64,000 bases of DNA, from NCBI RefSeq assembly GCF_000733765.1, contig NZ_JPOG01000001.1, forward strand, positions 620,001 through 684,000, written 5' to 3'. Under the pieces are notes generated by a model that ran no database searches, was not told where the DNA came from, and saw only the letters and a list, made by a program, of their open reading frames with translations. The first letter of the stretch is position 1; every line of letters begins with the position of its first letter. The translations under genes and the position numbers were made by a program. This stretch comes from Algiphilus aromaticivorans DG1253. Lineage in GTDB: Bacteria > Pseudomonadota > Gammaproteobacteria > Nevskiales > Nevskiaceae. Of the stretch, positions 1-64,000 are shown piece by piece.

Positions 1-340
1 GCAGGACCGTCTGCAGCCGAAGTTCGTTCTGGCACGCGACTGGAAGGCCGGAGCATATGCGGTACAGCCCTCGGTCGATTTCCTGCTGTCGCAGAACTTC
101 TTGGTTTCGTTCGGCGCCAACGTCAAGTTCGGCGACGGTGCGCAGAAGTTCAACGACTGCCGCGACTGCAACCCCTATCCACCGTTTACCGCCTACGCCT
201 CGTCCGGCGGCCCCTTGCTGGAGGCCGGCCCCGTCGGTCTCACCGGCTATGAACCGCTGGGCCGATTCCGCCAGGGCCCCCTGGGCTCCTCGGACAAGGA
301 AGACGAGGTCTTTATCACCCTGAGCTACCAGTTCTTCTGA
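1..340 (+). CDS. DUF1302-type outer-membrane protein, C-terminal fragment
   Basis: The window opens inside this gene. The reading frame runs from base 2 to the stop at 338-340 and gives 112 residues without an internal stop. The final residues, SYQFF, end in phenylalanine with alternating hydrophobic positions, the usual C-terminal signal of an outer-membrane beta-barrel. The next gene, 37 bp downstream, encodes a DUF1329 protein, and DUF1302 and DUF1329 genes are often paired, so I infer a DUF1302 barrel. A role in envelope handling of hydrophobic aromatic substrates is inferred only from its position at the head of the operon. The N-terminal part lies outside the window, so the family call rests on the C terminus and the neighbour. 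Confidence 0.55.
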   Translation, partial: QDRLQPKFVLARDWKAGAYAVQPSVDFLLSQNFLVSFGANVKFGDGAQKFNDCRDCNPYPPFTAYASSGGPLLEAGPVGLTGYEPLGRFRQGPLGSSDKEDEVFITLSYQFF

Positions 341-377
341 TCCGGCCCTACCCAGAAACCCCCGAGAGGAATCCAAG

Positions 378-1691
378 ATGAAGAGAATCACCCGATCCGT
401 ATTAGCGATGCTCGCCGGCACGCTGTTCACCGCTCCGGCGCTGGCGCAAAGCGCAGACGACGTCATCAACCAGGCCTTCTCCCCCTACAAGGCCGGCGCG
501 CCGACGGCGGCGGGCGTTAACGTCGGTGTCGTGATCGACAAGAACAACGCCGACCAGTTCAAGGCGGTGCTGGACCCGGTCACCTATGACCTTCTGAAGA
601 AAGGTGTGCACCCATCGATCGAAGTGGGTCCGACCGATTCCTTCGAAGTGCATCCGAAGTACATTGAGGCGACGCGACAGAACATAGGCAAGGTCAAGAT
701 CGTCGGTGGCAACCTCGAAGGTTACATCGCCGGCCGGCCGTTTCCGGAGCTGCCGTCGAGCAGCGATGCCGACGCCGGCCGCAAGCTGGCGTTCAATTTC
801 CGTCACACCTTCTCGGCTGGCGACAACGTCCAGATCAAGCCGTTCTACTGGAAGTACCGCAACGCCGCCACCGGAAAGGTGGATCGCACGGTCGAATTTC
901 AGTTCAACTTTCTGAACTTCAAGCACCGCGTCGCCGAAGAGCCGATCCCGGCGGTCTCGCCCAACCCCAACGACTACTTCCGCGGCATCTACGGCAAGGC
1001 CTTCAGCCCGCAGGACGTGCAGGGCACGCAGCTGATGATTCTGCTCCCCGACCAGGATCAGGAGGCCAGCGACGGCTACCTGTATCTGGGCTTCCAGCGC
1101 CGCGTGCGTCGCCTGGAGACCAGCCAGACCACGGATGCCTTCCTCGGCTCCACTCTGATGATCCAGGACTTCGAAGGCTACTTCGGCCGCGTGGCCGAGA
1201 TGAACTGGAAGTTCAAGGGAACCAAGACCCTGCTGATGCCGCTGTACCGCCACAACGAGCAGAAGCTCTCGGATGAGTACAAGCAGCCGGACGGCTACAA
1301 GTTCGTTGCAATGGCCGGAAAGGGCGAGTGCTTCCCCGACGTCACCTGGCAGCTGCGGCAGGTGCACGTACTGGAGATGACGCCGGTTGATAAATCCTCG
1401 CCGGTTGGTCGCCGCGTGATGTACCTCGACTCCCAGACTTTCGTCGCGCCGCGCACGCTGATCTACGACCGCGCCGACAAGTTGTGGAAGTCCTGGACCA
1501 TAGGCCACACCTCTACCGAGCATCATCTGCCGAGCAATAAGGGCAAGTTTGCAGCGATCTACGATAGCTTCGGCATGTTCGACGTGCAGAACCAGCGTTG
1601 CACCACCGGGCAGTTCCGCACCGAGATTGACGCCAGCAAGAGTCCAGTGCGCATGTTCAGCCCGCAGTTCATGCGCAGCGGCGGTGCCTGA
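378..1691 (+). CDS. DUF1329 family periplasmic/outer-membrane lipid-handling protein
   Basis: A 437-residue protein with a clear Sec signal peptide: basic residues at 2-6, a hydrophobic core at 8-22 and a predicted cleavage after ALA at residue 23. The remainder is a soluble beta-rich domain typical in length and layout of DUF1329 proteins (LolA/LolB-like fold). A good ribosome site (GAGAGGA) lies about 9 bp before the ATG. Its stop codon overlaps the ATG of the hydratase-aldolase by one base (TGATG), so it is translationally coupled to the catabolic genes. The family is commonly encoded beside DUF1302 barrels in aromatic and steroid degradation clusters. Its biochemical role is not established; transport or envelope adaptation is an inference. 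Confidence 0.8.
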
Positions 1692-2683
1692 TGGGCAGGC
1701 AACTGCTCACTGTCGATGAGGTTCGTGGGTGTTGGGCGATCATGCCCACACCCGCGACCCCGGACGCCGGCGACTGGCGCGTCCAGAACACCGTTGACCT
1801 CGACGAAACCGCGCGAGCGGCCGAAAAGCTGATCGCCGCAGGGGTCGATGCGATCGTGACCCTGGGCTCCCTGGGCGAGTGCGCGACGCTGACCTGGGAG
1901 GAGAAGCGCGCCTACCTGAGTACGCTGGTCGAGACCGTGCGCGGCCGCGTGCCGCTGTTCGGCGGCACCAGCAGCCTGGGCACGCGCGAGACCATCCGGC
2001 AGACGCGCGAGGCGCGCGATATCGGTATCGACGGCGTCATGCTCGGACCGCCCATGTGGTGCGCGCCCGACGTGCCGACCGCGGTGCAGTTCTACCGCGA
2101 CGTCGCCGAGGCATGCCCGGACACGGCGATCTGCATCTACGCCAACCCGGAGGCCTTCAAGTTCGATTTCCCGCGGCCGTTCTGGGCGCAGGTCGCGGAG
2201 ATCCCGCAGGTCATCACGGCGAAGTACCTGGGTATCGGCGCACTGATGGCGGATCTGAATCTGACCAAGGGACGCATACGCTTCCTGCCGATTGACGCCG
2301 ACTACTACGCCGCCGCACGTATCGCGCCGGAGGCCTGCACCGCGTTCTGGACCAGCGGCGCAGTCTGCGGCCCCGCGCCGGTGCTGCGGCTGCGCGACGA
2401 AGTGGAACGGGCGAAGAAATGCGGCGACTGGGCCCAGGCGCAGGCGCTGACCGGCGCCATCGGCCGCACTTACCAGACGCTGTTCCCGCAAGGCTCGTTC
2501 AAGGAGTTCTCGCTCTACAACATTGGCCTGGAGAAGGCGCGCATGGACGCCGCCGGATGGATGCGAGCGGGCCCGGCCCGGCCGCCGTACACGCTGGTGC
2601 CGGAGGCTTATCTCGAAGGCGCCCGCGAGTCCGGCCGGCGTTGGGCACAGCTGCACCGCGAATATGACAGCAGGGGAGGGTGA
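1691..2683 (+). CDS. nahE: trans-o-hydroxybenzylidenepyruvate hydratase-aldolase (NahE/PhnE type)
   Basis: A 330-residue class I aldolase of the dihydrodipicolinate synthase/NAL superfamily. It hydrates and cleaves trans-o-hydroxybenzylidenepyruvate to salicylaldehyde and pyruvate in naphthalene breakdown; close relatives act on the carboxy analogue from phenanthrene. Recognised features are [12 protein letters not shown] near residues 18-29, [12 protein letters not shown] at 62-73, and the Schiff-base lysine K178 in [10 protein letters not shown]. The C-terminal stretch [14 protein letters not shown] is also highly characteristic. Length matches NahE (about 331 residues). It follows the DUF1329 gene with a one-base overlap and precedes the ring-cleavage dioxygenase genes. 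The sequence does not settle whether the native substrate is the naphthalene or the phenanthrene intermediate. Confidence 0.93.
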
Positions 2684-2684
2684 C

Positions 2685-2945
2685 ATGAGTACCAATGCAC
2701 TGGAAAAGGCCTTGTGGCAGATCGGCACCAGCCCGGCCGAGTGTACCCGCTACCGCAGCGATCCCGCTGCCTATGCGACGGATTTTCGCCTGGATGCAGG
2801 CGAACGCAAGGCACTCGCCGAACTCGATGTCGGCGCGATGGCGCGACGCGATACCAGCACGCTGCTCTTGATGATGGCTTTCCTCGCCGTGCGCGGGCCG
2901 GATTCGATGGGCGAGTACATGCAGAGCATGCACCGTCCGGCTTGA
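2685..2945 (+). CDS. class III extradiol dioxygenase, alpha (LigA-like) subunit
   Basis: An 86-residue protein starting at the ATG at 2685, one base after the aldolase stop, with a strong GGGGAGG site just upstream. The sequence resembles the small alpha subunit of protocatechuate 4,5-dioxygenase (LigA domain): an all-helical protein that caps the active site of the beta subunit. The stretch from ALEKALWQIG through MMAFLAVRGPDSM is characteristic. The beta subunit gene starts 23 bp downstream. In this context the pair should cleave the bicyclic catechol (1,2-dihydroxynaphthalene or a homologue) rather than protocatechuate, because the neighbouring genes are those of a naphthalene/phenanthrene upper pathway. 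Separate alpha and beta genes are retained here instead of a fusion. Confidence 0.85.
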   Translation: MSTNALEKALWQIGTSPAECTRYRSDPAAYATDFRLDAGERKALAELDVGAMARRDTSTLLLMMAFLAVRGPDSMGEYMQSMHRPA

Positions 2946-2968
2946 GTACAGCCACCAAGGAGATAGAC

Positions 2969-3796
2969 ATGGCAACGATCGTAGGCGGCTTCCTGATGCC
3001 GCATGACCCCCTGATTCCCAGCATCACCGACGCCGCCGATCCGGTGCAGCGCGACAAGGTGCTGGGTGCCTTCGAGCGGATCGCGCGTCGCGTCGACGAA
3101 CTCGACGCCGATACCGCGATCATCATCGGCGACGACCATTACGCGCTGTTCGGCCCGCATTGCATCCCGCGCTGCCTGATCGGCATCGGCGACGTCGAGG
3201 GGCCGGCGGAGAAATGGCTCGGCTTCGACACCGGAGTGATAGAGAACAACGAGCCGCTGGCGAAGCACATCATGTTCGGCGGCTACGACGACGGCATCGA
3301 CTGGTCGTTCGCCAAGGCGCTGACGGTGGACCACGGCGTCGCCGTGCCGCACCACTACTGCGTCAAGTCGAATCCGAAACTGCGGACGATCCCGGTCTAT
3401 CTCAATTGCGGCGTGATGCCGGTGGTACAGGGCCGGCGCGCGCAGCAGATCGGCCAGAGCATCGGCCGCGCGATCGCCAACTGGTCCGGCTCCGAACGCG
3501 TCGTCGTTTTCGGCACTGGCGGCATCAGCCACTGGGTCGGCAGCGCCGAAATGGGCCGGGTCAACGAAGTGTTCGACCGCCGCGTGCTCGACATGGCCGG
3601 CCGCGGCGATATCGAAGCGATGATCGCGCTCGGCGACGAAGAGATCCTGCGCGAAGGTGGCAACGGCGCGCTGGAGATCCGCAACTGGATCTGCGCGATG
3701 TCGATCCTCGGGCGCGTGCGCGCTGAACTGATGCTCTACGAGCCGGTGCCGCAGTGGATCACCGGCATTGGTTTCGCCGAGCTCAAGGCCGCCTGA
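2969..3796 (+). CDS. class III extradiol dioxygenase, beta (LigB-like) catalytic subunit
   Basis: A 275-residue catalytic subunit of the LigB/MEMO superfamily that uses non-heme Fe(II) to open a catecholic ring next to the hydroxyls. The expected iron ligands are visible: H12 in MPHDP, H57 in GDDHY and E236 in GALEIRNW. The catalytic base H188 lies in FGTGGISHWVG. The start ATG at 2969 has the site AAGGAGAT about 6 bp upstream. It forms a heterodimer with the LigA-like product upstream and takes the place normally held by the class I NahC in nah operons. The ring-cleavage product would be handed to the isomerase encoded immediately downstream. Substrate assignment is from context; the fold and metal site are seen directly. 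Confidence 0.9.
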   Translation: MATIVGGFLMPHDPLIPSITDAADPVQRDKVLGAFERIARRVDELDADTAIIIGDDHYALFGPHCIPRCLIGIGDVEGPAEKWLGFDTGVIENNEPLAKHIMFGGYDDGIDWSFAKALTVDHGVAVPHHYCVKSNPKLRTIPVYLNCGVMPVVQGRRAQQIGQSIGRAIANWSGSERVVVFGTGGISHWVGSAEMGRVNEVFDRRVLDMAGRGDIEAMIALGDEEILREGGNGALEIRNWICAMSILGRVRAELMLYEPVPQWITGIGFAELKAA

Positions 3797-3806
3797 GGCT
3801 GCTGCC

Positions 3807-4424
3807 GTGATCCGCCAGCTCGACTTCTACTTCGACCTGATGAGCCCGTTCGCCTATCTGGCGCATCAGCGGCTGCCCGGGCTGGCGGGTCGCTACGGCT
3901 ACACGCTGCGGTACTGGCCGATCGACCTGCCTGCCGCCAAGCGCGCCGCCGGCAATAGCGGCCCGCCCAACGTCAAGATCCCGGTCAAGTTGCGCTACCT
4001 GAAGACAGATCTCGATCGCTGGGCGCAGCGCTATGGCGTGCCGCTGATTTTTCCGCCTTCGCTGGACTCGACCCTGCTCAACAAGGCGGTGTTCTTCGCG
4101 ATCGACCGCGACGCGGCCGAAGTCTTCGTGCGCTATGCCTGGCACGCCGTCTGGGGCGAGGGCAGCGACATGAGCGATCCCGCCCTGCTGCGCACGCTGG
4201 CGCTGGCGCTTGGCTGGGATGCCGGCGAAGTGCTCGACTTCGTCTACTCACCCGAAGGGCAGGCGCGCTACGACGCGAGCAACCGCGGCGCGCAGGAGCG
4301 GGGTGTATTCGGTACGCCGACGATGATGATCGGCGACGACATGTGGTGGGGCAATGACCGCCTCGATTTTCTGGAAGCGTTCCTAACCGGGAAGGCCCGG
4401 CAGCGTCATGAGCAAACAGCTTGA
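3807..4424 (+). CDS. nahD: 2-hydroxychromene-2-carboxylate isomerase (NahD type)
   Basis: A 205-residue DsbA-fold, kappa-GST-like isomerase. It interconverts 2-hydroxychromene-2-carboxylate and trans-o-hydroxybenzylidenepyruvate using glutathione. The N-terminal motif [14 protein letters not shown] at residues 5-18 supplies the serine that activates glutathione in this family, and [17 protein letters not shown] near the C terminus is the thioredoxin-fold cis-proline region. I chose the GTG at 3807 because it places the conserved IRQLDFYFD at the N terminus and gives the family length (about 203 residues); the in-frame ATG at 3768 lies inside the upstream gene. The stop overlaps the ribosome site of the dioxygenase alpha subunit. 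Confidence 0.92.
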
Positions 4425-4437
4425 GGAGACAGACATC

Positions 4438-5808
4438 ATGAGCATCAAGAATCTGGTGGACGTGCAGCGCGGTCTGCAGAGCGCACGCATCTATCACGAC
4501 CGCGACATCTACGAACAGGAAATGGAGCGCATCTTTGCGCGCTGCTGGCTGTTCCTGACGCACGAAAGCGCTATTCCCAATGCCGGCGACTTCGTCACCG
4601 CGCGCATGGGCCAGGACGAGGTCATCGTCGTGCGGCAGAAGGACATGGGCATCAAGGCCTTCCTCAATGTCTGCCGCCATCGCGGCGCGCGGCTGTGCCC
4701 GGTCGAAGCCGGAAATTCGCGCGGCTTCGTCTGCAATTATCACGGCTGGTCCTACGGCAGCGACGGCTCACTGCAGTCGGTGCCGTTCGAGAAGGAGCTG
4801 TACAGGGGCCGCCTCGATAAATCCACGCACGGACTGCGCGAGGTCGCCAAGATCAAGAGCTATCATGGCTTCGTCTACGGCTGTTTCGACGAGGCCGCGC
4901 CGAGTCTCGAGGACTATCTGGGGGAGGCGCGCTGGTACCTGGATATCTGGATGGAAGCCAGCGGCGGTGTCGAACTCATCGGCCCACCCGGACGCTCTAT
5001 GGTGCATTGCAACTGGAAGGCGCCGAGCGAGAACTTCGTCGGCGATGCCTACCATGTCGGCTGGACCCACGCGGCGGCGCTGAAGGCTGGTGGCGGCATG
5101 CTGGCGCCGATGGCCGGCAACGCGGGCCTGCCGCCGGAGGGCGCCGGCCTGCAGGTGGCGACGCGCTACGGCCACGGCCTGGGCATCCTCTACGACGTCG
5201 CCCCCGGCGCCCACGACGGCAAGCTGGCCGCCGACCTGCTGGCCTGGCAGGCGCAGAAGCGTCCCGGTATCGAGAAAGCGGTGGGCGCCCTGCGCGCGCG
5301 CTACTACGGTTCGCACATCAACGGTTCGGTATTTCCCAACAATACCTACCTCTGGGGATCCAACCTGTTCAAGGTCTGGCAGCCGCATGGGCCCGATCGC
5401 ACCGAGTGCTTCACCTGGGCGATCGTGGAGAAGGACATGCCGGCGGATCTCAAGCAGCGCGTTGCCAACTCCATGCACCGCACCTTCGGCGTGGCGGGCT
5501 ACTGGGAAGCGGACGACAACGACAACATGGAATCGGAAAGCCAGCTGTCGCGCGGCTATGTCACACGCCAGGGCTTCATGAACGCGCAAATGGGTATCGG
5601 TGGCGACCGCGAGGACCCGGAACTGCCGGGCGTGGTCGGCGAGTCGGCCATCGGCGAGACCTCCTACCGTGGCTACTTCCGCTTCTACCAGGAAGTGATG
5701 GGTGCGAAGGGCTGGCAGGACATGGATCCCAACGACTCGCAGTGGAAGCGCCAGCTGATCGAGGCAGGTGCCGAGCCGACCGCTGCCGCGGCCGCGGCCA
5801 CGGCCTGA
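4438..5808 (+). CDS. nahAc: Naphthalene-type Rieske dioxygenase, large (alpha) subunit
   Basis: A 456-residue terminal oxygenase subunit that adds O2 to an aromatic ring to give a cis-dihydrodiol. The Rieske [2Fe-2S] ligands are C79, H81, C99 and H102. The mononuclear iron site is in the motif [13 protein letters not shown], with bridging D203 and ligands H206 and H211; the carboxylate ligand lies in the conserved DDNDNME stretch. Long segments such as [14 protein letters not shown] and [13 protein letters not shown] match the NahAc/PhnAc branch rather than the biphenyl or benzoate branch. The ATG at 4438 is preferred over 4408 because of GAGGAG 9 bp upstream. The beta subunit follows 16 bp later. 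Naphthalene or a similar PAH is the likely substrate. Confidence 0.95.
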
Positions 5809-5824
5809 TCCCCGGAGACCCAAC

Positions 5825-6397
5825 ATGGCAAACGATGCAACGCTAGCGGTGAAACCGGACCCTGCCGGATCTGTGCCGCAGGAACAGTACGCGCCGGACG
5901 CGATCTGGCGCGAGGCCGAGCGGCTGTTGTACCGCGAGGCCCGGCTGCTCGACACCGAGCGCCTGTCCGACTGGCTGGAGCAGATCGTAGATCCGACGAT
6001 CCGCTACATGGTGGTGAGCAGGGAACTGCGCTTCCGCAAGGAAAAACGCTATGGACAGCCGGCGGAAGTCTTCATGTACGACGACGACTATGACTTTCTC
6101 AAGGCGCGTGTCGACCAGTTCCACAGCGGCATGCAGTGGCGCGTCGATCCGCCGGAGCGCTACCGGCGTCTGGTGACGAATGTCGAGGTGTTCGAGACCG
6201 GCAAGGACGGCGAGTTCGCGGCGCGCAGCAATTGCCTGGCGGTCCGCACGCGCCGCGCCTACGAGATCGACCAGTTCGTGTACTGCCGGGAGGACCTCCT
6301 GCGGCGCTGCCCCTACGGCACGCTGCGGTTGGTGCAGCGACGTATCGACTTCGACGAGCGCTCGGTGGCTGGGCGCAATCTGGTGATGATCCTTTGA
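5825..6397 (+). CDS. nahAd: Naphthalene-type Rieske dioxygenase, small (beta) subunit
   Basis: A 190-residue member of the ring-hydroxylating dioxygenase beta-subunit family (SnoaL/NTF2-like cone fold) that stabilises the alpha3beta3 hexamer. The start ATG at 5825 follows GGAGACCC by a few bases. The segments ERLSDWLEQIVDPTIRYMV and SNCLAVRTRRAYEIDQFVY are typical of NahAd homologues, and the length is close to NahAd (about 194 residues). It has no metal site of its own. It lies directly downstream of the alpha subunit and upstream of the dihydrodiol dehydrogenase, the same order as in nah and phn clusters. Confidence 0.92.
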   Translation: MANDATLAVKPDPAGSVPQEQYAPDAIWREAERLLYREARLLDTERLSDWLEQIVDPTIRYMVVSRELRFRKEKRYGQPAEVFMYDDDYDFLKARVDQFHSGMQWRVDPPERYRRLVTNVEVFETGKDGEFAARSNCLAVRTRRAYEIDQFVYCREDLLRRCPYGTLRLVQRRIDFDERSVAGRNLVMIL

Positions 6398-6412
6398 CGG
6401 ACGAGAAACAAC

Positions 6413-7243
6413 ATGGCGGAGCGAAGCATGGGATGGCTTGAAGGCAATGTGGCGATCGTCACCGGCGGCGGTTCCGGCCTTGGCAGGGCGCTGGTCGAGC
6501 GCTTCATCAAGGAAGGCGCAAGGGTGGGCGTGCTGGAGCGTAGCGCCGAGCGCGGCGAAGAATTGCGGCGTGAGTTCGGCGATCAGGTCGAGGTCGTAAC
6601 GGGCGACGTCACGACCTGGGCGGACAATGCCCGAGTGGTGGAACAGACCGCCGCGCGCTTCGGCCGGCTGGACACCTTTATCGCCAACGCGGGCATCTTT
6701 GATTTCTTCCAGGCACTGCCGCAGCTGGAGCCGGAGAAGATTTCCGCGGCCTTCGATGAATTGTTCGCGGTCAACGTCAAGAGTGGCCTCCTCGGGGCCA
6801 GGGCAGCGCTGCCGGAGTTGCTGAAGACCCAGGGCAACATCATCTTCACGATCTCCAACTCCGGCTTCTATGCCGGCGGAGGCGGCCCGATCTACACCGC
6901 CTCCAAGCATGCGCTGGTCGGCCTGGTGAAGCAGCTGGCGCATGAGCTGGCACCGAAGGTGCGCGTCAACGGTGTTGCCCCCGGTGGCCTGCGCACCAAC
7001 CTCAGCGGCCTGGCCGCGACCGGCACCGCGCAGCAGGCGCTGAATCAGATCGACGACTTCGACCAGATGATCGTCGGCATCACGCCATTGCGCATGGCGC
7101 CGACGACGGCACAGACCTGCGGACCCTACGTCCTTTTGGCCTCGCGCGACAACGCGGCGCCCATCACCGGTGTCGTCATCAACAGCGACGGCGGCTTCGG
7201 CGTGCGCGGCATCATGAATGTCTGCGGCGGCGAGAACCTGTAG
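6413..7243 (+). CDS. nahB: cis-dihydrodiol dehydrogenase (NahB type, SDR)
   Basis: A 276-residue short-chain dehydrogenase that oxidises the cis-dihydrodiol to the corresponding diol with NAD+. The cofactor glycine motif is VTGGGSGLGRA, followed by IANAGIFDF, the active-site S in SNSGF and YTASK with the catalytic Y and K. The segments FDELFAVNVKS and NGVAPGG resemble NahB and BphB. Two starts are possible: the ATG at 6413, or the ATG at 6428, which has GGAG 6 bp upstream and begins MGWLEGNVAIV like other family members; I give the longer form but consider 6428 credible. It completes the set converting the aromatic hydrocarbon to the diol. Confidence 0.93.
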   Translation: MAERSMGWLEGNVAIVTGGGSGLGRALVERFIKEGARVGVLERSAERGEELRREFGDQVEVVTGDVTTWADNARVVEQTAARFGRLDTFIANAGIFDFFQALPQLEPEKISAAFDELFAVNVKSGLLGARAALPELLKTQGNIIFTISNSGFYAGGGGPIYTASKHALVGLVKQLAHELAPKVRVNGVAPGGLRTNLSGLAATGTAQQALNQIDDFDQMIVGITPLRMAPTTAQTCGPYVLLASRDNAAPITGVVINSDGGFGVRGIMNVCGGENL

Positions 7244-7266
7244 CTCCATTACATAGAGAAGAACCC

Positions 7267-7887
7267 ATGCTGAAGCTGTATTACAGTCCCGGCGCTTGCT
7301 CGCTGGCGGCACACATCTCCCTGCGCGAGGCAGGCCTGACGTTCGAACTGGAGAATGTCGATCTGGCCAGCCGCCGGACCGCCTCTGGCGGCGACTATCT
7401 CTCGATCAATTCCAAGGGCTATGTGCCGGCGCTGCAGTTTGACGACGGCTCGGTATTGACCGAGGGGCCGGCGATTCTGCAGTACGTCGCGGACCAGAAT
7501 CCGGGGCTGCGATTGGCGCCGCCGGTCGGCAGCCGCGAGCGCTACCAGCTACAGGCTTGGCTGAACTTCATCTCCTCCGAACTGCACAAGCAGTACAGCC
7601 CGCTGTTCAACCCGGCTTGCACCGCCGAGCAGCGCCAGGCTGCGACAGCCGCGCTGGAGCGGCGCTATATCTGGCTGGCCGACGAGCTGCGCGACCGCAC
7701 CTATCTGGTCGGCGATCGCTTCACGATCGCCGACGCCTACCTGTTCACGGTCAATGGCTGGGGCGCTTTCATCGGCTTCGAGCTTGGCCGCTGGCCGGTG
7801 ATCGGGGAGTACCAGCAGCGCATCGCCGCCCGCCCAGCGGTGCAGGCCGCATTGCGAGCGGAGGGCTTGCTGAAGGACATGACCTGA
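7267..7887 (+). CDS. Glutathione S-transferase, beta/BphK-like class
   Basis: A 206-residue GST with an N-terminal thioredoxin-like domain (residues 1-80) and an all-alpha C-terminal domain. The N terminus MLKLYYSPGACSLAAHISL carries the beta-class cysteine (C11), and LTEGPAILQYVADQ provides the glutathione-binding E-G-P-A-I segment. It closely resembles the GSTs encoded in biphenyl and PAH clusters (BphK type). Such enzymes are thought to protect against electrophilic intermediates or to remove halogens from ring-cleavage products; the specific role here cannot be read from sequence. It follows the dihydrodiol dehydrogenase by 23 bp and is probably co-transcribed. Confidence 0.9.
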   Translation: MLKLYYSPGACSLAAHISLREAGLTFELENVDLASRRTASGGDYLSINSKGYVPALQFDDGSVLTEGPAILQYVADQNPGLRLAPPVGSRERYQLQAWLNFISSELHKQYSPLFNPACTAEQRQAATAALERRYIWLADELRDRTYLVGDRFTIADAYLFTVNGWGAFIGFELGRWPVIGEYQQRIAARPAVQAALRAEGLLKDMT

Positions 7888-7902
7888 AGGGCGGGAGATG
7901 AC

Positions 7903-8769
7903 ATGAAGCTCTGTCGATTCAACCGCAACCGCCTGGGAGTTCTGGTGGGAGACGGTGTGCTGGACGTGACGCCGGCGCTGGCCGTGATTCCGCTGCAGCA
8001 CTGGCCGCTGGCACAGGGCGATCCCCTGATTCTGAATCTCGACGCCGTGCTGGAGCGGGTGTCGGAGCTGCTGCCCGCGGCACCGCGCCTGCCGCTGGAT
8101 GGCCTGGCACTGGATTCCCCGGTTGCCAATCCCGGCAAGATCGTCAATGCGCCGATCAACTACAGGGCACACATCGACGAGACCAGCCAGAACGCAGCTA
8201 TCGCGCATGGGCGCGACATGACCCGGAGCATCTGGGACTGGGGCCTGTTCCTGAAGGCCAGCAGTGCGCTGATCGGTCCCTCCGAACAAATCCGTCTGCG
8301 TTTTCCCGAGCGCCGCAACGACCACGAGGTGGAACTGGCGGTGGTCATCGGTCGACGCTGCCACCAGGTGTCCCGTGAGGCGGCTCTGGACTACGTCGCC
8401 GGCTACGCCATCGGCCTGGACATCACGATCCGCGGCCCCGAACTGCAGAGCTTTCGCAAGTCGCCCGACACCTACGCGGTCTGCGGGCCCTGGCTGGTGA
8501 CGCGCGACGAGATCCCGGATCCCGGGGTCTTGGACCTGCGCCTCTGGGTCAACAACGAATTGCGGCAGTCGGCCAACACCCGCCAGCTGATTTACGATGT
8601 GCCGCGCCTGATCGAGTACGCCTCCAGCTTCTACACGCTCCATCCGGGCGATCTGATCTTCACGGGTACGCCGGAAGGGGTGGGGCCGTTGCTGCCCGGT
8701 GACCGGGTGGACGCGGAGATCGCGCAGATTGGCCGTTTCAGCATCCAGGTGGCGGACCGCTACGCCTGA
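7903..8769 (+). CDS. Fumarylacetoacetate hydrolase family protein
   Basis: A 288-residue FAH-superfamily enzyme with a small N-terminal domain and the catalytic core from about residue 75. The divalent-metal ligands are visible: E142 and E144 in NDHEVELAVVIG and D173 in GLDIT; FTGTPEGVG closes the site. The family includes C-C bond hydrolases, decarboxylases and hydratases acting on 2-oxo acids. It is the last gene of the upper operon, 15 bp after the GST gene and just before a strong terminator. It is distinct from the shorter fumarylpyruvate hydrolase at 17223. It may act on a ring-cleavage side product or on substituted 2-oxo acids, but the substrate is unknown. Confidence 0.88.
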   Translation: MKLCRFNRNRLGVLVGDGVLDVTPALAVIPLQHWPLAQGDPLILNLDAVLERVSELLPAAPRLPLDGLALDSPVANPGKIVNAPINYRAHIDETSQNAAIAHGRDMTRSIWDWGLFLKASSALIGPSEQIRLRFPERRNDHEVELAVVIGRRCHQVSREAALDYVAGYAIGLDITIRGPELQSFRKSPDTYAVCGPWLVTRDEIPDPGVLDLRLWVNNELRQSANTRQLIYDVPRLIEYASSFYTLHPGDLIFTGTPEGVGPLLPGDRVDAEIAQIGRFSIQVADRYA

Positions 8770-8790
8770 TCGGACAGAAGGCTCGTCTCC

Positions 8791-8825
8791 ATTCACCGCG
8801 CCGGCATTTTGCCGGCGCGGTGAAT
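8791..8825. terminator. Bidirectional Rho-independent terminator between convergent units
   Basis: A perfect 15-bp inverted repeat (arms 8791-8805 and 8811-8825) encloses the loop ATTTT. It lies between the stop of the FAH-family gene at 8769 and the stop of the minus-strand reductase at 8830. The GC-rich stem is symmetric enough to serve both directions, although neither side has a long T tract. Confidence 0.75.
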
Positions 8826-8829
8826 CCGC

Positions 8830-9864
8830 TCAGACGAAGCGGTCGAAATGTAGCTGTGCGGTTGGCACGCGCTTTTCCAGCATCAGTAGTCGCTGCAGCG
8901 CGTCCGTCATCGGCGGCGGGCCGCAGAAGTAGTAGTCGTATCCGCTGGCATCGCCTGCCGACTCCAGCCAGCCCTGCAGCACCTGGTGCACGAAGCCACG
9001 CTGGCCCTCCCAGGCCCCGGCATACGCTGGGTCGGAGATCGCGGTGACGCACTCGACCCTTGCGGCCAATGCCTCATCGCGCGCCAGCAGGGCCGGCGCG
9101 CAGAGGTCCGCCGGCGTACGGCCGCCGTAGAACAGCAGCAGCCGCCGTGACGCCAGCTGCGGTGCCCGCGCCGCAGCGGCCAGGATCGACAGCAGCGGCG
9201 AAATACCCGAGCCGCCGCCCACGCAGACGATGTCGCGGTCATTTTCCGGGCGCAGGTGCGCCAGGCCGTAGGGGCCATCCAGACCGATCGTGTCGCCGGG
9301 TTGCAAATCCTCAAAGAGGGCCATGCCGCCGCGACCGGCGCCGATCTGCTTGATCACGAACTGCCAGAGGCCATCGTCGTTCGGCAGGTTCGACATGGAG
9401 TAGGCGCGGGCACCGGCGACGCCTGGCAGGTCCAGCAAGGCGTACTGGCCGGGCAGGAAATCAGCAGGGTCCCCTGCGCGGAAGCTGAACTCGGCCATGT
9501 CGGCGGTCAGCCGCGTTCTCGACACCAGGGTCGCACGCCGCCGAGTGGGTCGCAGCGACGGCTGGCAGTCCGGCTTGAGCCGGACGCGCAGTGTGCAGTC
9601 ACCCCTGGGGACCGTTTGGCAGGCCAGCAGCCGCCCGCGCTCGCGGGCCCGTGGCGAGAGGCCCGGGGCCTGAGGCCACAATTCTTCGATGTCCCCGGAA
9701 ACCCTCTCGAACTGACACGAGCCACAGCCACCGGAGTTGCACTCGTAGGGGAAGGCGATGCCGGCACGCAGCGCGGCACGCAGCACCGTGTCGCCGGCCT
9801 CGCAAGGAAAGCTCTGCCCGCTGGCTTCGAGGGTAATCAGGTGCCTGGTCATTGTGCATCGCAT
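8830..9864 (-). CDS. Oxygenase-coupled ferredoxin reductase, plant-type [2Fe-2S] plus FAD/NAD domains
   Basis: A 344-residue electron-transfer protein. An N-terminal plant-type [2Fe-2S] domain has C42, C47, C50 and C82 in the pattern Cx4Cx2Cx31C. It is followed by a flavin domain (RAYSMSN) and an NAD(P) domain (GGGSGISPLLSIL, then CGPPPM near the end). This is the layout of class IB/III dioxygenase reductases such as NahAa. It would take electrons from NADH to the Rieske ferredoxin at 11474. It lies downstream of the aldehyde dehydrogenase on the same strand. The start is uncertain: an in-frame ATG at 9852 would remove four residues, and neither ATG has a strong ribosome site. A second reductase gene is at 15132. 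Confidence 0.9.
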   Translation of the reverse strand: MRCTMTRHLITLEASGQSFPCEAGDTVLRAALRAGIAFPYECNSGGCGSCQFERVSGDIEELWPQAPGLSPRARERGRLLACQTVPRGDCTLRVRLKPDCQPSLRPTRRRATLVSRTRLTADMAEFSFRAGDPADFLPGQYALLDLPGVAGARAYSMSNLPNDDGLWQFVIKQIGAGRGGMALFEDLQPGDTIGLDGPYGLAHLRPENDRDIVCVGGGSGISPLLSILAAAARAPQLASRRLLLFYGGRTPADLCAPALLARDEALAARVECVTAISDPAYAGAWEGQRGFVHQVLQGWLESAGDASGYDYYFCGPPPMTDALQRLLMLEKRVPTAQLHFDRFV

Positions 9865-9912
9865 AGATAAGGCGGCCGGAGCCCGCGCGGCCGCCAGTGG
9901 AGAGAAGGGGCC

Positions 9913-11439
9913 TTACTGCTGCCCGAAGACGCCGATCGGACCTTCGGCAAGGTTGATGATCACGCTCTTGGTCAGGGTGTAGTGGTTCATCACCTCGGCG
10001 GCAAATTCGCGGCCGAAACCGCTCTGCTTGTAGCCGCCGATTGGCATGCCGCCGAGGAAGTTGTAGTAGCGGTTGACCCAGACCGTTCCGGTTTCCAGGG
10101 CCCGCGCAATACGATGGGCACGGGAGAGATCCTTGGTCCACAGGCCGCCGCCGAGGCCGTAGACCGAGTCGTTGGCCATGCGCACGACCTCGTCGTCGTC
10201 GCGAAAGCCGATGACACAGCTGACCGGCCCGAAGATTTCTTCCTGGGCGATGCGCATGCTGTTGTCGACGTCGAAGAACACTGTGGGCTCGATGAACAGA
10301 CCATCCTCGAATCCGGCCGGGGCGGCCTTGCGACCGCCGGCGGCGAGCTTGGCACCCTCCTGCTGGCCGAGTTCGAGATAGCCCATGATCTTGTCGTACT
10401 GCGCTTTGGAGACCTGCGGGCCGATCTGCGTTGTCGGCTCGCGCGGGTCTCCTGCCTTTACACGCTTGAGCAGGGAAGTGAACTTGTCGAGGAACACGTC
10501 CTTGACCTTTTCGTGCACGAACACGCGACTGCCGGCCAGGCAGACCTCGCCTTTGTTGAGCACCGTCGACATCGCTGCGCCCTCGGCGGCGGCATCCAGG
10601 TCGGCATCCTCGCAGACGATGTTGGCGGACTTGCCGCCCAACTCCATGGTCTGGGGAATGATGTTGACGCTGGCGTACTGCATCAGCTTTTGCGCGGTCG
10701 GACGAGATCCGGTGAAGGCAACCTTGCGCACCTTCGGGTGCGTCACCAGTGCCTCGCCGACGCTGGGGCCATATCCGGTGACGACATTGACCACGCCCGG
10801 CGGCAGAAGATCTGCCATCTCGCGGAAGAACTCCAGCACCGACAGGCAGACGATCTCGGAGGGCTTCAGTACCACGGTATTGCCAGCGGCCAGCGCCGGC
10901 GCCAGCTTCGCAGCCATCATGATCAGCGGAACGTTCCACGGAATGATCTGCGCCACGACGCCCAGCGGTTCGCGCAGCACGATGCCCAGGGTGTTCGGTG
11001 CGTCGATCGACTGGCCATGCAGGAACCAAGGGGCTCCGGAGAATATCTCGAACTGTTCGATCGCCATCGGCAGGTCGAAATGCATCGCCTCCATCGCGGG
11101 TTTGCCGTTGTCCAGGCAATCCATCATCGCGTAGTCGGCCATTCGCGCACGCAGGCGGCGCGCCATCTCGTAGAGGACGCGCTGACGCTCGGAGCGCGGC
11201 GTCTGCGACCAGGCCGGAAAGGCTTGCGCTGCGGCGTCGACAGCGCGGCGCGCGTCCTCGGCGTTGCCGGACTGGATGTGCGACAGGACCTGGCCGTTGG
11301 CGGGGTTGATCATCGGGATGCGTTCGCCGCTGGCACCCTGGACCCATTTGCCGTCGATGAAGTGGCCATACTCCTTCTGGAAGTACTTCGCTGCCTGGGC
11401 GGCATCGCCGCTGCGGTCCCGGGGTTCGCTCTTGGTCAT
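9913..11439 (-). CDS. NAD(P)-dependent aldehyde dehydrogenase (candidate salicylaldehyde dehydrogenase)
   Basis: A 508-residue ALDH-superfamily enzyme. Visible catalytic features are N169 in IIPWNVP, the general base E267 in ELGGK and the nucleophile C300 in KGEVCLAGSR; the Rossmann segment VAFTGSRPTAQ binds the cofactor. It probably oxidises the aldehyde released by the hydratase-aldolase (salicylaldehyde to salicylate). It is somewhat longer than NahF (about 483 residues), so it belongs to a broader ALDH branch, and the substrate rests on context. It sits between the ferredoxin (34 bp upstream) and the reductase (48 bp downstream), so one transcript probably carries all three. Confidence 0.88.
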   Translation of the reverse strand: MTKSEPRDRSGDAAQAAKYFQKEYGHFIDGKWVQGASGERIPMINPANGQVLSHIQSGNAEDARRAVDAAAQAFPAWSQTPRSERQRVLYEMARRLRARMADYAMMDCLDNGKPAMEAMHFDLPMAIEQFEIFSGAPWFLHGQSIDAPNTLGIVLREPLGVVAQIIPWNVPLIMMAAKLAPALAAGNTVVLKPSEIVCLSVLEFFREMADLLPPGVVNVVTGYGPSVGEALVTHPKVRKVAFTGSRPTAQKLMQYASVNIIPQTMELGGKSANIVCEDADLDAAAEGAAMSTVLNKGEVCLAGSRVFVHEKVKDVFLDKFTSLLKRVKAGDPREPTTQIGPQVSKAQYDKIMGYLELGQQEGAKLAAGGRKAAPAGFEDGLFIEPTVFFDVDNSMRIAQEEIFGPVSCVIGFRDDDEVVRMANDSVYGLGGGLWTKDLSRAHRIARALETGTVWVNRYYNFLGGMPIGGYKQSGFGREFAAEVMNHYTLTKSVIINLAEGPIGVFGQQ

Positions 11440-11473
11440 TCGTGGTCTCCTTGTTCGACTGGCGGCTTGTCCG

Positions 11474-11794
11474 TCAGTGATCCTCGATTTCGGTATAGAG
11501 ATCGTCGCCCTCGACGATCACCGGGAAGGTCTGCAGCGGCACTTCGCAGGGGAACTGCGTGGCCTCGCCGGTTCTCACGTTGAAGCAACCGCCGTGGAGA
11601 GGGCACTCGATGGTGTCGCCCTCGAAGAAGCCGTCGCTCAGCAAGGCGACGTTGTGGGTGCAGACGTTGCTGGTGATGTAGATCTCGCCGCCGACGTCGA
11701 ACGCGGCAAGCGGCGGAAGGCCGGCGATGTCCAGGGGCAGCATGCCGGCAGCGGGGACGTCGGCCCTGCTACAAAGCCGTATTTTTCTTGTCAT
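11474..11794 (-). CDS. nahAb: Rieske-type [2Fe-2S] ferredoxin (NahAb type)
   Basis: A 106-residue soluble Rieske ferredoxin that shuttles electrons from the reductase to the terminal oxygenase. Cluster ligands are C45 and H47 in NVCTHNVALLSDG, and C64 and H67 in IECPLHGGCF. The spacing and the SDGFFEGDTIECPLH segment match NahAb/NagAb. It is the first gene of the minus-strand unit and is divergent from the LysR regulator. It is the only small ferredoxin gene in the window, although two Rieske oxygenases are encoded, so both probably share it. Confidence 0.93.
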   Translation of the reverse strand: MTRKIRLCSRADVPAAGMLPLDIAGLPPLAAFDVGGEIYITSNVCTHNVALLSDGFFEGDTIECPLHGGCFNVRTGEATQFPCEVPLQTFPVIVEGDDLYTEIEDH

Positions 11795-11935
11795 GGAAGT
11801 GCGCGCTCCGTTGGTCTGTCAGCTGTTGCCAAAGGATCGTGAACGGCGTAGCATCATTCAATAGAATGAGAGTAATGGACCTCATCACTCCGCTGAATGT
11901 CGGTCCAGCGCGCGTCAGGTTCAAATGGAGTCGCC
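11795..11935. promoter_or_regulatory. Divergent promoter region with candidate LysR operator
   Basis: The 141-bp gap between the divergent ferredoxin and LysR-regulator genes carries the inverted repeat TCATTC-AATA-GAATGA (11854-11869), with 6-bp arms. A second GAATG occurs at 11895-11899, 31 bp from the first. LysR-type regulators usually bind interrupted palindromes in the region shared with the divergent gene, so this is the likely NahR-like binding site. No convincing sigma-70 -35/-10 pair was identified by eye. Confidence 0.5.
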
Positions 11936-12841
11936 ATGGATCTGAATAAAGTCGACCTGAACTTATTGCTTGTGTTCAACCAGCTGGTAATCGAGCGGCG
12001 CGTGTCGCGCGTAGCCGAAAGCCTGGGTGTCTCGCAGCCAGCGGTGAGCAATGCGCTTAACCGCCTGCGCAAGCTGCTCAACGATGACCTGTTCCTTCGT
12101 ACCTCTCACGGCATGGAACCCACGCCTCGTGCGCTGCAGCTGGCCGAACCGATCGCCTACGCGATCGATACGATCAAGAGCGCGCTGAGCCAGGAGAGTG
12201 TGTTCGAACCGGCGACCAGCACGCGCAGCTTCACCATTGCGGCGACCGACATCGGCGAGATCTATTTCCTTCCGCTGCTGCTGAACCGGCTCGCGGAGAT
12301 GGCGCCGGGCGTCACCCTGTCGACGATCCGCCACAACCCGGCAAACCTGAAGGACGACATGGAGAGCGGCCGCGCGGATTTTGCGATCGGCCTGCTGCCG
12401 CAGCTGCAGGGCAGCTTCTTCCGCCGGCGCCTGTTTCGTCAGCGCTTCGTCTGCGTGTTCCGCAACCAGCATCCGCTGGCCAAGCGCAAGATCGTCAGCA
12501 AGGAAGATTTCTACTCGGCGAAACACGCCGTGGTGGTGCTCCATGGCCCCGGTCACGGAGAAATTGACAAGCTGATTGACCGCAAGGGCGCCGAGCGCAG
12601 GATACAGTTGTCAGTGCCGCATTTCGTTGCGATGGGCCATATCCTGCAGGAAACCGACCTGATCGCGACTCTGCCGGAGCGTCTCGCGAAACGCCTCGAA
12701 GGTCCCTTCAAGCTCACATGCGTGCCGCATCCGGTCAAACTGCCGGATCACTCCGTCGACTTGTTTTGGCATGCCAAGCTGCATCGCGACCCGGCCAACC
12801 AGTGGCTGCGGCGATTGATGTTCGAACTGTTTACCGTTTGA
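11936..12841 (+). CDS. nahR: LysR-family transcriptional regulator, NahR-like
   Basis: A 301-residue LTTR. The N terminus MDLNKVDLNLLLVFNQL and the winged helix-turn-helix (VSRVAESLGVSQPAVSNALNR) are close to NahR, as are the C-terminal stretches VPHFVAMGHILQETDLIATLP and LFWHAKLHRDPANQWLRRLMF. NahR is a salicylate-responsive activator of nah and sal operons, so a salicylate or hydroxy-arene-carboxylate inducer is likely. The ATG at 11936 gives the family length of about 300; an upstream in-frame ATG at 11897 would lie in the operator region. It is divergent from the ferredoxin gene and its 3' end overlaps the convergent lyase gene by 11 bp. Confidence 0.92.
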   Translation: MDLNKVDLNLLLVFNQLVIERRVSRVAESLGVSQPAVSNALNRLRKLLNDDLFLRTSHGMEPTPRALQLAEPIAYAIDTIKSALSQESVFEPATSTRSFTIAATDIGEIYFLPLLLNRLAEMAPGVTLSTIRHNPANLKDDMESGRADFAIGLLPQLQGSFFRRRLFRQRFVCVFRNQHPLAKRKIVSKEDFYSAKHAVVVLHGPGHGEIDKLIDRKGAERRIQLSVPHFVAMGHILQETDLIATLPERLAKRLEGPFKLTCVPHPVKLPDHSVDLFWHAKLHRDPANQWLRRLMFELFTV

Positions 12842-13772
12842 CGATGGCCGCGGGGCGCCGTTCCAGGCGCCGCCCGGCCTTGAGGATTTGACCGGGGACT
12901 TCGTGGCCGACCAGCTTCTGCAGCCTCTCGGAAGCGGCGAGCAGGATGTCGATGTCGATGCCGCAGTCGTAGCCCTGCAACTCCAGCATGTGCGCGACGT
13001 CCTCGGTGCAGACATTTCCTGTGGCACCCGGCGCATACGGGCAGCCGCCCAATCCGCCCAGCGAAGCGTCGAAGCGCCTGACGCCTGCAGCTGCGCCGGC
13101 CAGCACGTTGGCCAGGCCCATGCCGCGGGTGTTGTGGAAGTGCAGTGTCAGCGTCTCCAGCGGCCATCGTCGCGCCCAGGCGGCGCTGATCGTGGAAACC
13201 TGGGCGGGGTAGGCCATTCCGGTGGTATCGCAGAGCGCAATGCTGTCCACGCCGAGATCGAAGAACTGCCATGCCCAGTCGAGCACACGTGCCTGAGCGA
13301 CCTCACCTTCGTAAGGACAGCCGAAGGCGGTTGATAGCGAGACGTTGATGGCGATGCCGGCCGTGCGTGCCAGGGCGACGACCTCGCGCAAGGCGCTGAA
13401 GGACTCTTCGCAGCTGCGTCGCAGGTTGGCACGGTTGTGACTCTCACTGACCGACATCACCAGGTTGAATTCGTCCGGCCGCAGTGGCAGTGCGCGTTCG
13501 GCTCCCCGCAGGTTCGGCACCAGGACCGTGTAGATGATCTCCGGCGCGCGGTCGATCGTGCCGAGCACGGCGCCCGCATCGGCCAGCGCCGGGATGGCCT
13601 GGGGCGATACGAAGGACGTGACTTCGATCTTGGCCAGGCCGCTGCGCGACAGCATGTCGATCAGCGCGATCTTGTCTGCGCTGGGAACAAAGCAGGCTTC
13701 GGCCTGCAGGCCGTCGCGCGGGGCGACCTCGGTGAGGTGGATGCGGGGACGCGGATTCATTGCATGGGTCAT
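12831..13772 (-). CDS. HMG-CoA lyase-like acyl-CoA lyase
   Basis: A 313-residue TIM-barrel protein of the DRE-TIM metallolyase (HMGL-like) superfamily. EVAPRDGLQAE near the N terminus supplies the metal and catalytic residues, LHFHNTRGMGLAN carries the paired histidines, and GLGGCPYAPGATGNVCTEDV is the HMG-CoA-lyase signature with its catalytic cysteine. It would split a 3-hydroxy-3-methyl acyl-CoA (HMG-CoA, or the related citramalyl-CoA) into acetyl-CoA and an oxo acid. Its start overlaps the stop of the CoA transferase gene by 4 bp (ATGA), so the two act together. Its presence inside a naphthalene cluster is unusual; the true substrate is unknown. Confidence 0.87.
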   Translation of the reverse strand: MTHAMNPRPRIHLTEVAPRDGLQAEACFVPSADKIALIDMLSRSGLAKIEVTSFVSPQAIPALADAGAVLGTIDRAPEIIYTVLVPNLRGAERALPLRPDEFNLVMSVSESHNRANLRRSCEESFSALREVVALARTAGIAINVSLSTAFGCPYEGEVAQARVLDWAWQFFDLGVDSIALCDTTGMAYPAQVSTISAAWARRWPLETLTLHFHNTRGMGLANVLAGAAAGVRRFDASLGGLGGCPYAPGATGNVCTEDVAHMLELQGYDCGIDIDILLAASERLQKLVGHEVPGQILKAGRRLERRPAAIVKR

Positions 13773-14977
13773 ACGATGCGCGCCCCGCGCAAGGCAGAAA
13801 GGCGCTCGCCCTCGATGCCAAGGCTGGCCAGCACGGCCTCGGTGTCCTCACCTAGCCGCGGCGCGGGGTAGCGAATTCCGCCAGGACTTAGCGACAGCTG
13901 GGGAATGATGCCCGGAACTTCCAGCATGTCGCCGTCCCGCGTGGTCACGGTTTGTATCATGCCGCGTGCACGGTATTGCGGGTCCTCGGCGATGTCTCGG
14001 GCGGAGTAGACCCGGCCGCAGGGCACGCGTACGGCCTGCAGTGCCCCCAGTACCTCCTCGACGCGGCGTAGCCGGGTCCAGGCGCCGATCGCTTCATCGA
14101 GCTGCGCGGCGCGGGCAACACGGCCTTCGTTGTCGGCTAGTGCCGTGTCCTGCGCCAGGTCTTGGCGGCCGATCGTCTCCATCAACCGCCTGAAGATGCT
14201 GTCGCCGTTGCCGGCGATCAGGACGTGGCCGTCGCTGCAGGGATAGGCGTTGCTGGGTGCGATACCCGGCAGCGCGCTGCCCGCTGGTTCACGTATGACG
14301 CCGGCGGCGCTGTACTCCGATAGCAGGCTCTCCATGCAGTTGAACACGGCCTCGTACAGCGCCACGTCGATCACTTGGCCGGCTCCGCCGTTGACCTTGC
14401 GGTGGTACAGCGCCAGCAGTATGCCGATCGCGCCGTGCAGTGCGGCCAGGGTATCGCCGATGCTGACGCCAACCCGAACCGGCAGGCGTCCGGGCTCGCC
14501 GGTGAGGTGGCGCAGGCCGCCCATGGCTTCGCCGATGACGCCAAAGCCGGGACGGTCCCGGTAAGGGCCGGTCTGGCCGTAACCGGAGATGCGCAGCATC
14601 ACCAGGCCGGGGTTCAGCGCCGATAGCTCCTTCCATCCCAGTCCCCAGTCCTCCAGCACGCCGGGGCGGAAGTTCTCGATCAACACGTCGGCCTCTGCCG
14701 CGAGCCGGCGAGCGATGTCCTGCGCCTCCGGCTGGCGTAAATCCAGCGTCACCGAGCGCTTGTTGCGCGACTGAATCTGCCACCAGACCGAAGTGCCGTT
14801 GCGAAGCAGGCGCCAGTTGCGCAGCGGGTCGCCCTGTCCCGGTGGTTCGATCTTGATCACCTCGGCGCCAAAGTCACCGAGGACCTTGCCGGCGAAGGGA
14901 CCGCCGATCAGCTGTCCCAGTTCGAGAACCTTGAGCCCTGTCAGAGGCGGCGGGTCGGTACGTGCGTCGCTGCTCAT
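13769..14977 (-). CDS. Type III (CaiB/BaiF-family) acyl-CoA transferase
   Basis: A 402-residue CoA transferase. The N-terminal LTGLKVLELGQLIGGPFAGK and LGDFGAEVIKIEPPGQGDP are typical of the family, and the conserved aspartate that forms the acyl-anhydride intermediate is probably that in SIGDTLAALHG. Such enzymes move CoA between carboxylic acids, commonly from succinyl-CoA. I chose the ATG at 14977 because the longer frame to 15037 adds 20 residues lacking family similarity. It overlaps the HMG-CoA-lyase-like gene by 4 bp. Together they could activate and cleave a branched C5/C6 acid produced by the pathway; this role is inference. Confidence 0.88.
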   Translation of the reverse strand: MSSDARTDPPPLTGLKVLELGQLIGGPFAGKVLGDFGAEVIKIEPPGQGDPLRNWRLLRNGTSVWWQIQSRNKRSVTLDLRQPEAQDIARRLAAEADVLIENFRPGVLEDWGLGWKELSALNPGLVMLRISGYGQTGPYRDRPGFGVIGEAMGGLRHLTGEPGRLPVRVGVSIGDTLAALHGAIGILLALYHRKVNGGAGQVIDVALYEAVFNCMESLLSEYSAAGVIREPAGSALPGIAPSNAYPCSDGHVLIAGNGDSIFRRLMETIGRQDLAQDTALADNEGRVARAAQLDEAIGAWTRLRRVEEVLGALQAVRVPCGRVYSARDIAEDPQYRARGMIQTVTTRDGDMLEVPGIIPQLSLSPGGIRYPAPRLGEDTEAVLASLGIEGERLSALRGARIV

Positions 14978-15131
14978 CGTTGATCCCTGTCGATGTCGGA
15001 GTGCGCAGACTAGCCCGCGATCCTCCGGGCGCAACATTCACGAGAGTGAACTGCATCATTCACCCCATACGATTTACTTATGGTGGGGCATCTCCGATTC
15101 TGCAATCGAAGCGGATCAGAGGAGAGCGAGT
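14978..15131. promoter_or_regulatory. Divergent promoter region with repeated CATTCAC motif
   Basis: This 154-bp gap separates the CoA transferase (minus) from the salicylate/gentisate operon (plus). It contains the interrupted palindrome TTCAC-GAGA-GTGAA (15037-15050) and a direct repeat of CATTCAC at 15035-15041 and 15057-15063, spaced 22 bp or two helical turns. The same CATTCA core occurs in the operator candidate at 11855, so one LysR regulator may control both regions. The ribosome site AGAGGAGA (15118-15125) serves the GTG start at 15132. Confidence 0.5.
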
Positions 15132-16112
15132 GTGGAACTGGTGGTGCGACCCAGCGGGCGTGTCCTGGAAGTACAGGCGGGGGAGACCCTGCTGGACGCG
15201 CTATTGGGCAACCAGGTTCCTATCTCGCACAGCTGCAAGGACGGACGCTGCGGCGTTTGTCGCTGCCGGCTTCTGCGCGGCAACGTGGGGCCGGCGCGGC
15301 AGATGCGTCCGTCGCCGGTACTGGGGTCATCTTGCGTGCTGGCCTGCCAGAGCGTGCTGACCGAAGACTGTGTGATCGAGATTCCTGCGCCGGAAGATGT
15401 GGTAGTTCATCCGGCGCGCACGATGAAGGCCGAGGTGGTGGCGGTGGCGCCGCTGTGCCGCGACACCCTGCGGTTGAGGGTCCGGCCACAGTCGCCGCTG
15501 TCATTTTCCCCAGGACAGTACGTCGAGCTGGAATTTGAGCGCGGCCTTGCTCGTCCGTACTCGATGTGCGGACTGCCGGGCAACGAACTGGAGTTTCACG
15601 TGCGCCTTCATCCAGGTGGCCGTGCTTCCGCCCGCCTGTCCGAAGAGCTCAAGCCCGGGGACATGCTCAAGCTGCGTGGGCCTCTGGGGATCACGTTCCT
15701 GCGATCGCGCAACGAAGATCCCATCATCTGTGTGGGTGCCGGTACCGGCCTTGCGCCGACGCTGTCGATATTGCGCGGCATTGCCGCCGCAGGCATGACG
15801 AATCCGCTGCAGGTCTACCTGGGATTCACCTGCCGAGAGGATGTCTATGGGCAGGACGAACTGGCGGCGGCGCTGGAACAGTTGCCGGCGGCGCGTGCGC
15901 ACATCGTGGTCGCCGCCGGATCTATTGACCGTGGCATGAGGCGTGGCCTGCTGACAAGCGTGATCGCGGCGGATTTCCCCAGCCTTGCGGGCTGGCGCGC
16001 CTACGTTTTTGGATCCCCGCACGCGGTGGACGCCACGGTGCGTACGCTGCGGGAGAAGCAGATGGTGGAACAGAGCATCTACGCCGAACCCTTTCACATC
16101 ACCGGAAACTAG
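15132..16112 (+). CDS. nagAa: Ferredoxin reductase of the salicylate 5-hydroxylase/naphthalene dioxygenase system (NagAa type)
   Basis: A 326-residue reductase. The N-terminal plant-type [2Fe-2S] ligands are C35, C40, C43 and C72 (ISHSCKDGRCGVCRCR, then LACQSVLT). FAD binding is marked by RPYSMCGLPG and NAD binding by GAGTGLAPTLSILRG. Length and sequence are very close to NahAa/NagAa (about 328 residues). The start is GTG at 15132, with AGAGGAGA 6 bp upstream; the longer in-frame opening beginning at 14793 runs back through the divergent gene. It is the first gene of the operon carrying salicylate hydroxylase and gentisate enzymes, so it probably serves that oxygenase and perhaps also the naphthalene-type dioxygenase. 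Confidence 0.93.
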   Translation: MELVVRPSGRVLEVQAGETLLDALLGNQVPISHSCKDGRCGVCRCRLLRGNVGPARQMRPSPVLGSSCVLACQSVLTEDCVIEIPAPEDVVVHPARTMKAEVVAVAPLCRDTLRLRVRPQSPLSFSPGQYVELEFERGLARPYSMCGLPGNELEFHVRLHPGGRASARLSEELKPGDMLKLRGPLGITFLRSRNEDPIICVGAGTGLAPTLSILRGIAAAGMTNPLQVYLGFTCREDVYGQDELAAALEQLPAARAHIVVAAGSIDRGMRRGLLTSVIAADFPSLAGWRAYVFGSPHAVDATVRTLREKQMVEQSIYAEPFHITGN

Positions 16113-16122
16113 CCAGGCTCCC

Positions 16123-17172
16123 ATGACCTCCAGTGCCATGATCGATCTCACTGACCTCGATGCCCGCCGCCAGTACTACGAGCGCATCGACCGCCACCAC
16201 CTCACGCCGCTTTGGGAAGTGCTAGGTACGCTGGTGCCGCCGACGCCGAGAAGCCCGGCACAAGCGGTACTGTGGCGCTACCAGCAAGCCCGCGCCTACC
16301 TGCTTGAAGCCGGTGGGTTGATCAGCGCGCACGAGGCCGAGCGCCGCGTACTGGTGCTGGAGAATCCCGGCCTGCGCGGGCAGTCGCGCATCACCCAGAG
16401 CCTCTATGCCGGCCTGCAGCTGATCCTGCCGGGTGAAGTCGCGCCGGCGCATCGCCACACGCAGTCGGCGCTGCGCCTGGTGCTGGAGGGCGAGGGCGCC
16501 TACACCGCGGTCGACGGCGAGCGCACGACGATGCGCCGCGGCGATTTCATCATCACCCCGGCCTGGACTTTCCACGATCACGGAAACTCCGGCACGCAGC
16601 CGGTGATCTGGCTGGATGGCCTCGATATCCCGATCGTGCAACTGCTCGACGCCGGCTTTGCCGAGAAGAGCGAGCAGGACGAGCAAGCGGTGACAAGGCG
16701 CGAGGGCGATGCGCTCGCGCGCTACGGGTACAACATGCTGCCGGTGGATTTCGAGCCTCAGCGCCAGGATCCGACCAAGGTCTTCGTTTATCCGTACGCG
16801 CGGACGCAAGAGGCGCTGCGTGGGATCACCGCAGGAGACATCGATCCGCATCACGGCTACAAGCTTCGCTACGTCAACCCGGCCACCGGAGGTTCCCCGA
16901 TGCCGACGATTGGCGCGGCGGCACAATTACTACCGGCAGGCTTCGAGACCCGCGGGTGCCGCAGTACCGACAGCAGCATCTTTGTCTGCCTGCAGGGCGG
17001 CGGCGTGGCGCGCATCGGCGAGACCGAGCTGGGTTTTGGCGAGAACGACGTGTTCGTCGTCCCCTCCTGGAATGAACTGCGTCTCCAGGTGACTTGCGAA
17101 ACCATCCTGTTCAGCTATTCCGACCGCCCGGTCCAGCGACTGCTGGGTTTGTGGCGCGAGCAGAAGGCCTGA
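16123..17172 (+). CDS. nagI: Gentisate 1,2-dioxygenase
   Basis: A 349-residue bicupin ring-cleavage dioxygenase converting gentisate to maleylpyruvate with Fe(II) and O2. The iron-binding histidines of the first cupin are in LPGEVAPAHRHTQSALR (H110, H112), and FIITPAWTFHDHGN carries H151 and H153. A second cupin domain occupies about residues 250-340. It begins 10 bp after the reductase stop; an internal ATG at 16138 is an alternative start. The flanking fumarylpyruvate hydrolase, maleylpyruvate isomerase and salicylate 5-hydroxylase genes fix the pathway role. Confidence 0.95.
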   Translation: MTSSAMIDLTDLDARRQYYERIDRHHLTPLWEVLGTLVPPTPRSPAQAVLWRYQQARAYLLEAGGLISAHEAERRVLVLENPGLRGQSRITQSLYAGLQLILPGEVAPAHRHTQSALRLVLEGEGAYTAVDGERTTMRRGDFIITPAWTFHDHGNSGTQPVIWLDGLDIPIVQLLDAGFAEKSEQDEQAVTRREGDALARYGYNMLPVDFEPQRQDPTKVFVYPYARTQEALRGITAGDIDPHHGYKLRYVNPATGGSPMPTIGAAAQLLPAGFETRGCRSTDSSIFVCLQGGGVARIGETELGFGENDVFVVPSWNELRLQVTCETILFSYSDRPVQRLLGLWREQKA

Positions 17173-17222
17173 TTAGCACATCCAGGTTCACAACCCGATT
17201 CACAGTACTCGAGGAGAGTTTG

Positions 17223-17918
17223 GTGAAGTACACATTTTCGCCCGCGCCGGGCTATGTGCTGCCGGTGGCCGGCAGCGACGAGCAGTTTCCGGTCAATCGC
17301 ATTTTCTGTGTCGGCCGCAACTACGCGGCCCACGCCCGAGAAATGGGCAAGGACGAGCGTGAGCCGCCGTTCTTTTTCATGAAACCCGCCTCCGCGACTG
17401 TGGCCGTCAACGGCCAGATCGCGGAGATTCCGTATCCGCCGATGACCGGCAATTTCCACCATGAGATCGAGCTGGTGGTGGCGATCGGCCGGCAGGGCAC
17501 GGCGGTGTCGCAGGCGGAGGCCGAATCGCTGGTCTACGGCTACGCCGTGGGCCTGGACATGACGCGCCGCGACCTGCAACTGGAAGCCCGCGACAAGGGT
17601 CGCCCCTGGGAGTTCGGCAAATCCTTCTCGCAGTCCGCACCGATCGGAGCGATCCGTCGGGTCGCCGACGTTGGCCATCCGAAATCCGCTTCCATATCGC
17701 TCGCTGTCAATGGCCAGCCGCGCCAGGCTTCGGACATCGCCAAGCTCATCTGGAGCGTGCCGGAGTGCATCGCCTTCTTGTCGCAGTTCGAGACCCTGCA
17801 GCCGGGCGATCTGATCATGACCGGCACGCCGGAAGGTGTCGGCGCGGTTGTAGCCGGCGACCTGATGCTGGGACGGATCGATGGTCTAGGCGAAATCCAG
17901 GTACGTGTGGCGGGCTGA
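17223..17918 (+). CDS. nagK: Fumarylpyruvate hydrolase
   Basis: A 231-residue single-domain FAH-family hydrolase that splits fumarylpyruvate to fumarate and pyruvate. Metal ligands are E81 and E83 in HHEIELVVAIG and D112 in GLDMTRRD; the N-terminal FCVGRNYAAHAREMG and the MTGTPEGVG loop are typical. I chose the GTG at 17223, with AGGAGA 5 bp upstream, because the length then fits NagK (about 230); an in-frame ATG at 17094 lies inside the gentisate dioxygenase gene. The next gene is the salicylate 5-hydroxylase large subunit. It is clearly separate from the longer FAH homologue at 7903. Confidence 0.92.
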   Translation: MKYTFSPAPGYVLPVAGSDEQFPVNRIFCVGRNYAAHAREMGKDEREPPFFFMKPASATVAVNGQIAEIPYPPMTGNFHHEIELVVAIGRQGTAVSQAEAESLVYGYAVGLDMTRRDLQLEARDKGRPWEFGKSFSQSAPIGAIRRVADVGHPKSASISLAVNGQPRQASDIAKLIWSVPECIAFLSQFETLQPGDLIMTGTPEGVGAVVAGDLMLGRIDGLGEIQVRVAG

Positions 17919-17936
17919 CCGCACAGGAGAACCGCC

Positions 17937-19199
17937 ATGAACGACGCCCCCATCACTCTCCCTTCGTCGCCGGCTTGGCCGGGCGACGGGGTGCACCGCG
18001 TGCCCTACTGGGTCTACACCGATCCGGACACCTATCGCCGCGAACTCGAGCGCTTCTACTACGCCGGCCACTGGTGCTACATCGGCCTCGAAGCCGAGAT
18101 TCCGAACCCGGGTGACTTTCGCCGCTCGGCCGTGGGCGAGCGTTCGGTCATCATGGTGCGCGCGCAGGACGGCAGCGTGCGCGTGCTGGAGAATGTCTGC
18201 GCCCATCGCGGCGCGCAGTTCTGCCGCGAGCGCCAGGGCAACCGCAAGGAGTTCGTCTGCCCCTACCACCAGTGGGCCTATGACCTGGAGGGCAAGCTGC
18301 GCGGCATTCCCTACCGCCGCGGCATCCGCCAGGACGGCCAGCTCAACGGCGGTATGCCGGCGAACTTCCAGATGGACGGCCGCGGCCTGACCTCGCTCAA
18401 GGTCGCGGTGCGCGGCGGCGTGGTGTTTGCCAGCTTCGACCACTCGCTGGAGTCCTTTGAGGACTACCTCGGTCCGACGATCCTGTCCTACTTCGACCGC
18501 GTTTTCGACGGTCGCAAGCTGAAGGTTCTCGGCTACAACCGACAGCGTATCCCGGGAAACTGGAAGCTGATGCAGGAAAACATCAAGGATCCGTATCACC
18601 CGGGTCTGCTGCACAGCTGGTTCGTAACCTTCGGCCTGTGGCGCGCCGACAGCAAGACCTCGCTGAAGATGGATGCGCACAAGCGCCACGCTGCGATGAT
18701 CGGCGTACGCAGCGTCGGCAAGCCGGCCGGAGACGTCGTCTCCGGCGTGACCAGCTACAAGGCCGACATGAGCCTGCATGACCCGCGCCAACTCGACATC
18801 GTGCCAGAGGAATGGTGGAAGGGACCGACTGCGGCGATGTTGACGTTGTTCCCGAGCCTGATCATCCAGCAGCAGGTCAACAGTCTATCGATGCGGCACA
18901 TCCAGCCGCGCGGGCCCGGTGTCTTCGATTTCGTGTGGACGCACTTCGCTTTCGAAGACGACAACGACGAAATGATCCAGCGCCGCCTGCTGCAGGCCAA
19001 CCTGTTCGGCCCGTCCGGCTATGTCTCAGCGGACGACGGCGAGGTCATCGAGTTCTCGCAGATGGGATTCCAGGAAAAGCCCGACCAGCAATGCCTGCTG
19101 GAAATGGGTGGGCACGGCAGTGAGGAGGCAACCAACATTGCCTCGGAGACGCTGATCCGGGGCATGTACCAATACTGGCGCCGGGTGATGGGCGTATGA
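17937..19199 (+). CDS. nagG: Salicylate 5-hydroxylase, large oxygenase subunit
   Basis: A 420-residue Rieske oxygenase alpha subunit that hydroxylates salicylate to gentisate. The Rieske ligands are C88, H90, C108 and H111 (NVCAHRGAQFC, then CPYHQW). The mononuclear iron site is in ENIKDPYHPGLLH, with D218, H221 and H226. Sequence agreement with NagG of Ralstonia U2 is extensive, for example GLEAEIPNPGDF, LGYNRQRIPGNWKLMQENI and FGPSGYVSADDGEVIEFSQ. AGGAGA precedes the ATG. The stop overlaps the small-subunit start by 4 bp. Electrons would come from the NagAa-like reductase at 15132 and the ferredoxin at 11474. Confidence 0.95.
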   Translation: MNDAPITLPSSPAWPGDGVHRVPYWVYTDPDTYRRELERFYYAGHWCYIGLEAEIPNPGDFRRSAVGERSVIMVRAQDGSVRVLENVCAHRGAQFCRERQGNRKEFVCPYHQWAYDLEGKLRGIPYRRGIRQDGQLNGGMPANFQMDGRGLTSLKVAVRGGVVFASFDHSLESFEDYLGPTILSYFDRVFDGRKLKVLGYNRQRIPGNWKLMQENIKDPYHPGLLHSWFVTFGLWRADSKTSLKMDAHKRHAAMIGVRSVGKPAGDVVSGVTSYKADMSLHDPRQLDIVPEEWWKGPTAAMLTLFPSLIIQQQVNSLSMRHIQPRGPGVFDFVWTHFAFEDDNDEMIQRRLLQANLFGPSGYVSADDGEVIEFSQMGFQEKPDQQCLLEMGGHGSEEATNIASETLIRGMYQYWRRVMGV

Positions 19200-19678
19200 C
19201 TCAGGCACTCGAAGCGCAGGCCTACACCGAACTGCTGCAGCTCTACGCAGAGTACACGGCCGCCATCGATGCGGGCGACTGGGACCGCTGGCCCGAGTTC
19301 TTCACCGAGGATTGCATCTACAAGCTGCAGCCGCGCGAAAACCATGAGCGTGGGCTGCCGCTGGCGACGCTGCATTTCCATAGCAAGGGCATGCTGCAGG
19401 ATCGCGTCTACGGAATCCGCGAGACCCTGTTCCATGATCCTTACTACCAGCGGCATGTCGTAAGCCTGCCGCGCGTCCTGTCGGTGGACGGCGGGCGCTG
19501 GTTCTTGGAGGCGAACTACGCGGTGTTCCGCACCAAGCTTGGGGAACTCAGCACGGTGTTCAATGTCGGCCGCTACCTGGACGAGGTGGTCAGGGTGGAG
19601 GGTGCGCTGAAGTTCGCGTCGCGGTCCTGCATCTACGACAGCGAAATGATCCCCAACGCGATCATCTACCCAATCTAG
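19196..19678 (+). CDS. nagH: Salicylate 5-hydroxylase, small oxygenase subunit
   Basis: A 160-residue ring-hydroxylating beta subunit (NTF2-like fold) that assembles with the NagG-like large subunit. The N-terminal LLQLYAEYTAAIDAGDWDRW and the following FFTEDCIYKLQPRENHERG are typical of NagH (about 161 residues). It starts in a 4-bp ATGA overlap with the large subunit, consistent with translational coupling and equal production. The transporter gene follows 7 bp after its stop. Confidence 0.93.
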   Translation: MTQALEAQAYTELLQLYAEYTAAIDAGDWDRWPEFFTEDCIYKLQPRENHERGLPLATLHFHSKGMLQDRVYGIRETLFHDPYYQRHVVSLPRVLSVDGGRWFLEANYAVFRTKLGELSTVFNVGRYLDEVVRVEGALKFASRSCIYDSEMIPNAIIYPI

Positions 19679-19685
19679 GAAATTC

Positions 19686-21029
19686 ATGACCGGTGCGCTC
19701 CGGATCACCGAGCTGATCGACTCACGCCCGCTGGGACGCCTGCAGTTCGAGGTTGCGACGCTGTGCGCTCTGGTGGCCCTGCTCGACGGCTTCGATACCC
19801 AGGTCATCGCCTACGTCGCGCCCGCGATTGCCGAGCAATGGGGTATGGCGCCGTCGGCGTTGGGGCCGGTGTTCGGCGCCGGGCTGTTGGGCCTGATGGC
19901 CGGCGCTCTGATCGGCGGGCCGCTGGCCGACCGTTGGGGGCGCAAGTGGACGATCGTGGTTTCGACCTTGCTGTTCGGCGCGTTCGCACTGACGACGGCC
20001 TGGGCGCAGACACCCGGCCAATTGCTGGCCTTGCGCCTGTTGACCGGGCTGGGCCTGGGCAGCGCGATGCCCAACCTGATCGCGCTGACTTCCGAGTATG
20101 CTCCGGCGCGACTGCGCACCATGCTGGTGACGCTGATGTTCTGCGGCTTCCCGCTGGGCTCAATCCTCGGTGGCGTGCTTAGCGCGCTGTGGATTCCAAG
20201 CCAGGGCTGGCCGGCGCTTTTCGTGCTGGGTGGTGCTGTACCCCTGCTGCTGGCGCTGGTGCTGGCCTGGCGCTTGCCGGAGTCACCCGGGTTCCTGCTT
20301 TTTCGGCGCGCGCGTAGCCACGAACTCCAGCGCGTGCTGGAACGGCTGGACCCAGGCAGACATCATGACCTGCAGGGCGTCACCGCCGGCGAACCGCCAG
20401 AGCCGGGATTTCCGGTGCGGGAATTGTTCCGCGGACCGCGCACGAAGGTCACGGTGCTGTTGTGGATCGCGTTCTTCATGAATCTGCTGGTCATGTACTT
20501 CATGGTCAACTGGCTGCCGACCCTGCTGACGCTCGCCGGCTACTCGCTAAGCCTCGCGATCCTGGCCTCGTCGCTGCTCAACCTGGGCGGGATCGGCGGT
20601 GGCATCCTGTTGGCCGCCTTGGTGCGACGCTATGGGCCCTACCTGACGCTGGGAACGGCCTTCGTGCTGGTCGGCGGCATCGTGGCGGCGCTGGCCAACG
20701 TGACCGCGGTACCGCGGCTGACAATGCCGGCGATCTTCTTGGCCGGAGCGGGCGTGGTCGGCGCGCAATTCTGTCTCAACGCCCTGGCTGCCGAGACCTA
20801 TCCAACTGCGATCCGCGCGACCGGTGTGGGCTGGGCTCTGGGCATAGGCCGCACAGGCTCGGTCACCGGTCCGCTGCTGGGTGGCGTGCTGCTGGGCTGG
20901 GGATGGTCCCCGGACCAGCTGGTGCTGGCCTGCGCGATTCCGGCGCTGATCACGGCCGCGGCGATCCTCGGCCTGGCGCGGCTGCGTGCCCGGGATCCTG
21001 ACTACGTCCCCCGAACCCTGCCTCTATGA
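19686..21029 (+). CDS. MFS transporter, aromatic acid:H+ symporter (AAHS) type
   Basis: A 447-residue inner-membrane protein with about twelve hydrophobic segments. The first helix carries LLDGFDTQ, the DGFD signature of the AAHS branch (PcaK, BenK, GenK), and GGPLADRWGRK is the MFS loop 2-3 motif. It probably imports an aromatic acid such as salicylate or gentisate with protons. It lies between the hydroxylase small subunit and maleylpyruvate isomerase, and its stop overlaps the isomerase start by 4 bp. The exact substrate cannot be read from the sequence. Confidence 0.9.
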   Translation: MTGALRITELIDSRPLGRLQFEVATLCALVALLDGFDTQVIAYVAPAIAEQWGMAPSALGPVFGAGLLGLMAGALIGGPLADRWGRKWTIVVSTLLFGAFALTTAWAQTPGQLLALRLLTGLGLGSAMPNLIALTSEYAPARLRTMLVTLMFCGFPLGSILGGVLSALWIPSQGWPALFVLGGAVPLLLALVLAWRLPESPGFLLFRRARSHELQRVLERLDPGRHHDLQGVTAGEPPEPGFPVRELFRGPRTKVTVLLWIAFFMNLLVMYFMVNWLPTLLTLAGYSLSLAILASSLLNLGGIGGGILLAALVRRYGPYLTLGTAFVLVGGIVAALANVTAVPRLTMPAIFLAGAGVVGAQFCLNALAAETYPTAIRATGVGWALGIGRTGSVTGPLLGGVLLGWGWSPDQLVLACAIPALITAAAILGLARLRARDPDYVPRTLPL

Positions 21030-21670
21030 AACTCCACACCTACTACCGCAGTTCCGCCTCCTACCGTGTCCGCATCGCGCTGAACCTCAAAGGCCTGCAG
21101 GCCAAACACCTACCAGTGCATCTGACGCGAGATGGGGGCGAGCAGTTCCGGGTGCAGTTTCGTGCCACTAACCCCGCGGCGCTGCTGCCGGTGCTCGAGG
21201 ACGGTGGCGAACGCATTGCCCAGTCGTTGGCAATCATCGAGTACCTCGATGAGCGCCATCCTGAACCGTCATTGCTGCCAGCCGCTGCCGCCGACCGCGC
21301 CTGGGTCCGGCAGATCGCGCTGGCCGTTGCCTGCGACATTCACCCGCTGAACAATCTGCGCGTCCTGAAGTACTTGACCGGACCGATGGGTCTGTCGGAG
21401 GAGCAGAAGCAGACTTGGATACGCCACTGGATCGATCTCGGCTTGGAAGCGCTAGAGATCGGGCTGGCCACTTCGCCGCGCCGCGGTGCGTTCTGCTTCG
21501 GCGACCAACCAACCCTGGCGGATTGTTGCCTGGTGCCACAACTGTTCAATGCAGAGCGCTTCGGGATGTCACTGGAAGCCTATCCGACGCTGCGGTGCAT
21601 CGCGCAGGCCTGCAATTCTCTGAGGGCTTTCCAAGATGCGCGTCCGGCGAATCAAGCGGACGCAGAGTGA
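21026..21670 (+). CDS. nagL: Maleylpyruvate isomerase, zeta-class GST
   Basis: A 214-residue zeta-class glutathione transferase that isomerises maleylpyruvate to fumarylpyruvate with glutathione. The signature YYRSSASYRVRIALNLKG at residues 6-23 is diagnostic of maleylacetoacetate/maleylpyruvate isomerases, and QSLAIIEYLDE forms the glutathione site. In this gentisate operon the substrate should be maleylpyruvate. It is the last gene of the operon; 171 bp later the IS21-family element begins. Confidence 0.93.
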   Translation: MKLHTYYRSSASYRVRIALNLKGLQAKHLPVHLTRDGGEQFRVQFRATNPAALLPVLEDGGERIAQSLAIIEYLDERHPEPSLLPAAAADRAWVRQIALAVACDIHPLNNLRVLKYLTGPMGLSEEQKQTWIRHWIDLGLEALEIGLATSPRRGAFCFGDQPTLADCCLVPQLFNAERFGMSLEAYPTLRCIAQACNSLRAFQDARPANQADAE

Positions 21671-21946
21671 TGCGAGCCGGCAGCCTGCCCCGAACAAGAG
21701 CGTGTTGAAGGGAACTTCCGATTCCACCCCCTTATCGCAGGTATCGACGTTTTGGGCGAAGGCTCTGGGATCAGTCCGCACTTGGGCAGGGGTCGGGGAC
21801 CACGGCTTCACACTGCGCCGGAATCGGTGGCAACTCAGTGCTGTTGGCGCTCACCGAAAACTGACCATCGCTGCTCGTTGAGAATTGACCAGGGATGGAG
21901 GCCGGCGGCGGATGCCGCCGGCGTGGTTTGATTCTATCGCTGGTTG

Positions 21947-22750
21947 TCAGATCGTCTCGTCGGTTTCCTCCTGTTGCTTGGTCTTGGCCTGCTCGCGCGA
22001 CTTGATGCGCGCCTTGGCGGTGTGACTGCTGTGCCGGAAGCGGTAGGACTCGTTGCCGGTCTCGACGATGTGGCAGTGATGCGTGAGCCGGTCCAGCAGC
22101 GCCGTGGTCATCTTCGGATCGCCGAAGACGGATGCCCACTCGGCGAAGACCAGATTGGTCGTGATGATCACGCTGGTGTGCTCGTAGAGCTTCGAGAGCA
22201 GGTGAAACAGCAGCGCGCCGCCGGCCTGCGAAAACGGCAGATAGCCCAGCTCATCGAGGATCACGAGATCCAGATGCATCAGCTGATGCGCCAGTCGGCC
22301 GGCCCTGCCAGCGGCCTTCTCCTTCTCCAGCGTGTTGACCAGCTCGATGGTCGAGTAGAAGCGCACCCGCTTGCCATGGCGGCTGACAGCCTCGATGCCC
22401 AGCGCCGTAACCAGATGGGTCTTGCCGGTGCCGGTGCCGCCGATCAGCACGATGTTCTCGGCTTTCTCGGGGAAGGCGGTCGTGGCAAAGGTCGTGATCT
22501 GTCGCCGATCGACCTTCGACTGCTCGAAGTCGAAGCCGGCCAGATCGCGATGGATCGGAAAGCGTGCGACATGCATCTGGTAGCGGATCGAGCGCATCGC
22601 CCGGTCTGTCGATTCAGCCTGCACCAGCTGTGTCAGCAAGGCGTCGTAGCTGGTCAGGCCCGTCGTCGAGCCTTGCTCCAGACCCTCGGCGTAGCAGGCC
22701 GCCATGCCGTACAGACGCAGCCGTTTCAGATCGTTGATGAGATCAGCCAT
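21947..22750 (-). CDS. istB: IS21 helper ATPase IstB
   Basis: A 267-residue AAA+ ATPase that assists IS21 transposition and target choice. Walker A is [10 protein letters not shown] and Walker B is [24 protein letters not shown] is the usual sensor region. I chose the ATG at 22750 ([16 protein letters not shown]) because it matches the family N terminus and gives the normal length; the frame extends to 22795 without family similarity. The gene overlaps the end of istA by 8 bp (ATGGCTGA), the usual IS21 translational coupling. Confidence 0.95.
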
Positions 22751-24248
22751 GGCCCACCTCCGCCCGCAGCGTGTCGTACCGCTCGGTGTCGGCAATCGGC
22801 GCCGCCTTCACCTGCAGGGAGGTCTCGACCGTCTGCGGTGGTGGTCCTTCCCTGAGTCGCGCGAGGACATTGAGGACGTGCTCGGCGCTGGGCCGGCCGC
22901 TGTCGAGGACCAGTTCGACGGCGACCAGCACCGCCTCCAATCCGTGCGTCGGCACGGCCATGAGCACCTGCGCCATCACTTTGTCGCCGCCGTCGCGTTT
23001 GAGCAGTGCGCGACGCAGCCGTTGCAGCGGGTCGGGCAGATCGGCAAACGGCGCACCGTTTCGCAGCGCACCGGGCTTGCGCTCGATCAGCGGCAGGTAG
23101 TGCTGCCAGTCGTAGACGACGTGGTCGCGGTCGACGGCGCGAGCGTGCTCAGCCACGACGCTCTGATCGGCGACGATGACGATGCGCTCGGGATACAGCC
23201 GCACGCTGACGCGATGGCCGGCCAGTCGGCACGGCACCGAGTAGCGGTTGCGGGCGACCGACACTAGGCTCGTGCTCGACACCCGCGCCGGCAGCTCGAC
23301 ATAGCCATCAAACGGCGTAGGCATCGGCATCAGCTGTGGCTGCTCGTGCTCCCAGGCCTCGCGGATCGTCATGCCGGAAAAGTCCGGGTGCGGCGCTGAC
23401 CAGGCCTCCATGCACTGGGTTGCCAGCCAGACATTGAGCTCGGCGAAGCTGCCGAATCGCTGCTGCGTGGCGTCGAGCCAGATCCGGCGACGGGCATCCT
23501 GCACGCCTTTCTCGACGCGACCCTTCTCCCAGCCGGAGGCGACGTTGCAGAAGTCGGGATCGAAGAGATAGTGCGCCGTCATCGCCGCGAAGCGCGCGTT
23601 GACGACGCGCCCGCGATCCTTGCGCGGGGTCTGGTCGACGGCCGTCTTCATGTTGTCGTAGATGCCGCGCCGGGCGACCCCGCCCAGACCGGTCAGGCAG
23701 CGCGTGTGCGCGTCGAAGAGCATCTCGTGCCCTTGGCTCGGATAGGCCACGAGCCAGAAGGCGCGGGAAGCGCATAGCTTCATGTGCGCCAGCTGTACCT
23801 TGCGCCAGATGCCGCCGATCACGAGGTGCTCCTCGCTCCAGTCAAACTGGAAGGCCTCACCCCAGGTAAACGTCAGCGGCACGTAGGCCGCTCGGGCGCT
23901 GACCGCGCCCAGCTCGGCGCGCCAGGCGCGGACAAACTCGGTGACGCGCGCGTAACTGCCGGTAAAGCCCTGGTCCTTGAGCTGCGCGTGCAGCTTCAGC
24001 GCGGTGCGCCGCTCACGACGCGGACGGCGCGCATCGGCCTCCAGCGCCTTGCGCAGCCACTGCTCGTGATCGGCGATCTTCTTGGGGCCGGCAGGGCGCC
24101 GGTACTTCATCTCGCTGCGGGTCGGCTCCCGCAGCCACGTCTTGATCGTGTTTCTCGACAGGCTCGTGCGGCGTGCGATCTCGCTGATCGACAGCCCGTC
24201 CCGCAGCCGCATCCTGCGGACTTTCGCGTATGTCGCCATGGTGTGCAC
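22743..24248 (-). CDS. istA: IS21 transposase IstA
   Basis: A 501-residue DDE transposase. An N-terminal helix-turn-helix ([20 protein letters not shown]) is followed by the integrase core with D in [10 protein letters not shown] in IYDNMKTAV and E in [10 protein letters not shown]. The C-terminal region includes the beta-rich [12 protein letters not shown] domain seen in IstA proteins. No frameshift or stop is visible, so the element is probably active or recently active. It overlaps istB by 8 bp. Confidence 0.95.
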
Positions 24249-24404
24249 CTCTTCTCCCTGCTGGGTCTTAAACCCCGCAGGCTAGGTCGGAACACCCTGG
24301 TCAATTTTCCGCGAGCAGATCCTCGATTTGCTGGTCAGTTTTCAGCGAGCGGCAACACGCTCGGACGTATCGCGTACTTCGCGCAAGAGGAAAGCTCGGA
24401 GCTC

Positions 24405-24441
24405 TTGAGTTGTTATGCAGGATCACGCATACTCTGGTCGC
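24405..24441 (+). promoter_or_regulatory. Promoter/operator of the disrupted toxin-antitoxin pair
   Basis: A sigma-70-like pair TTGAGT (24405-24410) and CATACT (24428-24433) has 17-bp spacing just before the toxin ATG at 24442. The inverted repeat TATGC-N8-GCATA (24414-24418 and 24427-24431) overlaps the -10 element. This is where a HigA-type antitoxin would bind to repress its own operon. The promoter still reads into the toxin 5' fragment and the IS30 element. Confidence 0.55.
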
Positions 24442-24635
24442 ATGAAGCCCGTGATCTGGTTGGGCAGCAGCAAAGCGGACTGGGATAGATTCCCCGCATC
24501 CGTCCAAGACGACGGCGGCTACCAGATCGACAAACTGCAACGCGGCGAAATGCCGAGCGACTGGAAACCGATGAGCACGATCGGCGCGGGCGTTTGCGAG
24601 TTGCGCATTCGCGACGAGGTAGGTGCTTTCAGGGC

Positions 24636-25732
24636 TTGGATTCAAGCCGCAAGTGCAACACTTCCAGCCAAGGAGGTGTGCTGTGGGGATTCACTATCGA
24701 CACTTGGGCGCAGAGGAACGAGGCACGATCATGGCGATGATCCTGGGCGGATCGAGCATGCGTCGGGTCGCTGAAGCTATTGGCCGGTCGCCGAGCACAG
24801 TCCAGCGGGAGCTTCGGCGCAACGGCTATCTGCAGGCATCGGAGCCGCTCAAGGGGCGGCCGCGCAAGATCCCCCGGTACGACGCGTCGAGCGCAGGCCG
24901 GCGCGCCCGCCGGTTGCGCCGCAAGCCGCGCGTCGAACGCAAGCTGGCCCGAACAGGCGCGCTCTGGCCACAGGTAGTGGAGCGTCTGCATCGCGGTTGG
25001 TCCCCGGAACAGATCGCCGGCAGACTGGGTGGGGTGTCGCACGAAACGATCTACACCGCGATCTACGCCACACCGCGTGGCCAGCTTCGGCGCGAGCTGA
25101 CGTCGCTGCTGCGACAAGGGCATCGCACCGGGCGCAAGCGCCGCCAAGGTCGGGATCGGCGCGGCCGGCTCGCGGATATGGTCAGCATCCATGTGCGCCC
25201 GCCGGAAGCTGAAGACCGGCTGGTGCCGGGGCATTGGGAAGGCGACTTCATCGTCGGGCGCCGCAATCAATCGGCGATTGGCACGCTGGTGGACCGCCAC
25301 TCCTTGTTCGTGATGCTCGCCAAGATGGAGGGCTGCACCGCCGAGGCCGCCTTGGAGGGATTCAGCACGACCTTCAATGCCCTGCCTGAGGCGCAGCGGC
25401 GCACCCTGACCTATGACCAGGGCAAGGAAATGGCGCGCCACAGCGAGCTGGCTGAGCGCACCGGCCTCAGCATCTACTTCGCCGATCCGAACAGTCCCTG
25501 GCAGCGGGGCATCAACGAAAACACCAACGGCTTGCTCCGCCAGTACCTGCCCAAGGGCCAGGTCCTGTCGAACTACACCCAGCGCGAACTCGACGCCATT
25601 GCCTGGCAGCTCAACAACCGACCGCGCAAATCGCTGGGCTTTCGGACACCGGCTGAGGTCTTCTTCGAGGCCGCCTATGCAACAACACAACATTGATAAC
25701 CAGCGGTGTTGCACTTGGGCTTGGAATCCACC
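24636..25732. mobile_element. IS30-family insertion sequence inserted in a toxin gene
   Basis: An element of about 1097 bp with one transposase gene. Near-terminal inverted repeats lie at 24637-24661 and 25706-25730 (TGGATTC...AAGTGCAACAC; 21 of 25 match without gaps, more with one shifted base). It is flanked by a GGGC duplication (or GGC, as the outermost bases are ambiguous), within or close to the short target duplications of this family. The insertion is in the same orientation as the toxin and antitoxin genes. Confidence 0.92.
24683..25696 (+). CDS. IS30-family transposase
   Basis: A 337-residue DDE transposase. An N-terminal helix-turn-helix (MRRVAEAIGRSPSTVQRELRR, about residues 26-46) precedes the catalytic core with D188 in GHWEGDFIVG, D245 in TYDQGKEM and E279 in QRGINENTNGLLRQ, all typical of IS30. 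The GTG at 24683 is chosen because AAGGAGGTG lies 4 bp upstream; the frame continues upstream through the inverted repeat to 24623 but that part is not coding in character. The gene appears intact. Confidence 0.93.
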   Translation: MGIHYRHLGAEERGTIMAMILGGSSMRRVAEAIGRSPSTVQRELRRNGYLQASEPLKGRPRKIPRYDASSAGRRARRLRRKPRVERKLARTGALWPQVVERLHRGWSPEQIAGRLGGVSHETIYTAIYATPRGQLRRELTSLLRQGHRTGRKRRQGRDRRGRLADMVSIHVRPPEAEDRLVPGHWEGDFIVGRRNQSAIGTLVDRHSLFVMLAKMEGCTAEAALEGFSTTFNALPEAQRRTLTYDQGKEMARHSELAERTGLSIYFADPNSPWQRGINENTNGLLRQYLPKGQVLSNYTQRELDAIAWQLNNRPRKSLGFRTPAEVFFEAAYATTQH

Positions 25733-25865
25733 GGGCGATTTATCTGGCGACGCGGCCGGAGGGCGTGTACGTACTGCACGCTTTCCAGAAGAAGACTCAG
25801 AAAACCGCCAAGGCGGACATTGAGTTTGCGCGGAAACGGCTAAAGACGATTACGAGGTAACGGCT

Positions 25866-26162
25866 ATGAAGAGTGAACCGGCGGTAGGACACATCACCAA
25901 GGGCAGCGTGTTCGACGATCCGGCGCTGTTCGATCCGGAGCGCGCAGCGGAGTTGAAGATGCGTGCCGCGATCTTGCGCGGCCTGGAACGCTGGCTGGAG
26001 AACAGTGGCATGACGCAAACGGCGGCGGCACGTCACCTCGGCGTAACCCAGGCCCGCGTAAGCGACATCAAACGCGGCCGGATCAGCGGATTCAGCCTCG
26101 ATCTGCTAGTGCGCCTCGCCGCGCGTGCAGGTCTTAAGCCAACGCTACGGCTGGCGGCTTGA
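25866..26162 (+). CDS. HigA-like XRE-family antitoxin
   Basis: A 98-residue helix-turn-helix protein. The C-terminal domain (residues about 50-90) reads MTQTAAARHLGVTQARVSDIKRG and then LDLLVRLAARAGL, a Cro/C1-type DNA-binding fold. It starts 5 bp after the toxin stop, with GAGG about 9 bp before the ATG, the toxin-first order of HigBA modules. The gene is intact while its toxin partner is broken by IS30. Its original promoter now lies 1.4 kb upstream beyond the element, so current expression would depend on read-through or a promoter supplied by the IS. Confidence 0.85.
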   Translation: MKSEPAVGHITKGSVFDDPALFDPERAAELKMRAAILRGLERWLENSGMTQTAAARHLGVTQARVSDIKRGRISGFSLDLLVRLAARAGLKPTLRLAA

Positions 26163-26450
26163 GAGTGCTTTAGCCTTCAAAGTTGTTTTCAGATCAATGA
26201 TCTAAGACGATTCTGTATCGATCGCGACACTGTCCTGAGGATTCGCAGACCTGCTGGTTGCCAGCCCGCTCTGAACGGGCCAATCAGTTCACCATTGGCG
26301 ACCTCGCCCAGCGCGGCAACGCCGTCGCCAGAAACGTCGGTTTCCGTTGGGCGACACACTAGGCGGACGTCGAGTCAAGACCGAGCTGTATTCTTAGGTT
26401 AATTCAGCGGCTTACCCGAATATCGAGCATATTTTTCAGGAATCCCGGCC
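26163..26450. other. Non-coding junction between toxin-antitoxin remnant and truncated barrel gene
   Basis: About 290 bp without a supportable gene. It is less GC-rich than its surroundings, and an in-frame stop (TAA at 26400-26402) lies upstream of the truncated FadL-type gene. A short open stretch around 26279-26363 (...FTIGDLAQRGNAV...) has no recognisable partner and ends after about 27 codons. I read the segment as rearranged DNA marking the edge of the mobile region. Confidence 0.5.
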
Positions 26451-27914
26451 AACCCTCATTTCGCGCACGGCTACAGCATCTCGCAGCGTGCGATGGCCGG
26501 CGCGGCCACCGCCATGGTAGAGGATTCGCTGGTTGCATCGGTCAACCCCGCCAACGGCGTCTGGGTGGGCGATGCGTTCGACCTGGGGCTGAGCATCTTT
26601 GCGCCCATTCGCGATCACAGCGCGAGTGAGCGCGGCGACGACGCCGGGCCAGCCATCTTCACCATCTCTCCCATCAACGAGGATCGCAGTCAGCGTGAGC
26701 GTTTCTATATCCCCGGCTTCGGCTACAACCGCCGCATCGATGAGCGCAGCAGCTGGGGCGTGGCGGTCTACGGCAACGGCGGCCTGAACACCGTCTATAC
26801 CCAGAACACGGCGCGCTTCGGCGATCAGATTCCGGTCTTCCGGACCGAGTGTGAGGGCAGCTTCGGTGGCGGGGGCGCCGTCGAGGGCGCACCGCCCGAC
26901 ACGGCCGGCTTCTGCGGCAACGGCGATCCCACGGCGTCGGTGGACCTTATCCAGCTCTTCGTGGTGCCGAGCTACTCACGCAAGATCGGTGAGCGCTTCT
27001 CCGTCGGCATCGCGCCGATCTTCGCCGCGCAGCAGTTCGAGGCCAAGGGCCTGAACGCCTTCGCAGCCTTCTCCAACAGCCCCGGCCGCGTTTCCGACCA
27101 GGACAAGGACTACAGCCTGGGCTACGGCGGGCGACTCGGCGTCTTCGGCCTGGCCACGGACTGGCTGGCCGTCGGTGCCTCCTACCAGTCGCGCATCCGC
27201 ATGCAGCGCTTCGACAAGTACGAAGGGCTCTTCGCCGAGCGCGGCGGCTTCGATATCCCTTCCAACTGGAACGCCGGTATCACGCTGCTGCTACCAGGGC
27301 AGCAACGTGTGGCGCTCGACTACCAGCACATCAACTTCAACGAGGTGGATTCGGTGGGCCGGCCGCTGGACCCCAACCGCTTCGTCAACGACTGCGCCCT
27401 GCCGCGGCTGCTGGCCAGCCAGACGGGCGGTGTGTTCGGCGACGCCGGGGAAAGCCCCGCCTGCCTGGGTTCCGATACCGGTCCGGGATTCGGCTGGCAG
27501 GATGTCGAGGTCTTCAAGCTGGGCTATCAGGTCACTCTCGGCAGCTTCGTGCTGCGCGCTGGCTACAGTCGCGGCGAGAATCCCATTCCGTCGAGCGAGG
27601 TGCTCTTCAATATCCTCGCCCCCGGCGTGCCGGAAGAGCACTACACCGCCGGTCTCAGCTTCCGGATGACGCCGGCACTGAGCCTGGATCTCGCGCTGAT
27701 GTACGCGCGCAACAACCCCGTGCGCGGCAAGAATCCCCTGAGCAATGTCGACGCCAGCGTGCTCGAGCTGTTGGGCGGAGGCGCGCTGCCGGGGGTAGTG
27801 GATACTTCGGACGCTTTCGGGCCGGACCCGCAGGATCAGGACATCACGCTCGACATGCGCCAGTACGAGCTCAGCCTCGGTATCAGCTACCGCTTCGCTG
27901 CGGCCGAGCGCTGA
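26451..27914 (+). pseudogene. TodX/FadL-type outer-membrane hydrocarbon transporter, 5'-truncated
   Basis: The reading frame encodes a FadL/OmpP1/TodX-family barrel starting with NPHFAHGYSISQRAMAGAAT, which corresponds to the mature N terminus, and ends normally with ISYRFAAAER. Such barrels pass hydrophobic substrates such as alkylbenzenes or fatty acids through the outer membrane. The first available start is ATG 26493, inside the conserved N-terminal motif. Upstream there is no ATG, GTG or TTG before the in-frame TAA at 26400, so the signal peptide is missing. The product could not be exported from this start. I conclude that a rearrangement next to the IS elements removed the 5' end. The rest (about 470 residues) shows no frameshift. 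Confidence 0.75.
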
Positions 27915-28230
27915 AGGCGGTCGGTTGCCGCCGGCGGTGGCTTGCGCGCCCGCTGGGCAGTACGATCCAGCTGCGCAGGAAGGCGAAGCACAGCAGCGCA
28001 ACGAGACAGCAAAGCGTGCAACGCAACAGGGCGCCCGTCATCGGGTGGCTGCCCAGCCAGGCCATCAGCGCGGCGCCCTGGAGCAGGGCACAAGCCGGCA
28101 GGTACTCAGCGGCCTCGTCGGCGAACTCGGCCCGTCGGCAGCCTACAGTGAGGCCGACAATGCCGGTGGTGGCAAGCATCCATCCCGCGAAGTCGAGAAA
28201 CACGGTGTGTCCAGGGCCAGGGCGAGGCAC
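27883..28230 (-). CDS. Small hypothetical membrane protein
   Basis: A possible 115-residue protein with about three hydrophobic stretches: LDFAGWMLATTGIVGLTVG, LPACALLQGAALMAWL and LLRCTLCCLVALLCFAFL. The tail after residue 90 is rich in arginine and serine. I do not recognise the family. The hydrophobic pattern favours a real gene over a chance opening, but it has no clear ribosome site and its 3' end overlaps the barrel gene by 32 bp on the opposite strand. Start choice and coding status are uncertain. Confidence 0.35.
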   Translation of the reverse strand: MPRPGPGHTVFLDFAGWMLATTGIVGLTVGCRRAEFADEAAEYLPACALLQGAALMAWLGSHPMTGALLRCTLCCLVALLCFAFLRSWIVLPSGRASHRRRQPTAFSARPQRSGS

Positions 28231-28290
28231 CAGTCAAGCAGATAGCTCAAGCAAATGCAAACGATTCGCGAATGCAATTGAAGCGGCTGT

Positions 28291-28319
28291 TTGACCACCG
28301 TCGCGGCGTCCCCTATATT
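28291..28319 (+). promoter_or_regulatory. Sigma-70 promoter of tRNA-Val
   Basis: TTGACC (28291-28296) and TATATT (28314-28319) with exactly 17 bp between them, each one mismatch from consensus or nearly so. A GC-rich discriminator (GCGCGGC) follows, as usual for stringently controlled stable-RNA promoters. The mature tRNA begins 14 bp after the -10 element. Confidence 0.8.
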
Positions 28320-28333
28320 GCGCGGCGCTCACC

Positions 28334-28408
28334 GGGCGGCTAGCTCAGCGGTAGAGCACTGCCTTCACACGGCAGGGGTCACAAGTTCGAATCTTGTGCC
28401 GCCCACCA
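28334..28408 (+). tRNA. tRNA-Val (anticodon CAC)
   Basis: A 75-nt cloverleaf with encoded CCA. The acceptor stem GGCCGGC-type pairing is GGGCGGC with GCCGCCC. The D arm is GCTCAGCGGTAGAGC, the anticodon stem CTGCC/GGCAG with loop TTCACAC (anticodon CAC, reading GUG), and the T arm ACAAG-TTCGAAT-CTTGT. Discriminator A precedes CCA at 28406-28408. It stands at the border between the mobile-element region and the largely core-type genes to its right. Confidence 0.97.
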
Positions 28409-28422
28409 GCTGCAGAATCAGA

Positions 28423-28454
28423 AGCCCTCGGTGCCATCGGCGCCGAGGGCTTTC
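28423..28454 (+). terminator. Rho-independent terminator after tRNA-Val
   Basis: An inverted repeat with a stem of about 13 bp (AGCCCTCGGTGCC and GGCGCCGAGGGCT, one G-T wobble) closes on the loop ATC and is followed by TTTCTCGTT. It lies 15 bp after the tRNA and 54 bp before the convergent tgt stop, so it may serve both. Confidence 0.8.
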
Positions 28455-28507
28455 TCGTTCCGGGCGCGAATGACGGGGCGTCGCCTCTGCGCTCGGAGGT
28501 CTTCGTC

Positions 28508-29725
<1,218 letters not shown>

Positions 29726-30208
29726 TCAGTCGGCGAGGGCCGCCTCGATGTCGTCGCGCAGTGATTCGGGTTTGTCGGTGGGTGCGTAGCGCTTGAGAAC
29801 CCTGCCGTCGCGGCCGACGAGGAACTTGGTGAAGTTCCACTTGATGCCACCGGTTCCGAGCAGGCCGGTCTTCTCCGACTTCAGATGCTGGTACAGCGGA
29901 TGTGCGCTCTCGCCGTTGACGTCGATCTTGGCGAAGACCGGAAAGCTGACCGGGTAGGTTGTGCTGCAGAAGCTGGCGATTTCTTCGGCATCGCCCGGCT
30001 CCTGATGGCCGAACTGGTTGCAGGGAAAGGCGAGAATTTCCAGGCCGCGGGCGCGGTAGTCCTGGTAGAGCTTTTCGAGGCCGGTGTACTGCGGCGTGAA
30101 GCCGCACTTGGAGGCGACGTTGACCACCAGCAGCACCTTGCCGCGGTAGGTGTCGAGGCTTTCCGGCGTGCCGTCGAGGCGCTCGGCCTCGATGCTGAAG
30201 ATATCCAT
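29726..30208 (-). CDS. Glutathione peroxidase family protein (BtuE/Gpx)
   Basis: A 160-residue thioredoxin-fold peroxidase that reduces hydroperoxides, in bacteria often with thioredoxin. The peroxidatic residue is cysteine, C35 in VNVASKCGFTPQY, not selenocysteine. The partner glutamine lies in AFPCNQFGHQEPG, and the tryptophan-asparagine pair in IKWNFTKFL. I chose the ATG at 30208 (MDIFSIEAERLDG) over 30238 because it matches the family N terminus. It precedes tgt on the same strand with a 78-bp gap. No signal peptide is visible, so it is cytoplasmic. Confidence 0.93.
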   Translation of the reverse strand: MDIFSIEAERLDGTPESLDTYRGKVLLVVNVASKCGFTPQYTGLEKLYQDYRARGLEILAFPCNQFGHQEPGDAEEIASFCSTTYPVSFPVFAKIDVNGESAHPLYQHLKSEKTGLLGTGGIKWNFTKFLVGRDGRVLKRYAPTDKPESLRDDIEAALAD

Positions 30209-30309
30209 GGCGCTGCTTCCTGTGGACGGTGCGCGCAAGCCTAGCAGCCCCTTGCCCCTGCGGTGCAGCTGTGCTTAGTTCAGGGTTAGTCACTTCGCTG
30301 GAGGCGACG

Positions 30310-31848
30310 ATGGACGGGCTGCACTGGCTGGATTACGGCGTGCTGCTGATCTATCTGCTGGTCGTGCTGGCGGTGTGCCTGCGCGTGGCGCAGCGACGGC
30401 CGGATTCCGACGAACTCTTTCTCGCCGGGCGTAGCCTCGGCGTCGGCGTGGTCGGGCTGTCGCTATTCGCGTCGAATATTTCCTCGACGACGCTGATCGG
30501 GCTGCCCGGCGCGGCCTGGGAGTCGGGCATTGCCGTGGCCAACTATGAATGGATGGCCGGGCTGGTGCTGATCTTCTCGGCCTTTTTCGTCATGCCGCGC
30601 CTGCTGCGGGGGCGCGTCACCACCATTCCGGAGTGGCTGGAGCAGCGTTTCGATGCGCGCCTGCGCAAGTATCTGTCAGCGGTGACGGTCTTTCTGAGCA
30701 TCGTGCTCGATACCGCCGGTAGTCTCTACGCGGGTGCGCTCGTGCTGCTGATGTTCTTTCCGGCGCTGACGCTGACCCCCACTATCGTGATCATCGCCGT
30801 GGCGGCCGGGCTCTACACCGCTGCCGGTGGGCTGCGCGCCGTGGCCTATACCGATGTGCTGCAGAGCTGCGTGCTGCTCGCGGGCTCGCTGCTGCTCACG
30901 GTGATGGTCTTCGGCGAGTTCGACTACTCCTGGTCGGCGGTGGTGGCAGCGCTGCCGGCCGAGAATCTCTCGCTCATCCGCCCCCTGGACGATCCCAATC
31001 TTCCCTGGCTGGGCACCTTGATTGGCTTGCCGGTGCTGGGCTTCTACTACTGGACCATGAATCAATACGTTTCGCAGCGGCTACTCGGCGCGCGCGACGC
31101 GGCCACGGCCGGGCGTGGCGCGATGCTGGCCGCGGCGCTGAAGCTGATGCCGCTGTTCATCATGGTGCTGCCCGGCGCCATGGCCGCTGCACTTTTCACC
31201 GATCTGGAGCGCGCGGACATGGTCTTTCCGACACTCATCTCCGAGTACGCCCCTATCGGTGTTGCTGGGCTGATTCTCGCCGGCCTGCTGGCCGCGATCA
31301 TGTCGAGCGTGGACTCGGCATTGAACTCGTCTTCGACGCTGATCTCGGTGGACTTCATCCAGCCGCGGCGCCCGGGCTGGGATGCCCGGAAGATGGCACG
31401 CACCGGTCGCATCGTGACGTTGAGCCTGATGGTGCTCGCCGCGGTCTGGGCGCCGATGATCGATCGATTCCCCGGTCTCTTCGCCTACCTGCAGCAGGGC
31501 TTTGCCTATGCGACCCCGCCGCTGGTGGCGGTCTTCCTGCTCGGGCGCTTCACGGAATGGCTGAGCGCGCGGGCGGCACTGCGCGCGACGGTGACGGGGC
31601 ATGTCGTCAGCGTGGTCTGGTTCACGGCCACGCAACTGGGGTGGCTGAGCATCCACTTCACGGTGGTCGCTGGCCTGCTGCTGGGCGTCAGCCTGGTCGC
31701 CGCCTGGGCGTGGCAGCTCGTGGAAACCGAAGGCGGGCGTCGGGTGCTGCCGGAATCGGGTGCCGAGGAGGCCATGCCGCGCGACGTGCGCTGGATCGCG
31801 GCGTTGCTGGTCGCGGCAACGGCCGTGATCGTGGCGATCTTCTGGTGA
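30310..31848 (+). CDS. Sodium:solute symporter (SSS/SGLT family)
   Basis: A 512-residue membrane protein with about 13-14 hydrophobic helices. The N-terminal RRPDSDELFLAGRSLG and the helix with LFASNISSTTLIGLPGAA are SSS hallmarks; AGLLAAIMSSVDSALNSSS carries the serine/aspartate sodium-site helix (TM8 equivalent). It resembles SGLT-like sugar or polyol symporters more than the proline branch. I chose the ATG at 30310 with GGAG just upstream. The next gene, convergent and 6 bp away, makes glucosylglycerol phosphate, so uptake of a sugar or compatible solute is plausible but unproven. Confidence 0.88.
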   Translation: MDGLHWLDYGVLLIYLLVVLAVCLRVAQRRPDSDELFLAGRSLGVGVVGLSLFASNISSTTLIGLPGAAWESGIAVANYEWMAGLVLIFSAFFVMPRLLRGRVTTIPEWLEQRFDARLRKYLSAVTVFLSIVLDTAGSLYAGALVLLMFFPALTLTPTIVIIAVAAGLYTAAGGLRAVAYTDVLQSCVLLAGSLLLTVMVFGEFDYSWSAVVAALPAENLSLIRPLDDPNLPWLGTLIGLPVLGFYYWTMNQYVSQRLLGARDAATAGRGAMLAAALKLMPLFIMVLPGAMAAALFTDLERADMVFPTLISEYAPIGVAGLILAGLLAAIMSSVDSALNSSSTLISVDFIQPRRPGWDARKMARTGRIVTLSLMVLAAVWAPMIDRFPGLFAYLQQGFAYATPPLVAVFLLGRFTEWLSARAALRATVTGHVVSVVWFTATQLGWLSIHFTVVAGLLLGVSLVAAWAWQLVETEGGRRVLPESGAEEAMPRDVRWIAALLVAATAVIVAIFW

Positions 31849-31854
31849 GCAGCC

Positions 31855-34122
31855 TCAGTTGAAGTCGCGCGGTTCGCCTTCGGCAATGGGCTCCGGGCCC
31901 GGCGCATTGACGGCTTCCAGGAAGTCGTCGCCCCAGCGCGCGAGATCGTAGTAGGAGACGATCTCGTAGAGCTGGCGCAGGCGGCCTTCGGCCTCGGCGC
32001 GGCCCATGTTGAGCGCGACGTAGAGGGCCGAGACGAGATCGGCGGTGTCGTGCGGGTTGGTGAGCAGTGCGCCCTTGAGTTCGGCGGCTGCACCGGCGAA
32101 CTCCGAGAGCACCAATACGCCGCGACCCTCTATGGAGCCCTGCACGGCGACGTACTCCTTGGCCACCAGATTGAGGCCGTCGCGCAGCGGCGTGATCCAC
32201 ATGACATCGGCCATGGCGTAGTAGGCGACGAGGTCATCGAAGGGCACGGGGCGGAAGAAGAACTGCACGGGCGTCCAGCCCACCTGCGAGAAGCGGCCGT
32301 TGATGCGACCCACGGCCTGCTCGATCTGCGTCTCCAGCTCGGCATAGACGCGCATCTCGGCGGCGGCCGGCACGCAGATCAGCATCAGCGTGACCTTGCC
32401 GAGCAGCTCCGGCTGGTCGTCCAGCAGCCGCTCGTAGGCGATCAGCTTCTCCAGCGTGCCCTTGGTGTAGTCCAGCCGCTCCACCGACAGGATCAGCTTC
32501 ACGCCGGCGACTTCCTCGCGCAGCGCATCCAGAGCACCGGCGGCCCGTGCACGCTCCAGTGCGCCCTGCACGCGGCCGATGTCCAGCCCGACGGGATGGG
32601 CGCCCAGCCGCACGACGCGTTCGTTGATCTGCAGCGCGGTGGTCACGGTTTCCAGGCCCATGGCACAGCCATAGGTCAGAAAGCGCGGCGCGCAGTGCGC
32701 GCGCTCCAGGATCGTGGAGGGTGCCGAGCCGCGCACCACGTCCACGAAGTTCTCCACCTGGCGCGGGATGTGGAAGCCGACGTAGTCGCACTGCAGCAGG
32801 CTGCCCACGATCTGTCGGCGCCACGGAATGACGTTGAAGACGTCGGCGGAGGGGAAGTAGGTGTGGTGGAAGAAGGCGATCTTCAGGTCCGGACGCAGTT
32901 CGCGCAGGAAGGCCGGTACCAGCCACAGGTTGTAGTCGTGGATCCAGACCACCGCGCCCTCGGCGGCCTCGCGCGCCGCGGCCTCGGCGAAGATGCGGTT
33001 GACGCGCTTGAAGACCTGCCAGTGCTCCTCTCGGAAGACCGCGCGTTCCCAGAAGGTGTGCAACGTCGGCCAGAAGGCTTCCTTGGAGAAGCGCTTGTAG
33101 AAGATGTCGACATCTTGCTTGGTCAGCAGAACGCGCGAGCAGACCAGATTCGGATAGGCCTCTTCGTCGACGCTGGTGTGGGCCTCGAAGTCGCCTTTGC
33201 GCGGTTCGTGCGTCGTCCACGCCACCCAGGCGCCCTTGCGGCCGCCGGAGAAAAAGCTCAGCAGCGTCGGGATGATGCCGTTGGGGGAGCTGTGCCCGCG
33301 TCGCTTGAGCACGCCGTTGTCGACGTACTCCTCATAGGGCAGGCGATGGTAGACGACGACCAGCTCGGCCTTGCCGGAATCGGCCTCGCGCGTGTCGATG
33401 GCGCTGACGCCGTGCTCGCCGAGGAAACCGAAGTGGGCGATGGCCTCCAGGATGCCCCCGCAGCCGGGTCGTTTCGCGTGCAGCACACGCGCGTTGTTGC
33501 ACGTGGCTTCCAGTAGCCCCTTTTCGGAGCTGCCCACGGCCACGCCCTTGAAGCCGGTCTGGAGCATGGACAGGTCGTTGAGCGTATCGCCGGCTGTCAG
33601 CACTTTCTCGGGATCGACCTCCAGATGCGCGATCAGCGCTTCCAGCGTGCTGCCCTTGTTGACGCCGCGCGGCAGCACGTCGAGGTAGAGATCCGCCGAG
33701 TACAGCAGGTCCAGCCCCAGTCGCTCCACGGCTTCGCGTACGCCATCGGTGACGGCGTCGCCGTCGCAGAAGTAGGAGCAGCGGCGTTCCTGCGGCAGCG
33801 CCTGGCGTTCCAGACCGGGAAAGCCGGACATGGCCTCCACCACCACCTGGTCGCCAGGCCAGTGCGCTTCGATGCGCGATTGCAGCGGCTGGATGGGTTG
33901 ACGCGTGTGGCCGTTGACCACGGTCGCGCCGACATCGCAGATGACGTAGTCGGGGGTCGGCAGGGCCGGGTCATCGAGTACCGGCATGACCGCTTCCAGC
34001 CCGCGCCCGGAGACGTAGACGAGCTGGATATCCGGATGCCGGTCGATGAGGTAATAGAGGCGGTGTCGGTCTTCCGCGGAGCCTGCCAGGAAGGTGCCGT
34101 CGAGATCGGTTGCTAGCAGCAT
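31855..34122 (-). CDS. ggpPS: Bifunctional glucosylglycerol-phosphate phosphatase/synthase (GgpPS type)
   Basis: A 755-residue fusion. The N-terminal 250 residues form a HAD-IIB phosphatase (nucleophile D6 and D8 in LATDLDGTF, and the C-terminal acidic motif in TAGDTLNDLSML). The remainder is a GT20 glycosyltransferase of the trehalose-phosphate-synthase fold (AVVWIHDYNLWLVPAFL, LSVERLDYTKGTLEKL, RDGLNLVAKEYVAVQ). This order, phosphatase first, is that of GgpPS from salt-tolerant Pseudomonas and Stenotrophomonas, which makes the osmolyte glucosylglycerol from ADP-glucose and glycerol-3-phosphate. A trehalose-synthesising fusion usually has the reverse domain order. The first in-frame ATG gives the HAD motif at the extreme N terminus. 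It is convergent with the symporter gene. Confidence 0.82.
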   Translation of the reverse strand: MLLATDLDGTFLAGSAEDRHRLYYLIDRHPDIQLVYVSGRGLEAVMPVLDDPALPTPDYVICDVGATVVNGHTRQPIQPLQSRIEAHWPGDQVVVEAMSGFPGLERQALPQERRCSYFCDGDAVTDGVREAVERLGLDLLYSADLYLDVLPRGVNKGSTLEALIAHLEVDPEKVLTAGDTLNDLSMLQTGFKGVAVGSSEKGLLEATCNNARVLHAKRPGCGGILEAIAHFGFLGEHGVSAIDTREADSGKAELVVVYHRLPYEEYVDNGVLKRRGHSSPNGIIPTLLSFFSGGRKGAWVAWTTHEPRKGDFEAHTSVDEEAYPNLVCSRVLLTKQDVDIFYKRFSKEAFWPTLHTFWERAVFREEHWQVFKRVNRIFAEAAAREAAEGAVVWIHDYNLWLVPAFLRELRPDLKIAFFHHTYFPSADVFNVIPWRRQIVGSLLQCDYVGFHIPRQVENFVDVVRGSAPSTILERAHCAPRFLTYGCAMGLETVTTALQINERVVRLGAHPVGLDIGRVQGALERARAAGALDALREEVAGVKLILSVERLDYTKGTLEKLIAYERLLDDQPELLGKVTLMLICVPAAAEMRVYAELETQIEQAVGRINGRFSQVGWTPVQFFFRPVPFDDLVAYYAMADVMWITPLRDGLNLVAKEYVAVQGSIEGRGVLVLSEFAGAAAELKGALLTNPHDTADLVSALYVALNMGRAEAEGRLRQLYEIVSYYDLARWGDDFLEAVNAPGPEPIAEGEPRDFN

Positions 34123-34175
34123 TCGCCTATTCTTACCGTAATCGTTCCACTCTGCCTACCAGCGACCGGTGCCGG

Positions 34176-35573
34176 TCAGGGCTGACCGAAGGGCGCCGGT
34201 GCTTCCTCGTTGTCGCCAATGCCTTCGTCGCTGGCTTCTTCCTCCGATTCATGAGCATCGGCATAGGCCTCGGCTTCGGCGATTTCTTCGTCGAGCTCTG
34301 CGTCCGGATCGGGTGTCCAGGCCGCGATACGCATGCCCGCCTCCTCTTCGGCGACGAGCATCTCCCAGGCCATTGGGGAGGTGCGTACCATCGGCACGAA
34401 GTGGCTCGACTGATCTTCGGCGAGTGCCGGATCGGCTCTGCGCGGCGACGCGTACCAGCCGGCGAACCAGGCAACAGGCAGCAGCAGGATCGAGAAATAC
34501 AACATCAGGCTGCCCGCTCCCATGACGCCGATGAACCAACCAGCGAGCAGAGGGCCCAAGGCCGCGCCTGCGCCGTGCAGCAGTAGCAGCCAGCCGCTGC
34601 CACCGATGAGCTGATCGGCGTCCAGCCAGTCCGACAGGTGCGCGGCGCACAAGGGGTAGATCGCGAAGGCCAGCCCGCCGTATACAGCCATGGTGGCGTA
34701 GATGGAGAGCGGCCAGTAGCTCAGCGCGTGCGCCCCGACAATAGCCGCCAGTGCGGCACCCGCCGCTACCTGACCCATGACGCGGCGTCGGTCGTGAAGG
34801 TCGGAATAGCGGCCGATGGGCAGCTGCAGCAGTGCGCCGCCGACAATGGTAAGGCTCATCAATGCCGCGACGCCGCGCTCGTCGAGGCCGATGCGCTGGG
34901 CAAAGAGTGGCCCCATGCCCCAGAAAGCGCCCATCACCAGTCCCGATCCGAAGCCTCCCACCGCTGCGACCGGTGCGGCCCGCAGGACGAGCCCGAGTGG
35001 CACGCTCTCGCTCAGGGTGGCATCCGGCTGTCCCAGCTGCGTCAGCGCCACCGGAATCAGCGACAACGCGACGAGGATGCCGATCAGCGAAAACAGCTCG
35101 AAGCTGGTGGGCGACGCCACCAGGATCAGCCACTGGCCGGCGGCAAGCGCCAGCAGATTGACGATCATGTAGACCGCGAAGATGCCGCCACGGCTCTCGT
35201 TGGTGGCCTGGGCGGTCAGCCAGCTCTCGATGACGTTGTAGAGGCCAACGATGGCGATGCCGGTAAGCAAGCGCAGCAGGGCCCAGACCCAGGGATCGAC
35301 CCATATGGCGTGGACCAGCGCTGTCGTTGAGGCTACAGCGGCGAAGATGGCGAAGGCCCGGATGTGACCGACGCGCCGGATAACGATCGGGGCGATGCCG
35401 GTGCCGAACAGGAAGCCGACGAAATAGGCCGACATCACCAGACCGATGACTGTCGTCGAGTAGCCTTCGAGGCCGCCACGCACGGCCAGCAGCGTGCCCA
35501 GGAGACCGCCGCCGAGAAGCAGCAATGCGACACCGCCCAGCAGCGCGGAAATTGGGAAGATGCGCGAGGTCAT
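34176..35573 (-). CDS. MFS transporter, YcaD-like, with acidic C-terminal tail
   Basis: A 465-residue inner-membrane protein with about twelve transmembrane segments between residues 5 and 375. Its MFS-like features include VGFLFGTGIAPIVIRRVGHIR, YNVIESWLTA and the central LPIGRYSDLHDRRRVM loop; this resembles the YcaD branch of uncharacterised transporters. After the last helix comes a soluble tail of about 85 residues, very rich in glutamate and aspartate (residues about 420-460). The substrate is unknown. It lies 53 bp upstream of the glucosylglycerol-phosphate gene on the same strand and may be co-transcribed with it. Confidence 0.85.
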   Translation of the reverse strand: MTSRIFPISALLGGVALLLLGGGLLGTLLAVRGGLEGYSTTVIGLVMSAYFVGFLFGTGIAPIVIRRVGHIRAFAIFAAVASTTALVHAIWVDPWVWALLRLLTGIAIVGLYNVIESWLTAQATNESRGGIFAVYMIVNLLALAAGQWLILVASPTSFELFSLIGILVALSLIPVALTQLGQPDATLSESVPLGLVLRAAPVAAVGGFGSGLVMGAFWGMGPLFAQRIGLDERGVAALMSLTIVGGALLQLPIGRYSDLHDRRRVMGQVAAGAALAAIVGAHALSYWPLSIYATMAVYGGLAFAIYPLCAAHLSDWLDADQLIGGSGWLLLLHGAGAALGPLLAGWFIGVMGAGSLMLYFSILLLPVAWFAGWYASPRRADPALAEDQSSHFVPMVRTSPMAWEMLVAEEEAGMRIAAWTPDPDAELDEEIAEAEAYADAHESEEEASDEGIGDNEEAPAPFGQP

Positions 35574-35590
35574 GCGGCGGCGCTGCGGGC

Positions 35591-35627
35591 AAAAGAATGG
35601 GCGGGCGCGATTCTATCGCGTCCGCCC
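35591..35627 (-). terminator. Rho-independent terminator of the porin gene
   Basis: A 12-bp stem (35599-35610 with 35616-35627, one G-T wobble) closes on a 5-nt loop. Read on the minus strand it is followed by ATTCTTTT. It lies 44 bp past the porin stop codon. Confidence 0.75.
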
Positions 35628-35670
35628 GAAAATACCGCGGTGCCCAGCATTTGCCGGACGAACGGTGATG

Positions 35671-36765
35671 CTAGAAGTAGTAGCCGACGTTGATGTTGAA
35701 GCGGCTGTTCCAGTCGGTTTCGTTCCCCACCATTGTGCCGCCGATAAACGGCTGGTTGCGCGCCATGATGAAGTCGAAATAGGCAAAGATGCCGCCGGCA
35801 ACGACAGAAAAGCCAGTGACATTCATCTGCGTATCCCGAAGATCCGCTGACTTGTCGGTTATCAGGCTGTAGTCGTTGTAGAGCTGAATCGCCGTGATGG
35901 GGCCGATCTGCGTTTCAATGTTGTAGGCAAGGTTCGCCGTGTAAATGGTCGCTTCCGAAGCGATTGAATCCGCGAACGAGTACGCCCCTACGCCAAGGGC
36001 CTCGTTGCCGTTGTCAAGGTCGTACTCATAGTCCGCGATCTGAAGCATCACGTTCACGGGGCCGTAGTTGCCGTTCATGTGGGCGGCGTAGGCCATGTAG
36101 TCACCAGCCGAACCACTGCTTCCTTCCAATCCACCGTAAAGCCCGGAAAGACCGAACTCTGTGCCAGCGGCATCTACAGTCGCCCGCAGAGACGCTGTAT
36201 TTTTCTCAGCGATTGGATTGGTCCCGTCGCTTATTACGTCGTAAGAATACCGGTCGGTTCTGTTGTCGACGAATCCATCCAGTCCGCCCTGTTCGTCATT
36301 CTTGAAGAATCCGATCTGCAGGCCGATGGCGCCCAAGTCACCGTCTGCCACCACACCGAAGTCATAGTCATCCTCAAGCCCGACGTAGTACGCGCTGCTG
36401 AAGAAAAAGTTGTGCGAGTTGTAGGGTCGCACGCCGAAAGGTACCTGCTGGATGCCAACGCGACCCTGCCATGCGTCGCTGAAGTCATAGCCCACCCATG
36501 CGTGGTGGATGACCTGCATGTACTGGTAGTAGCGCCATTCGGCGGACAGGATGACGTCTCCTAAGGTGCCGTCGAGATTGATCCGGAAGGTGTCCAGGTC
36601 CAGATCGCCGCCACGGTTTCGGTTCTGAGGCGTGTAGTCCTCGAAGCTGTACTGAAAACGTACGGCGCCGCCGACATGGATGCCGTCCTCTTCCTCGGCC
36701 TGCACCGAAGCTACCGGCGCCATGACGGCGGCCGCGAGCGCGAAAGCCCCTATCTCTTTCTTCAT
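35671..36765 (-). CDS. Outer-membrane porin (beta-barrel)
   Basis: A 364-residue protein. A signal peptide (basic residues at 2-3, hydrophobic core, cleavage after VQA at about 23) is followed by alternating amphipathic strands rich in aromatic residues, ending in NINVGYYF with a C-terminal phenylalanine. Segments such as FRINLDGTLGDVILSAEWRYYQY and QVPFGVRPYNSHNFFF resemble OprO/OprP-like and other trimeric porins, but I cannot assign a substrate. Base composition is slightly less GC-rich than neighbouring genes. It is a single-gene unit with its own terminator and a long leader region. Confidence 0.85.
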   Translation of the reverse strand: MKKEIGAFALAAAVMAPVASVQAEEEDGIHVGGAVRFQYSFEDYTPQNRNRGGDLDLDTFRINLDGTLGDVILSAEWRYYQYMQVIHHAWVGYDFSDAWQGRVGIQQVPFGVRPYNSHNFFFSSAYYVGLEDDYDFGVVADGDLGAIGLQIGFFKNDEQGGLDGFVDNRTDRYSYDVISDGTNPIAEKNTASLRATVDAAGTEFGLSGLYGGLEGSSGSAGDYMAYAAHMNGNYGPVNVMLQIADYEYDLDNGNEALGVGAYSFADSIASEATIYTANLAYNIETQIGPITAIQLYNDYSLITDKSADLRDTQMNVTGFSVVAGGIFAYFDFIMARNQPFIGGTMVGNETDWNSRFNINVGYYF

Positions 36766-37062
36766 GCTAGTCCCCTTGCACTTGGAATGGAGCGGCCGGT
36801 TTATCCAGCCGATCGGTCGTCGCGAGCCCGCGGAGACCGCGCGCCCTCGATTCTTGGTGTGAGTCGGCGGGATATCGCGAGCCGGCAGCGAAGCGCTGCG
36901 GCATGGGTGCTGCGGTTCGCATCGCCTGTGCAGGCCGATCTGGCACCGTTTGCTCCCTAGCCCCTACTTTGGAGCTTCTCCCTGTCCCTTTGTCAGCACC
37001 TTAACGGTGCAGCGGGGCATTGGCAAAGTTGCGGTGCGTCATTCAAGTTCTGTCGCGACATA
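36766..37062. other. Intergenic region upstream of the porin gene
   Basis: About 300 bp with no supportable gene. The minus strand next to the porin carries the ribosome site AAGGGGA 6-7 bp before the ATG, so the promoter should lie further right. I found no clear -35/-10 pair or regulator site by eye. The right edge is the terminator of the acyl-CoA dehydrogenase gene. Confidence 0.5.
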
Positions 37063-37086
37063 AGAAAAGGGCCCCGAAGGGCCCCT
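37063..37086 (-). terminator. Rho-independent terminator of the acyl-CoA dehydrogenase gene
   Basis: GGGCCC arms (37069-37074 and 37079-37084) enclose a four-base loop that reads TTCG on the minus strand, and are followed on that strand by TTTTCTT. It lies about 35 bp beyond the acyl-CoA dehydrogenase stop. Confidence 0.8.
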
Positions 37087-37119
37087 TATGAAGCATCGAC
37101 CGCTAGCGCCCTGGCGCTA

Positions 37120-38874
37120 TCAGGCCGCAGCATTGAGCAGCGCCGCTGACTTGCCCATGATCGGCGTCGCTGGCGCCGAAGCCGTCCGGCAGAGCGTGAC
37201 CGCGTGCGGCAGCAGACGCGTGGCGAAATGCTGCGCGGTGACGTACTTGGCTTCCGCGAAGGCGCTGTCGCGGTGCTTGTCGGCCGCGCGCAGGCTGCGT
37301 AGCCAGGCGTGGCCCAGGGTCACCAGCGAGAAGGCGCGCAGATAGTCGCAGCAGCCGTAGGCGGCGTCGGTGGGATCGTCGCGGAAGCCTTCCTGGAAGG
37401 TCTTGGTGGTGGTCTCGAGTTGCTCCAGCGCCTCGCGCAGCGGGTCGACCAGCCATTCCGGACCACCGGCGTCCAGATCGGCGCGTACGCGGGCGAAGTA
37501 GCGGCCGGGGAGGCGACCGCCATGCAGCTGCAGCTTGCGGCGGACGAGATCCATGGCCTGGATGCCGTTGGTGCCCTCGTAGAGCGCCAGGATCTTGCTG
37601 TCGCGGATGATCTGTTCGATGCCGTGCTCGCGGATGAAGCCATGGCCACCGTAGGTCTGCACGGCCAGCGAGCCGAGCTCGAAGCCGGCGTCGGTGAGGA
37701 AGGCCTTGACCAGCGGTGTCATCAGCTCGACGTGGTCCTGGGCGGCTTCGCGCTCGGCGGCGTCGGGATGCCGGTTAGCAATATCGACGTGCATCGAGGT
37801 ATCCAGTGCCATGACGCGACCGGCCTCGGTGTAGGCGCGCATGGTCAGCAGCATGCGGCGCACGTCCGGGTGGTCGATGATGGCCTCGGTGCCGGCGAAG
37901 CTCTTGCCCTGCTTGCGCTCGCCGGCGTAGGCGATGGCGTTCTGCGTGGCCAGCTCGCACTGGCCCAGGCCCTGGAAGCCGACCATGATCCGGGCCAAGT
38001 TCATCATGATGAACATGTTCTGGATGCCGTGGTTCGGCTCGCCGACCATCCAGCCCTTGGCGCCGTCGAAGCCCATGGTGCAGGTGCAGGAAGCGTGGAT
38101 GCCCATCTTGTGCTCGATGGAGACGCAACGCAGCTGGTTGCGCTCGCCGAGGGAGCCGTCGTCGTTGACCATGTACTTGGGCACGACGAAAGTGGACAGG
38201 CCCTTGATGCCGGCCGGGGCATCCGGGGTGCGTGCGAGCACCAGATGCACGATGTTGTCGGCCATCTGGTGCTCGCCGCCGGTGATGAAGATCTTCATCC
38301 CCTCCAGCGAATAGCTGCCGTCATCGTTTGGCGTCGCCTTGGTCTTGATGGCGGCGAGGTCCGAGCCGGCCTGCGGCTCGGTCAGGCACATGGTGCCGCA
38401 CCACTCGCCGGTGGCGAGCTTGGGCAGATAGAGCTGCTTGATCTCATCGGAGCCGACGGCCTCGATGGCCTCAAAGCAGCTGCTGGTCAGTCCCGGGTAG
38501 AGCGCGAAGGAGACATTGGCACCGCAGAGCATCTCCTCGACCACCTTGGAGAGCACGAAGGGCAAGCCCTGGCCACCGAAATCGGTGTGCGTGGACAGGC
38601 TCGCCCAGCCGGCGTCGACGAACTGCTTGTAGGCCTCCTTCATGCCGTCGGGCAGGATGACGTCGCCGTCCTGCCAGCGCGCGCCCACGGCGTCGGCGCT
38701 TTCACGCAGCGGCTCGATCACGCCCTCGACGAATTTCGCAGCCTCGTCGACGACACCGTCGATGATTTCGGAGGTCGCTTCCTCGAAGCCCGGCAGCTCG
38801 GCGAGCTTGTCGACTTCGAGAACATCGTGCAGTGCGAACAGGATGTCTTTCTGTGGGACCTTGTAATGCGCCAT
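37120..38874 (-). CDS. Long-form acyl-CoA dehydrogenase (DmdC/FadE-like)
   Basis: A 584-residue flavoprotein that introduces the alpha-beta double bond into an acyl-CoA. The middle domain signature is [16 protein letters not shown], the FAD/active-site region is [14 protein letters not shown] with the catalytic glutamate, and [20 protein letters not shown] is the C-terminal helix motif. It has an extra C-terminal domain (about residues 450-584), absent from the usual 380-residue enzymes. This layout is shared with FadE5-type and 3-methylmercaptopropionyl-CoA dehydrogenase (DmdC) proteins. The exact acyl chain cannot be predicted. It is transcribed alone, divergent from yajC. Confidence 0.92.
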
Positions 38875-39067
38875 GGGGATCCTCTACCGGATATCTGATT
38901 GCGGGAACCCGGCATTATCGCAGCCTTGCGCGCGGCCGGCGCGCGCGTCGAGAGCGGGTGCCGGCCTCGGCTCTTCGCCGGGTCCGCGGCGCTGCCTCTG
39001 GCATACTCGCAGGGTTAGATACGCCGCTTGCGGTGTTCCACCCGGATCCATTGAGGAGTTTCGCAAC

Positions 39068-39397
39068 GTGTTCGACGTACTGATCGGTACGGCCCACGCG
39101 CAGCAGGCGCAGGCCGAGCCCAATGCCATCATGAGCTTCCTCCCGCTCATTCTGTTGGTAGTGGTCTTTTACTTCTTGCTCATCCGCCCGCAGATGAAGC
39201 GGAACAAGGAGCACCGCAACATGATCGCCAGCCTGTCGAAAGGCGACGAGGTGATCACCGGAGGTGGCTTGGCCGGCCGCATCAACGAGCTGGGCGAGCA
39301 CTTCGTTTCGGTGGAGATCGCCGAGAACGTGATCATCAAGGTGCAGAAGCAGTCCATCGCCAGCGTGCTGCCCAAAGGGTCGCTGACGGAGTCCTGA
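39068..39397 (+). CDS. yajC: Preprotein translocase accessory subunit YajC
   Basis: A 109-residue inner-membrane protein associated with SecDF. One transmembrane helix (FLPLILLVVVFYFLLIRP, about residues 24-41) is followed by the conserved cytoplasmic QMKRNKEHRNMIASLSKGDE and a small beta domain ending VLPKG. The start is GTG at 39068, with GAGGAG 9 bp upstream. The in-frame opening back to 38873 lies in the promoter region and is not coding. It is the first gene of yajC-secD-secF, with an 82-bp gap to secD. Confidence 0.95.
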   Translation: MFDVLIGTAHAQQAQAEPNAIMSFLPLILLVVVFYFLLIRPQMKRNKEHRNMIASLSKGDEVITGGGLAGRINELGEHFVSVEIAENVIIKVQKQSIASVLPKGSLTES

Positions 39398-39479
39398 CAG
39401 GCCGCCGCGCCGCCACCGTCCACGGACGCCCGTCGCAAGTGCGTCGCGTCCTCGACCGTTCCACTGCCGGTTCCCGTGC

Positions 39480-41339
39480 ATGAAACCCTTTGCTGTCTGG
39501 AAATACATCGTGCTCCTCGTCGCGCTGCTGGTCGGCGCGCTTTACGCGCTGCCCAACGTCTTCGGTGAGGATCCGGCGCTGCAGGTGTCCCGCAGCGACG
39601 ACCAGCGTGTCGCCGAGCAGGCACAGCAGCGTGTGTTGTCGCTGCTCGAGGAGGCCGGGCTGGCCTATAGCTCGGCGCGCATGGTTGACGGCCAGTTGAT
39701 GGTGCGCATGGAAAGTGCGGACCAACAGCTGGCGGCTGCCGAGATGCTGCGCCCGGAGCTGGGCCGTGATTTCGTGGTAGCGCTGAACATGGCGACGCGC
39801 ACTCCCGACTGGCTGGTCGAGATCGGTGCACGGCCGATGAATCTGGGGCTCGACTTGCGCGGCGGCGTGCATTTTCTTTTGGAAGTCGATATTCCGGAGG
39901 CGCTCAACCGCGCCGCCGAGCGCTACCTCACCGATCTTCCCGCCTATCTGCGCACCGAGAACATCCGTTACACCGGCCGGAATCTCGAAGAAGGCGTCGT
40001 CACGCTTGAGTTCGCCGATACCGAGCGCCGCGAGCGCGCCATGGGCGTGCTGCAGCAGGAATTCCCCGAGCTGAGCTTCTCCGCCGAGGATGGCGCTACC
40101 CCCGGCCTGACGGCGCAACTCAGCGAGGAAGAGCGCGAGCGCATCGCCGACTTCGCCGTCAAGCAGAACCTGACCACGCTGCGCAATCGCGTCAACCAGC
40201 TGGGCGTCTCCGAGCCGCTGGTGCAGCGTCAGGGCGAGGACCGCATCGTCGTGCAGTTGCCCGGCGTGCAGGACACGACGCGCGTCAAGGATCTGCTCGG
40301 CGCCACTGCCACACTGGAGTACCGGCCCGTCGATCAGGACGGCGATGCCGAGCGGGCCGCGCGTACCGGTCAGGTGCCTTTCGGTAGTGAGCTCTTCTAC
40401 ACGCGCGAGGGCAATCGCCCGACCCTGCTCAAACGCGACATCATCGCCAGCGGCAATCAGCTTGTGGACGCCCAGGCCACCATCGACCAGGAGAGCGGTA
40501 CGCCGGCTGTGTCGGTGACGCTGGACGGCGCCGGTGCCGACCGCATGTTCGAGTTTACGCAGCAGAACGTCGGCAAGCCGATGGCGGTGCTGTTCCGCGA
40601 GACGGAGGTCATCACCACCTACAACGCCAAGGGCGAGCCGATCCGCGAGACCAACGAGATCGAGGAGATCATCTCGATCGCCACCATTCGCGGCGTCTTT
40701 GGCAAGCGTTTCCAGACCACCGGCCTGAGCAGCGAGGAAGCCCGCGACCTTGCCCTGCTGCTGCGCGCCGGTGCGTTGGCCGCGCCCGTCGTTATCGTCG
40801 AGGAACGCACGGTCGGCCCCAGCCTGGGTGCTGACAACATCGCGCAGGGCCAGCTGGCGGCCGTCGCCGGCTTGATTGCGGTTCTGATCTTCATGGGGAT
40901 CTACTACAAGGTCTTCGGCCTGCTCGCGAACGTTGCGCTGGTCTTCAACCTGACGCTCATTATCGCCGCCATGTCGATGATTCAGGCCACGCTGACCATG
41001 CCTGGCATCGCTGGCATCGTGCTGACGCTGGGCATGGCGGTGGACGCCAACGTGTTGATCTACGAGCGCATCCGCGAGGAGATCTATCGCGGTACGCAGG
41101 CGCTGCAGGCCATCGATTCCGGTTACGAGCGCGCTTTCCTGACCATTGCGGACTCGCAGGTGACGACCCTGATCGCCGCCGTTGTGCTTTTCGCGCTCGG
41201 CTCCGGGCCGGTCAAGGGCTTCGCGGTGACTCTGTCCATCGGCATCGCCACCTCGATGTTCACGGCCATCGTCGCCACGCGCGCACTGGTCCATATCGTT
41301 TACGGCCGGCGCGCGCGCATGGCCGATCTGCCCATTTAG
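39480..41339 (+). CDS. secD: Protein translocase subunit SecD
   Basis: A 619-residue member of the SecDF/RND superfamily that uses the proton gradient to finish protein export across the inner membrane. It has an N-terminal helix (VWKYIVLLVALLVGALYALP), the periplasmic P1 domain with LGLDLRGGVHFLLEVD, and a C-terminal block of five helices with GIAGIVLTLGMAVDANVLIYERIREE. Length fits the gammaproteobacterial SecD (about 615). It pairs with SecF, whose gene starts 15 bp later. Confidence 0.97.
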   Translation: MKPFAVWKYIVLLVALLVGALYALPNVFGEDPALQVSRSDDQRVAEQAQQRVLSLLEEAGLAYSSARMVDGQLMVRMESADQQLAAAEMLRPELGRDFVVALNMATRTPDWLVEIGARPMNLGLDLRGGVHFLLEVDIPEALNRAAERYLTDLPAYLRTENIRYTGRNLEEGVVTLEFADTERRERAMGVLQQEFPELSFSAEDGATPGLTAQLSEEERERIADFAVKQNLTTLRNRVNQLGVSEPLVQRQGEDRIVVQLPGVQDTTRVKDLLGATATLEYRPVDQDGDAERAARTGQVPFGSELFYTREGNRPTLLKRDIIASGNQLVDAQATIDQESGTPAVSVTLDGAGADRMFEFTQQNVGKPMAVLFRETEVITTYNAKGEPIRETNEIEEIISIATIRGVFGKRFQTTGLSSEEARDLALLLRAGALAAPVVIVEERTVGPSLGADNIAQGQLAAVAGLIAVLIFMGIYYKVFGLLANVALVFNLTLIIAAMSMIQATLTMPGIAGIVLTLGMAVDANVLIYERIREEIYRGTQALQAIDSGYERAFLTIADSQVTTLIAAVVLFALGSGPVKGFAVTLSIGIATSMFTAIVATRALVHIVYGRRARMADLPI

Positions 41340-41354
41340 TCGTCGAGGCTATTC

Positions 41355-42290
41355 GTGCGCCTTTTCAAGCATTATCCAAGCATCGACTTCATGCGGCACC
41401 GGCGACCGGCCGTGCTGTTCTCTCTACTCCTGCTCGTTGCCAGCGTGGTCCTGCTGGCAACTCGAGGCCTGAATCCGGGCATCGACTTCAGTGGCGGTGT
41501 GCTTGTCGAGCTCGGCTATGACGAGGCTGTCGAACTGGCGCCGGTGCGTGATGCACTGGCCGAGGCCGAGCTCGGCTCGGCGAGCGTCCAGTACTTCGGC
41601 ACCCAGACCGACGTGCTGGTGCGTATGGAATCGGGCGAAACGGACGATGCCGCGGACGTCAGCGACCGCATCCTGGCCGCTCTGCGCGGTGCCGGGCAGG
41701 AGCCGGAAGTTCGGCGCGTGGAGTTCGTGGGCGCAGCCGTCGGCGATGAGCTCGCCATCGATGGCGCGCTGGCCGCGCTCTTCGCTCTGATCGGCATTCT
41801 CATCTACGTCGCTTTCCGTTTCGAATGGAAGTTCGCGGTAGGCGCCATCGCTGCAACCACGCACGACGCGATCATCGTGCTCGGCTGGTTCTCGTTGCTC
41901 GGCCTGGAGTTCGACCTGACCGTGCTGGCGGCCGTTCTGGCCACCATCGGCTACTCGCTCAACGACACCATCGTCGTCTACGACCGTATCCGCGAGAATT
42001 TCCTGAATCTGCGGCGAAGCGAGCCCATCGAGGTCATTAACGCCTCGGTCAACCAGACGCTGGCGCGGACCATCGTCACCAGCGGCACGACCCTGATCGT
42101 GCTGATATCGCTCTTCATCTTCGGCGGCAGCGTGGTGCACAACTTCAGCATCGCGCTGATCGTCGGCATCCTCGTTGGCACCTATTCCTCGGTCTTTATC
42201 GCCAGCGGCCTGCTGCCCAGCCTCGGCGTCAAGCACGACGATCTGCTGCCGCCACAGGACGAGGACGAGAAAGTCGACGATATGCCCTGA
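41355..42290 (+). CDS. secF: Protein translocase subunit SecF
   Basis: A 311-residue partner of SecD. It starts with GTG at 41355 (RLFKHYPSIDFMRHRR). The P4 segment GLNPGIDFSGGVLVELGY and the membrane motif LATIGYSLNDTIVVYDRIREN are diagnostic. Six transmembrane helices are expected. It closes the yajC-secD-secF unit, and a hairpin with a TTCG loop follows at 42376. Confidence 0.97.
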   Translation: MRLFKHYPSIDFMRHRRPAVLFSLLLLVASVVLLATRGLNPGIDFSGGVLVELGYDEAVELAPVRDALAEAELGSASVQYFGTQTDVLVRMESGETDDAADVSDRILAALRGAGQEPEVRRVEFVGAAVGDELAIDGALAALFALIGILIYVAFRFEWKFAVGAIAATTHDAIIVLGWFSLLGLEFDLTVLAAVLATIGYSLNDTIVVYDRIRENFLNLRRSEPIEVINASVNQTLARTIVTSGTTLIVLISLFIFGGSVVHNFSIALIVGILVGTYSSVFIASGLLPSLGVKHDDLLPPQDEDEKVDDMP

Positions 42291-42375
42291 GCGGACGGCA
42301 AAGAAACCGCTTGCAGAGGGCGCCTGCTTCACGCCAGTCCGGCCGCCTCTTGCTCGGGCTAACGGAGCCGGCTGT

Positions 42376-42397
42376 TTGTCGGCCTTCGGGCCGACAA
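42376..42397. terminator. Stem-loop between convergent secF and suhB
   Basis: A perfect 9-bp stem (TTGTCGGCC with GGCCGACAA) closes on a TTCG tetraloop. It sits between the two convergent stop codons (42290 and 42499). It lacks a good T tract on either strand, so termination is likely but not certain. Confidence 0.45.
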
Positions 42398-42498
42398 GAA
42401 ATGCCACAACGTCAGGCAGAATCCAGCCTCACAATGGCTTGGGGCCGGTTAGTGGGCGCCTTTCGACGCCGTTGTCCCCTCGCGGCGGTGTGCCGTTT

Positions 42499-43287
42499 CT
42501 AGTCGGGTCGCGACGCCGAGTGAATCGCCCGTTCCAGCGCCGTATGGATGGGCAAATTACAGGCGAGGACGTTGCCGGTGTCCATGACGTCATTGCGACC
42601 ATAGAGCTCGGTTACGGTGCCACCGGCCTCGCGTACCAGCAGCACGCCGGCGGCGATATCCCATGGCTTGAGGTCGTTCTCCCAGAAGCCGTCGAGCCGG
42701 CCATTGGCAACCCAGGCCAGGTCCAGCGCCGCCGAGCCGGCGCGGCGGATGCCTGCGGTCTCGTTCAGCACGCCGCCGAGCTGCGGGAGATAACGCTGGA
42801 TGCGCTCCTCATCCCGGAAGGGGGCGCCCGTGCCGATCAGCGCCCGGTCCAGCGAATCGGTGCGCGAAACGCGGATGCGGCGCGAGTTGCACTGCGCGCC
42901 GCCGCCCGCCGTAGCGGTATACAGATCGTTGGTATTCGGCTCGTAGATCACCGCGTGCGCGAGCTTGCCGCGATAGGTGACGCCGATGGAAACCGCATAA
43001 TGCGGAATCCCGTGCAGGAAATTGGTCGTGCCATCGAGCGGGTCGATGATCCAGACCGTGTCCGAGTCCCCGGAGGCCCCGCCTTCCTCGCCGAGAATGG
43101 CGTGGTCGGGATAGTAGCGGCGGATAATGCGCGTGATCTCGGCCTCGGCGGTGCGATCGACCTCCGAGACGAAATCGCTCTTGCCCTTGGACGTGACGGT
43201 CAGGCGATCCGTCTGGTGCGCGTGGCGCAGAATGATGTGACCGGCGGCGCGTGCAGCCTGCACGCCCACATTGACCAATGGATGCAC
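42499..43287 (-). CDS. suhB: Inositol-1-monophosphatase family protein SuhB
   Basis: A 262-residue Mg2+-dependent phosphatase; in Enterobacteria SuhB also takes part in rRNA transcription antitermination. The metal motifs are VWIIDPLDGTTNFLHG and LKPWDIAAGVLLVREAGG; ILGEEGG supplies another acidic ligand. Length is normal (about 267). It is divergent from trmJ with only 12 bp between the starts, the usual suhB/trmJ arrangement; their promoters must therefore overlap the coding starts. Confidence 0.95.
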   Translation of the reverse strand: MHPLVNVGVQAARAAGHIILRHAHQTDRLTVTSKGKSDFVSEVDRTAEAEITRIIRRYYPDHAILGEEGGASGDSDTVWIIDPLDGTTNFLHGIPHYAVSIGVTYRGKLAHAVIYEPNTNDLYTATAGGGAQCNSRRIRVSRTDSLDRALIGTGAPFRDEERIQRYLPQLGGVLNETAGIRRAGSAALDLAWVANGRLDGFWENDLKPWDIAAGVLLVREAGGTVTELYGRNDVMDTGNVLACNLPIHTALERAIHSASRPD

Positions 43288-43299
43288 GGATAAGGACCG

Positions 43300-44061
43300 A
43301 TGAAAGAGCCGCTAGAGGGCGCGCAGCATAGCAAAAGCACCGATGCCTCCCTGAGTGGGCTGCGCGTGGTGCTGGTACGCACCCAGCACCCCGGCAATAT
43401 CGGCGCAACGGCCCGCGCCATGAAGACCATGGGCCTGTCCGACCTCGCCCTGGTCGCGCCGCAGGCCCCGCCCGACGAGCAAAGCTGGGCGATGGCCAGC
43501 GGTGCAGTCGATGTTCTCGACGCCATGCAGCGCTTCGACAACCTCGCCGAGGCGCTCGCCGACTGCTCGCAGGTGGTAGGTGTCTCCGCGCGCCGTCGCG
43601 GCATTTCACTGGAAGTCAGCGATGCACGCAGCTGGGCAGGGCAGTGGGCTGCTGCGCCCGCCGGTCGTACCGCCATCGTCTTCGGCGCCGAGCGCACCGG
43701 CCTGACCAACGCCGAGCTCGCGCTCTGTCAGCGGGCCGTACAGATTCCGGCCAACCCCGACTACGCCTCGCTGAATCTCGCTCAGGCCGTGCAGGTGCTG
43801 GCCTACGAATGCCGCATGGCCGCCCTGGGCGGTCTGCGCGGTACGCGCCCGCGCCGGCCGGCGGATCACGCCACCATGGAAGGCGTCTACGAGCATCTGG
43901 AACGGATGCTGGTCGCCACCGACTTCCTCGATCCCGACAAGCCGCGTCACCTGATGCGCCGGTTGCGTCGGCTGATTGCGCGGGCCGAGCCGGACAAGGT
44001 CGAGGCGAATATTCTGCGGGGGATGTTTTCCGCGGTGGAGAAGTATCGGGGAGATCGGTGA
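43300..44061 (+). CDS. trmJ: tRNA (cytidine/uridine-2'-O-)-methyltransferase TrmJ
   Basis: A 253-residue SPOUT methyltransferase that 2'-O-methylates nucleotide 32 in the anticodon loop of several tRNAs. The core carries VRTQHPGNIGATARAMKTMG, then IVFGAERTGLTNAEL and the knot segment PDYASLNLAQAVQVLAYE. The first 20 residues are non-conserved; an internal start is possible. It is divergent from suhB. In many relatives cysE and iscR follow; here a 0.8-kb non-coding stretch intervenes before cysE. Confidence 0.95.
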   Translation: MKEPLEGAQHSKSTDASLSGLRVVLVRTQHPGNIGATARAMKTMGLSDLALVAPQAPPDEQSWAMASGAVDVLDAMQRFDNLAEALADCSQVVGVSARRRGISLEVSDARSWAGQWAAAPAGRTAIVFGAERTGLTNAELALCQRAVQIPANPDYASLNLAQAVQVLAYECRMAALGGLRGTRPRRPADHATMEGVYEHLERMLVATDFLDPDKPRHLMRRLRRLIARAEPDKVEANILRGMFSAVEKYRGDR

Positions 44062-44157
44062 TGGGGTCTGTTCGTCATCCCTATTGGAAGCGTTGTGCTT
44101 CTGGGTTCCGCGCCCTGTTAGCACTGAGCTACCGAATTAGCGTTTGAGCGAGGCGCG

Positions 44158-44685
44158 GCTTACTTTTCTATTACGCGATAGAAAAGTAAGCAAAAGACCG
44201 CGCCCCGACACCAGCGCCGGCCCTGGCGGGCCGGTTCCCTCCGCGCCGGGCGTGCTCGGGGTCGCATTGAGCGGCATCCCTGCCGCGCAATGCTCAGGCG
44301 GCCATCCATGGCCGCCTGCCCCCTGCGCTCGCCCGGCGCTCCGGCGCTGGTGTAGGGGGAATCGAGACGGCTCGTCGCTTCGCGACATTGCTGCAGGCAA
44401 CGTCCGGATTGCGACGAAGCGATCGTTTGGTGCGGCTCCCCTTATGCAGCGATGCCGCGGAGCGGCGAGCCCGAACGATCCGTGCCCTTTGAGGGTGGCC
44501 GGCTCGAATGGCGCGCGCAGGGGTCGCGAGACAGGAAGTCGAGCGAGGGCGACCAGGCCATGGATGGCCTGTTCGCCCGTGCCCCGAGCACGGCATCCGA
44601 GACGGGAACCTGTCGCGGCGCAGCCGCGGCAGGCCACCCGGCGGGCACCATGGTTTTGGTGACTTTTGCCGAAACAAAAGTCACC
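44158..44685. repeat. Hairpin-bounded non-coding block in the trmJ-cysE gap
   Basis: The 834-bp gap (44062-44895) has no convincing gene. Its left part holds a perfect hairpin with 14-bp arms (44158-44171 and 44178-44191, GCTTACTTTTCTAT). Its right part holds a perfect hairpin with 11-bp arms (44658-44668 and 44675-44685, GGTGACTTTTG). Between them, CAGGCGGCCAT and its complement form another perfect 11-bp hairpin near 44303-44326. Similar CTTTTC/CTTTTG hairpins recur in intergenic DNA of some Gammaproteobacteria as I recall, so it may be a repeated intergenic element. Open frames on both strands here lack codon character or family similarity. Confidence 0.6.
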
Positions 44686-44895
44686 CGCGCATTGCGATGG
44701 CGCTTCAACGGCAGCGCGCCCGTTGCAGGCGCGGAACTCCCGGGCACGCTGCTTTCAAACTGGTATTTCCTCTTCGATCAGTCGCGAACCGCATACTTTG
44801 CGCGGAACTGCTTCCAGCTGGTCGCCGATCAAACGCGGCCGCGCTTGCCGCAGGCTCTACAATGGCAACACCTGCCACAGGCAATGAGGCCCCCC

Positions 44896-45705
44896 ATGTT
44901 CAGCACCATGCGCGAGGACATTGATTGCGTTTTCGAGCGCGATCCCGCAGCCCGCAACGTCTGGGAAGTGCTGACCTGTTATCCGGGGCTGAAGGCGCTG
45001 TGGGCGCACCGCGTCAGCCACTGGCTGTGGCGGAACGGCCTTCGCTGGCTGGCGCGGATGAACTCGCAGATCGCGCGATTCCTGACCGGTATCGAGATTC
45101 ATCCGGGTGCGGTCATCGGCCGGCGTTTCTTCATCGACCACGGCATGGGCGTGGTGATCGGCGAGACGGCCGAGATTGGCGACAACGTCACGCTCTACCA
45201 CCAGGTCACGCTCGGCGGCACGAGCTGGAACGGCGGCAAGCGGCATCCGACGCTGGAGGACAACGTCGTCGTCGGCGCCGGCGCCAAGGTGCTCGGGCCG
45301 ATCACCGTCGGTGCGGGCGTGCGCGTGGGCTCCAATTCGGTGGTGGTGCGCGACGTACCGGCGGCGTCTACCGTGGTCGGCATTCCGGCCCGCGTGGTGG
45401 CCAAGGCGCGTGAGCCCAGCGAGCGCGTAGCGGCCATGGCCAAGCGCATGGGCTTCGACGCCTATGGCCTGTCGCGCGACATGCCGGACCCGGTGGCTGA
45501 CGCGCTCAACGCCATACTGGATCACATGCATACCCTCGACGAGCGCGTTATCTCGCTCTGCGACACCCTGGCCGAGCGTGGCGAGGCGGTGCCACAGGAG
45601 GATATCGAGCCCATGGAGAAGCCCGACTTCTGCCGCGAGGAGGAAGAGCGCGAGGCCGAGCAGAAGGGCGACGACACGGAATCCGGCGGGCGCGGCGCAG
45701 TCTGA
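44896..45705 (+). CDS. cysE: Serine O-acetyltransferase CysE
   Basis: A 269-residue enzyme that acetylates L-serine with acetyl-CoA, the first step of cysteine synthesis. The N-terminal helical part ([21 protein letters not shown]) is followed by the left-handed beta-helix of hexapeptide repeats (about residues 70-165), with active-site segments [16 protein letters not shown] and [17 protein letters not shown]. The C-terminal tail is long and rich in glutamate. The ATG at 44896 is used; 44884 is in frame and adds four residues. It supplies cysteine, the sulfur donor for the desulfurases encoded next. Confidence 0.95.
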
Positions 45706-45727
45706 GGGAACGCGCCACTTTGCTGAG

Positions 45728-45819
45728 CCACAGATGGCACAGATTGGTGGGATGACACAGCTGGTGCGCTGACTTAGTCAGCGCTATCAGCACATCAAGA
45801 ACATACTTGTAATCTGTGG
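45728..45819. repeat. CACAGAT-type inverted repeats in the cysE-desulfurase gap
   Basis: The 159-bp gap carries CCACAGAT (45728-45735) and CACAGATT (45738-45745), mirrored by AATCTGTGG (45811-45819). Between them lies the palindrome GCGCTGAC-TTA-GTCAGCGC (45766-45784). The whole can fold into a hairpin with an internal hairpin. In many genomes an iscR gene stands here; none is visible. Confidence 0.5.
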
Positions 45820-45864
45820 CCACGCATCGTCCGACTGGGCACAACCCGTCAGGAGTGTTCACTG

Positions 45865-47004
45865 ATGCCCGTATATCTCGACCACAACGCCACGACGCCG
45901 CTGCATCCCGAGGCCCTTGAGGCCATGCAGCCGCATCTGACCAAGCCCTTCGGCAACCCTGCCAGCGTGCACCGCTTCGGCCGCGCCGCGCATGGCGCGG
46001 TGCAGCGCGCGCGCGTCGAGGTGGCAGAGCTGGTTGGCTGTCGCCAGGACGAGGTGATCTTCACAAGCGGCGGCACCGAATCCGACAATCTCGCAGTCAA
46101 GGGCGCGGCCGCCGCGCAGCCGGGCCGCACGGTGCTCTACGGGGCCACCGAGCACCCGGCCGTGCTGGAGGCCGCCGAGGCGCTGCGCGAGACCGGCACG
46201 CCGGTGGAGGTCATCCCGCACAGCGCTGATGGCCATCCGGACTGGCCGTGGCTGGAGCAGCGCCTGGGCCAGGGCGACGTCGGACTCGTCTGCCTGATGG
46301 CGGCCAACAACGAGACCGGCGTCATTCTCGACACCGCGCGCGCCGCCGAGCTGGCGCATGCCCATGATGCGCTTCTGCACGTCGACGTTGTGCAGGCAGC
46401 CGGCAAGATCGCGCTGGATTTCGCCGGCTCGGGCGCCGACATGATGGCGCTCTCCGCCCACAAGCTCTTCGGTCCGCGCGGCGTCGGGGCGCTCATCCTG
46501 CGCGCCGGCACCACCATCCACGCCCAGATGCACGGCGGCGGTCACGAAGGCGGGATGCGCAGCGGCACCCTCAACGCGCCGGGCATCGTCGGCTTCGGCG
46601 CGGCCTGCCGCGTGGCGGCGCGCGACATCGCCGAGCGCAACGTGCATTGCCGCGCGCTGCGCGATCGGCTCGAGGCAGGCCTGCAACAGCTGTCTGATGT
46701 CACCATCTTCGCGGCAGGCCAGGAGCGACTGTCCAACACCTGCCAGTTCGCCTTACACGGTTACGACGGCGAGGCCATGGTGATGGCCTTCGATCGCGAG
46801 GGTTTTGCGGTCTCCTCCGGCTCGGCCTGCCAGAGCGAGCACGGCGAGCCCAGCCACGTACTGCTCGGCATGGGGTTGCCGCGCGACATCGCCAAGGCGG
46901 CCGTGCGCGTCAGCGTCGGTCCGGACAACAGCGACGCCGACATCGACGCGCTGCTTTCTGCGCTGGCGCGCATCCGTGAGACGCCGATGGCGGCCATGGC
47001 CTAG
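45865..47004 (+). CDS. Cysteine desulfurase (NifS/IscS-like), first copy
   Basis: A 379-residue class V aminotransferase-fold enzyme that removes sulfur from cysteine for Fe-S cluster and thio-cofactor assembly. PLP binds K200 in MALSAHKLFGPRG; the persulfide-forming cysteine is C322 in SSGSACQSEHGEPSHVL. The N-terminal VYLDHNATTPLHP is typical. AGGAG lies just before the ATG. The extended cysteine loop places it in the class I (NifS/IscS) group. A paralogue starts 8 bp after its stop. Confidence 0.93.
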   Translation: MPVYLDHNATTPLHPEALEAMQPHLTKPFGNPASVHRFGRAAHGAVQRARVEVAELVGCRQDEVIFTSGGTESDNLAVKGAAAAQPGRTVLYGATEHPAVLEAAEALRETGTPVEVIPHSADGHPDWPWLEQRLGQGDVGLVCLMAANNETGVILDTARAAELAHAHDALLHVDVVQAAGKIALDFAGSGADMMALSAHKLFGPRGVGALILRAGTTIHAQMHGGGHEGGMRSGTLNAPGIVGFGAACRVAARDIAERNVHCRALRDRLEAGLQQLSDVTIFAAGQERLSNTCQFALHGYDGEAMVMAFDREGFAVSSGSACQSEHGEPSHVLLGMGLPRDIAKAAVRVSVGPDNSDADIDALLSALARIRETPMAAMA

Positions 47005-47012
47005 CGAGCATT

Positions 47013-48149
47013 GTGAGCATCTATCTGGACCATGCCGCCAGCACGCCGCTCGCCGATGAGGCGCGCGCGGCGATGCTGGCACAGCTCGACGGCGCGGGCG
47101 CCAACCCGGCTTCCGACCATGCGCCCGGCGCTGAAGCGGCCACTGCCGTCGAGGCGGCGCGCGCGCAGATCGCCGCCGCCATCGGTGCGCAGCCCGAGGA
47201 GATCGTTTTCACGTCGGGTGCGACTGAGGCCGACAACCTCGCCATCAAGGGCAGCCTCGAATTTCTCGGCGGCGGGCATCTGCTGACCACCCGCATCGAG
47301 CACAAGGCCGTGTTGGACGCCGCCGGCCGTTTGGCCGAACAGGGCGTGCCGATGAGCTATGTCGATCCCGCTGCCGACGGTCGTGTGCGCGTCGAGGATA
47401 TCGCCGCTGCACTGCGACCGGATACGGCGCTGGTTTCCGTGATGTGGGTGAACAACGAGACCGGCGCGATCAATCCCATTGCCGAGATCGCCGCGCTCTG
47501 CGCCGAGCGCGGTGTGCGCCTGCACGTCGACGCCGCGCAGGCGTTGGGCCGGCTGCCCATCGACATGGCCGAGGTTCCGGTGGCGTTGATGAGCCTGTCC
47601 GCGCACAAGTGCTACGGCCCCAAGGGGATCGGTGCGCTCTTCGTGCGCCGTCGGCCGCGGGCGCGGGTGGCGGCGCAGATGCACGGCGGCGGTCACGAGC
47701 AGGGCATGCGCTCGGGCACGCTTGCCACGCATCAGATCGCCGGCTTCGGCGCCGCCGCGGAGCTGGCCGCGGCCCGGTGCGAGGCGGACTACGCACACGC
47801 GACCGGGTTGGCCGAGCGGCTGCGCAGCGGATTGGAAGGGATGCCCGGCCTGCTGATGAATTCCGACCCCGACGCCTGCGTGCCGCATATCGTCAATATC
47901 GCTTTTGACGGCATCCACGGTGAGGCGCTGCGCGCGGCCACGGCCGAGCTGGCGGTGGCCTCGGGCTCGGCCTGCTCGGCCGCCGATGCCGAATCCAGCT
48001 ATGTGCTGCGCGCCTTGGGGCGCAGCGATCGCCAGGCGGGCGCGGCGTTGCGCATCTCCACCGGGCGCGACACCACCGCCGACAACATCGACCGCGCCGT
48101 CGCCGTCATCGGGGCGGCGGTGGAGCGGCTGCGCACCATCGCGGCATGA
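47013..48149 (+). CDS. Cysteine desulfurase (NifS/IscS-like), second copy
   Basis: A 378-residue paralogue of the preceding protein, starting with GTG at 47013. It keeps the PLP lysine (K199 in SLSAHKCYGPKGIG) and the catalytic cysteine (C321 in ASGSACSAADAESSYVL), so both copies look active. The N terminus is SIYLDHAASTPLADEA. Tandem desulfurases could act as a heterodimer or serve different acceptors; the sequence does not tell. It overlaps the scaffold-like gene by 4 bp. Confidence 0.92.
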   Translation: MSIYLDHAASTPLADEARAAMLAQLDGAGANPASDHAPGAEAATAVEAARAQIAAAIGAQPEEIVFTSGATEADNLAIKGSLEFLGGGHLLTTRIEHKAVLDAAGRLAEQGVPMSYVDPAADGRVRVEDIAAALRPDTALVSVMWVNNETGAINPIAEIAALCAERGVRLHVDAAQALGRLPIDMAEVPVALMSLSAHKCYGPKGIGALFVRRRPRARVAAQMHGGGHEQGMRSGTLATHQIAGFGAAAELAAARCEADYAHATGLAERLRSGLEGMPGLLMNSDPDACVPHIVNIAFDGIHGEALRAATAELAVASGSACSAADAESSYVLRALGRSDRQAGAALRISTGRDTTADNIDRAVAVIGAAVERLRTIAA

Positions 48150-48520
48150 AGGCCATCGGCCCGCAGGCTTATTCGGCCACCGTCTGGCTGCGATTCACCG
48201 CGCCGCAGCGCGCGGGGCATCCGCCTGAGGCTGTCAGCGGCTGTGCCGAGTCGTCGGCTCATCAGTTGCGCGTCTGCTTTCATCGCAGCGATAGCGGCTA
48301 CCGTTTCACGGCCATAGGCTGCCCGACCACCATCGCGGCGGCCGACTACTGCGCCGAGCAGCTCGACGCGGGTCGCACGCCGCAGGCAGCCGAGATGATG
48401 GACGGCCTTGAAATTCCGGAGGATCGCCGTCACTGTGTGTTGTTGTGCGAAGACGCGATGGCCGCGCTCGCAGCGCGCCTCGCACAGGCCCTTTCAGGAC
48501 AGGATCGACAGGCATCATGA
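48146..48520 (+). CDS. Divergent IscU/NifU-like Fe-S scaffold protein
   Basis: A 124-residue protein. Two segments match the IscU/NifU-N fold: TAIGCPTTIAAADYCAEQL (C59, in place of the GCGS motif) and DRRHCVLLCEDAMAAL (C97, in place of the HCS motif). C33 may take the part of the first IscU ligand. The LPPVK chaperone-binding motif of IscU is not present; LEIPEDRRHC occupies its place. It overlaps both neighbours by 4 bp (ATGA), so it is produced with the desulfurase and the IscA protein. A scaffold or sulfur-relay role is inferred. Confidence 0.72.
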   Translation: MKAIGPQAYSATVWLRFTAPQRAGHPPEAVSGCAESSAHQLRVCFHRSDSGYRFTAIGCPTTIAAADYCAEQLDAGRTPQAAEMMDGLEIPEDRRHCVLLCEDAMAALAARLAQALSGQDRQAS

Positions 48521-48861
48521 GCATTACTCTTAGCGAAGCCGCAGCCGACCGCATCCGTCGCCAGCTCGCCGAGCGCGGGCAGGGCATCGGGCTGCGTGTG
48601 GGTGTCACCACCACCGGCTGCTCGGGCAACGCCTATAAGCTCGACTATGCCGACGCGGTTGGCGAGGACGAAGTCGCCTTCGAGCAGCACGGCGCCACGG
48701 TCGTCGTCGCCAAGCGCGATCTGCCCATGCTCGACGGCCTGAACGTGGACTTCCGTCGCGAAGGACTGAACGAGCTCTACCGCTTCGACAACCCCAACGC
48801 CACCGGCCTCTGCGGCTGCGGCGAGAGCTTCCACCTCGCCGAGGAAGAAGCCGCTTCCTGA
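48517..48861 (+). CDS. iscA: A-type Fe-S carrier IscA
   Basis: A 114-residue HesB/IscA-family protein that passes Fe-S clusters to target enzymes. The three conserved cysteines are C35 in TTTGCSGNAYKLDYAD, and C99 and C101 in GLCGCGESF, at the same positions as in E. coli IscA. It starts in a 4-bp overlap with the scaffold-like gene. hscB, hscA and fdx, which follow in standard isc operons, are absent here. Confidence 0.94.
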   Translation: MSITLSEAAADRIRRQLAERGQGIGLRVGVTTTGCSGNAYKLDYADAVGEDEVAFEQHGATVVVAKRDLPMLDGLNVDFRREGLNELYRFDNPNATGLCGCGESFHLAEEEAAS

Positions 48862-48907
48862 ATTCGCGCGATACCGGATTGTCATGCCGCGCTCCTAGAA
48901 TGCGCGG

Positions 48908-51586
48908 ATGATCTCTCCGAAATCCGTGATCGCGGCGGCCGTTCTGCTGCTCGCCGCCTGCAGCAGTTCCGACGATGCGCCCCGAGGCGAAGCCCGGCTC
49001 AGCCTGAACACCGCCAGCACCGCCTTCGGGCGGGTCGTCTCCGAGCCCGCCGGCATTGACTGCCCTGACCGCTGCGCGGCGAGCTTTCCGGCGGGCGAGG
49101 AAGTCGTGCTGCGTGCCGAAGACAGCGACACGGCCGTCTTCGAGCGCTGGGGCGGGGACTGCGGCGAAGCGCGCGAATGTCCTGTGCGCCTCGATGAGGG
49201 GCGTGCGTTGCCGGTGCATTTCGCCGCTGCGCGGCGTCTGTCGCGCGGGCACTGGCGCGGCGGTGATACGCATGTGCACAGCGATCATTCCAGCGACGGC
49301 AGCCTGCCGCGCCAGATCAACGAAGGCGCTCGGGGCAATGTCTCGGTAGGCGATCAGATCACTTTCGCCGAGCGGACCGGTACCGATTTCCTGTCGATCA
49401 CCGACCACCGCACCTTCGATCAGCACTACCACCCCGAGTGGTTCTCTGAGGAGGTTCTGCTGCTTCGCGGGGAAGAGGCCAACGGCCGGCCGCACGCGAT
49501 CGTGCAGGGTGGCGTGGAGCGTGTGCTGCAGCAGGCCAGCAACAACGTGCGCGCGCTGCAGCAGTCGATCTGGGACGCCCGTGCCCAGGGCGCGGTCTGG
49601 ATCACTGCCCACCCCGACCGCGATGCCACCGAGGACGATGGCACGCCGCTCGATGTCGCGGCGCCGCTGGGGGTTGGTGCGGTCGAGATCTGGAACATCG
49701 CGCGTGACGCCGACGCCAATATCGCCTACGCCGAGACCATGTGGAATCGCGGCTACCGCTTCGGCGTCGTGGCGGCCTCGGACAACCATTTTCGCGAGCT
49801 GCGCCTCATCTCCGGGCCGGGCACGCCGCGGACCAGCCTGCGCATGCGCGAGCTGCGCGAGGTCGAGGTGCTGTCGGCGCTTGCGGCCGGGCACAGCCGG
49901 CTGTCGGCCAGCGCCGTCGGCCCGACGCTGAGCATGCAGGCCGCGGTCGGCGAGGGAGAGACCGCGCAGCGCTACCAGGCCGGCGACGAGATCTTCGTGC
50001 CCGCCGGCACGAGCGTGGCGCTGGAACTGGTCACCGAGCGTGCGCTGGGCACTCGGCTGCGTGTCTTTCGCAACCCGGGTCGTGACGCCGGCCCGCTCGC
50101 GACCTTCACGCCCACCGCATTGATGGGCGAAGAGCGCTTCACGTTGGAACTCGAAGCCGAGGACGCAGCCGCCTGGTATCGCGCTGAGCTGCGTGGTCCC
50201 GGCAAACCGGATTCGCCGCTGTTCACGGTCGAGAATCTCGTCGACGGCCTGGCCGAGGGCGATCTGCTGCCCATCCTCGAAACGGTCGGAGAGTTGCCCG
50301 GCCAGCTGCGTGCGGCCACGCCGGCGCTCTTCGTCTCGGAACAGCCGCCACAACCCGACACCGTCGTGCCGTTGCCGGCCGATTCCGGGGGTGATGACGG
50401 CGCCCGGTTGGCCATCGGCTCGCGCGCGGCCTGGAGCGGCTTTCCGGATGTTGCGGCAGTCGGCGAGGTGACGCATATCGTCGCCGAAGCGCGCGTCGAC
50501 GGCCGCGCCGGCGTGTACTACCGCCGCGACGAGGCCGGAGAATTCAGCAGGCTGCGTGATCTGGCGCCCGACTCGGCGTCCGCGCGCCTGCCACGCGTGG
50601 CCGCGCGAGGCGATACGGTCTGGGTGGTCTGGCAGGATGAGCGCGCCGGCGAAATCCCGCGCCAGCCCGCCATCATGGCGCGCGCCAGCTTGGATGGCGG
50701 CCGCAGCTGGGAGCCTGAGATCATAGTGCGCGCCGTCGACGGTCGCGCCGAGCATCCCGATATTTCCTTCGACCGGCAAGGGCATCCCGTCATCGTCTGG
50801 CAGGAGATCGGCAGCGGCCGCGCCTTCGATGTCTGGGCGCAGGTGTTGGGCCGCGACGCCGAGCCCGTCAACCTTTCGGGGGCGGACAAGGAGACGGCGG
50901 CGGCGAATGCATTCGATACGCGCTCTGCGCGTTGGCCGGCTTCGCTCTATCCGGCGGTTTCGGTGGCCGATGACGGCAGCATCGCGGTGGTCTGGCAGGA
51001 CAACCGCAGCGACCCGGATCCGCTGTTCACCGGCTCCCTTGGCAATGCCGAGGGCACGAGTCCCGACGACTGGGCCATCTTCAGCGCCCTGCGTGGCCCC
51101 GGCAGTGAGCAGTGGCTCCGCGGCCCGATTGCTGCAGTCGCTCAGGCAGCGCAACGCTTCCCCACCGTGGTGCACGGCAACGCTGGCGTGCTGCATCTGG
51201 CCTGGGAGCGCCAGGCGCTGTCGGACTCGGGCACGACGGCGTACGTGCAGGCCACGCGCCTGGCGCCGGGAGCCGATGACTGGCAGTCCGCGCAGGATGT
51301 CGCCGGCAGCGAGGCCTTCAGCGCTCAGCGCCCGGCGCTGGGGCTCGGTGCGGACGGCGCGCCGATGCTGACCTGGATGGACGCTGGCGCCGAGGACTGG
51401 CGCTGGCGCATCGGCCGCGCCGATTTCGACGGCGCGCGTTGGGCGGCCGTGCGTGCTATCGATGCGCGCGGCAACAACACTTGGCCGGCGCTGTCCGACG
51501 GACAACTGGTCTTTGCCGGCACGCGCAACGCGCGGCGCCTGCAGCGCGATGCCACGCAACAGATATTCGTGCGCGGCGGCGAATAG
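48908..51586 (+). CDS. Large lipoprotein with PHP metallohydrolase domain and beta-propeller-like region
   Basis: An 892-residue predicted lipoprotein: signal peptide with lipobox LAAC (C18). Residues about 30-110 resemble a small cysteine-containing repeat domain (GRVVSEPAGIDCPDRC). Residues 117-360 form a PHP metallohydrolase of the CehA/McbA type: RGGDTHVHSDHSSDG with H122 and H124, FLSITDHRTFDQHYH, TAHPDR and ASDNHF supply metal ligands. Residues about 500-880 contain repeated blocks such as VWVVWQDERAGEIP, VIVWQEIGSG and IAVVWQDNRSD, the pattern of sialidase-like beta-propellers. It would sit in the cell envelope facing the periplasm or surface. Neither substrate nor pathway can be named, and its neighbours (iscA and ndk) do not explain it. 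Confidence 0.78.
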   Translation: MISPKSVIAAAVLLLAACSSSDDAPRGEARLSLNTASTAFGRVVSEPAGIDCPDRCAASFPAGEEVVLRAEDSDTAVFERWGGDCGEARECPVRLDEGRALPVHFAAARRLSRGHWRGGDTHVHSDHSSDGSLPRQINEGARGNVSVGDQITFAERTGTDFLSITDHRTFDQHYHPEWFSEEVLLLRGEEANGRPHAIVQGGVERVLQQASNNVRALQQSIWDARAQGAVWITAHPDRDATEDDGTPLDVAAPLGVGAVEIWNIARDADANIAYAETMWNRGYRFGVVAASDNHFRELRLISGPGTPRTSLRMRELREVEVLSALAAGHSRLSASAVGPTLSMQAAVGEGETAQRYQAGDEIFVPAGTSVALELVTERALGTRLRVFRNPGRDAGPLATFTPTALMGEERFTLELEAEDAAAWYRAELRGPGKPDSPLFTVENLVDGLAEGDLLPILETVGELPGQLRAATPALFVSEQPPQPDTVVPLPADSGGDDGARLAIGSRAAWSGFPDVAAVGEVTHIVAEARVDGRAGVYYRRDEAGEFSRLRDLAPDSASARLPRVAARGDTVWVVWQDERAGEIPRQPAIMARASLDGGRSWEPEIIVRAVDGRAEHPDISFDRQGHPVIVWQEIGSGRAFDVWAQVLGRDAEPVNLSGADKETAAANAFDTRSARWPASLYPAVSVADDGSIAVVWQDNRSDPDPLFTGSLGNAEGTSPDDWAIFSALRGPGSEQWLRGPIAAVAQAAQRFPTVVHGNAGVLHLAWERQALSDSGTTAYVQATRLAPGADDWQSAQDVAGSEAFSAQRPALGLGADGAPMLTWMDAGAEDWRWRIGRADFDGARWAAVRAIDARGNNTWPALSDGQLVFAGTRNARRLQRDATQQIFVRGGE

Positions 51587-51712
51587 GCGCGTGGCCCGGG
51601 AACGACCGCCGGTGCTGGTGGTCAATCCGGGGCAAGGTTAGAATGGCGGGCTTTGTCGGCGATCGGATGCTTCGGTGGCCGGCGCCCCCAACAACAATCT
51701 GGAGTTCCGTAC

Positions 51713-52144
51713 ATGGCGGTTGAACGCACCCTTTCCATCATCAAGCCCGACGCAGTGGCAGCCAATGCCATCGGCGACATCTACAGCCGCTTCGAGAAGG
51801 CCGGTCTGAAGGTCGTCGCAGCCCGCATGCTGCACCTGACGCGCGGCGAAGCCGAGGGCTTCTATGCGGTGCACCGCGAGCGCCCCTTCTTCACCGATCT
51901 GGTCAACTTCATGGTCACGGGTCCGGTGATGGTGCAGGTCCTGGAAGGCGACGACGCCATCGCGCGCCATCGCGACATCATGGGCGCGACCAACCCAAAG
52001 GAAGCCGCGCCGGGAACGATCCGTGCGGACTTCGCCACCTCCATCGACGAGAACGCCGTGCACGGCTCCGATAGCGCCGAGAACGCCGCGACCGAGATCG
52101 CCTACTTCTTCCGCGCCACGGAAGTCGTGCCGCGCACGCGCTAG
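51713..52144 (+). CDS. ndk: Nucleoside diphosphate kinase
   Basis: A 143-residue enzyme that moves the gamma phosphate between nucleoside triphosphates and diphosphates. [11 protein letters not shown] is the N-terminal motif, and the phosphorylated histidine is in [10 protein letters not shown]. Length is normal. It begins the conserved run ndk-rlmN-pilF-rodZ-ispG-hisS; rlmN starts 7 bp after its stop. Confidence 0.97.
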
Positions 52145-52151
52145 GGCAACG

Positions 52152-53279
52152 TTGAGCGCAGAAGTCATCAATCTGTTCGGTCACGACCGCGCCGGTCTGC
52201 GCGCGGCGCTGGCGGAGATGGGTGAGAAGCCCTTCCGCGCCGACCAGCTCATGCAGTGGATCTATCGCCACGGCGTGGATGACTTCGGCGCCATGACCAA
52301 TCTGTCGCTTTCGCTGCGCGACAAGCTTGCCGAGCACTGCACGGTGGCCGCACCGGAAGTACTGGCGCATCAGGAGTCCACCGACGGCACCCGCAAGTGG
52401 GTGCTGGCCGTGGGCGGCGAGGGCGAGCAGGCGGTGGAAACCGTCTTCATCCCCGAGGGCAGCCGCGGCAGTGAGCGCTACCGCGGCACGCTTTGCATCA
52501 GCAGCCAGGTGGGCTGTGCGATGGATTGCAGCTTCTGCTCCACCGGCAAGCAGGGCCTGTCGCGCAATCTGACGGCGGCCGAGATCGTCGCCCAACTCTG
52601 GTTCGCTGCACACGCCCTCAGCGGCAATGGCGACCTGAAAGATCAGCGCGCGATCACCAATGTCGTCTTCATGGGCATGGGCGAGCCGCTGGCGAATTAC
52701 GCGGCGGTGCTTACGGCCATCCGCGTCTTTCTCGACGACTTCGGCTTCGGACTGTCCAAGCGCCGCGTGACGGTGTCCACTTCCGGGCTGGTGCCCTTCA
52801 TGGACCGGCTGCGCGGTGACTGCGACACGGCCATGGCCGTCAGTCTGCACGCCGCGGACGACGCGCTGCGCAACGAGCTGGTGCCCATCAACCGCAAATA
52901 CCCGCTCGACGAGCTGATGGCGGCCTGCCGGCGCTACACCGCCGACCGCGGCCGCAAGACGCACATCGTCTACGAGTACGTCATGCTGGACGGCGTCAAT
53001 GACGCCGATTCGCAGGCGCGCGATCTGGCCAAGCTGCTCGGCGACCTGCCGGCCAAGGTGAATCTCATCCCCTTCAATCCCTTTCCCGGTGCGCCCTACG
53101 AGCGCTCGGCGCCCGCACGCGTCGATGCCTTCCAGGAGCAGCTGCGCCGCCGCAATATCGTCACCACCGTGCGGCGCACGCGCGGTGACGACATCGACGC
53201 CGCCTGCGGGCAGCTGGTGGGGCGCGTGACCAGTCGCCAGCGCAACCGCCTGGGCGGCATCCCGGTGGTCAGGGCATGA
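52152..53279 (+). CDS. rlmN: Dual-specificity RNA methyltransferase RlmN
   Basis: A 375-residue radical SAM enzyme that methylates C2 of A2503 in 23S rRNA and A37 in some tRNAs. The cluster motif is CAMDCSFC (C122, C126, C129), and the C-terminal catalytic cysteine lies in [19 protein letters not shown] and MGMGEPL are family hallmarks. I chose TTG at 52152, giving [12 protein letters not shown] at the N terminus, because the in-frame ATG upstream lies within ndk and no suitable ATG precedes the conserved EKPFRADQ. The ribosome site is weak, so coupling to ndk is likely. Confidence 0.94.
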
Positions 53280-54058
53280 GCGGTCTCGGCCGTAGCATCC
53301 GTACGCCGTTGGCGGCGCTGCTGACAGCGCTGCTCGTTGCCGGCTGTATCACTACCGGCGGCGAGCGTGAGCCCGACCGCCGCGAAGCCGCGCGTGCCAA
53401 TACCGAGCTCGGCGCCGGCTACATCCGCAACGGCAATGACGACAAGGCGCGCGAACGGCTGGAGCGCGCCATCTCCATCGACGATCGCTATGCCCCGGCG
53501 CATGCCACCTACGCGCTAGTGCTCGCGCGGCAGGGCGAGGACGAAGGAGCCGATCAGCATTTCCGGCGCGCGCTGCGCCTGGCGCCGGAGAATCCGGATT
53601 TCCGCAACAACTACGGCGCTTTCCTCTGCGCGCGCGGGCAAGCCGAGGCTGCCGTGGAGCAGTTCCTGCGCGCCGGCGAGACGCCAGGCTATGTCGGCCG
53701 CGCAACGGCGCTGACCAACGCCGGCTTGTGCCTGCGCGACCGTGACCCCGAGCGCGCCGAGCAGCTGCTGCGCAAGTCGCTGGAGCTGAACCCGCAGAAC
53801 GCTGTGGCGCTCGAACAACTCGCCTGGGTGAAGTATCTGCAGGGCGATATGATGGGGACGCGTGCTTTCATTTCCCGCTTCGAGCGCATCGCCGAGCCCG
53901 TGCCCGATATGCTGTGGCTGGCCGCCCAGACCGAGACCGCCCTCGGTGACGACGAAACCGCGGCCGACTATCGGCGGCAGTTGTCGCGACGGTTCCCGGG
54001 CTACGAGCCGCCGCAGACCAAAGCGCCGGACCCGCAGTCCGCCATCGAAAGGCCATGA
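53276..54058 (+). CDS. pilF: Type IV pilus biogenesis TPR lipoprotein PilF/PilW
   Basis: A 260-residue lipoprotein with lipobox LVAGC (C at about residue 24) followed by tandem tetratricopeptide repeats: [52 protein letters not shown] and [18 protein letters not shown]. PilF/PilW is an outer-membrane pilotin needed for secretin (PilQ) assembly. The start overlaps the rlmN stop by 4 bp, and the stop overlaps rodZ by 4 bp. The genomic position between rlmN and rodZ is the conserved one. Confidence 0.93.
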
Positions 54059-54981
54059 ACGAGATCGATCCCGACAAGCAGCCGGACAGCGCCGAAGAGG
54101 CAGCCCCGACCGAGGCGGCCGCGCCTCAGGTTTCCCCCGGCGAGATGCTGCGCGAAGCGCGCGAAGCGCGCGGCTTATCGCAGGCCGAGCTGGCCGAGGC
54201 GGCCAAGCTGCCGCAGGCGACCATTGCCTCGCTCGAGTGCGACGACTTCGCGGTGCTCAACGAGCCCGTCTATGTGCGTGGCTACTACCGCAAGTGCGCG
54301 CTGACGCTGGAGACGGATGTCGACGCCATGGTGCGCGCCTACGAGCAGAAGGCGCGCCCGGCCGCGCCGGCGTTGCCCGACAAGATTCCGGTCGTCGCAG
54401 GCGGTGGTGTGTCGATCTTCCGGAGGCTGCTGCGGGGAGTGCTCATCCTCCTGCTCCTCGGCCTGTTGGCGGCTGCCGGCTGGTGGCTGCTGCAACCGCC
54501 GACGGCCAATTCGGGCAACGGCGGCTTCGGCGCTTTCAACGGCGGCGACGCCTCCGGCGAGAGCTTTGGCGATGCCGGGCTTGCGGGCGGCCAGGAAACC
54601 GAATCCGAGTTTGAACCTCAGCCCGAGCCTGATCCGTCCGAAGCCGCCGAGCCGTCGGCGGCCGAGGCGAGCACTGCCCAGGATGGTGCACGAAGCAGTC
54701 GCGCTGACGAAGTCGAAGTCGCAGCCACCGGGGAAGCAGCTGCACCAATCCTGGAGTTGCGTTTCCAGGACGAATCCTGGCTGCGCGTGCGCGACGCCAA
54801 CGATCGGACCCTGATGAATGAGCTCGTCAGCGCCGGTGCCCGCGAGCGCATCGAGGGCGAGGCACCGCTGGAGCTCTTTGTCGGTTACGCGCAGGGCGTC
54901 GAGGTGACCTGGCGCGGCGAGCCGGTCGATCTGGACGATGCCACGCGCAGCAACAACACGGCGCTGGTCAGCCTCGAGTAG
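54055..54981 (+). CDS. rodZ: Cytoskeletal/cell-shape protein RodZ
   Basis: A 308-residue bitopic membrane protein linking MreB to the cell-wall machinery. An N-terminal Cro-type helix-turn-helix ([21 protein letters not shown], residues 29-49 and on) is followed by the conserved [15 protein letters not shown] transmembrane helix covers about 125-146 ([21 protein letters not shown]). A low-complexity Glu/Pro/Ala linker leads to a C-terminal DUF4115 beta domain ([17 protein letters not shown]). ispG starts 4 bp downstream. Confidence 0.93.
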
Positions 54982-54985
54982 CGGT

Positions 54986-56101
54986 ATGCGGTACGTCCAC
55001 GACATTGCGCGCCGGAAGTCCCGGCAGATCCACGTCGGCCGTGTCGCCGTCGGTGGCGATGCGCCGGTGGCGGTGCAGACCATGACCAGCACCGACACCG
55101 AGGATGTCGACGCTACCGTCGCGCAGATCAAGGCCTGCATGAAGGCCGGCGCCGACATCGTGCGCGTGTCGGTACCGACACTCGCTGCGGCCAAGGCCTT
55201 TGGCGAGATCCGCAAACAGGTGGGCTACACGCCGCTGGTGGCGGATATCCACTTCAACTACAAGTGCGGCATCGCCGCAGCCGAGGCGGGTGCGGACTGC
55301 CTGCGCATCAACCCCGGCAACATCGGCGGCGAGAAGAAGATCGCCGAGGTCGTCGCCTGCGCGCGCGCGCACCGCATCCCCATCCGCGTCGGCGTCAACG
55401 CCGGCTCGCTGGAAGCGGATATCCAGGAGAAGTACGGCGAGCCCAACGCCGACGCGCTGGTCGAGTCCGCGCTGCGCCACATCGACATCCTCGACCGCTT
55501 CAACTTCCCGGACTTCAAGATCAGCATCAAGGCCTCCGATGTCTTCATGACGGTGGATGCCTACCGCAAGCTGGCGGCGCAGATCGACCAGCCGCTGCAT
55601 CTGGGCATTACCGAGGCCGGTGGCCTGCGCTCGGGCAGCGTCAAGTCCGCCATCGGCCTGGGCATGCTGCTCGCCGAGGGTATCGGCGAGACGCTGCGCG
55701 TCTCGCTGGCCGCGGACCCGGTCGAGGAGGTCAAGGTCGGCTGGGACATCCTCAAGTCGCTGGGGCTGCGCAAGCGCGGCATCAATCTCATTGCCTGCCC
55801 GAGCTGCTCGCGCCAGAACTTCAATGTCATCGAGACCGTCGCCGAGCTCGAGCGGCGCTTCGAGGACATCGACGAGTCCATGGACGTCGCCGTCATCGGC
55901 TGCGTCGTCAACGGCCCCGGCGAGGCGCGCGAGGCGAGCCTGGGCGTGGCCGGCGGCTACCCGAGCTCGATCTACGACGACGGCAAGATCACCGAGAAGT
56001 CGCACAACGCCGATCTGGTCGATCGGCTCGAGACGATGGTGCGCAACAAGCTGGCTGCTCGCCGTGCCAAGGAAGCCGGTTCCGAAGGGGAGAGCGAATG
56101 A
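54986..56101 (+). CDS. ispG: 4-hydroxy-3-methylbut-2-en-1-yl diphosphate synthase IspG
   Basis: A 371-residue [4Fe-4S] enzyme of the MEP isoprenoid pathway that converts MEcPP to HMBPP. The TIM barrel carries VQTMTSTDT and RINPGNIG. The cluster ligands are C271 and C274 in [11 protein letters not shown] and C306 in [11 protein letters not shown]; the final ligand E313 is in PGE. The ATG at 54986 is chosen, 4 bp after the rodZ stop. The gene overlaps hisS by 4 bp. Confidence 0.96.
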
Positions 56102-57375
56102 GGCTGCAGTCCCTGCGCGGCTTCCGCGACATTCTTCCCGACGAGGCCGCGCGCTGGCAGCGCATTCTCGACGCCGCGCGCGCCGCGGCCGAGGCCTACG
56201 GCTACCGGCAGATCCATCTGCCGCTGGTCGAGGCCACCGAGCTGTTCAAGCGCTCGGTGGGCGAGGCCACGGACATCGTCGCCAAGGAGATGTTCAGCTT
56301 CCGCGACCGCGACAAGACGGACATGAGCCTGCGCCCCGAGGGCACAGCCAGCTGCGTGCGCGCCGGCATCGAGCACGGCCTGCTGCATAACCAGCAGCAG
56401 CGGCTCTGGTATTCGGGTCCGATGTTCCGGCACGAGCGGCCGCAGGCCGGCCGCTACCGGCAGTTCCACCAGTTCGGCGTCGAGGCCTTCGGTATGGCTG
56501 ATCCGGCCTGCGACATCGAGGTCATCGCCATGTCTGCCGCCATCTGGCGGGCACTGGGACTGGAGGGCCTGACGCTGGAGCTCAACACCCTCGGCAGTCC
56601 GGAATGCCGTACGCGCTACCGCGAGCAGCTGCGCGACTTCCTGCGCGAGCACATCGATGCGCTGGACGCGGACGCCCGCGAGCGCGTCGAGACCAATCCG
56701 CTGCGTGTGCTCGACAGCAAGCATCCCGATACGCGTGCGGTGGTGGCCGACGCCCCGCGCATGGCGGACAGCCTGAGCGCGGAGGCGCGCGCGCACTTCG
56801 AGGCGGTCTGCGCCGGTCTCGACGGGCTGGGCATTGCCTGGACGCACAACTCGAATCTGGTGCGTGGGCTGGATTACTACACCCACACGGTCTTCGAATG
56901 GACCACCGATCAGCTCGGTGCCCAGGGCACCGTCTGCGCCGGTGGCCGCTACGACGGGCTTGTCGAGCAGCTCGGTGGCGGTGAAGTGGCGGCTGTGGGC
57001 TTCGCCATGGGCATCGAGCGCCTCGCCCTGCTGCTGGAGCAGGCGGAGTTGCCGGTGGCCGACAGCGCGCCGCAGGTCTATCTCTGCTGGCAGGGTGACG
57101 ACTGCCTGCCGGCCGCGCAGCGCATTGGCGAGCGCCTGCGCGCCGCCGGTTTGCGCACGGTGGTCAATGCCGGTGGTGGCAGCTTCAAGGCGCAGTTCAA
57201 GCGCGCCGACCGCAGCGGCGCCGACTGGGCGCTGGTGCTCGGCCCCGATGAGCTGGCCAGCGACACGCTTCAGCTAAAATCCCTGCGCCAGCGCGAGCCG
57301 CAGCGCACGCTCACCGTCGACGAGGCCCTCGCCCAGTTGGGTGCTGACGTGGCCATCGACCCCATTGCTGTTTGA
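56098..57375 (+). CDS. hisS: Histidyl-tRNA synthetase
   Basis: A 425-residue class II synthetase. Motif 2 lies in [21 protein letters not shown], and the histidine-specific motifs are [17 protein letters not shown] and [15 protein letters not shown]. The C-terminal anticodon-binding domain spans about 330-425. The start ATG at 56098 overlaps the ispG stop; the same frame stays open far upstream inside ispG, but that part is a shadow. yfgM follows 15 bp later. Confidence 0.96.
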
Positions 57376-57390
57376 CGAAGAGAGTTTTAA

Positions 57391-58035
57391 GTGGCTTACG
57401 ACGAAGACGAACAGGTACAACGCATCCAGCAGTGGTGGTCCGAGAACTGGAAGGCCCTGGTGGGCGGTCTGGTAATTGGTGTCGGCGGTATTCTCGGCTG
57501 GAACGCCTGGCAGAGCCATAGCGAGCAACAGGCTCAGGCCGCCAGCACCCTCTTCGCCGAGGTGCTCTCCGCGGCCGACGCTGATAACCGTGAGGCTGCG
57601 ATTGCTGCACGCGACACCCTGATCAGCGATTACAGCGGTACGCCTTATGCGGTGGCCGCTTCGCTGCAGGTCGCCGCGCTGCATGCCCGGCAGGGCGAGC
57701 TGACGCCCGCGGGCGAGATGCTGGACTGGGCGCGCGAGAATGCCGACGACGCTGCCATGGCGCGCCTGGCGGCCATCCGTTTGGCGCGCGTGCGCTGGGC
57801 GCAGGGCGACGCCGAGGCGGCGCTGACGCTGCTCGACGATGGTGGTGGCCATTTCCGTGCCGTGGCCGAGGAACTGCGCGGCGACATCCTTCTCGAGCAG
57901 GGTGAGCGCGTGGCCGCGCATCGTGCCTACAGCGAGGCCCTGACGGCCGCGCCGCAGGAAAGCCGCGAGCTGCTGCAGCAGAAGCTGGACGATCTGGCCG
58001 ACGTCGGGGACTCGGCCGAGGCGGCAGACGCATGA
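57391..58035 (+). CDS. yfgM: Ancillary SecYEG translocon subunit YfgM
   Basis: A 214-residue bitopic protein starting with GTG at 57391. The cytoplasmic DEDEQVQRIQQWWSENWK precedes one helix (LVGGLVIGVGGILGWNAW, residues about 28-45), then a periplasmic TPR-like domain. YfgM associates with SecYEG and PpiD and helps secreted proteins. AGAGAG lies about 10 bp upstream of the start. It overlaps bamB by 4 bp, in the conserved hisS-yfgM-bamB-der order. Confidence 0.92.
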   Translation: MAYDEDEQVQRIQQWWSENWKALVGGLVIGVGGILGWNAWQSHSEQQAQAASTLFAEVLSAADADNREAAIAARDTLISDYSGTPYAVAASLQVAALHARQGELTPAGEMLDWARENADDAAMARLAAIRLARVRWAQGDAEAALTLLDDGGGHFRAVAEELRGDILLEQGERVAAHRAYSEALTAAPQESRELLQQKLDDLADVGDSAEAADA

Positions 58036-59195
58036 GGGCCGCCAACGCAAACCTTCTGGTCGCGCTGCTCGGTTCCGGTCTGCTGCTCGCCGGCTGTGGT
58101 GGCGGCAAGTCCGTCCGGCAGCCAGCCGTGCTGGAAACCATCGATAACCGCACGGTTACCATCGAGAGCGCCTGGCGCAGCAGCAGCGGGCCGGACGCCG
58201 ATGACCTGGATCTGGGTCTGACCACCGTGGTGACGGACGACGCCGTCTTCACCGCTGACGCCCACGGCTACGTCTATGCGCTCAACCGCGACAGCGGCAA
58301 GCGCATATGGCGGACCGACACGGATCTGCGTATCAGCGCCGGGCCAACGGTCGAGGGCGATCAGGTGCTGATCGCCACGCGCGATGCCGCAGTTCTTGCC
58401 CTGTCGCGTGCCGACGGTAAGGAACTCTGGCGCAGCACGGTGACCAGCGAGGTCGTTGCGGCTCCGGCGAGCAACGGCAAGACGGTGGTCGTACGCAGCG
58501 TCGATGGGCGTGTCACCGCGCTGTCGGCGGAAGACGGCAGCCAGCAGTGGATCACCGGGCGCACCGTGCCGCCGCTGACGCTGCGTGGCATGGCGCCGCC
58601 GCTGATCGCCGGGCCCGTGGTCGTCACCGGCCTGGAGACCGGTCGCCTCATCGCGCAGCGCCTAAGTGATGGCGAAACGGCCTGGGAGGCCGTGGTTTCG
58701 GTGCCCAGCGGGCGCTCGGAGCTGGAGCGCATCGCCGACGTCGACGCCCGCATGCTGCTCGCGAGCGACACCATCTTTGCGCTCTCCTACGGCGGCGACG
58801 TGGTCGCCATCAATCGCTTCAACGGCGATGAGCGCTGGCGCCGAAGCATCCGCAGCTACACCGGCGCCGCACTCTCCGATGATGGCAGTCAGCTCTTCGT
58901 CACCGCCGAGGATGGCGCGGTCTGGGGGCTGCAGACCGAGAACGGCGCTGCCGCCTGGAAGACCGAGGCGCTGGCCTGGCGCCGCCTGAGCGCGCCGGCG
59001 TTCCACGCCGGGCATGTCGCCGTCGCGGATTACGAAGGCTACGTCCACTACCTTTCGCCACGCGACGGTGCCATCGTTGGCCGCAGCCGGCCGCTGGGGG
59101 CGCGGGTCGATGCCACACCGGTCGTTGACGGCGATCGTCTCTACATCGGTGATATCGAAGGCCGTCTCGCCGCGCTCGGCGCGAAAGCGGAATAG
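58032..59195 (+). CDS. bamB: Outer-membrane protein assembly lipoprotein BamB
   Basis: A 387-residue lipoprotein of the BAM complex. The signal ends in the lipobox LLAGC (C at about 22). The mature part is an eight-bladed PQQ-type beta-propeller with repeated blocks such as GYVYALNRDSGKRIWRTD, VLALSRADGKELWRS and VTALSAEDGSQQW. It helps BamA insert barrels into the outer membrane, which fits a genome with several barrel genes. der follows 3 bp later. Confidence 0.95.
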   Translation: MRAANANLLVALLGSGLLLAGCGGGKSVRQPAVLETIDNRTVTIESAWRSSSGPDADDLDLGLTTVVTDDAVFTADAHGYVYALNRDSGKRIWRTDTDLRISAGPTVEGDQVLIATRDAAVLALSRADGKELWRSTVTSEVVAAPASNGKTVVVRSVDGRVTALSAEDGSQQWITGRTVPPLTLRGMAPPLIAGPVVVTGLETGRLIAQRLSDGETAWEAVVSVPSGRSELERIADVDARMLLASDTIFALSYGGDVVAINRFNGDERWRRSIRSYTGAALSDDGSQLFVTAEDGAVWGLQTENGAAAWKTEALAWRRLSAPAFHAGHVAVADYEGYVHYLSPRDGAIVGRSRPLGARVDATPVVDGDRLYIGDIEGRLAALGAKAE

Positions 59196-59198
59196 CCC

Positions 59199-60605
59199 AT
59201 GCGTGCCCGGGCCGGACTTCCCACGCTGGCCTTGGTCGGGCGCCCGAATGTCGGCAAGTCCACGCTGTTCAATCGGCTGACCGGCACACGTGACGCGCTG
59301 GTGGCCGACTTCGCCGGACTGACGCGCGATCGCCAGTACGGCATCGGCGAGCACAGCGACTGGCGCTACATCGTCGTAGATACCGGTGGGCTGATGCCGG
59401 AGCACGACGATCCGCTGGCGGCTCTCGCCGAAAGCCAGGCGCGCATCGCCATCGACGAGGCCGACCGCGTGCTGCTGCTGCTGGACGCGCACGATGGCGT
59501 CATGGCCGACGACCGGGCCATCGCCGACTTCCTGCGCCGCGCCGGCAAGCCGGTGATACCCGTAGTCAACAAGCTCGACGGCACCAAGGCGCACACCGCC
59601 CTGGAATTCCACGAGCTGGGCCTGGGCGAGCCGCTGACCATCTCCGCGGAGCACGGCCACGGCATTTCGCGCATGCTGCAGGAGGTGTTGGAAGGCCTGC
59701 CCGAGGCCGCCGAGATCGATCTGGCGCAGGAGGCCGAGACAGGCATCCGCGTCGCCATCGTCGGCCGGCCGAATGTCGGCAAGTCCACCCTGGTCAACAA
59801 GCTGCTCGGCGAGCCGCGCCTGCTGGCCGCCGACCTGCCGGGCACCACCCGCGACGCCATCGAGGTCGATTTCAGCCACGAAGGCGTCGACTACACCCTC
59901 ATCGACACCGCCGGTGTGCGCCGGCGATCGCGCGTCAGCGAGGTGGTGGAAAAGTTCTCCATCATCAAGACGCTGCGTGCTATCGACAGCGCCCATGTCG
60001 TCATCATGATGGTCGACGCGCGCGGCGACATCGGCGAGCAGGACGCGCGCCTTATGGGCCTGATTGCCGAGCGCGGCCGCGGCATGGTGCTGGCGATCAA
60101 CAAGTGGGACGGGCTGGAGGAAGAGGTCCGCGAGCGCGTGCGGAGCGAGGTGGCGCGCAAGCTTCCCTTCGGAGACTTCGTGCCGCTGGTGACGACCTCG
60201 GCCGTGCGCGGTACCGGCCTGAAACCGCTCATGAAGCGGGTAGAGGCCGTGCACGCCAGCGTCACCGCCGACCTGTCCACGCCCGAGCTCAACCGTGTGC
60301 TGGCCGAAGCCGTGGCGCATCACCAGCCACCGGCGTCGCTGGGAAGCCGCACCAAGCTGCGCTTTGCCCACCAGGGCGGCAAGAACCCGCTGCAGATCGT
60401 CATCCACGGCAACCAGACCGAGCGCCTGCCAGCCGGCTACAAGCGCTATCTGGTGAACACCTTCCGTGAGCATTTCGGCCTGACCGGCATTCCGCTGATC
60501 CTGAGCCTGCGCAGTGGCGACAACCCCTTCAAGGATCGCAAGAACCCGCTTACCCAGCGCCAGCGCAAGAAGCGCCGGCGGCTGATGTCGCACGTCAAGC
60601 GCTAG
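59199..60605 (+). CDS. der: Ribosome-associated double GTPase Der (EngA)
   Basis: A 468-residue GTPase with two tandem G domains and a C-terminal KH-like domain. P-loops are LVGRPNVGKSTLFNRL (about residues 10-25) and IVGRPNVGKSTLVNKL (about 187-202). G3 motifs are DTGGL and DTAGV, and G4 motifs NKLDG and NKWDG. It is essential for 50S subunit maturation. The basic C-terminal tail (RQRKKRRR) is typical. It ends the conserved block; two hairpins follow in the next 120 bp. Confidence 0.97.
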   Translation: MRARAGLPTLALVGRPNVGKSTLFNRLTGTRDALVADFAGLTRDRQYGIGEHSDWRYIVVDTGGLMPEHDDPLAALAESQARIAIDEADRVLLLLDAHDGVMADDRAIADFLRRAGKPVIPVVNKLDGTKAHTALEFHELGLGEPLTISAEHGHGISRMLQEVLEGLPEAAEIDLAQEAETGIRVAIVGRPNVGKSTLVNKLLGEPRLLAADLPGTTRDAIEVDFSHEGVDYTLIDTAGVRRRSRVSEVVEKFSIIKTLRAIDSAHVVIMMVDARGDIGEQDARLMGLIAERGRGMVLAINKWDGLEEEVRERVRSEVARKLPFGDFVPLVTTSAVRGTGLKPLMKRVEAVHASVTADLSTPELNRVLAEAVAHHQPPASLGSRTKLRFAHQGGKNPLQIVIHGNQTERLPAGYKRYLVNTFREHFGLTGIPLILSLRSGDNPFKDRKNPLTQRQRKKRRRLMSHVKR

Positions 60606-60635
60606 GCGTTCCGGCCCGCAGGCCCTCTCCCCTGA

Positions 60636-60716
60636 CCCCTCTCCCCGCGGGAGAGGGGAACGTTGTTGGCGATGGTCAGCGCCAATTGAGTCCCCTCTCC
60701 CCACCGGGGAGAGGGG
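60636..60716. repeat. Two related hairpins between der and the NmrA-like gene
   Basis: Hairpin one has 10-bp arms CCCCTCTCCC (60636-60645 with 60649-60658, loop CGC). Hairpin two has 11-bp arms CCCCTCTCCCC (60692-60702 with 60706-60716, loop ACC). The nearly identical stems are 46 bp apart between convergent genes and may act as terminators or as members of a dispersed intergenic repeat. Confidence 0.6.
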
Positions 60717-60732
60717 GCAATCTGACGAGGCC

Positions 60733-61596
60733 TCAGCCCACGAAGCTCTCGCGGATCTCCTGGAAGTAGTCCGCCAGCTGGCGCGGCGGCTGGCCGGTGA
60801 GGGTCTCGATATCCTCGGTGACGCGCCCGAAACCGGCCTGGGCCTGGCATTGCGCCATGTCCACCAGCGCTTCGGCCAGCCACTCCGGCAGGCCATTGGC
60901 CAGCAGGCCGTCGCGGTAGCTTTCGGCGCTGACTTCGACGGCGCGTACCGGCTTATGGATGGCCGCGGCAACTTGCGCGGCGAGCGCGTTGGCGTCGAAG
61001 GCCTCGCTGCCGGTCAGCTCCCAGACGCGGCGCTCCGGCACGGGTGGGTCGTCGATCAGCAGAGCGGCGGCGCAGGTGGCGACATCGCGGGCGTCGACAT
61101 AGGCCACCGGCGCGCGCACGGAGGGGGTGTAGAAGGCGCCGTGATCGCGCACGGTGGCCTCCATTCCTTGGGCTGCGCTCTGCATGAAGCCGTTGGGTCG
61201 CAGCAGGCAATAGGCCAGGCCCGATTCGGCCAACGCCTGCTCGGCAGGCGCGTGCCAGCGCGCGAAGGCGTAGTCCGCCGTGTCGGCCTCCCAGACGGAG
61301 ACCTTGACCAAGCCCTCGACGCCTGCCTTGGCAGCGGCGCGTATGGCATTGCCTTCCAGCTCGGCCATGCGCGGGCTGGCGGCGGTCAGCAGGAAGACGC
61401 GGTCGACATCGGCCAGCGCGGCCTTGATGGTCTGCGGGCGCGCGAGATCGACCTCCACGGCATCCACATCCTCTGCCAGCGCGGCCTCCAGCTTGTCGGC
61501 CGAGCGGAAGGCAGCGCGGTACTCCGCGCCGCGCGCTTCCAGCTCGGCGCAGAGGTGGCGTCCGACGGTGCCGCCGGCACCCAGAACCAGAATCAT
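60733..61596 (-). CDS. NmrA-like/atypical SDR NAD(P)-binding protein
   Basis: A 287-residue Rossmann-fold protein. The N-terminal ILVLGAGGTVGRHLCAEL binds the dinucleotide, and RVFLLTAASPRM and LRPNGFMQSAAQGM are typical of the NmrA/QOR2-like branch of extended SDRs. The usual YxxxK catalytic pair is not obvious, so it may be a redox sensor or a quinone/NADPH oxidoreductase. The start overlaps the xseA stop by 4 bp, so it is co-translated with exonuclease VII large subunit, a combination with no clear functional link. Confidence 0.85.
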   Translation of the reverse strand: MILVLGAGGTVGRHLCAELEARGAEYRAAFRSADKLEAALAEDVDAVEVDLARPQTIKAALADVDRVFLLTAASPRMAELEGNAIRAAAKAGVEGLVKVSVWEADTADYAFARWHAPAEQALAESGLAYCLLRPNGFMQSAAQGMEATVRDHGAFYTPSVRAPVAYVDARDVATCAAALLIDDPPVPERRVWELTGSEAFDANALAAQVAAAIHKPVRAVEVSAESYRDGLLANGLPEWLAEALVDMAQCQAQAGFGRVTEDIETLTGQPPRQLADYFQEIRESFVG

Positions 61597-63185
61597 GTGG
61601 CTTCGTCTCCTTGCCCGGAAGGCGGGTCGGTGAGGGGTTCACCCGCCGTTGCTGCCAGATTGCCGTGTGCCAGCCGCAGCCGCAATGCGTCGCCGGGTTG
61701 GGTCTGGGCGGGGTCGCGCAGGATGCTGCCGTCTGGTGTCTGGGCGATGGCGTAGCCGCGTGCCAGCGTGGAGGCCGGTCCGAGCTGTTGCAGGGCTTCG
61801 GTAGCGCGGGTGAGCCGCTGGCGCCGGGCTTCCAGCGTCAGCCGCGCGGCGCGCTGTAGGCGCAGCTGCAGGTGCCGACGCTGCTGCTCGGTCTGGCCAA
61901 GCTGCGGCAGCGGCGACTGCCGATCCAATCGATTGCGTACCCGGATCAGTCGCTGCTCGGCAGCGCGCAACTGCTCGCGCGCTGCTTGGCGCAGCGCGCC
62001 GCGCGCCTTGCCAAGGCGGGCGGGGGTGTCCACCTGCAGTCGCCGCAGCGGGCTGTGTGCGCGCAGCAGGCTGCGTGCACGCTCCAGCCGCGCGGCGCGC
62101 TCGCGGATCTGTGCCTGCGCGGCGCGAGCGAGCTGGCGGCGGCGCTGTGCCACGGCCGTCGCGCGCAGGCTGTCCGGCGCCACGGTGCGACGCGCGACTG
62201 CGGCCATGCGCACGCTCAGCTCGTCGCAGCGCTGCGCCAATGTCTGCAGGCGTGCTTCCGGGGAGACGCGCTTCAGCCGTCGCTGCAGGTTGTCCAGGGC
62301 ACTGCGGCGCTCGGCCTGTGCCTGCTGCTCAGCGCGCAGCAGGCGGCTGCGCAGTTGCGCCACGCGCTGGCTGATGGCACCGGCATCCGGAGCGACGCGC
62401 TCGGCCGCGCCGGTGGGTGTTGGCGCACGCAGATCGGCGGCGAAGTCGGCGATGGTGGTGTCGGTCTCGTGGCCGACGCCGGTGATGACTGGAACGGCGC
62501 AGGCGCGGATGGCGCGCGCGACGATCTCCTCGTTGAAGGCCCAGAGGTCCTCGATGGAGCCGCCGCCGCGCGCGAGCAGGATGACGTCGACATCCGGCGC
62601 GCGCCGCGGCAGCTGCTCCAGCGCGGCGGCGATCTGCGGTGCTGCGCGCTCGCCCTGCACCAGCACGGGCAGCAGGTAGAGCGGGGTCATGGGCCAGCGG
62701 CGCTCCAGGGTGGTCAGGATGTCGCGCAGCGCCGCCGCGTCGCTGGAGGTGATCAGGCCGATGGCGCGCGGGAAGACGGGCAGGGGGCGCTTGGCGGACT
62801 CTTCGAAGAGCCCTTCGGCGGCCAGCTTCTTCTTCAGCGCCTCGAAGGCTGCCCAGAGTCGGCCTTCGCCGGCGCGCTGCATGGTGCGCGCCTTGATCTG
62901 CAGCTTGCCGTTGGGCGGATAGAAGTCGAGCTGACCGCTGATCTCGATCTCGTCGCCTTCGGCCGGAGTGAAGGCGACGCCGCGCGCGTCGGAGGCGAAC
63001 ATCGCGCAGTCGATCTGCGCCTTGTCGTCCTTGAGCCGGAAGTACCAGTGGCCGGAGCGCGCGCGAAAGAAATTGGAGATCTCGCCCACAACGCGCAGTG
63101 TCGGAAAAGTGCTGCGCAGCGTGTCGGCCAGCAGGCCGGCGACCTCGCTGACGGTGTAGCTGCGGGGACTGCTCGCGCTGCTCAT
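61593..63185 (-). CDS. xseA: Exodeoxyribonuclease VII large subunit
   Basis: A 530-residue nuclease subunit that degrades single-stranded DNA with XseB. The N-terminal OB-fold carries VVGEISNFFRARSGHWYFRLKD; the catalytic domain has GLITSSDAAALRDI, LLARGGGSIEDLWAFNEE and TGVGHETDTTIADF. The C-terminal half is a long, arginine- and alanine-rich coiled coil, longer than in E. coli XseA (456 residues). It is divergent from guaB with 60 bp between the starts, as in E. coli. Confidence 0.95.
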   Translation of the reverse strand: MSSASSPRSYTVSEVAGLLADTLRSTFPTLRVVGEISNFFRARSGHWYFRLKDDKAQIDCAMFASDARGVAFTPAEGDEIEISGQLDFYPPNGKLQIKARTMQRAGEGRLWAAFEALKKKLAAEGLFEESAKRPLPVFPRAIGLITSSDAAALRDILTTLERRWPMTPLYLLPVLVQGERAAPQIAAALEQLPRRAPDVDVILLARGGGSIEDLWAFNEEIVARAIRACAVPVITGVGHETDTTIADFAADLRAPTPTGAAERVAPDAGAISQRVAQLRSRLLRAEQQAQAERRSALDNLQRRLKRVSPEARLQTLAQRCDELSVRMAAVARRTVAPDSLRATAVAQRRRQLARAAQAQIRERAARLERARSLLRAHSPLRRLQVDTPARLGKARGALRQAAREQLRAAEQRLIRVRNRLDRQSPLPQLGQTEQQRRHLQLRLQRAARLTLEARRQRLTRATEALQQLGPASTLARGYAIAQTPDGSILRDPAQTQPGDALRLRLAHGNLAATAGEPLTDPPSGQGDEAT

Positions 63186-63245
63186 CGACGGGCGGGGGAG
63201 CGGATCGAAGCGTTATACTACGCTACGTCCAGCTAGCTCCCTGCC

Positions 63246-64000
63246 ATGATCCACGATTCGCAGCGCATTCTCTTCGAGGCCCTCACTTTCGACGATGTGC
63301 TGCTGCTGCCGGCCTACTCGCAGATCCTTCCCCGTACTGCGGATATCAGCACGCGCCTGACACGCGGCATCGTGTTGCCGGTACCGCTGCTGTCTGCAGC
63401 GATGGACACCGTTACCGAGGCGCGGCTGGCCATCGCCATCGCCCAGGAAGGCGGCCTCGGCATCGTGCACAAGAACATGTCCGTCGAGGCGCAGGCCGCC
63501 GAGGTCCGCCGGGTCAAGAAGTACGAGTCCGGCATCATCGTCGACCCCATCACGGTGTCGCCCGGCATGACCATCGGCCAGGTGCTGGAGCTGACCCGCG
63601 CCAACCAGATCTCCGGCGTGCCGGTGGTCGACGGCGAGGAACTGGTCGGCATCGTGACTTCGCGCGACCTGCGTTTCGAGACGCGCTTCTCCGAGCCGGT
63701 ATCGGTGGTCATGACGCCCAAGGATCGGTTGATCACCGTGCGCGAGGACGCCTCGCGCGAAGAGATCATGCACAAGCTGCACGAGAACCGCATCGAGAAG
63801 GTGCTGGTGGTCGGCGACGGCTTCGCCCTGCGCGGCTTGATCACGGTCAAGGACATCCAGAAGTCCACCGACTTTCCCTTCGCCTGCAAGGATGAGCACG
63901 GCCGGCTGCGCGTCGGCGCGGCCGTCAGCACCGGCGGGGATACCGAGGATCGCATCGCTGCGCTGATCGAGGCCGGTGCCGATGTGCTCGTCGTCGATAC
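63246..64000 (+). CDS. guaB: IMP dehydrogenase, N-terminal part (cut by the window edge)
   Basis: The first 251 codons of inosine-5'-monophosphate dehydrogenase, which commits IMP to GMP synthesis. [15 protein letters not shown] and [23 protein letters not shown] start the barrel. Residues about 95-205 form two CBS domains, the regulatory module ([23 protein letters not shown] and [21 protein letters not shown]). The catalytic cysteine loop lies beyond the window. A -10-like TATACT is present at 63214-63219 without a good -35 at normal spacing. Confidence 0.96.

Follow-up and report, generated by a model that had tools for sequence, protein, structure and literature searches.

The closest described system is the ISC operon of E. 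coli and other gammaproteobacteria (IscRSUA-HscBA-Fdx-IscX); in E. coli, trmJ precedes iscR. In the E. coli IscU-IscS complex, Y3, Y11 and K103 are among the contacts with IscS, and removing residues 376-404 from IscS abolishes its binding of IscU (PMC2854127). In E. coli, IscS activity responds to the binding of IscU and TusA (PMC11302665). In mouse ISCU, C35, D37, C61 and H103 are the iron ligands and C104 is the persulfide receptor (PMC8924461). In M. tuberculosis iscS is all that is left of ISC, and the SUF system is complete (PMC10848736). Natural cysteine desulfurase-rhodanese fusions exist (PMC8931425).

The locus described here lies in a 64-kb stretch of DNA, the whole of which is called the window. 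The relevant features are as follows.

43300..44061, + strand: trmJ, left flank of the isc address (SpoU_methylase match)
44791..45705, + strand: serine acetyltransferase of the hexapeptide family, which we take to be cysE, left flank of the isc address (same neighbour in relatives)
45865..47004, + strand: CD1, upstream cysteine desulfurase of the NifS/IscS type, 379 aa (best NCBIfam model FeS_nifS; equivalents of the catalytic K, H and C)
47013..48149, + strand: CD2, IscS orthologue, 378 aa, starting with GTG (closest PDB entry: E. coli IscS 1p3w)
48146..48520, + strand: U, IscU-derived protein without C37 and D39 (alignments, AlphaFold model and fold matches)
48517..48861, + strand: IscA-type carrier with C35, C99 and C101 (PF01521, 69.1 bits; TIGR00049)
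51713..52144, + strand: ndk, right flank of the isc address (NDK, 194.6 bits; 3' of the isc genes in relatives)

An Rfam scan of the window gave one tRNA and nothing else.

The original prediction had described two complete paralogous desulfurases, an IscU-like protein and IscA, the last three genes joined by 4-bp overlaps, with iscR, hscBA and fdx absent. All four open reading frames were found at these positions, and each of these points was borne out. The CD2/U and U/IscA junctions are both 4-base ATGA overlaps, while CD1 and CD2 are separated by an 8-base gap; thus it is the last three genes that are tied by overlaps. Both desulfurases keep the equivalents of E. coli K206, H104 and C328 (PLP lysine, active-site histidine and persulfide cysteine, respectively). 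Using tblastn with E. coli queries (E 1e-3), IscR, HscB, HscA and IscX had no match in the window, and the Fdx query matched only ferredoxin-like stretches at 15150-15386 and 9616-9819, far from the operon. The further claim, that this is neither an isc, suf nor nif layout, did not hold. The operon is the isc locus itself in an eroded form, since its flanks and CD1 match an intact isc operon in an outgroup (L066; trmJ-iscR-CD1-iscS-iscU-iscA-hscB-hscA-fdx-iscX-ndk). The isc chromosomal address and the S-U-A order are both present in the window, and the HscB/HscA chaperones and Fdx are missing from the operon. Judged from sequence and synteny, the four genes are what is left of an isc operon in its normal location and do not constitute a new type of system.

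Relatives were collected using an alignment query, which returned 77 loci, of which 37 were taken as Nevskiales-type (L113-L146, L148, L150, L170). A single-sequence search with the window U (P0001) gave no relative in the genome contigs and none in plasmids. The order CD1-S-U-A was found in 35 of the 37 named loci, so the arrangement is not due to chance. The neighbours of 17 of the remaining 40 loci were inspected, and most were ordinary IscU or SufU surroundings. One Nevskiales-like locus (L147) is filed under another label. Since the named loci and the genomes surveyed below are partly the same organisms, the two sets of counts are given apart.

CD1 scored 384.7 bits with FeS_nifS, below the cut-off of 530.75. 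Its position beside a second desulfurase was at one point considered unusual in itself; this was dropped, for the CD1 paralogue also stands beside intact iscS (L066, L086) and occurs in a Rickettsiales record (L153). The tandem is old, the same upstream paralogue being present in intact isc operons, and CD1 would be an inherited second desulfurase. CD2 matched E. coli IscS (1p3w) at E 4.5e-110; in the IscS tree its branch is long (0.84) and falls next to other families, and both CD2 and the window U are unusually diverged. The last residue of CD2 corresponds to residue 385 of E. coli IscS, so that CD2 lacks residues 386-404 of the extension that reaches 404 in E. coli. Only closed frames of more than 250 residues were used for comparing desulfurase residues and tails. 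The IscA has C35, C99 and C101, as expected of an A-type carrier, and passes the general TIGR00049 cut-off but falls below that of the IscA equivalog (131.3 bits against 150.6).

The genome search called for by the original prediction showed that the organism carries SufB, SufC, SufD and SufS along with SufE, while NifU_N had no match in it at E 1e-3; the IscU model had no match in G000. SUF (PF01458) was detected in 83 of the 85 genomes of the window's order. HscB was found in none of these 85 and in 8 of 117 genomes overall, and only one of the eight HscB carriers has SUF. Frataxin was likewise not found in the 85 genomes. Two genomes (G090 and G114) have an IscU with all five active-site residues (C37, D39, C63, H105 and C106) and no HscB match, so an intact IscU can do without HscB. 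We consider it probable that the ISC operon eroded after SUF had taken over cluster making, and that U is what remains of IscU as a dedicated partner of IscS.

U has the NifU_N/IscU fold, and all 23 aligned members match Pfam at E 0.01. Its AlphaFold model (mean pLDDT 92.4) had 3lvl_A as the top Foldseek match. The VIA Z was 17.1, with about 17 against IscU chains and at most 12.0 against SufU chains. With the family profile, the match was 6e-29 to E. coli IscU and 1e-5 to SufU. An assignment of U to SufU or NifU was dropped, as both profile and fold are nearer IscU.

In 23 of the 79 order genomes with a U homologue, the desulfurase reads directly into the IscU domain as one chain, and both Pfam domains were present in all 14 fusions scanned. 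One such fusion is the 517-residue protein of Stagnimonas aquatica (L142:7810-9360), whereas in Solimonas CD2 and U can be separate proteins. A long open frame around U in the search output did not by itself count as a fusion, and frames and stops were verified. Counted as not fused among the 79 were G026 (no IscS in reach), G055 (IscS frame interrupted), and G028 and G061 (partial IscS). The tree, which was built without G055, G061, G036, G066 and G083, required 11 changes between the fused and unfused states, nine of them forced. A fusion was modelled using AlphaFold (mean pLDDT 84.5, pTM 0.85), and its best 50 PDB matches were all to the desulfurase half. No description of IscS-IscU, NifS-NifU or SufS-SufU fusions was found in searches of an open-access library with few subscription papers.

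The median dN/dS of U was 0.24 (range 0.12-0.52; 22 of 24 pairs). The medians exclude pairs whose dS did not exceed 0.05, namely G074-G079 (ratio 0.09) and G064-G070 (ratio 1.41 at dS 0.01) for U and G004-G015 (ratio 0.31) for IscA. By these ratios the U gene is under purifying selection. Together with the near invariance of H105 and C106 in the family, the repeated fusion and the presence of a homologue in 56 of 58 family genomes, this argues against U being a vestige on its way out that is kept only through overlap or fusion with the desulfurase gene. Loss of U in the other two family genomes was considered and dropped, because their contigs stop inside CD2. We regard the vestige as rather unlikely, even with what it has on its side: the stepwise loss of motif residues, a U dN/dS about twice that of CD2 and also above that of IscA (which also fits relaxed constraint), and two genomes in which the same address holds CD1, IscS and IscA without U (G098) or lacks both IscS and IscU (G105).

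U has lost part of the iron site. As predicted, the LPPVK motif is missing, with IPEDR in its place. The proposed ligand set C33/C59/C97 had to be corrected: C59 and C97, with H96, are the equivalents of IscU C63, C106 and H105, but C33 is not ligand C37, whose column is occupied by H39 in the window U. The full set of five scaffold residues is therefore not present in U. C37 was kept in none of the 79 genomes and D39 in three; C37 and D39 were lost with C63, H105 and C106 all kept in 52 of the 79. In the window's family, C37 and D39, two of the four iron ligands, were lost in 56 of 56 genomes, while H105 and C106 are nearly invariant and C63 is kept in nearly all. Cluster binding in the manner of IscU is therefore unlikely in this family. 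A scaffold built on different ligands, such as C63 and C106 contributed by two protomers or the additional cysteines of the window U, would agree with the three kept residues, with the IscU fold and with IscA as the next gene. The window U itself carries four further cysteines (C33, C44, C69 and C101), which could bind metal by other means. Among the invariant or nearly invariant family columns, though, no cysteine replaces C37 or D39. LPPVK is lost, the operon has neither hscBA nor fdx, the search of the order gave no HscB or frataxin, and SUF is present; such a scaffold is therefore unlikely.

The positions that contact IscS fared differently from the iron site. Y3, F at position 11 and K or R at 103 were each found in 56 of 56 family genomes. 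U would thus dock on IscS near the IscU site; this docking is unsure on the side of CD2, because CD2 lacks residues 386-404 and the E. coli IscS truncated from 376 does not bind IscU. In the sister family (f6, perhaps Salinisphaera), C63 and C106 were each lost in 14 of 15 genomes and Y3 and K103 are not kept, so the relay and docking pattern is not common to the whole order. All five active-site residues were lost in 11 of the 79 genomes, all in f6, where the role of U, on the pseudo-scaffold reading given below, would be purely allosteric or steric.

Despite the loss of C37, D39 and LPPVK, U has remained an intact gene under selection, tied to IscS through gene overlap or fusion. U is most likely a persulfide acceptor or an activity tuner of IscS and no longer an Fe-S scaffold. 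In the window's family C106 of U may take up persulfide, perhaps by way of C63, and U may tune or steer the output of the desulfurase to sulfur pathways other than cluster making; in f6 its role would be limited to binding or tuning. IscA would carry clusters downstream of SUF. A separate sulfur-relay system unrelated to ISC, which the presence of two desulfurases with a potential persulfide acceptor in a single operon might suggest, is highly improbable given the address, gene order and orthologues typical of isc operons and the IscU profile match; of the specialised system first proposed, a relay role is thus possible, while a layout outside isc is contradicted by synteny.

More tentatively, and with some doubt, these proteins might be grouped as pseudo-scaffolds: IscU proteins without the iron site, often tethered as a subunit of IscS, which would set the speed and the recipient of sulfur hand-over in SUF-dependent bacteria. 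Similar stripped IscU proteins without HscB were seen in other gammaproteobacteria and in Castellaniella, so ISC may take this path repeatedly once SUF takes over; the IscS tree does not establish independent lineages outside the order.

The locus and its relatives form a natural series that begins with an intact ISC operon and ends in a remnant; along it, the window's family has lost part of the iron site and kept the IscS-contact positions. With such a series, the part that IscU plays in holding iron would be separable from its work on IscS. In the one-chain IscS-U proteins the partners stand at a fixed 1:1 ratio, and these proteins are ready for structural and persulfide-transfer work. Annotation calls for caution, as the window U falls just below the family cut-off (PF01592, 21.4 bits against 22) and its relatives pass, and passing need not mean a working ISC pathway.

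Compared with the gammaproteobacterial ISC operon, the locus shares the address, the S-U-A order, the IscU fold and orthologues of IscS and IscA. It differs in lacking iscR, hscBA, fdx and iscX, in a U without C37, D39 and LPPVK, in a CD2 without the C-terminal extension, and in the fusion of U to IscS in 23 of the 79 order genomes. Both partners of the IscS-IscU complex (PDB 3lvl) are present here, the first Foldseek match of U is its IscU chain, and the window's family retains the character of contact positions 3, 11 and 103. In contrast to 3lvl, the partners here either have overlapping genes or form one covalent chain, two of the iron ligands are gone, and the IscS tail that docks IscU is shortened. 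In the SufS-SufU pair an IscU-fold protein is described, by its molecule name, as a zinc-dependent sulfurtransferase and not as a scaffold, but U is nearer IscU by profile and fold. The zinc ligands of SufU include the equivalents of C37 and D39. ISC is similarly reduced beside SUF in M. tuberculosis, where only iscS is left (PMC10848736), whereas at the present locus iscS is accompanied by a stripped IscU, IscA and a second desulfurase. In desulfurase-rhodanese fusions (PMC8931425), a desulfurase is also joined to a sulfur-accepting partner, which in the present fusions is an IscU domain minus two iron ligands.

The operon in the window consists of four consecutive genes, followed by a long ORF:

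45865-47004, + strand, CD1, cysteine desulfurase gene, first of the four
47013-48149, + strand, CD2, IscS gene, second
48146-48520, + strand, U, IscU-like gene, third
48517-48861, + strand, IscA gene, last
48908-51586, + strand, 892-codon ORF between iscA and ndk, lipoprotein-like by eye, containing GDTHVHSDHS

As originally predicted, the last three genes are joined by 4-bp overlaps, ATGA at both the CD2/U and U/IscA junctions. The genes suhB, trmJ and cysE lie on the left, while the 892-codon ORF, ndk, rlmN and a further ORF, presumably pilF from its position, lie on the right. In E. coli, iscRSUA is adjoined by trmJ and suhB. The 892-codon ORF gave no Pfam match at E 1e-5; in most relatives' loci examined, ndk starts about 0.4 kb or less from iscA. 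Ferredoxin-like stretches were seen at 15150-15386 (+) and 9616-9819 (-), distant from the operon.

Among named relatives (Solimonas, Nevskia, Hydrocarboniphaga, Sinimarinibacterium, Stagnimonas and Stenotrophobium), the order CD1-S-U-A was found in 35 of 37 loci, the exceptions being L114, a 3.6-kb contig, and L148, at which CD1 and IscA were not found. A locus from a genome outside the order (L066) carries trmJ-iscR-CD1-iscS-iscU-iscA-hscB-hscA-fdx-iscX-ndk-rlmN-pilF at the same address. Since this intact isc operon includes CD1, CD1 very likely predates the gene losses and the window operon is the remnant of a complete ISC operon, so the layout is not outside the isc, suf and nif types as had been claimed. 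Four further families of the order (f2, f3, f4 and f6) include genomes with iscR still at the isc address. HscB was detected in 0/85 order genomes (8/117 overall) and frataxin in 0/85 (2/117 overall). SUF was found in 83/85 order genomes, the two misses being drafts (G021, G037), and in only one of the eight HscB-bearing genomes. The search of the window's genome for suf and isc genes, advised with the original prediction, revealed SufB, SufC, SufD and SufS clustered behind an IscR-like regulator (24% identity) and SufE elsewhere, with no NifU_N match at E 1e-3. A 136-aa ORF, which we take to be GxxExxY-like, lies between sufB and sufC (L041, 5141-5551). In a published table, Salinisphaera sp. 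LB1 is classed as SufBD only (PMC8896826).

By profile alone U is a weak match to PF01592 (21.4 bits, cut-off 22). A profile built from 23 family members reached 6e-29 against E. coli IscU and about 1e-5 against B. subtilis SufU. The AlphaFold model of U (mean pLDDT 92.4, pTM 0.85) gave as its first Foldseek match 3lvl_A, which is IscU in its E. coli complex with IscS; VIA-align scored this pair at Z 17.1 (rmsd 1.6 over 110 residues) and SufU chains at Z 12.0 or below.

Residues (E. coli numbering) were counted in the 79 order genomes with a U homologue, 56 of them in the window's family. Mouse ISCU binds iron through the equivalents of C37, D39, C63 and H105 and receives the persulfide on that of C106 (PMC8924461). 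C37 was kept in 0/79 genomes and D39 in 3/79; both were lost with C63, H105 and C106 kept in 52/79, window included, all five were gone in 11/79, every one in f6, and the remaining 16 had intermediate patterns. Within the window's family, C63 occurs in 54/56, H105 in 53/56 and C106 in 55/56. C33 of U, proposed earlier as a cluster ligand, does not align with C37. LPPVK is mostly replaced by I-P-E/D-D-R/K. The IscS contacts of IscU described for the E. coli complex include Y3, Y11 and K103 (PMC2854127); in the window's family Y3, F11 and K/R103 are each present in 56/56, while contacts 38, 40, 42, 59-61 and 64 of that complex (PMC2854127) have drifted. In this family, then, the iron site has been partly lost and the docking face partly retained. 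However, contact positions 3 and 103 are also not conserved in f6, which weakens one rule for the whole order.

The median dN/dS of U was 0.24 (range 0.12 to 0.52; 22/24 pairs with enough synonymous change), compared with 0.11 for IscS (24/24 pairs) and 0.056 for IscA (23/24 pairs), the pairs sharing genomes and thus being non-independent. Purifying selection acts on U, less strongly than on its neighbours.

Equivalents of K206, H104 and C328 were found in both CD1 and CD2, confirming the predicted PLP lysine and persulfide cysteine, and both look active as desulfurases. The top PDB match of each was E. coli IscS (E 4.5e-110 for CD2, a weaker 8e-80 for CD1), which identifies CD2 as an IscS and CD1 as a more distant paralogue. 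The window IscA retains its three cysteines. Intact IscS proteins examined terminate in a W-x-x-H tail near residue 404; CD2 ends at the equivalent of residue 385, and the tail was in none of the order's IscS proteins compared. Since E. coli IscS without 376-404 showed no IscU binding (PMC2854127), U may bind otherwise, or tethering may compensate.

Such tethering was found in 23/79 order genomes (22/56 of the window's family plus G058 of another family), where the IscS frame runs stop-free into U, giving a product of about 510-545 residues; Aminotran_5 and NifU_N were both matched in 14/14 fusions scanned. Cultured strains with the fusion include Solimonas aquatica (L123), Stenotrophobium rhamnosiphilum (L129), Stagnimonas aquatica (L142) and Sinimarinibacterium sp. 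(L141). The IscS tree had 79 rows, made up of E. coli and 78 genomes (23 of them with the fusion). On it the fused state required 11 changes, gains and losses being indistinguishable, 9 of them forced by well-supported branches, against 20.1 on average with shuffled labels. Outside the order, fusions occur in G384, stop-free over the whole match, and L159 (labelled Comamonas). In the draft assembly of G055 (L120/L023), a TAG lies in the IscS frame at about the position of the PLP lysine codon, through either an error or decay. In G005 the operon lies at another address (L049, 7544-10839): IscS and U are separated by an ORF that by eye resembles an NAD(P) transhydrogenase, and IscA is followed by one that by eye resembles thyA; the gap in G016 (L050) is similar in size.

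HscB was found in none of ten hand-picked genomes with stripped or reduced loci (G384, G121, G148, G221, G357, G098, G342, G088, G108, G110) and in all seven hand-picked genomes with good IscS-IscU matches (G233, G344, G262, G190, G289, G222, G157; IscU residues read in the first three). Two genomes speak against a strict rule: in G090 and G114 IscU is intact, yet HscB gave no match, and G090 has an HscA match beside its IscU. On the IscS tree, G088, G108 and G110 form one group with the order, from which the intact G094 and G085 are separate, so the stripped loci outside the order may go back to a single early loss or to transfer, or the grouping may be a long-branch error. Two loci of Castellaniella (L166 and L183, iscR-iscS-U-iscA), with no hscBA in the stretch examined and, by eye, U without C37 and D39, are possibly an independent case. 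End states were seen at the same address: U was not found in G098, and CD1 and IscA alone remain in G105.

In conclusion, the operon has eroded, and U retains its fold without two iron ligands, is locked to IscS and is under selection. U would bind IscS and either accept persulfide from it or tune how active it is; E. coli TusA competes with IscU for IscS, whose activity both of them affect (PMC11302665). With its iron site gone, a tethered U could direct sulfur towards tRNA, Moco or other destinations. Our open-access literature search found no paper on IscS-IscU-type fusions, and as far as that literature shows, both the ligand-stripped IscU and the recurrent natural IscS-IscU fusion are undescribed; tandem desulfurases are nothing unusual in isc operons.
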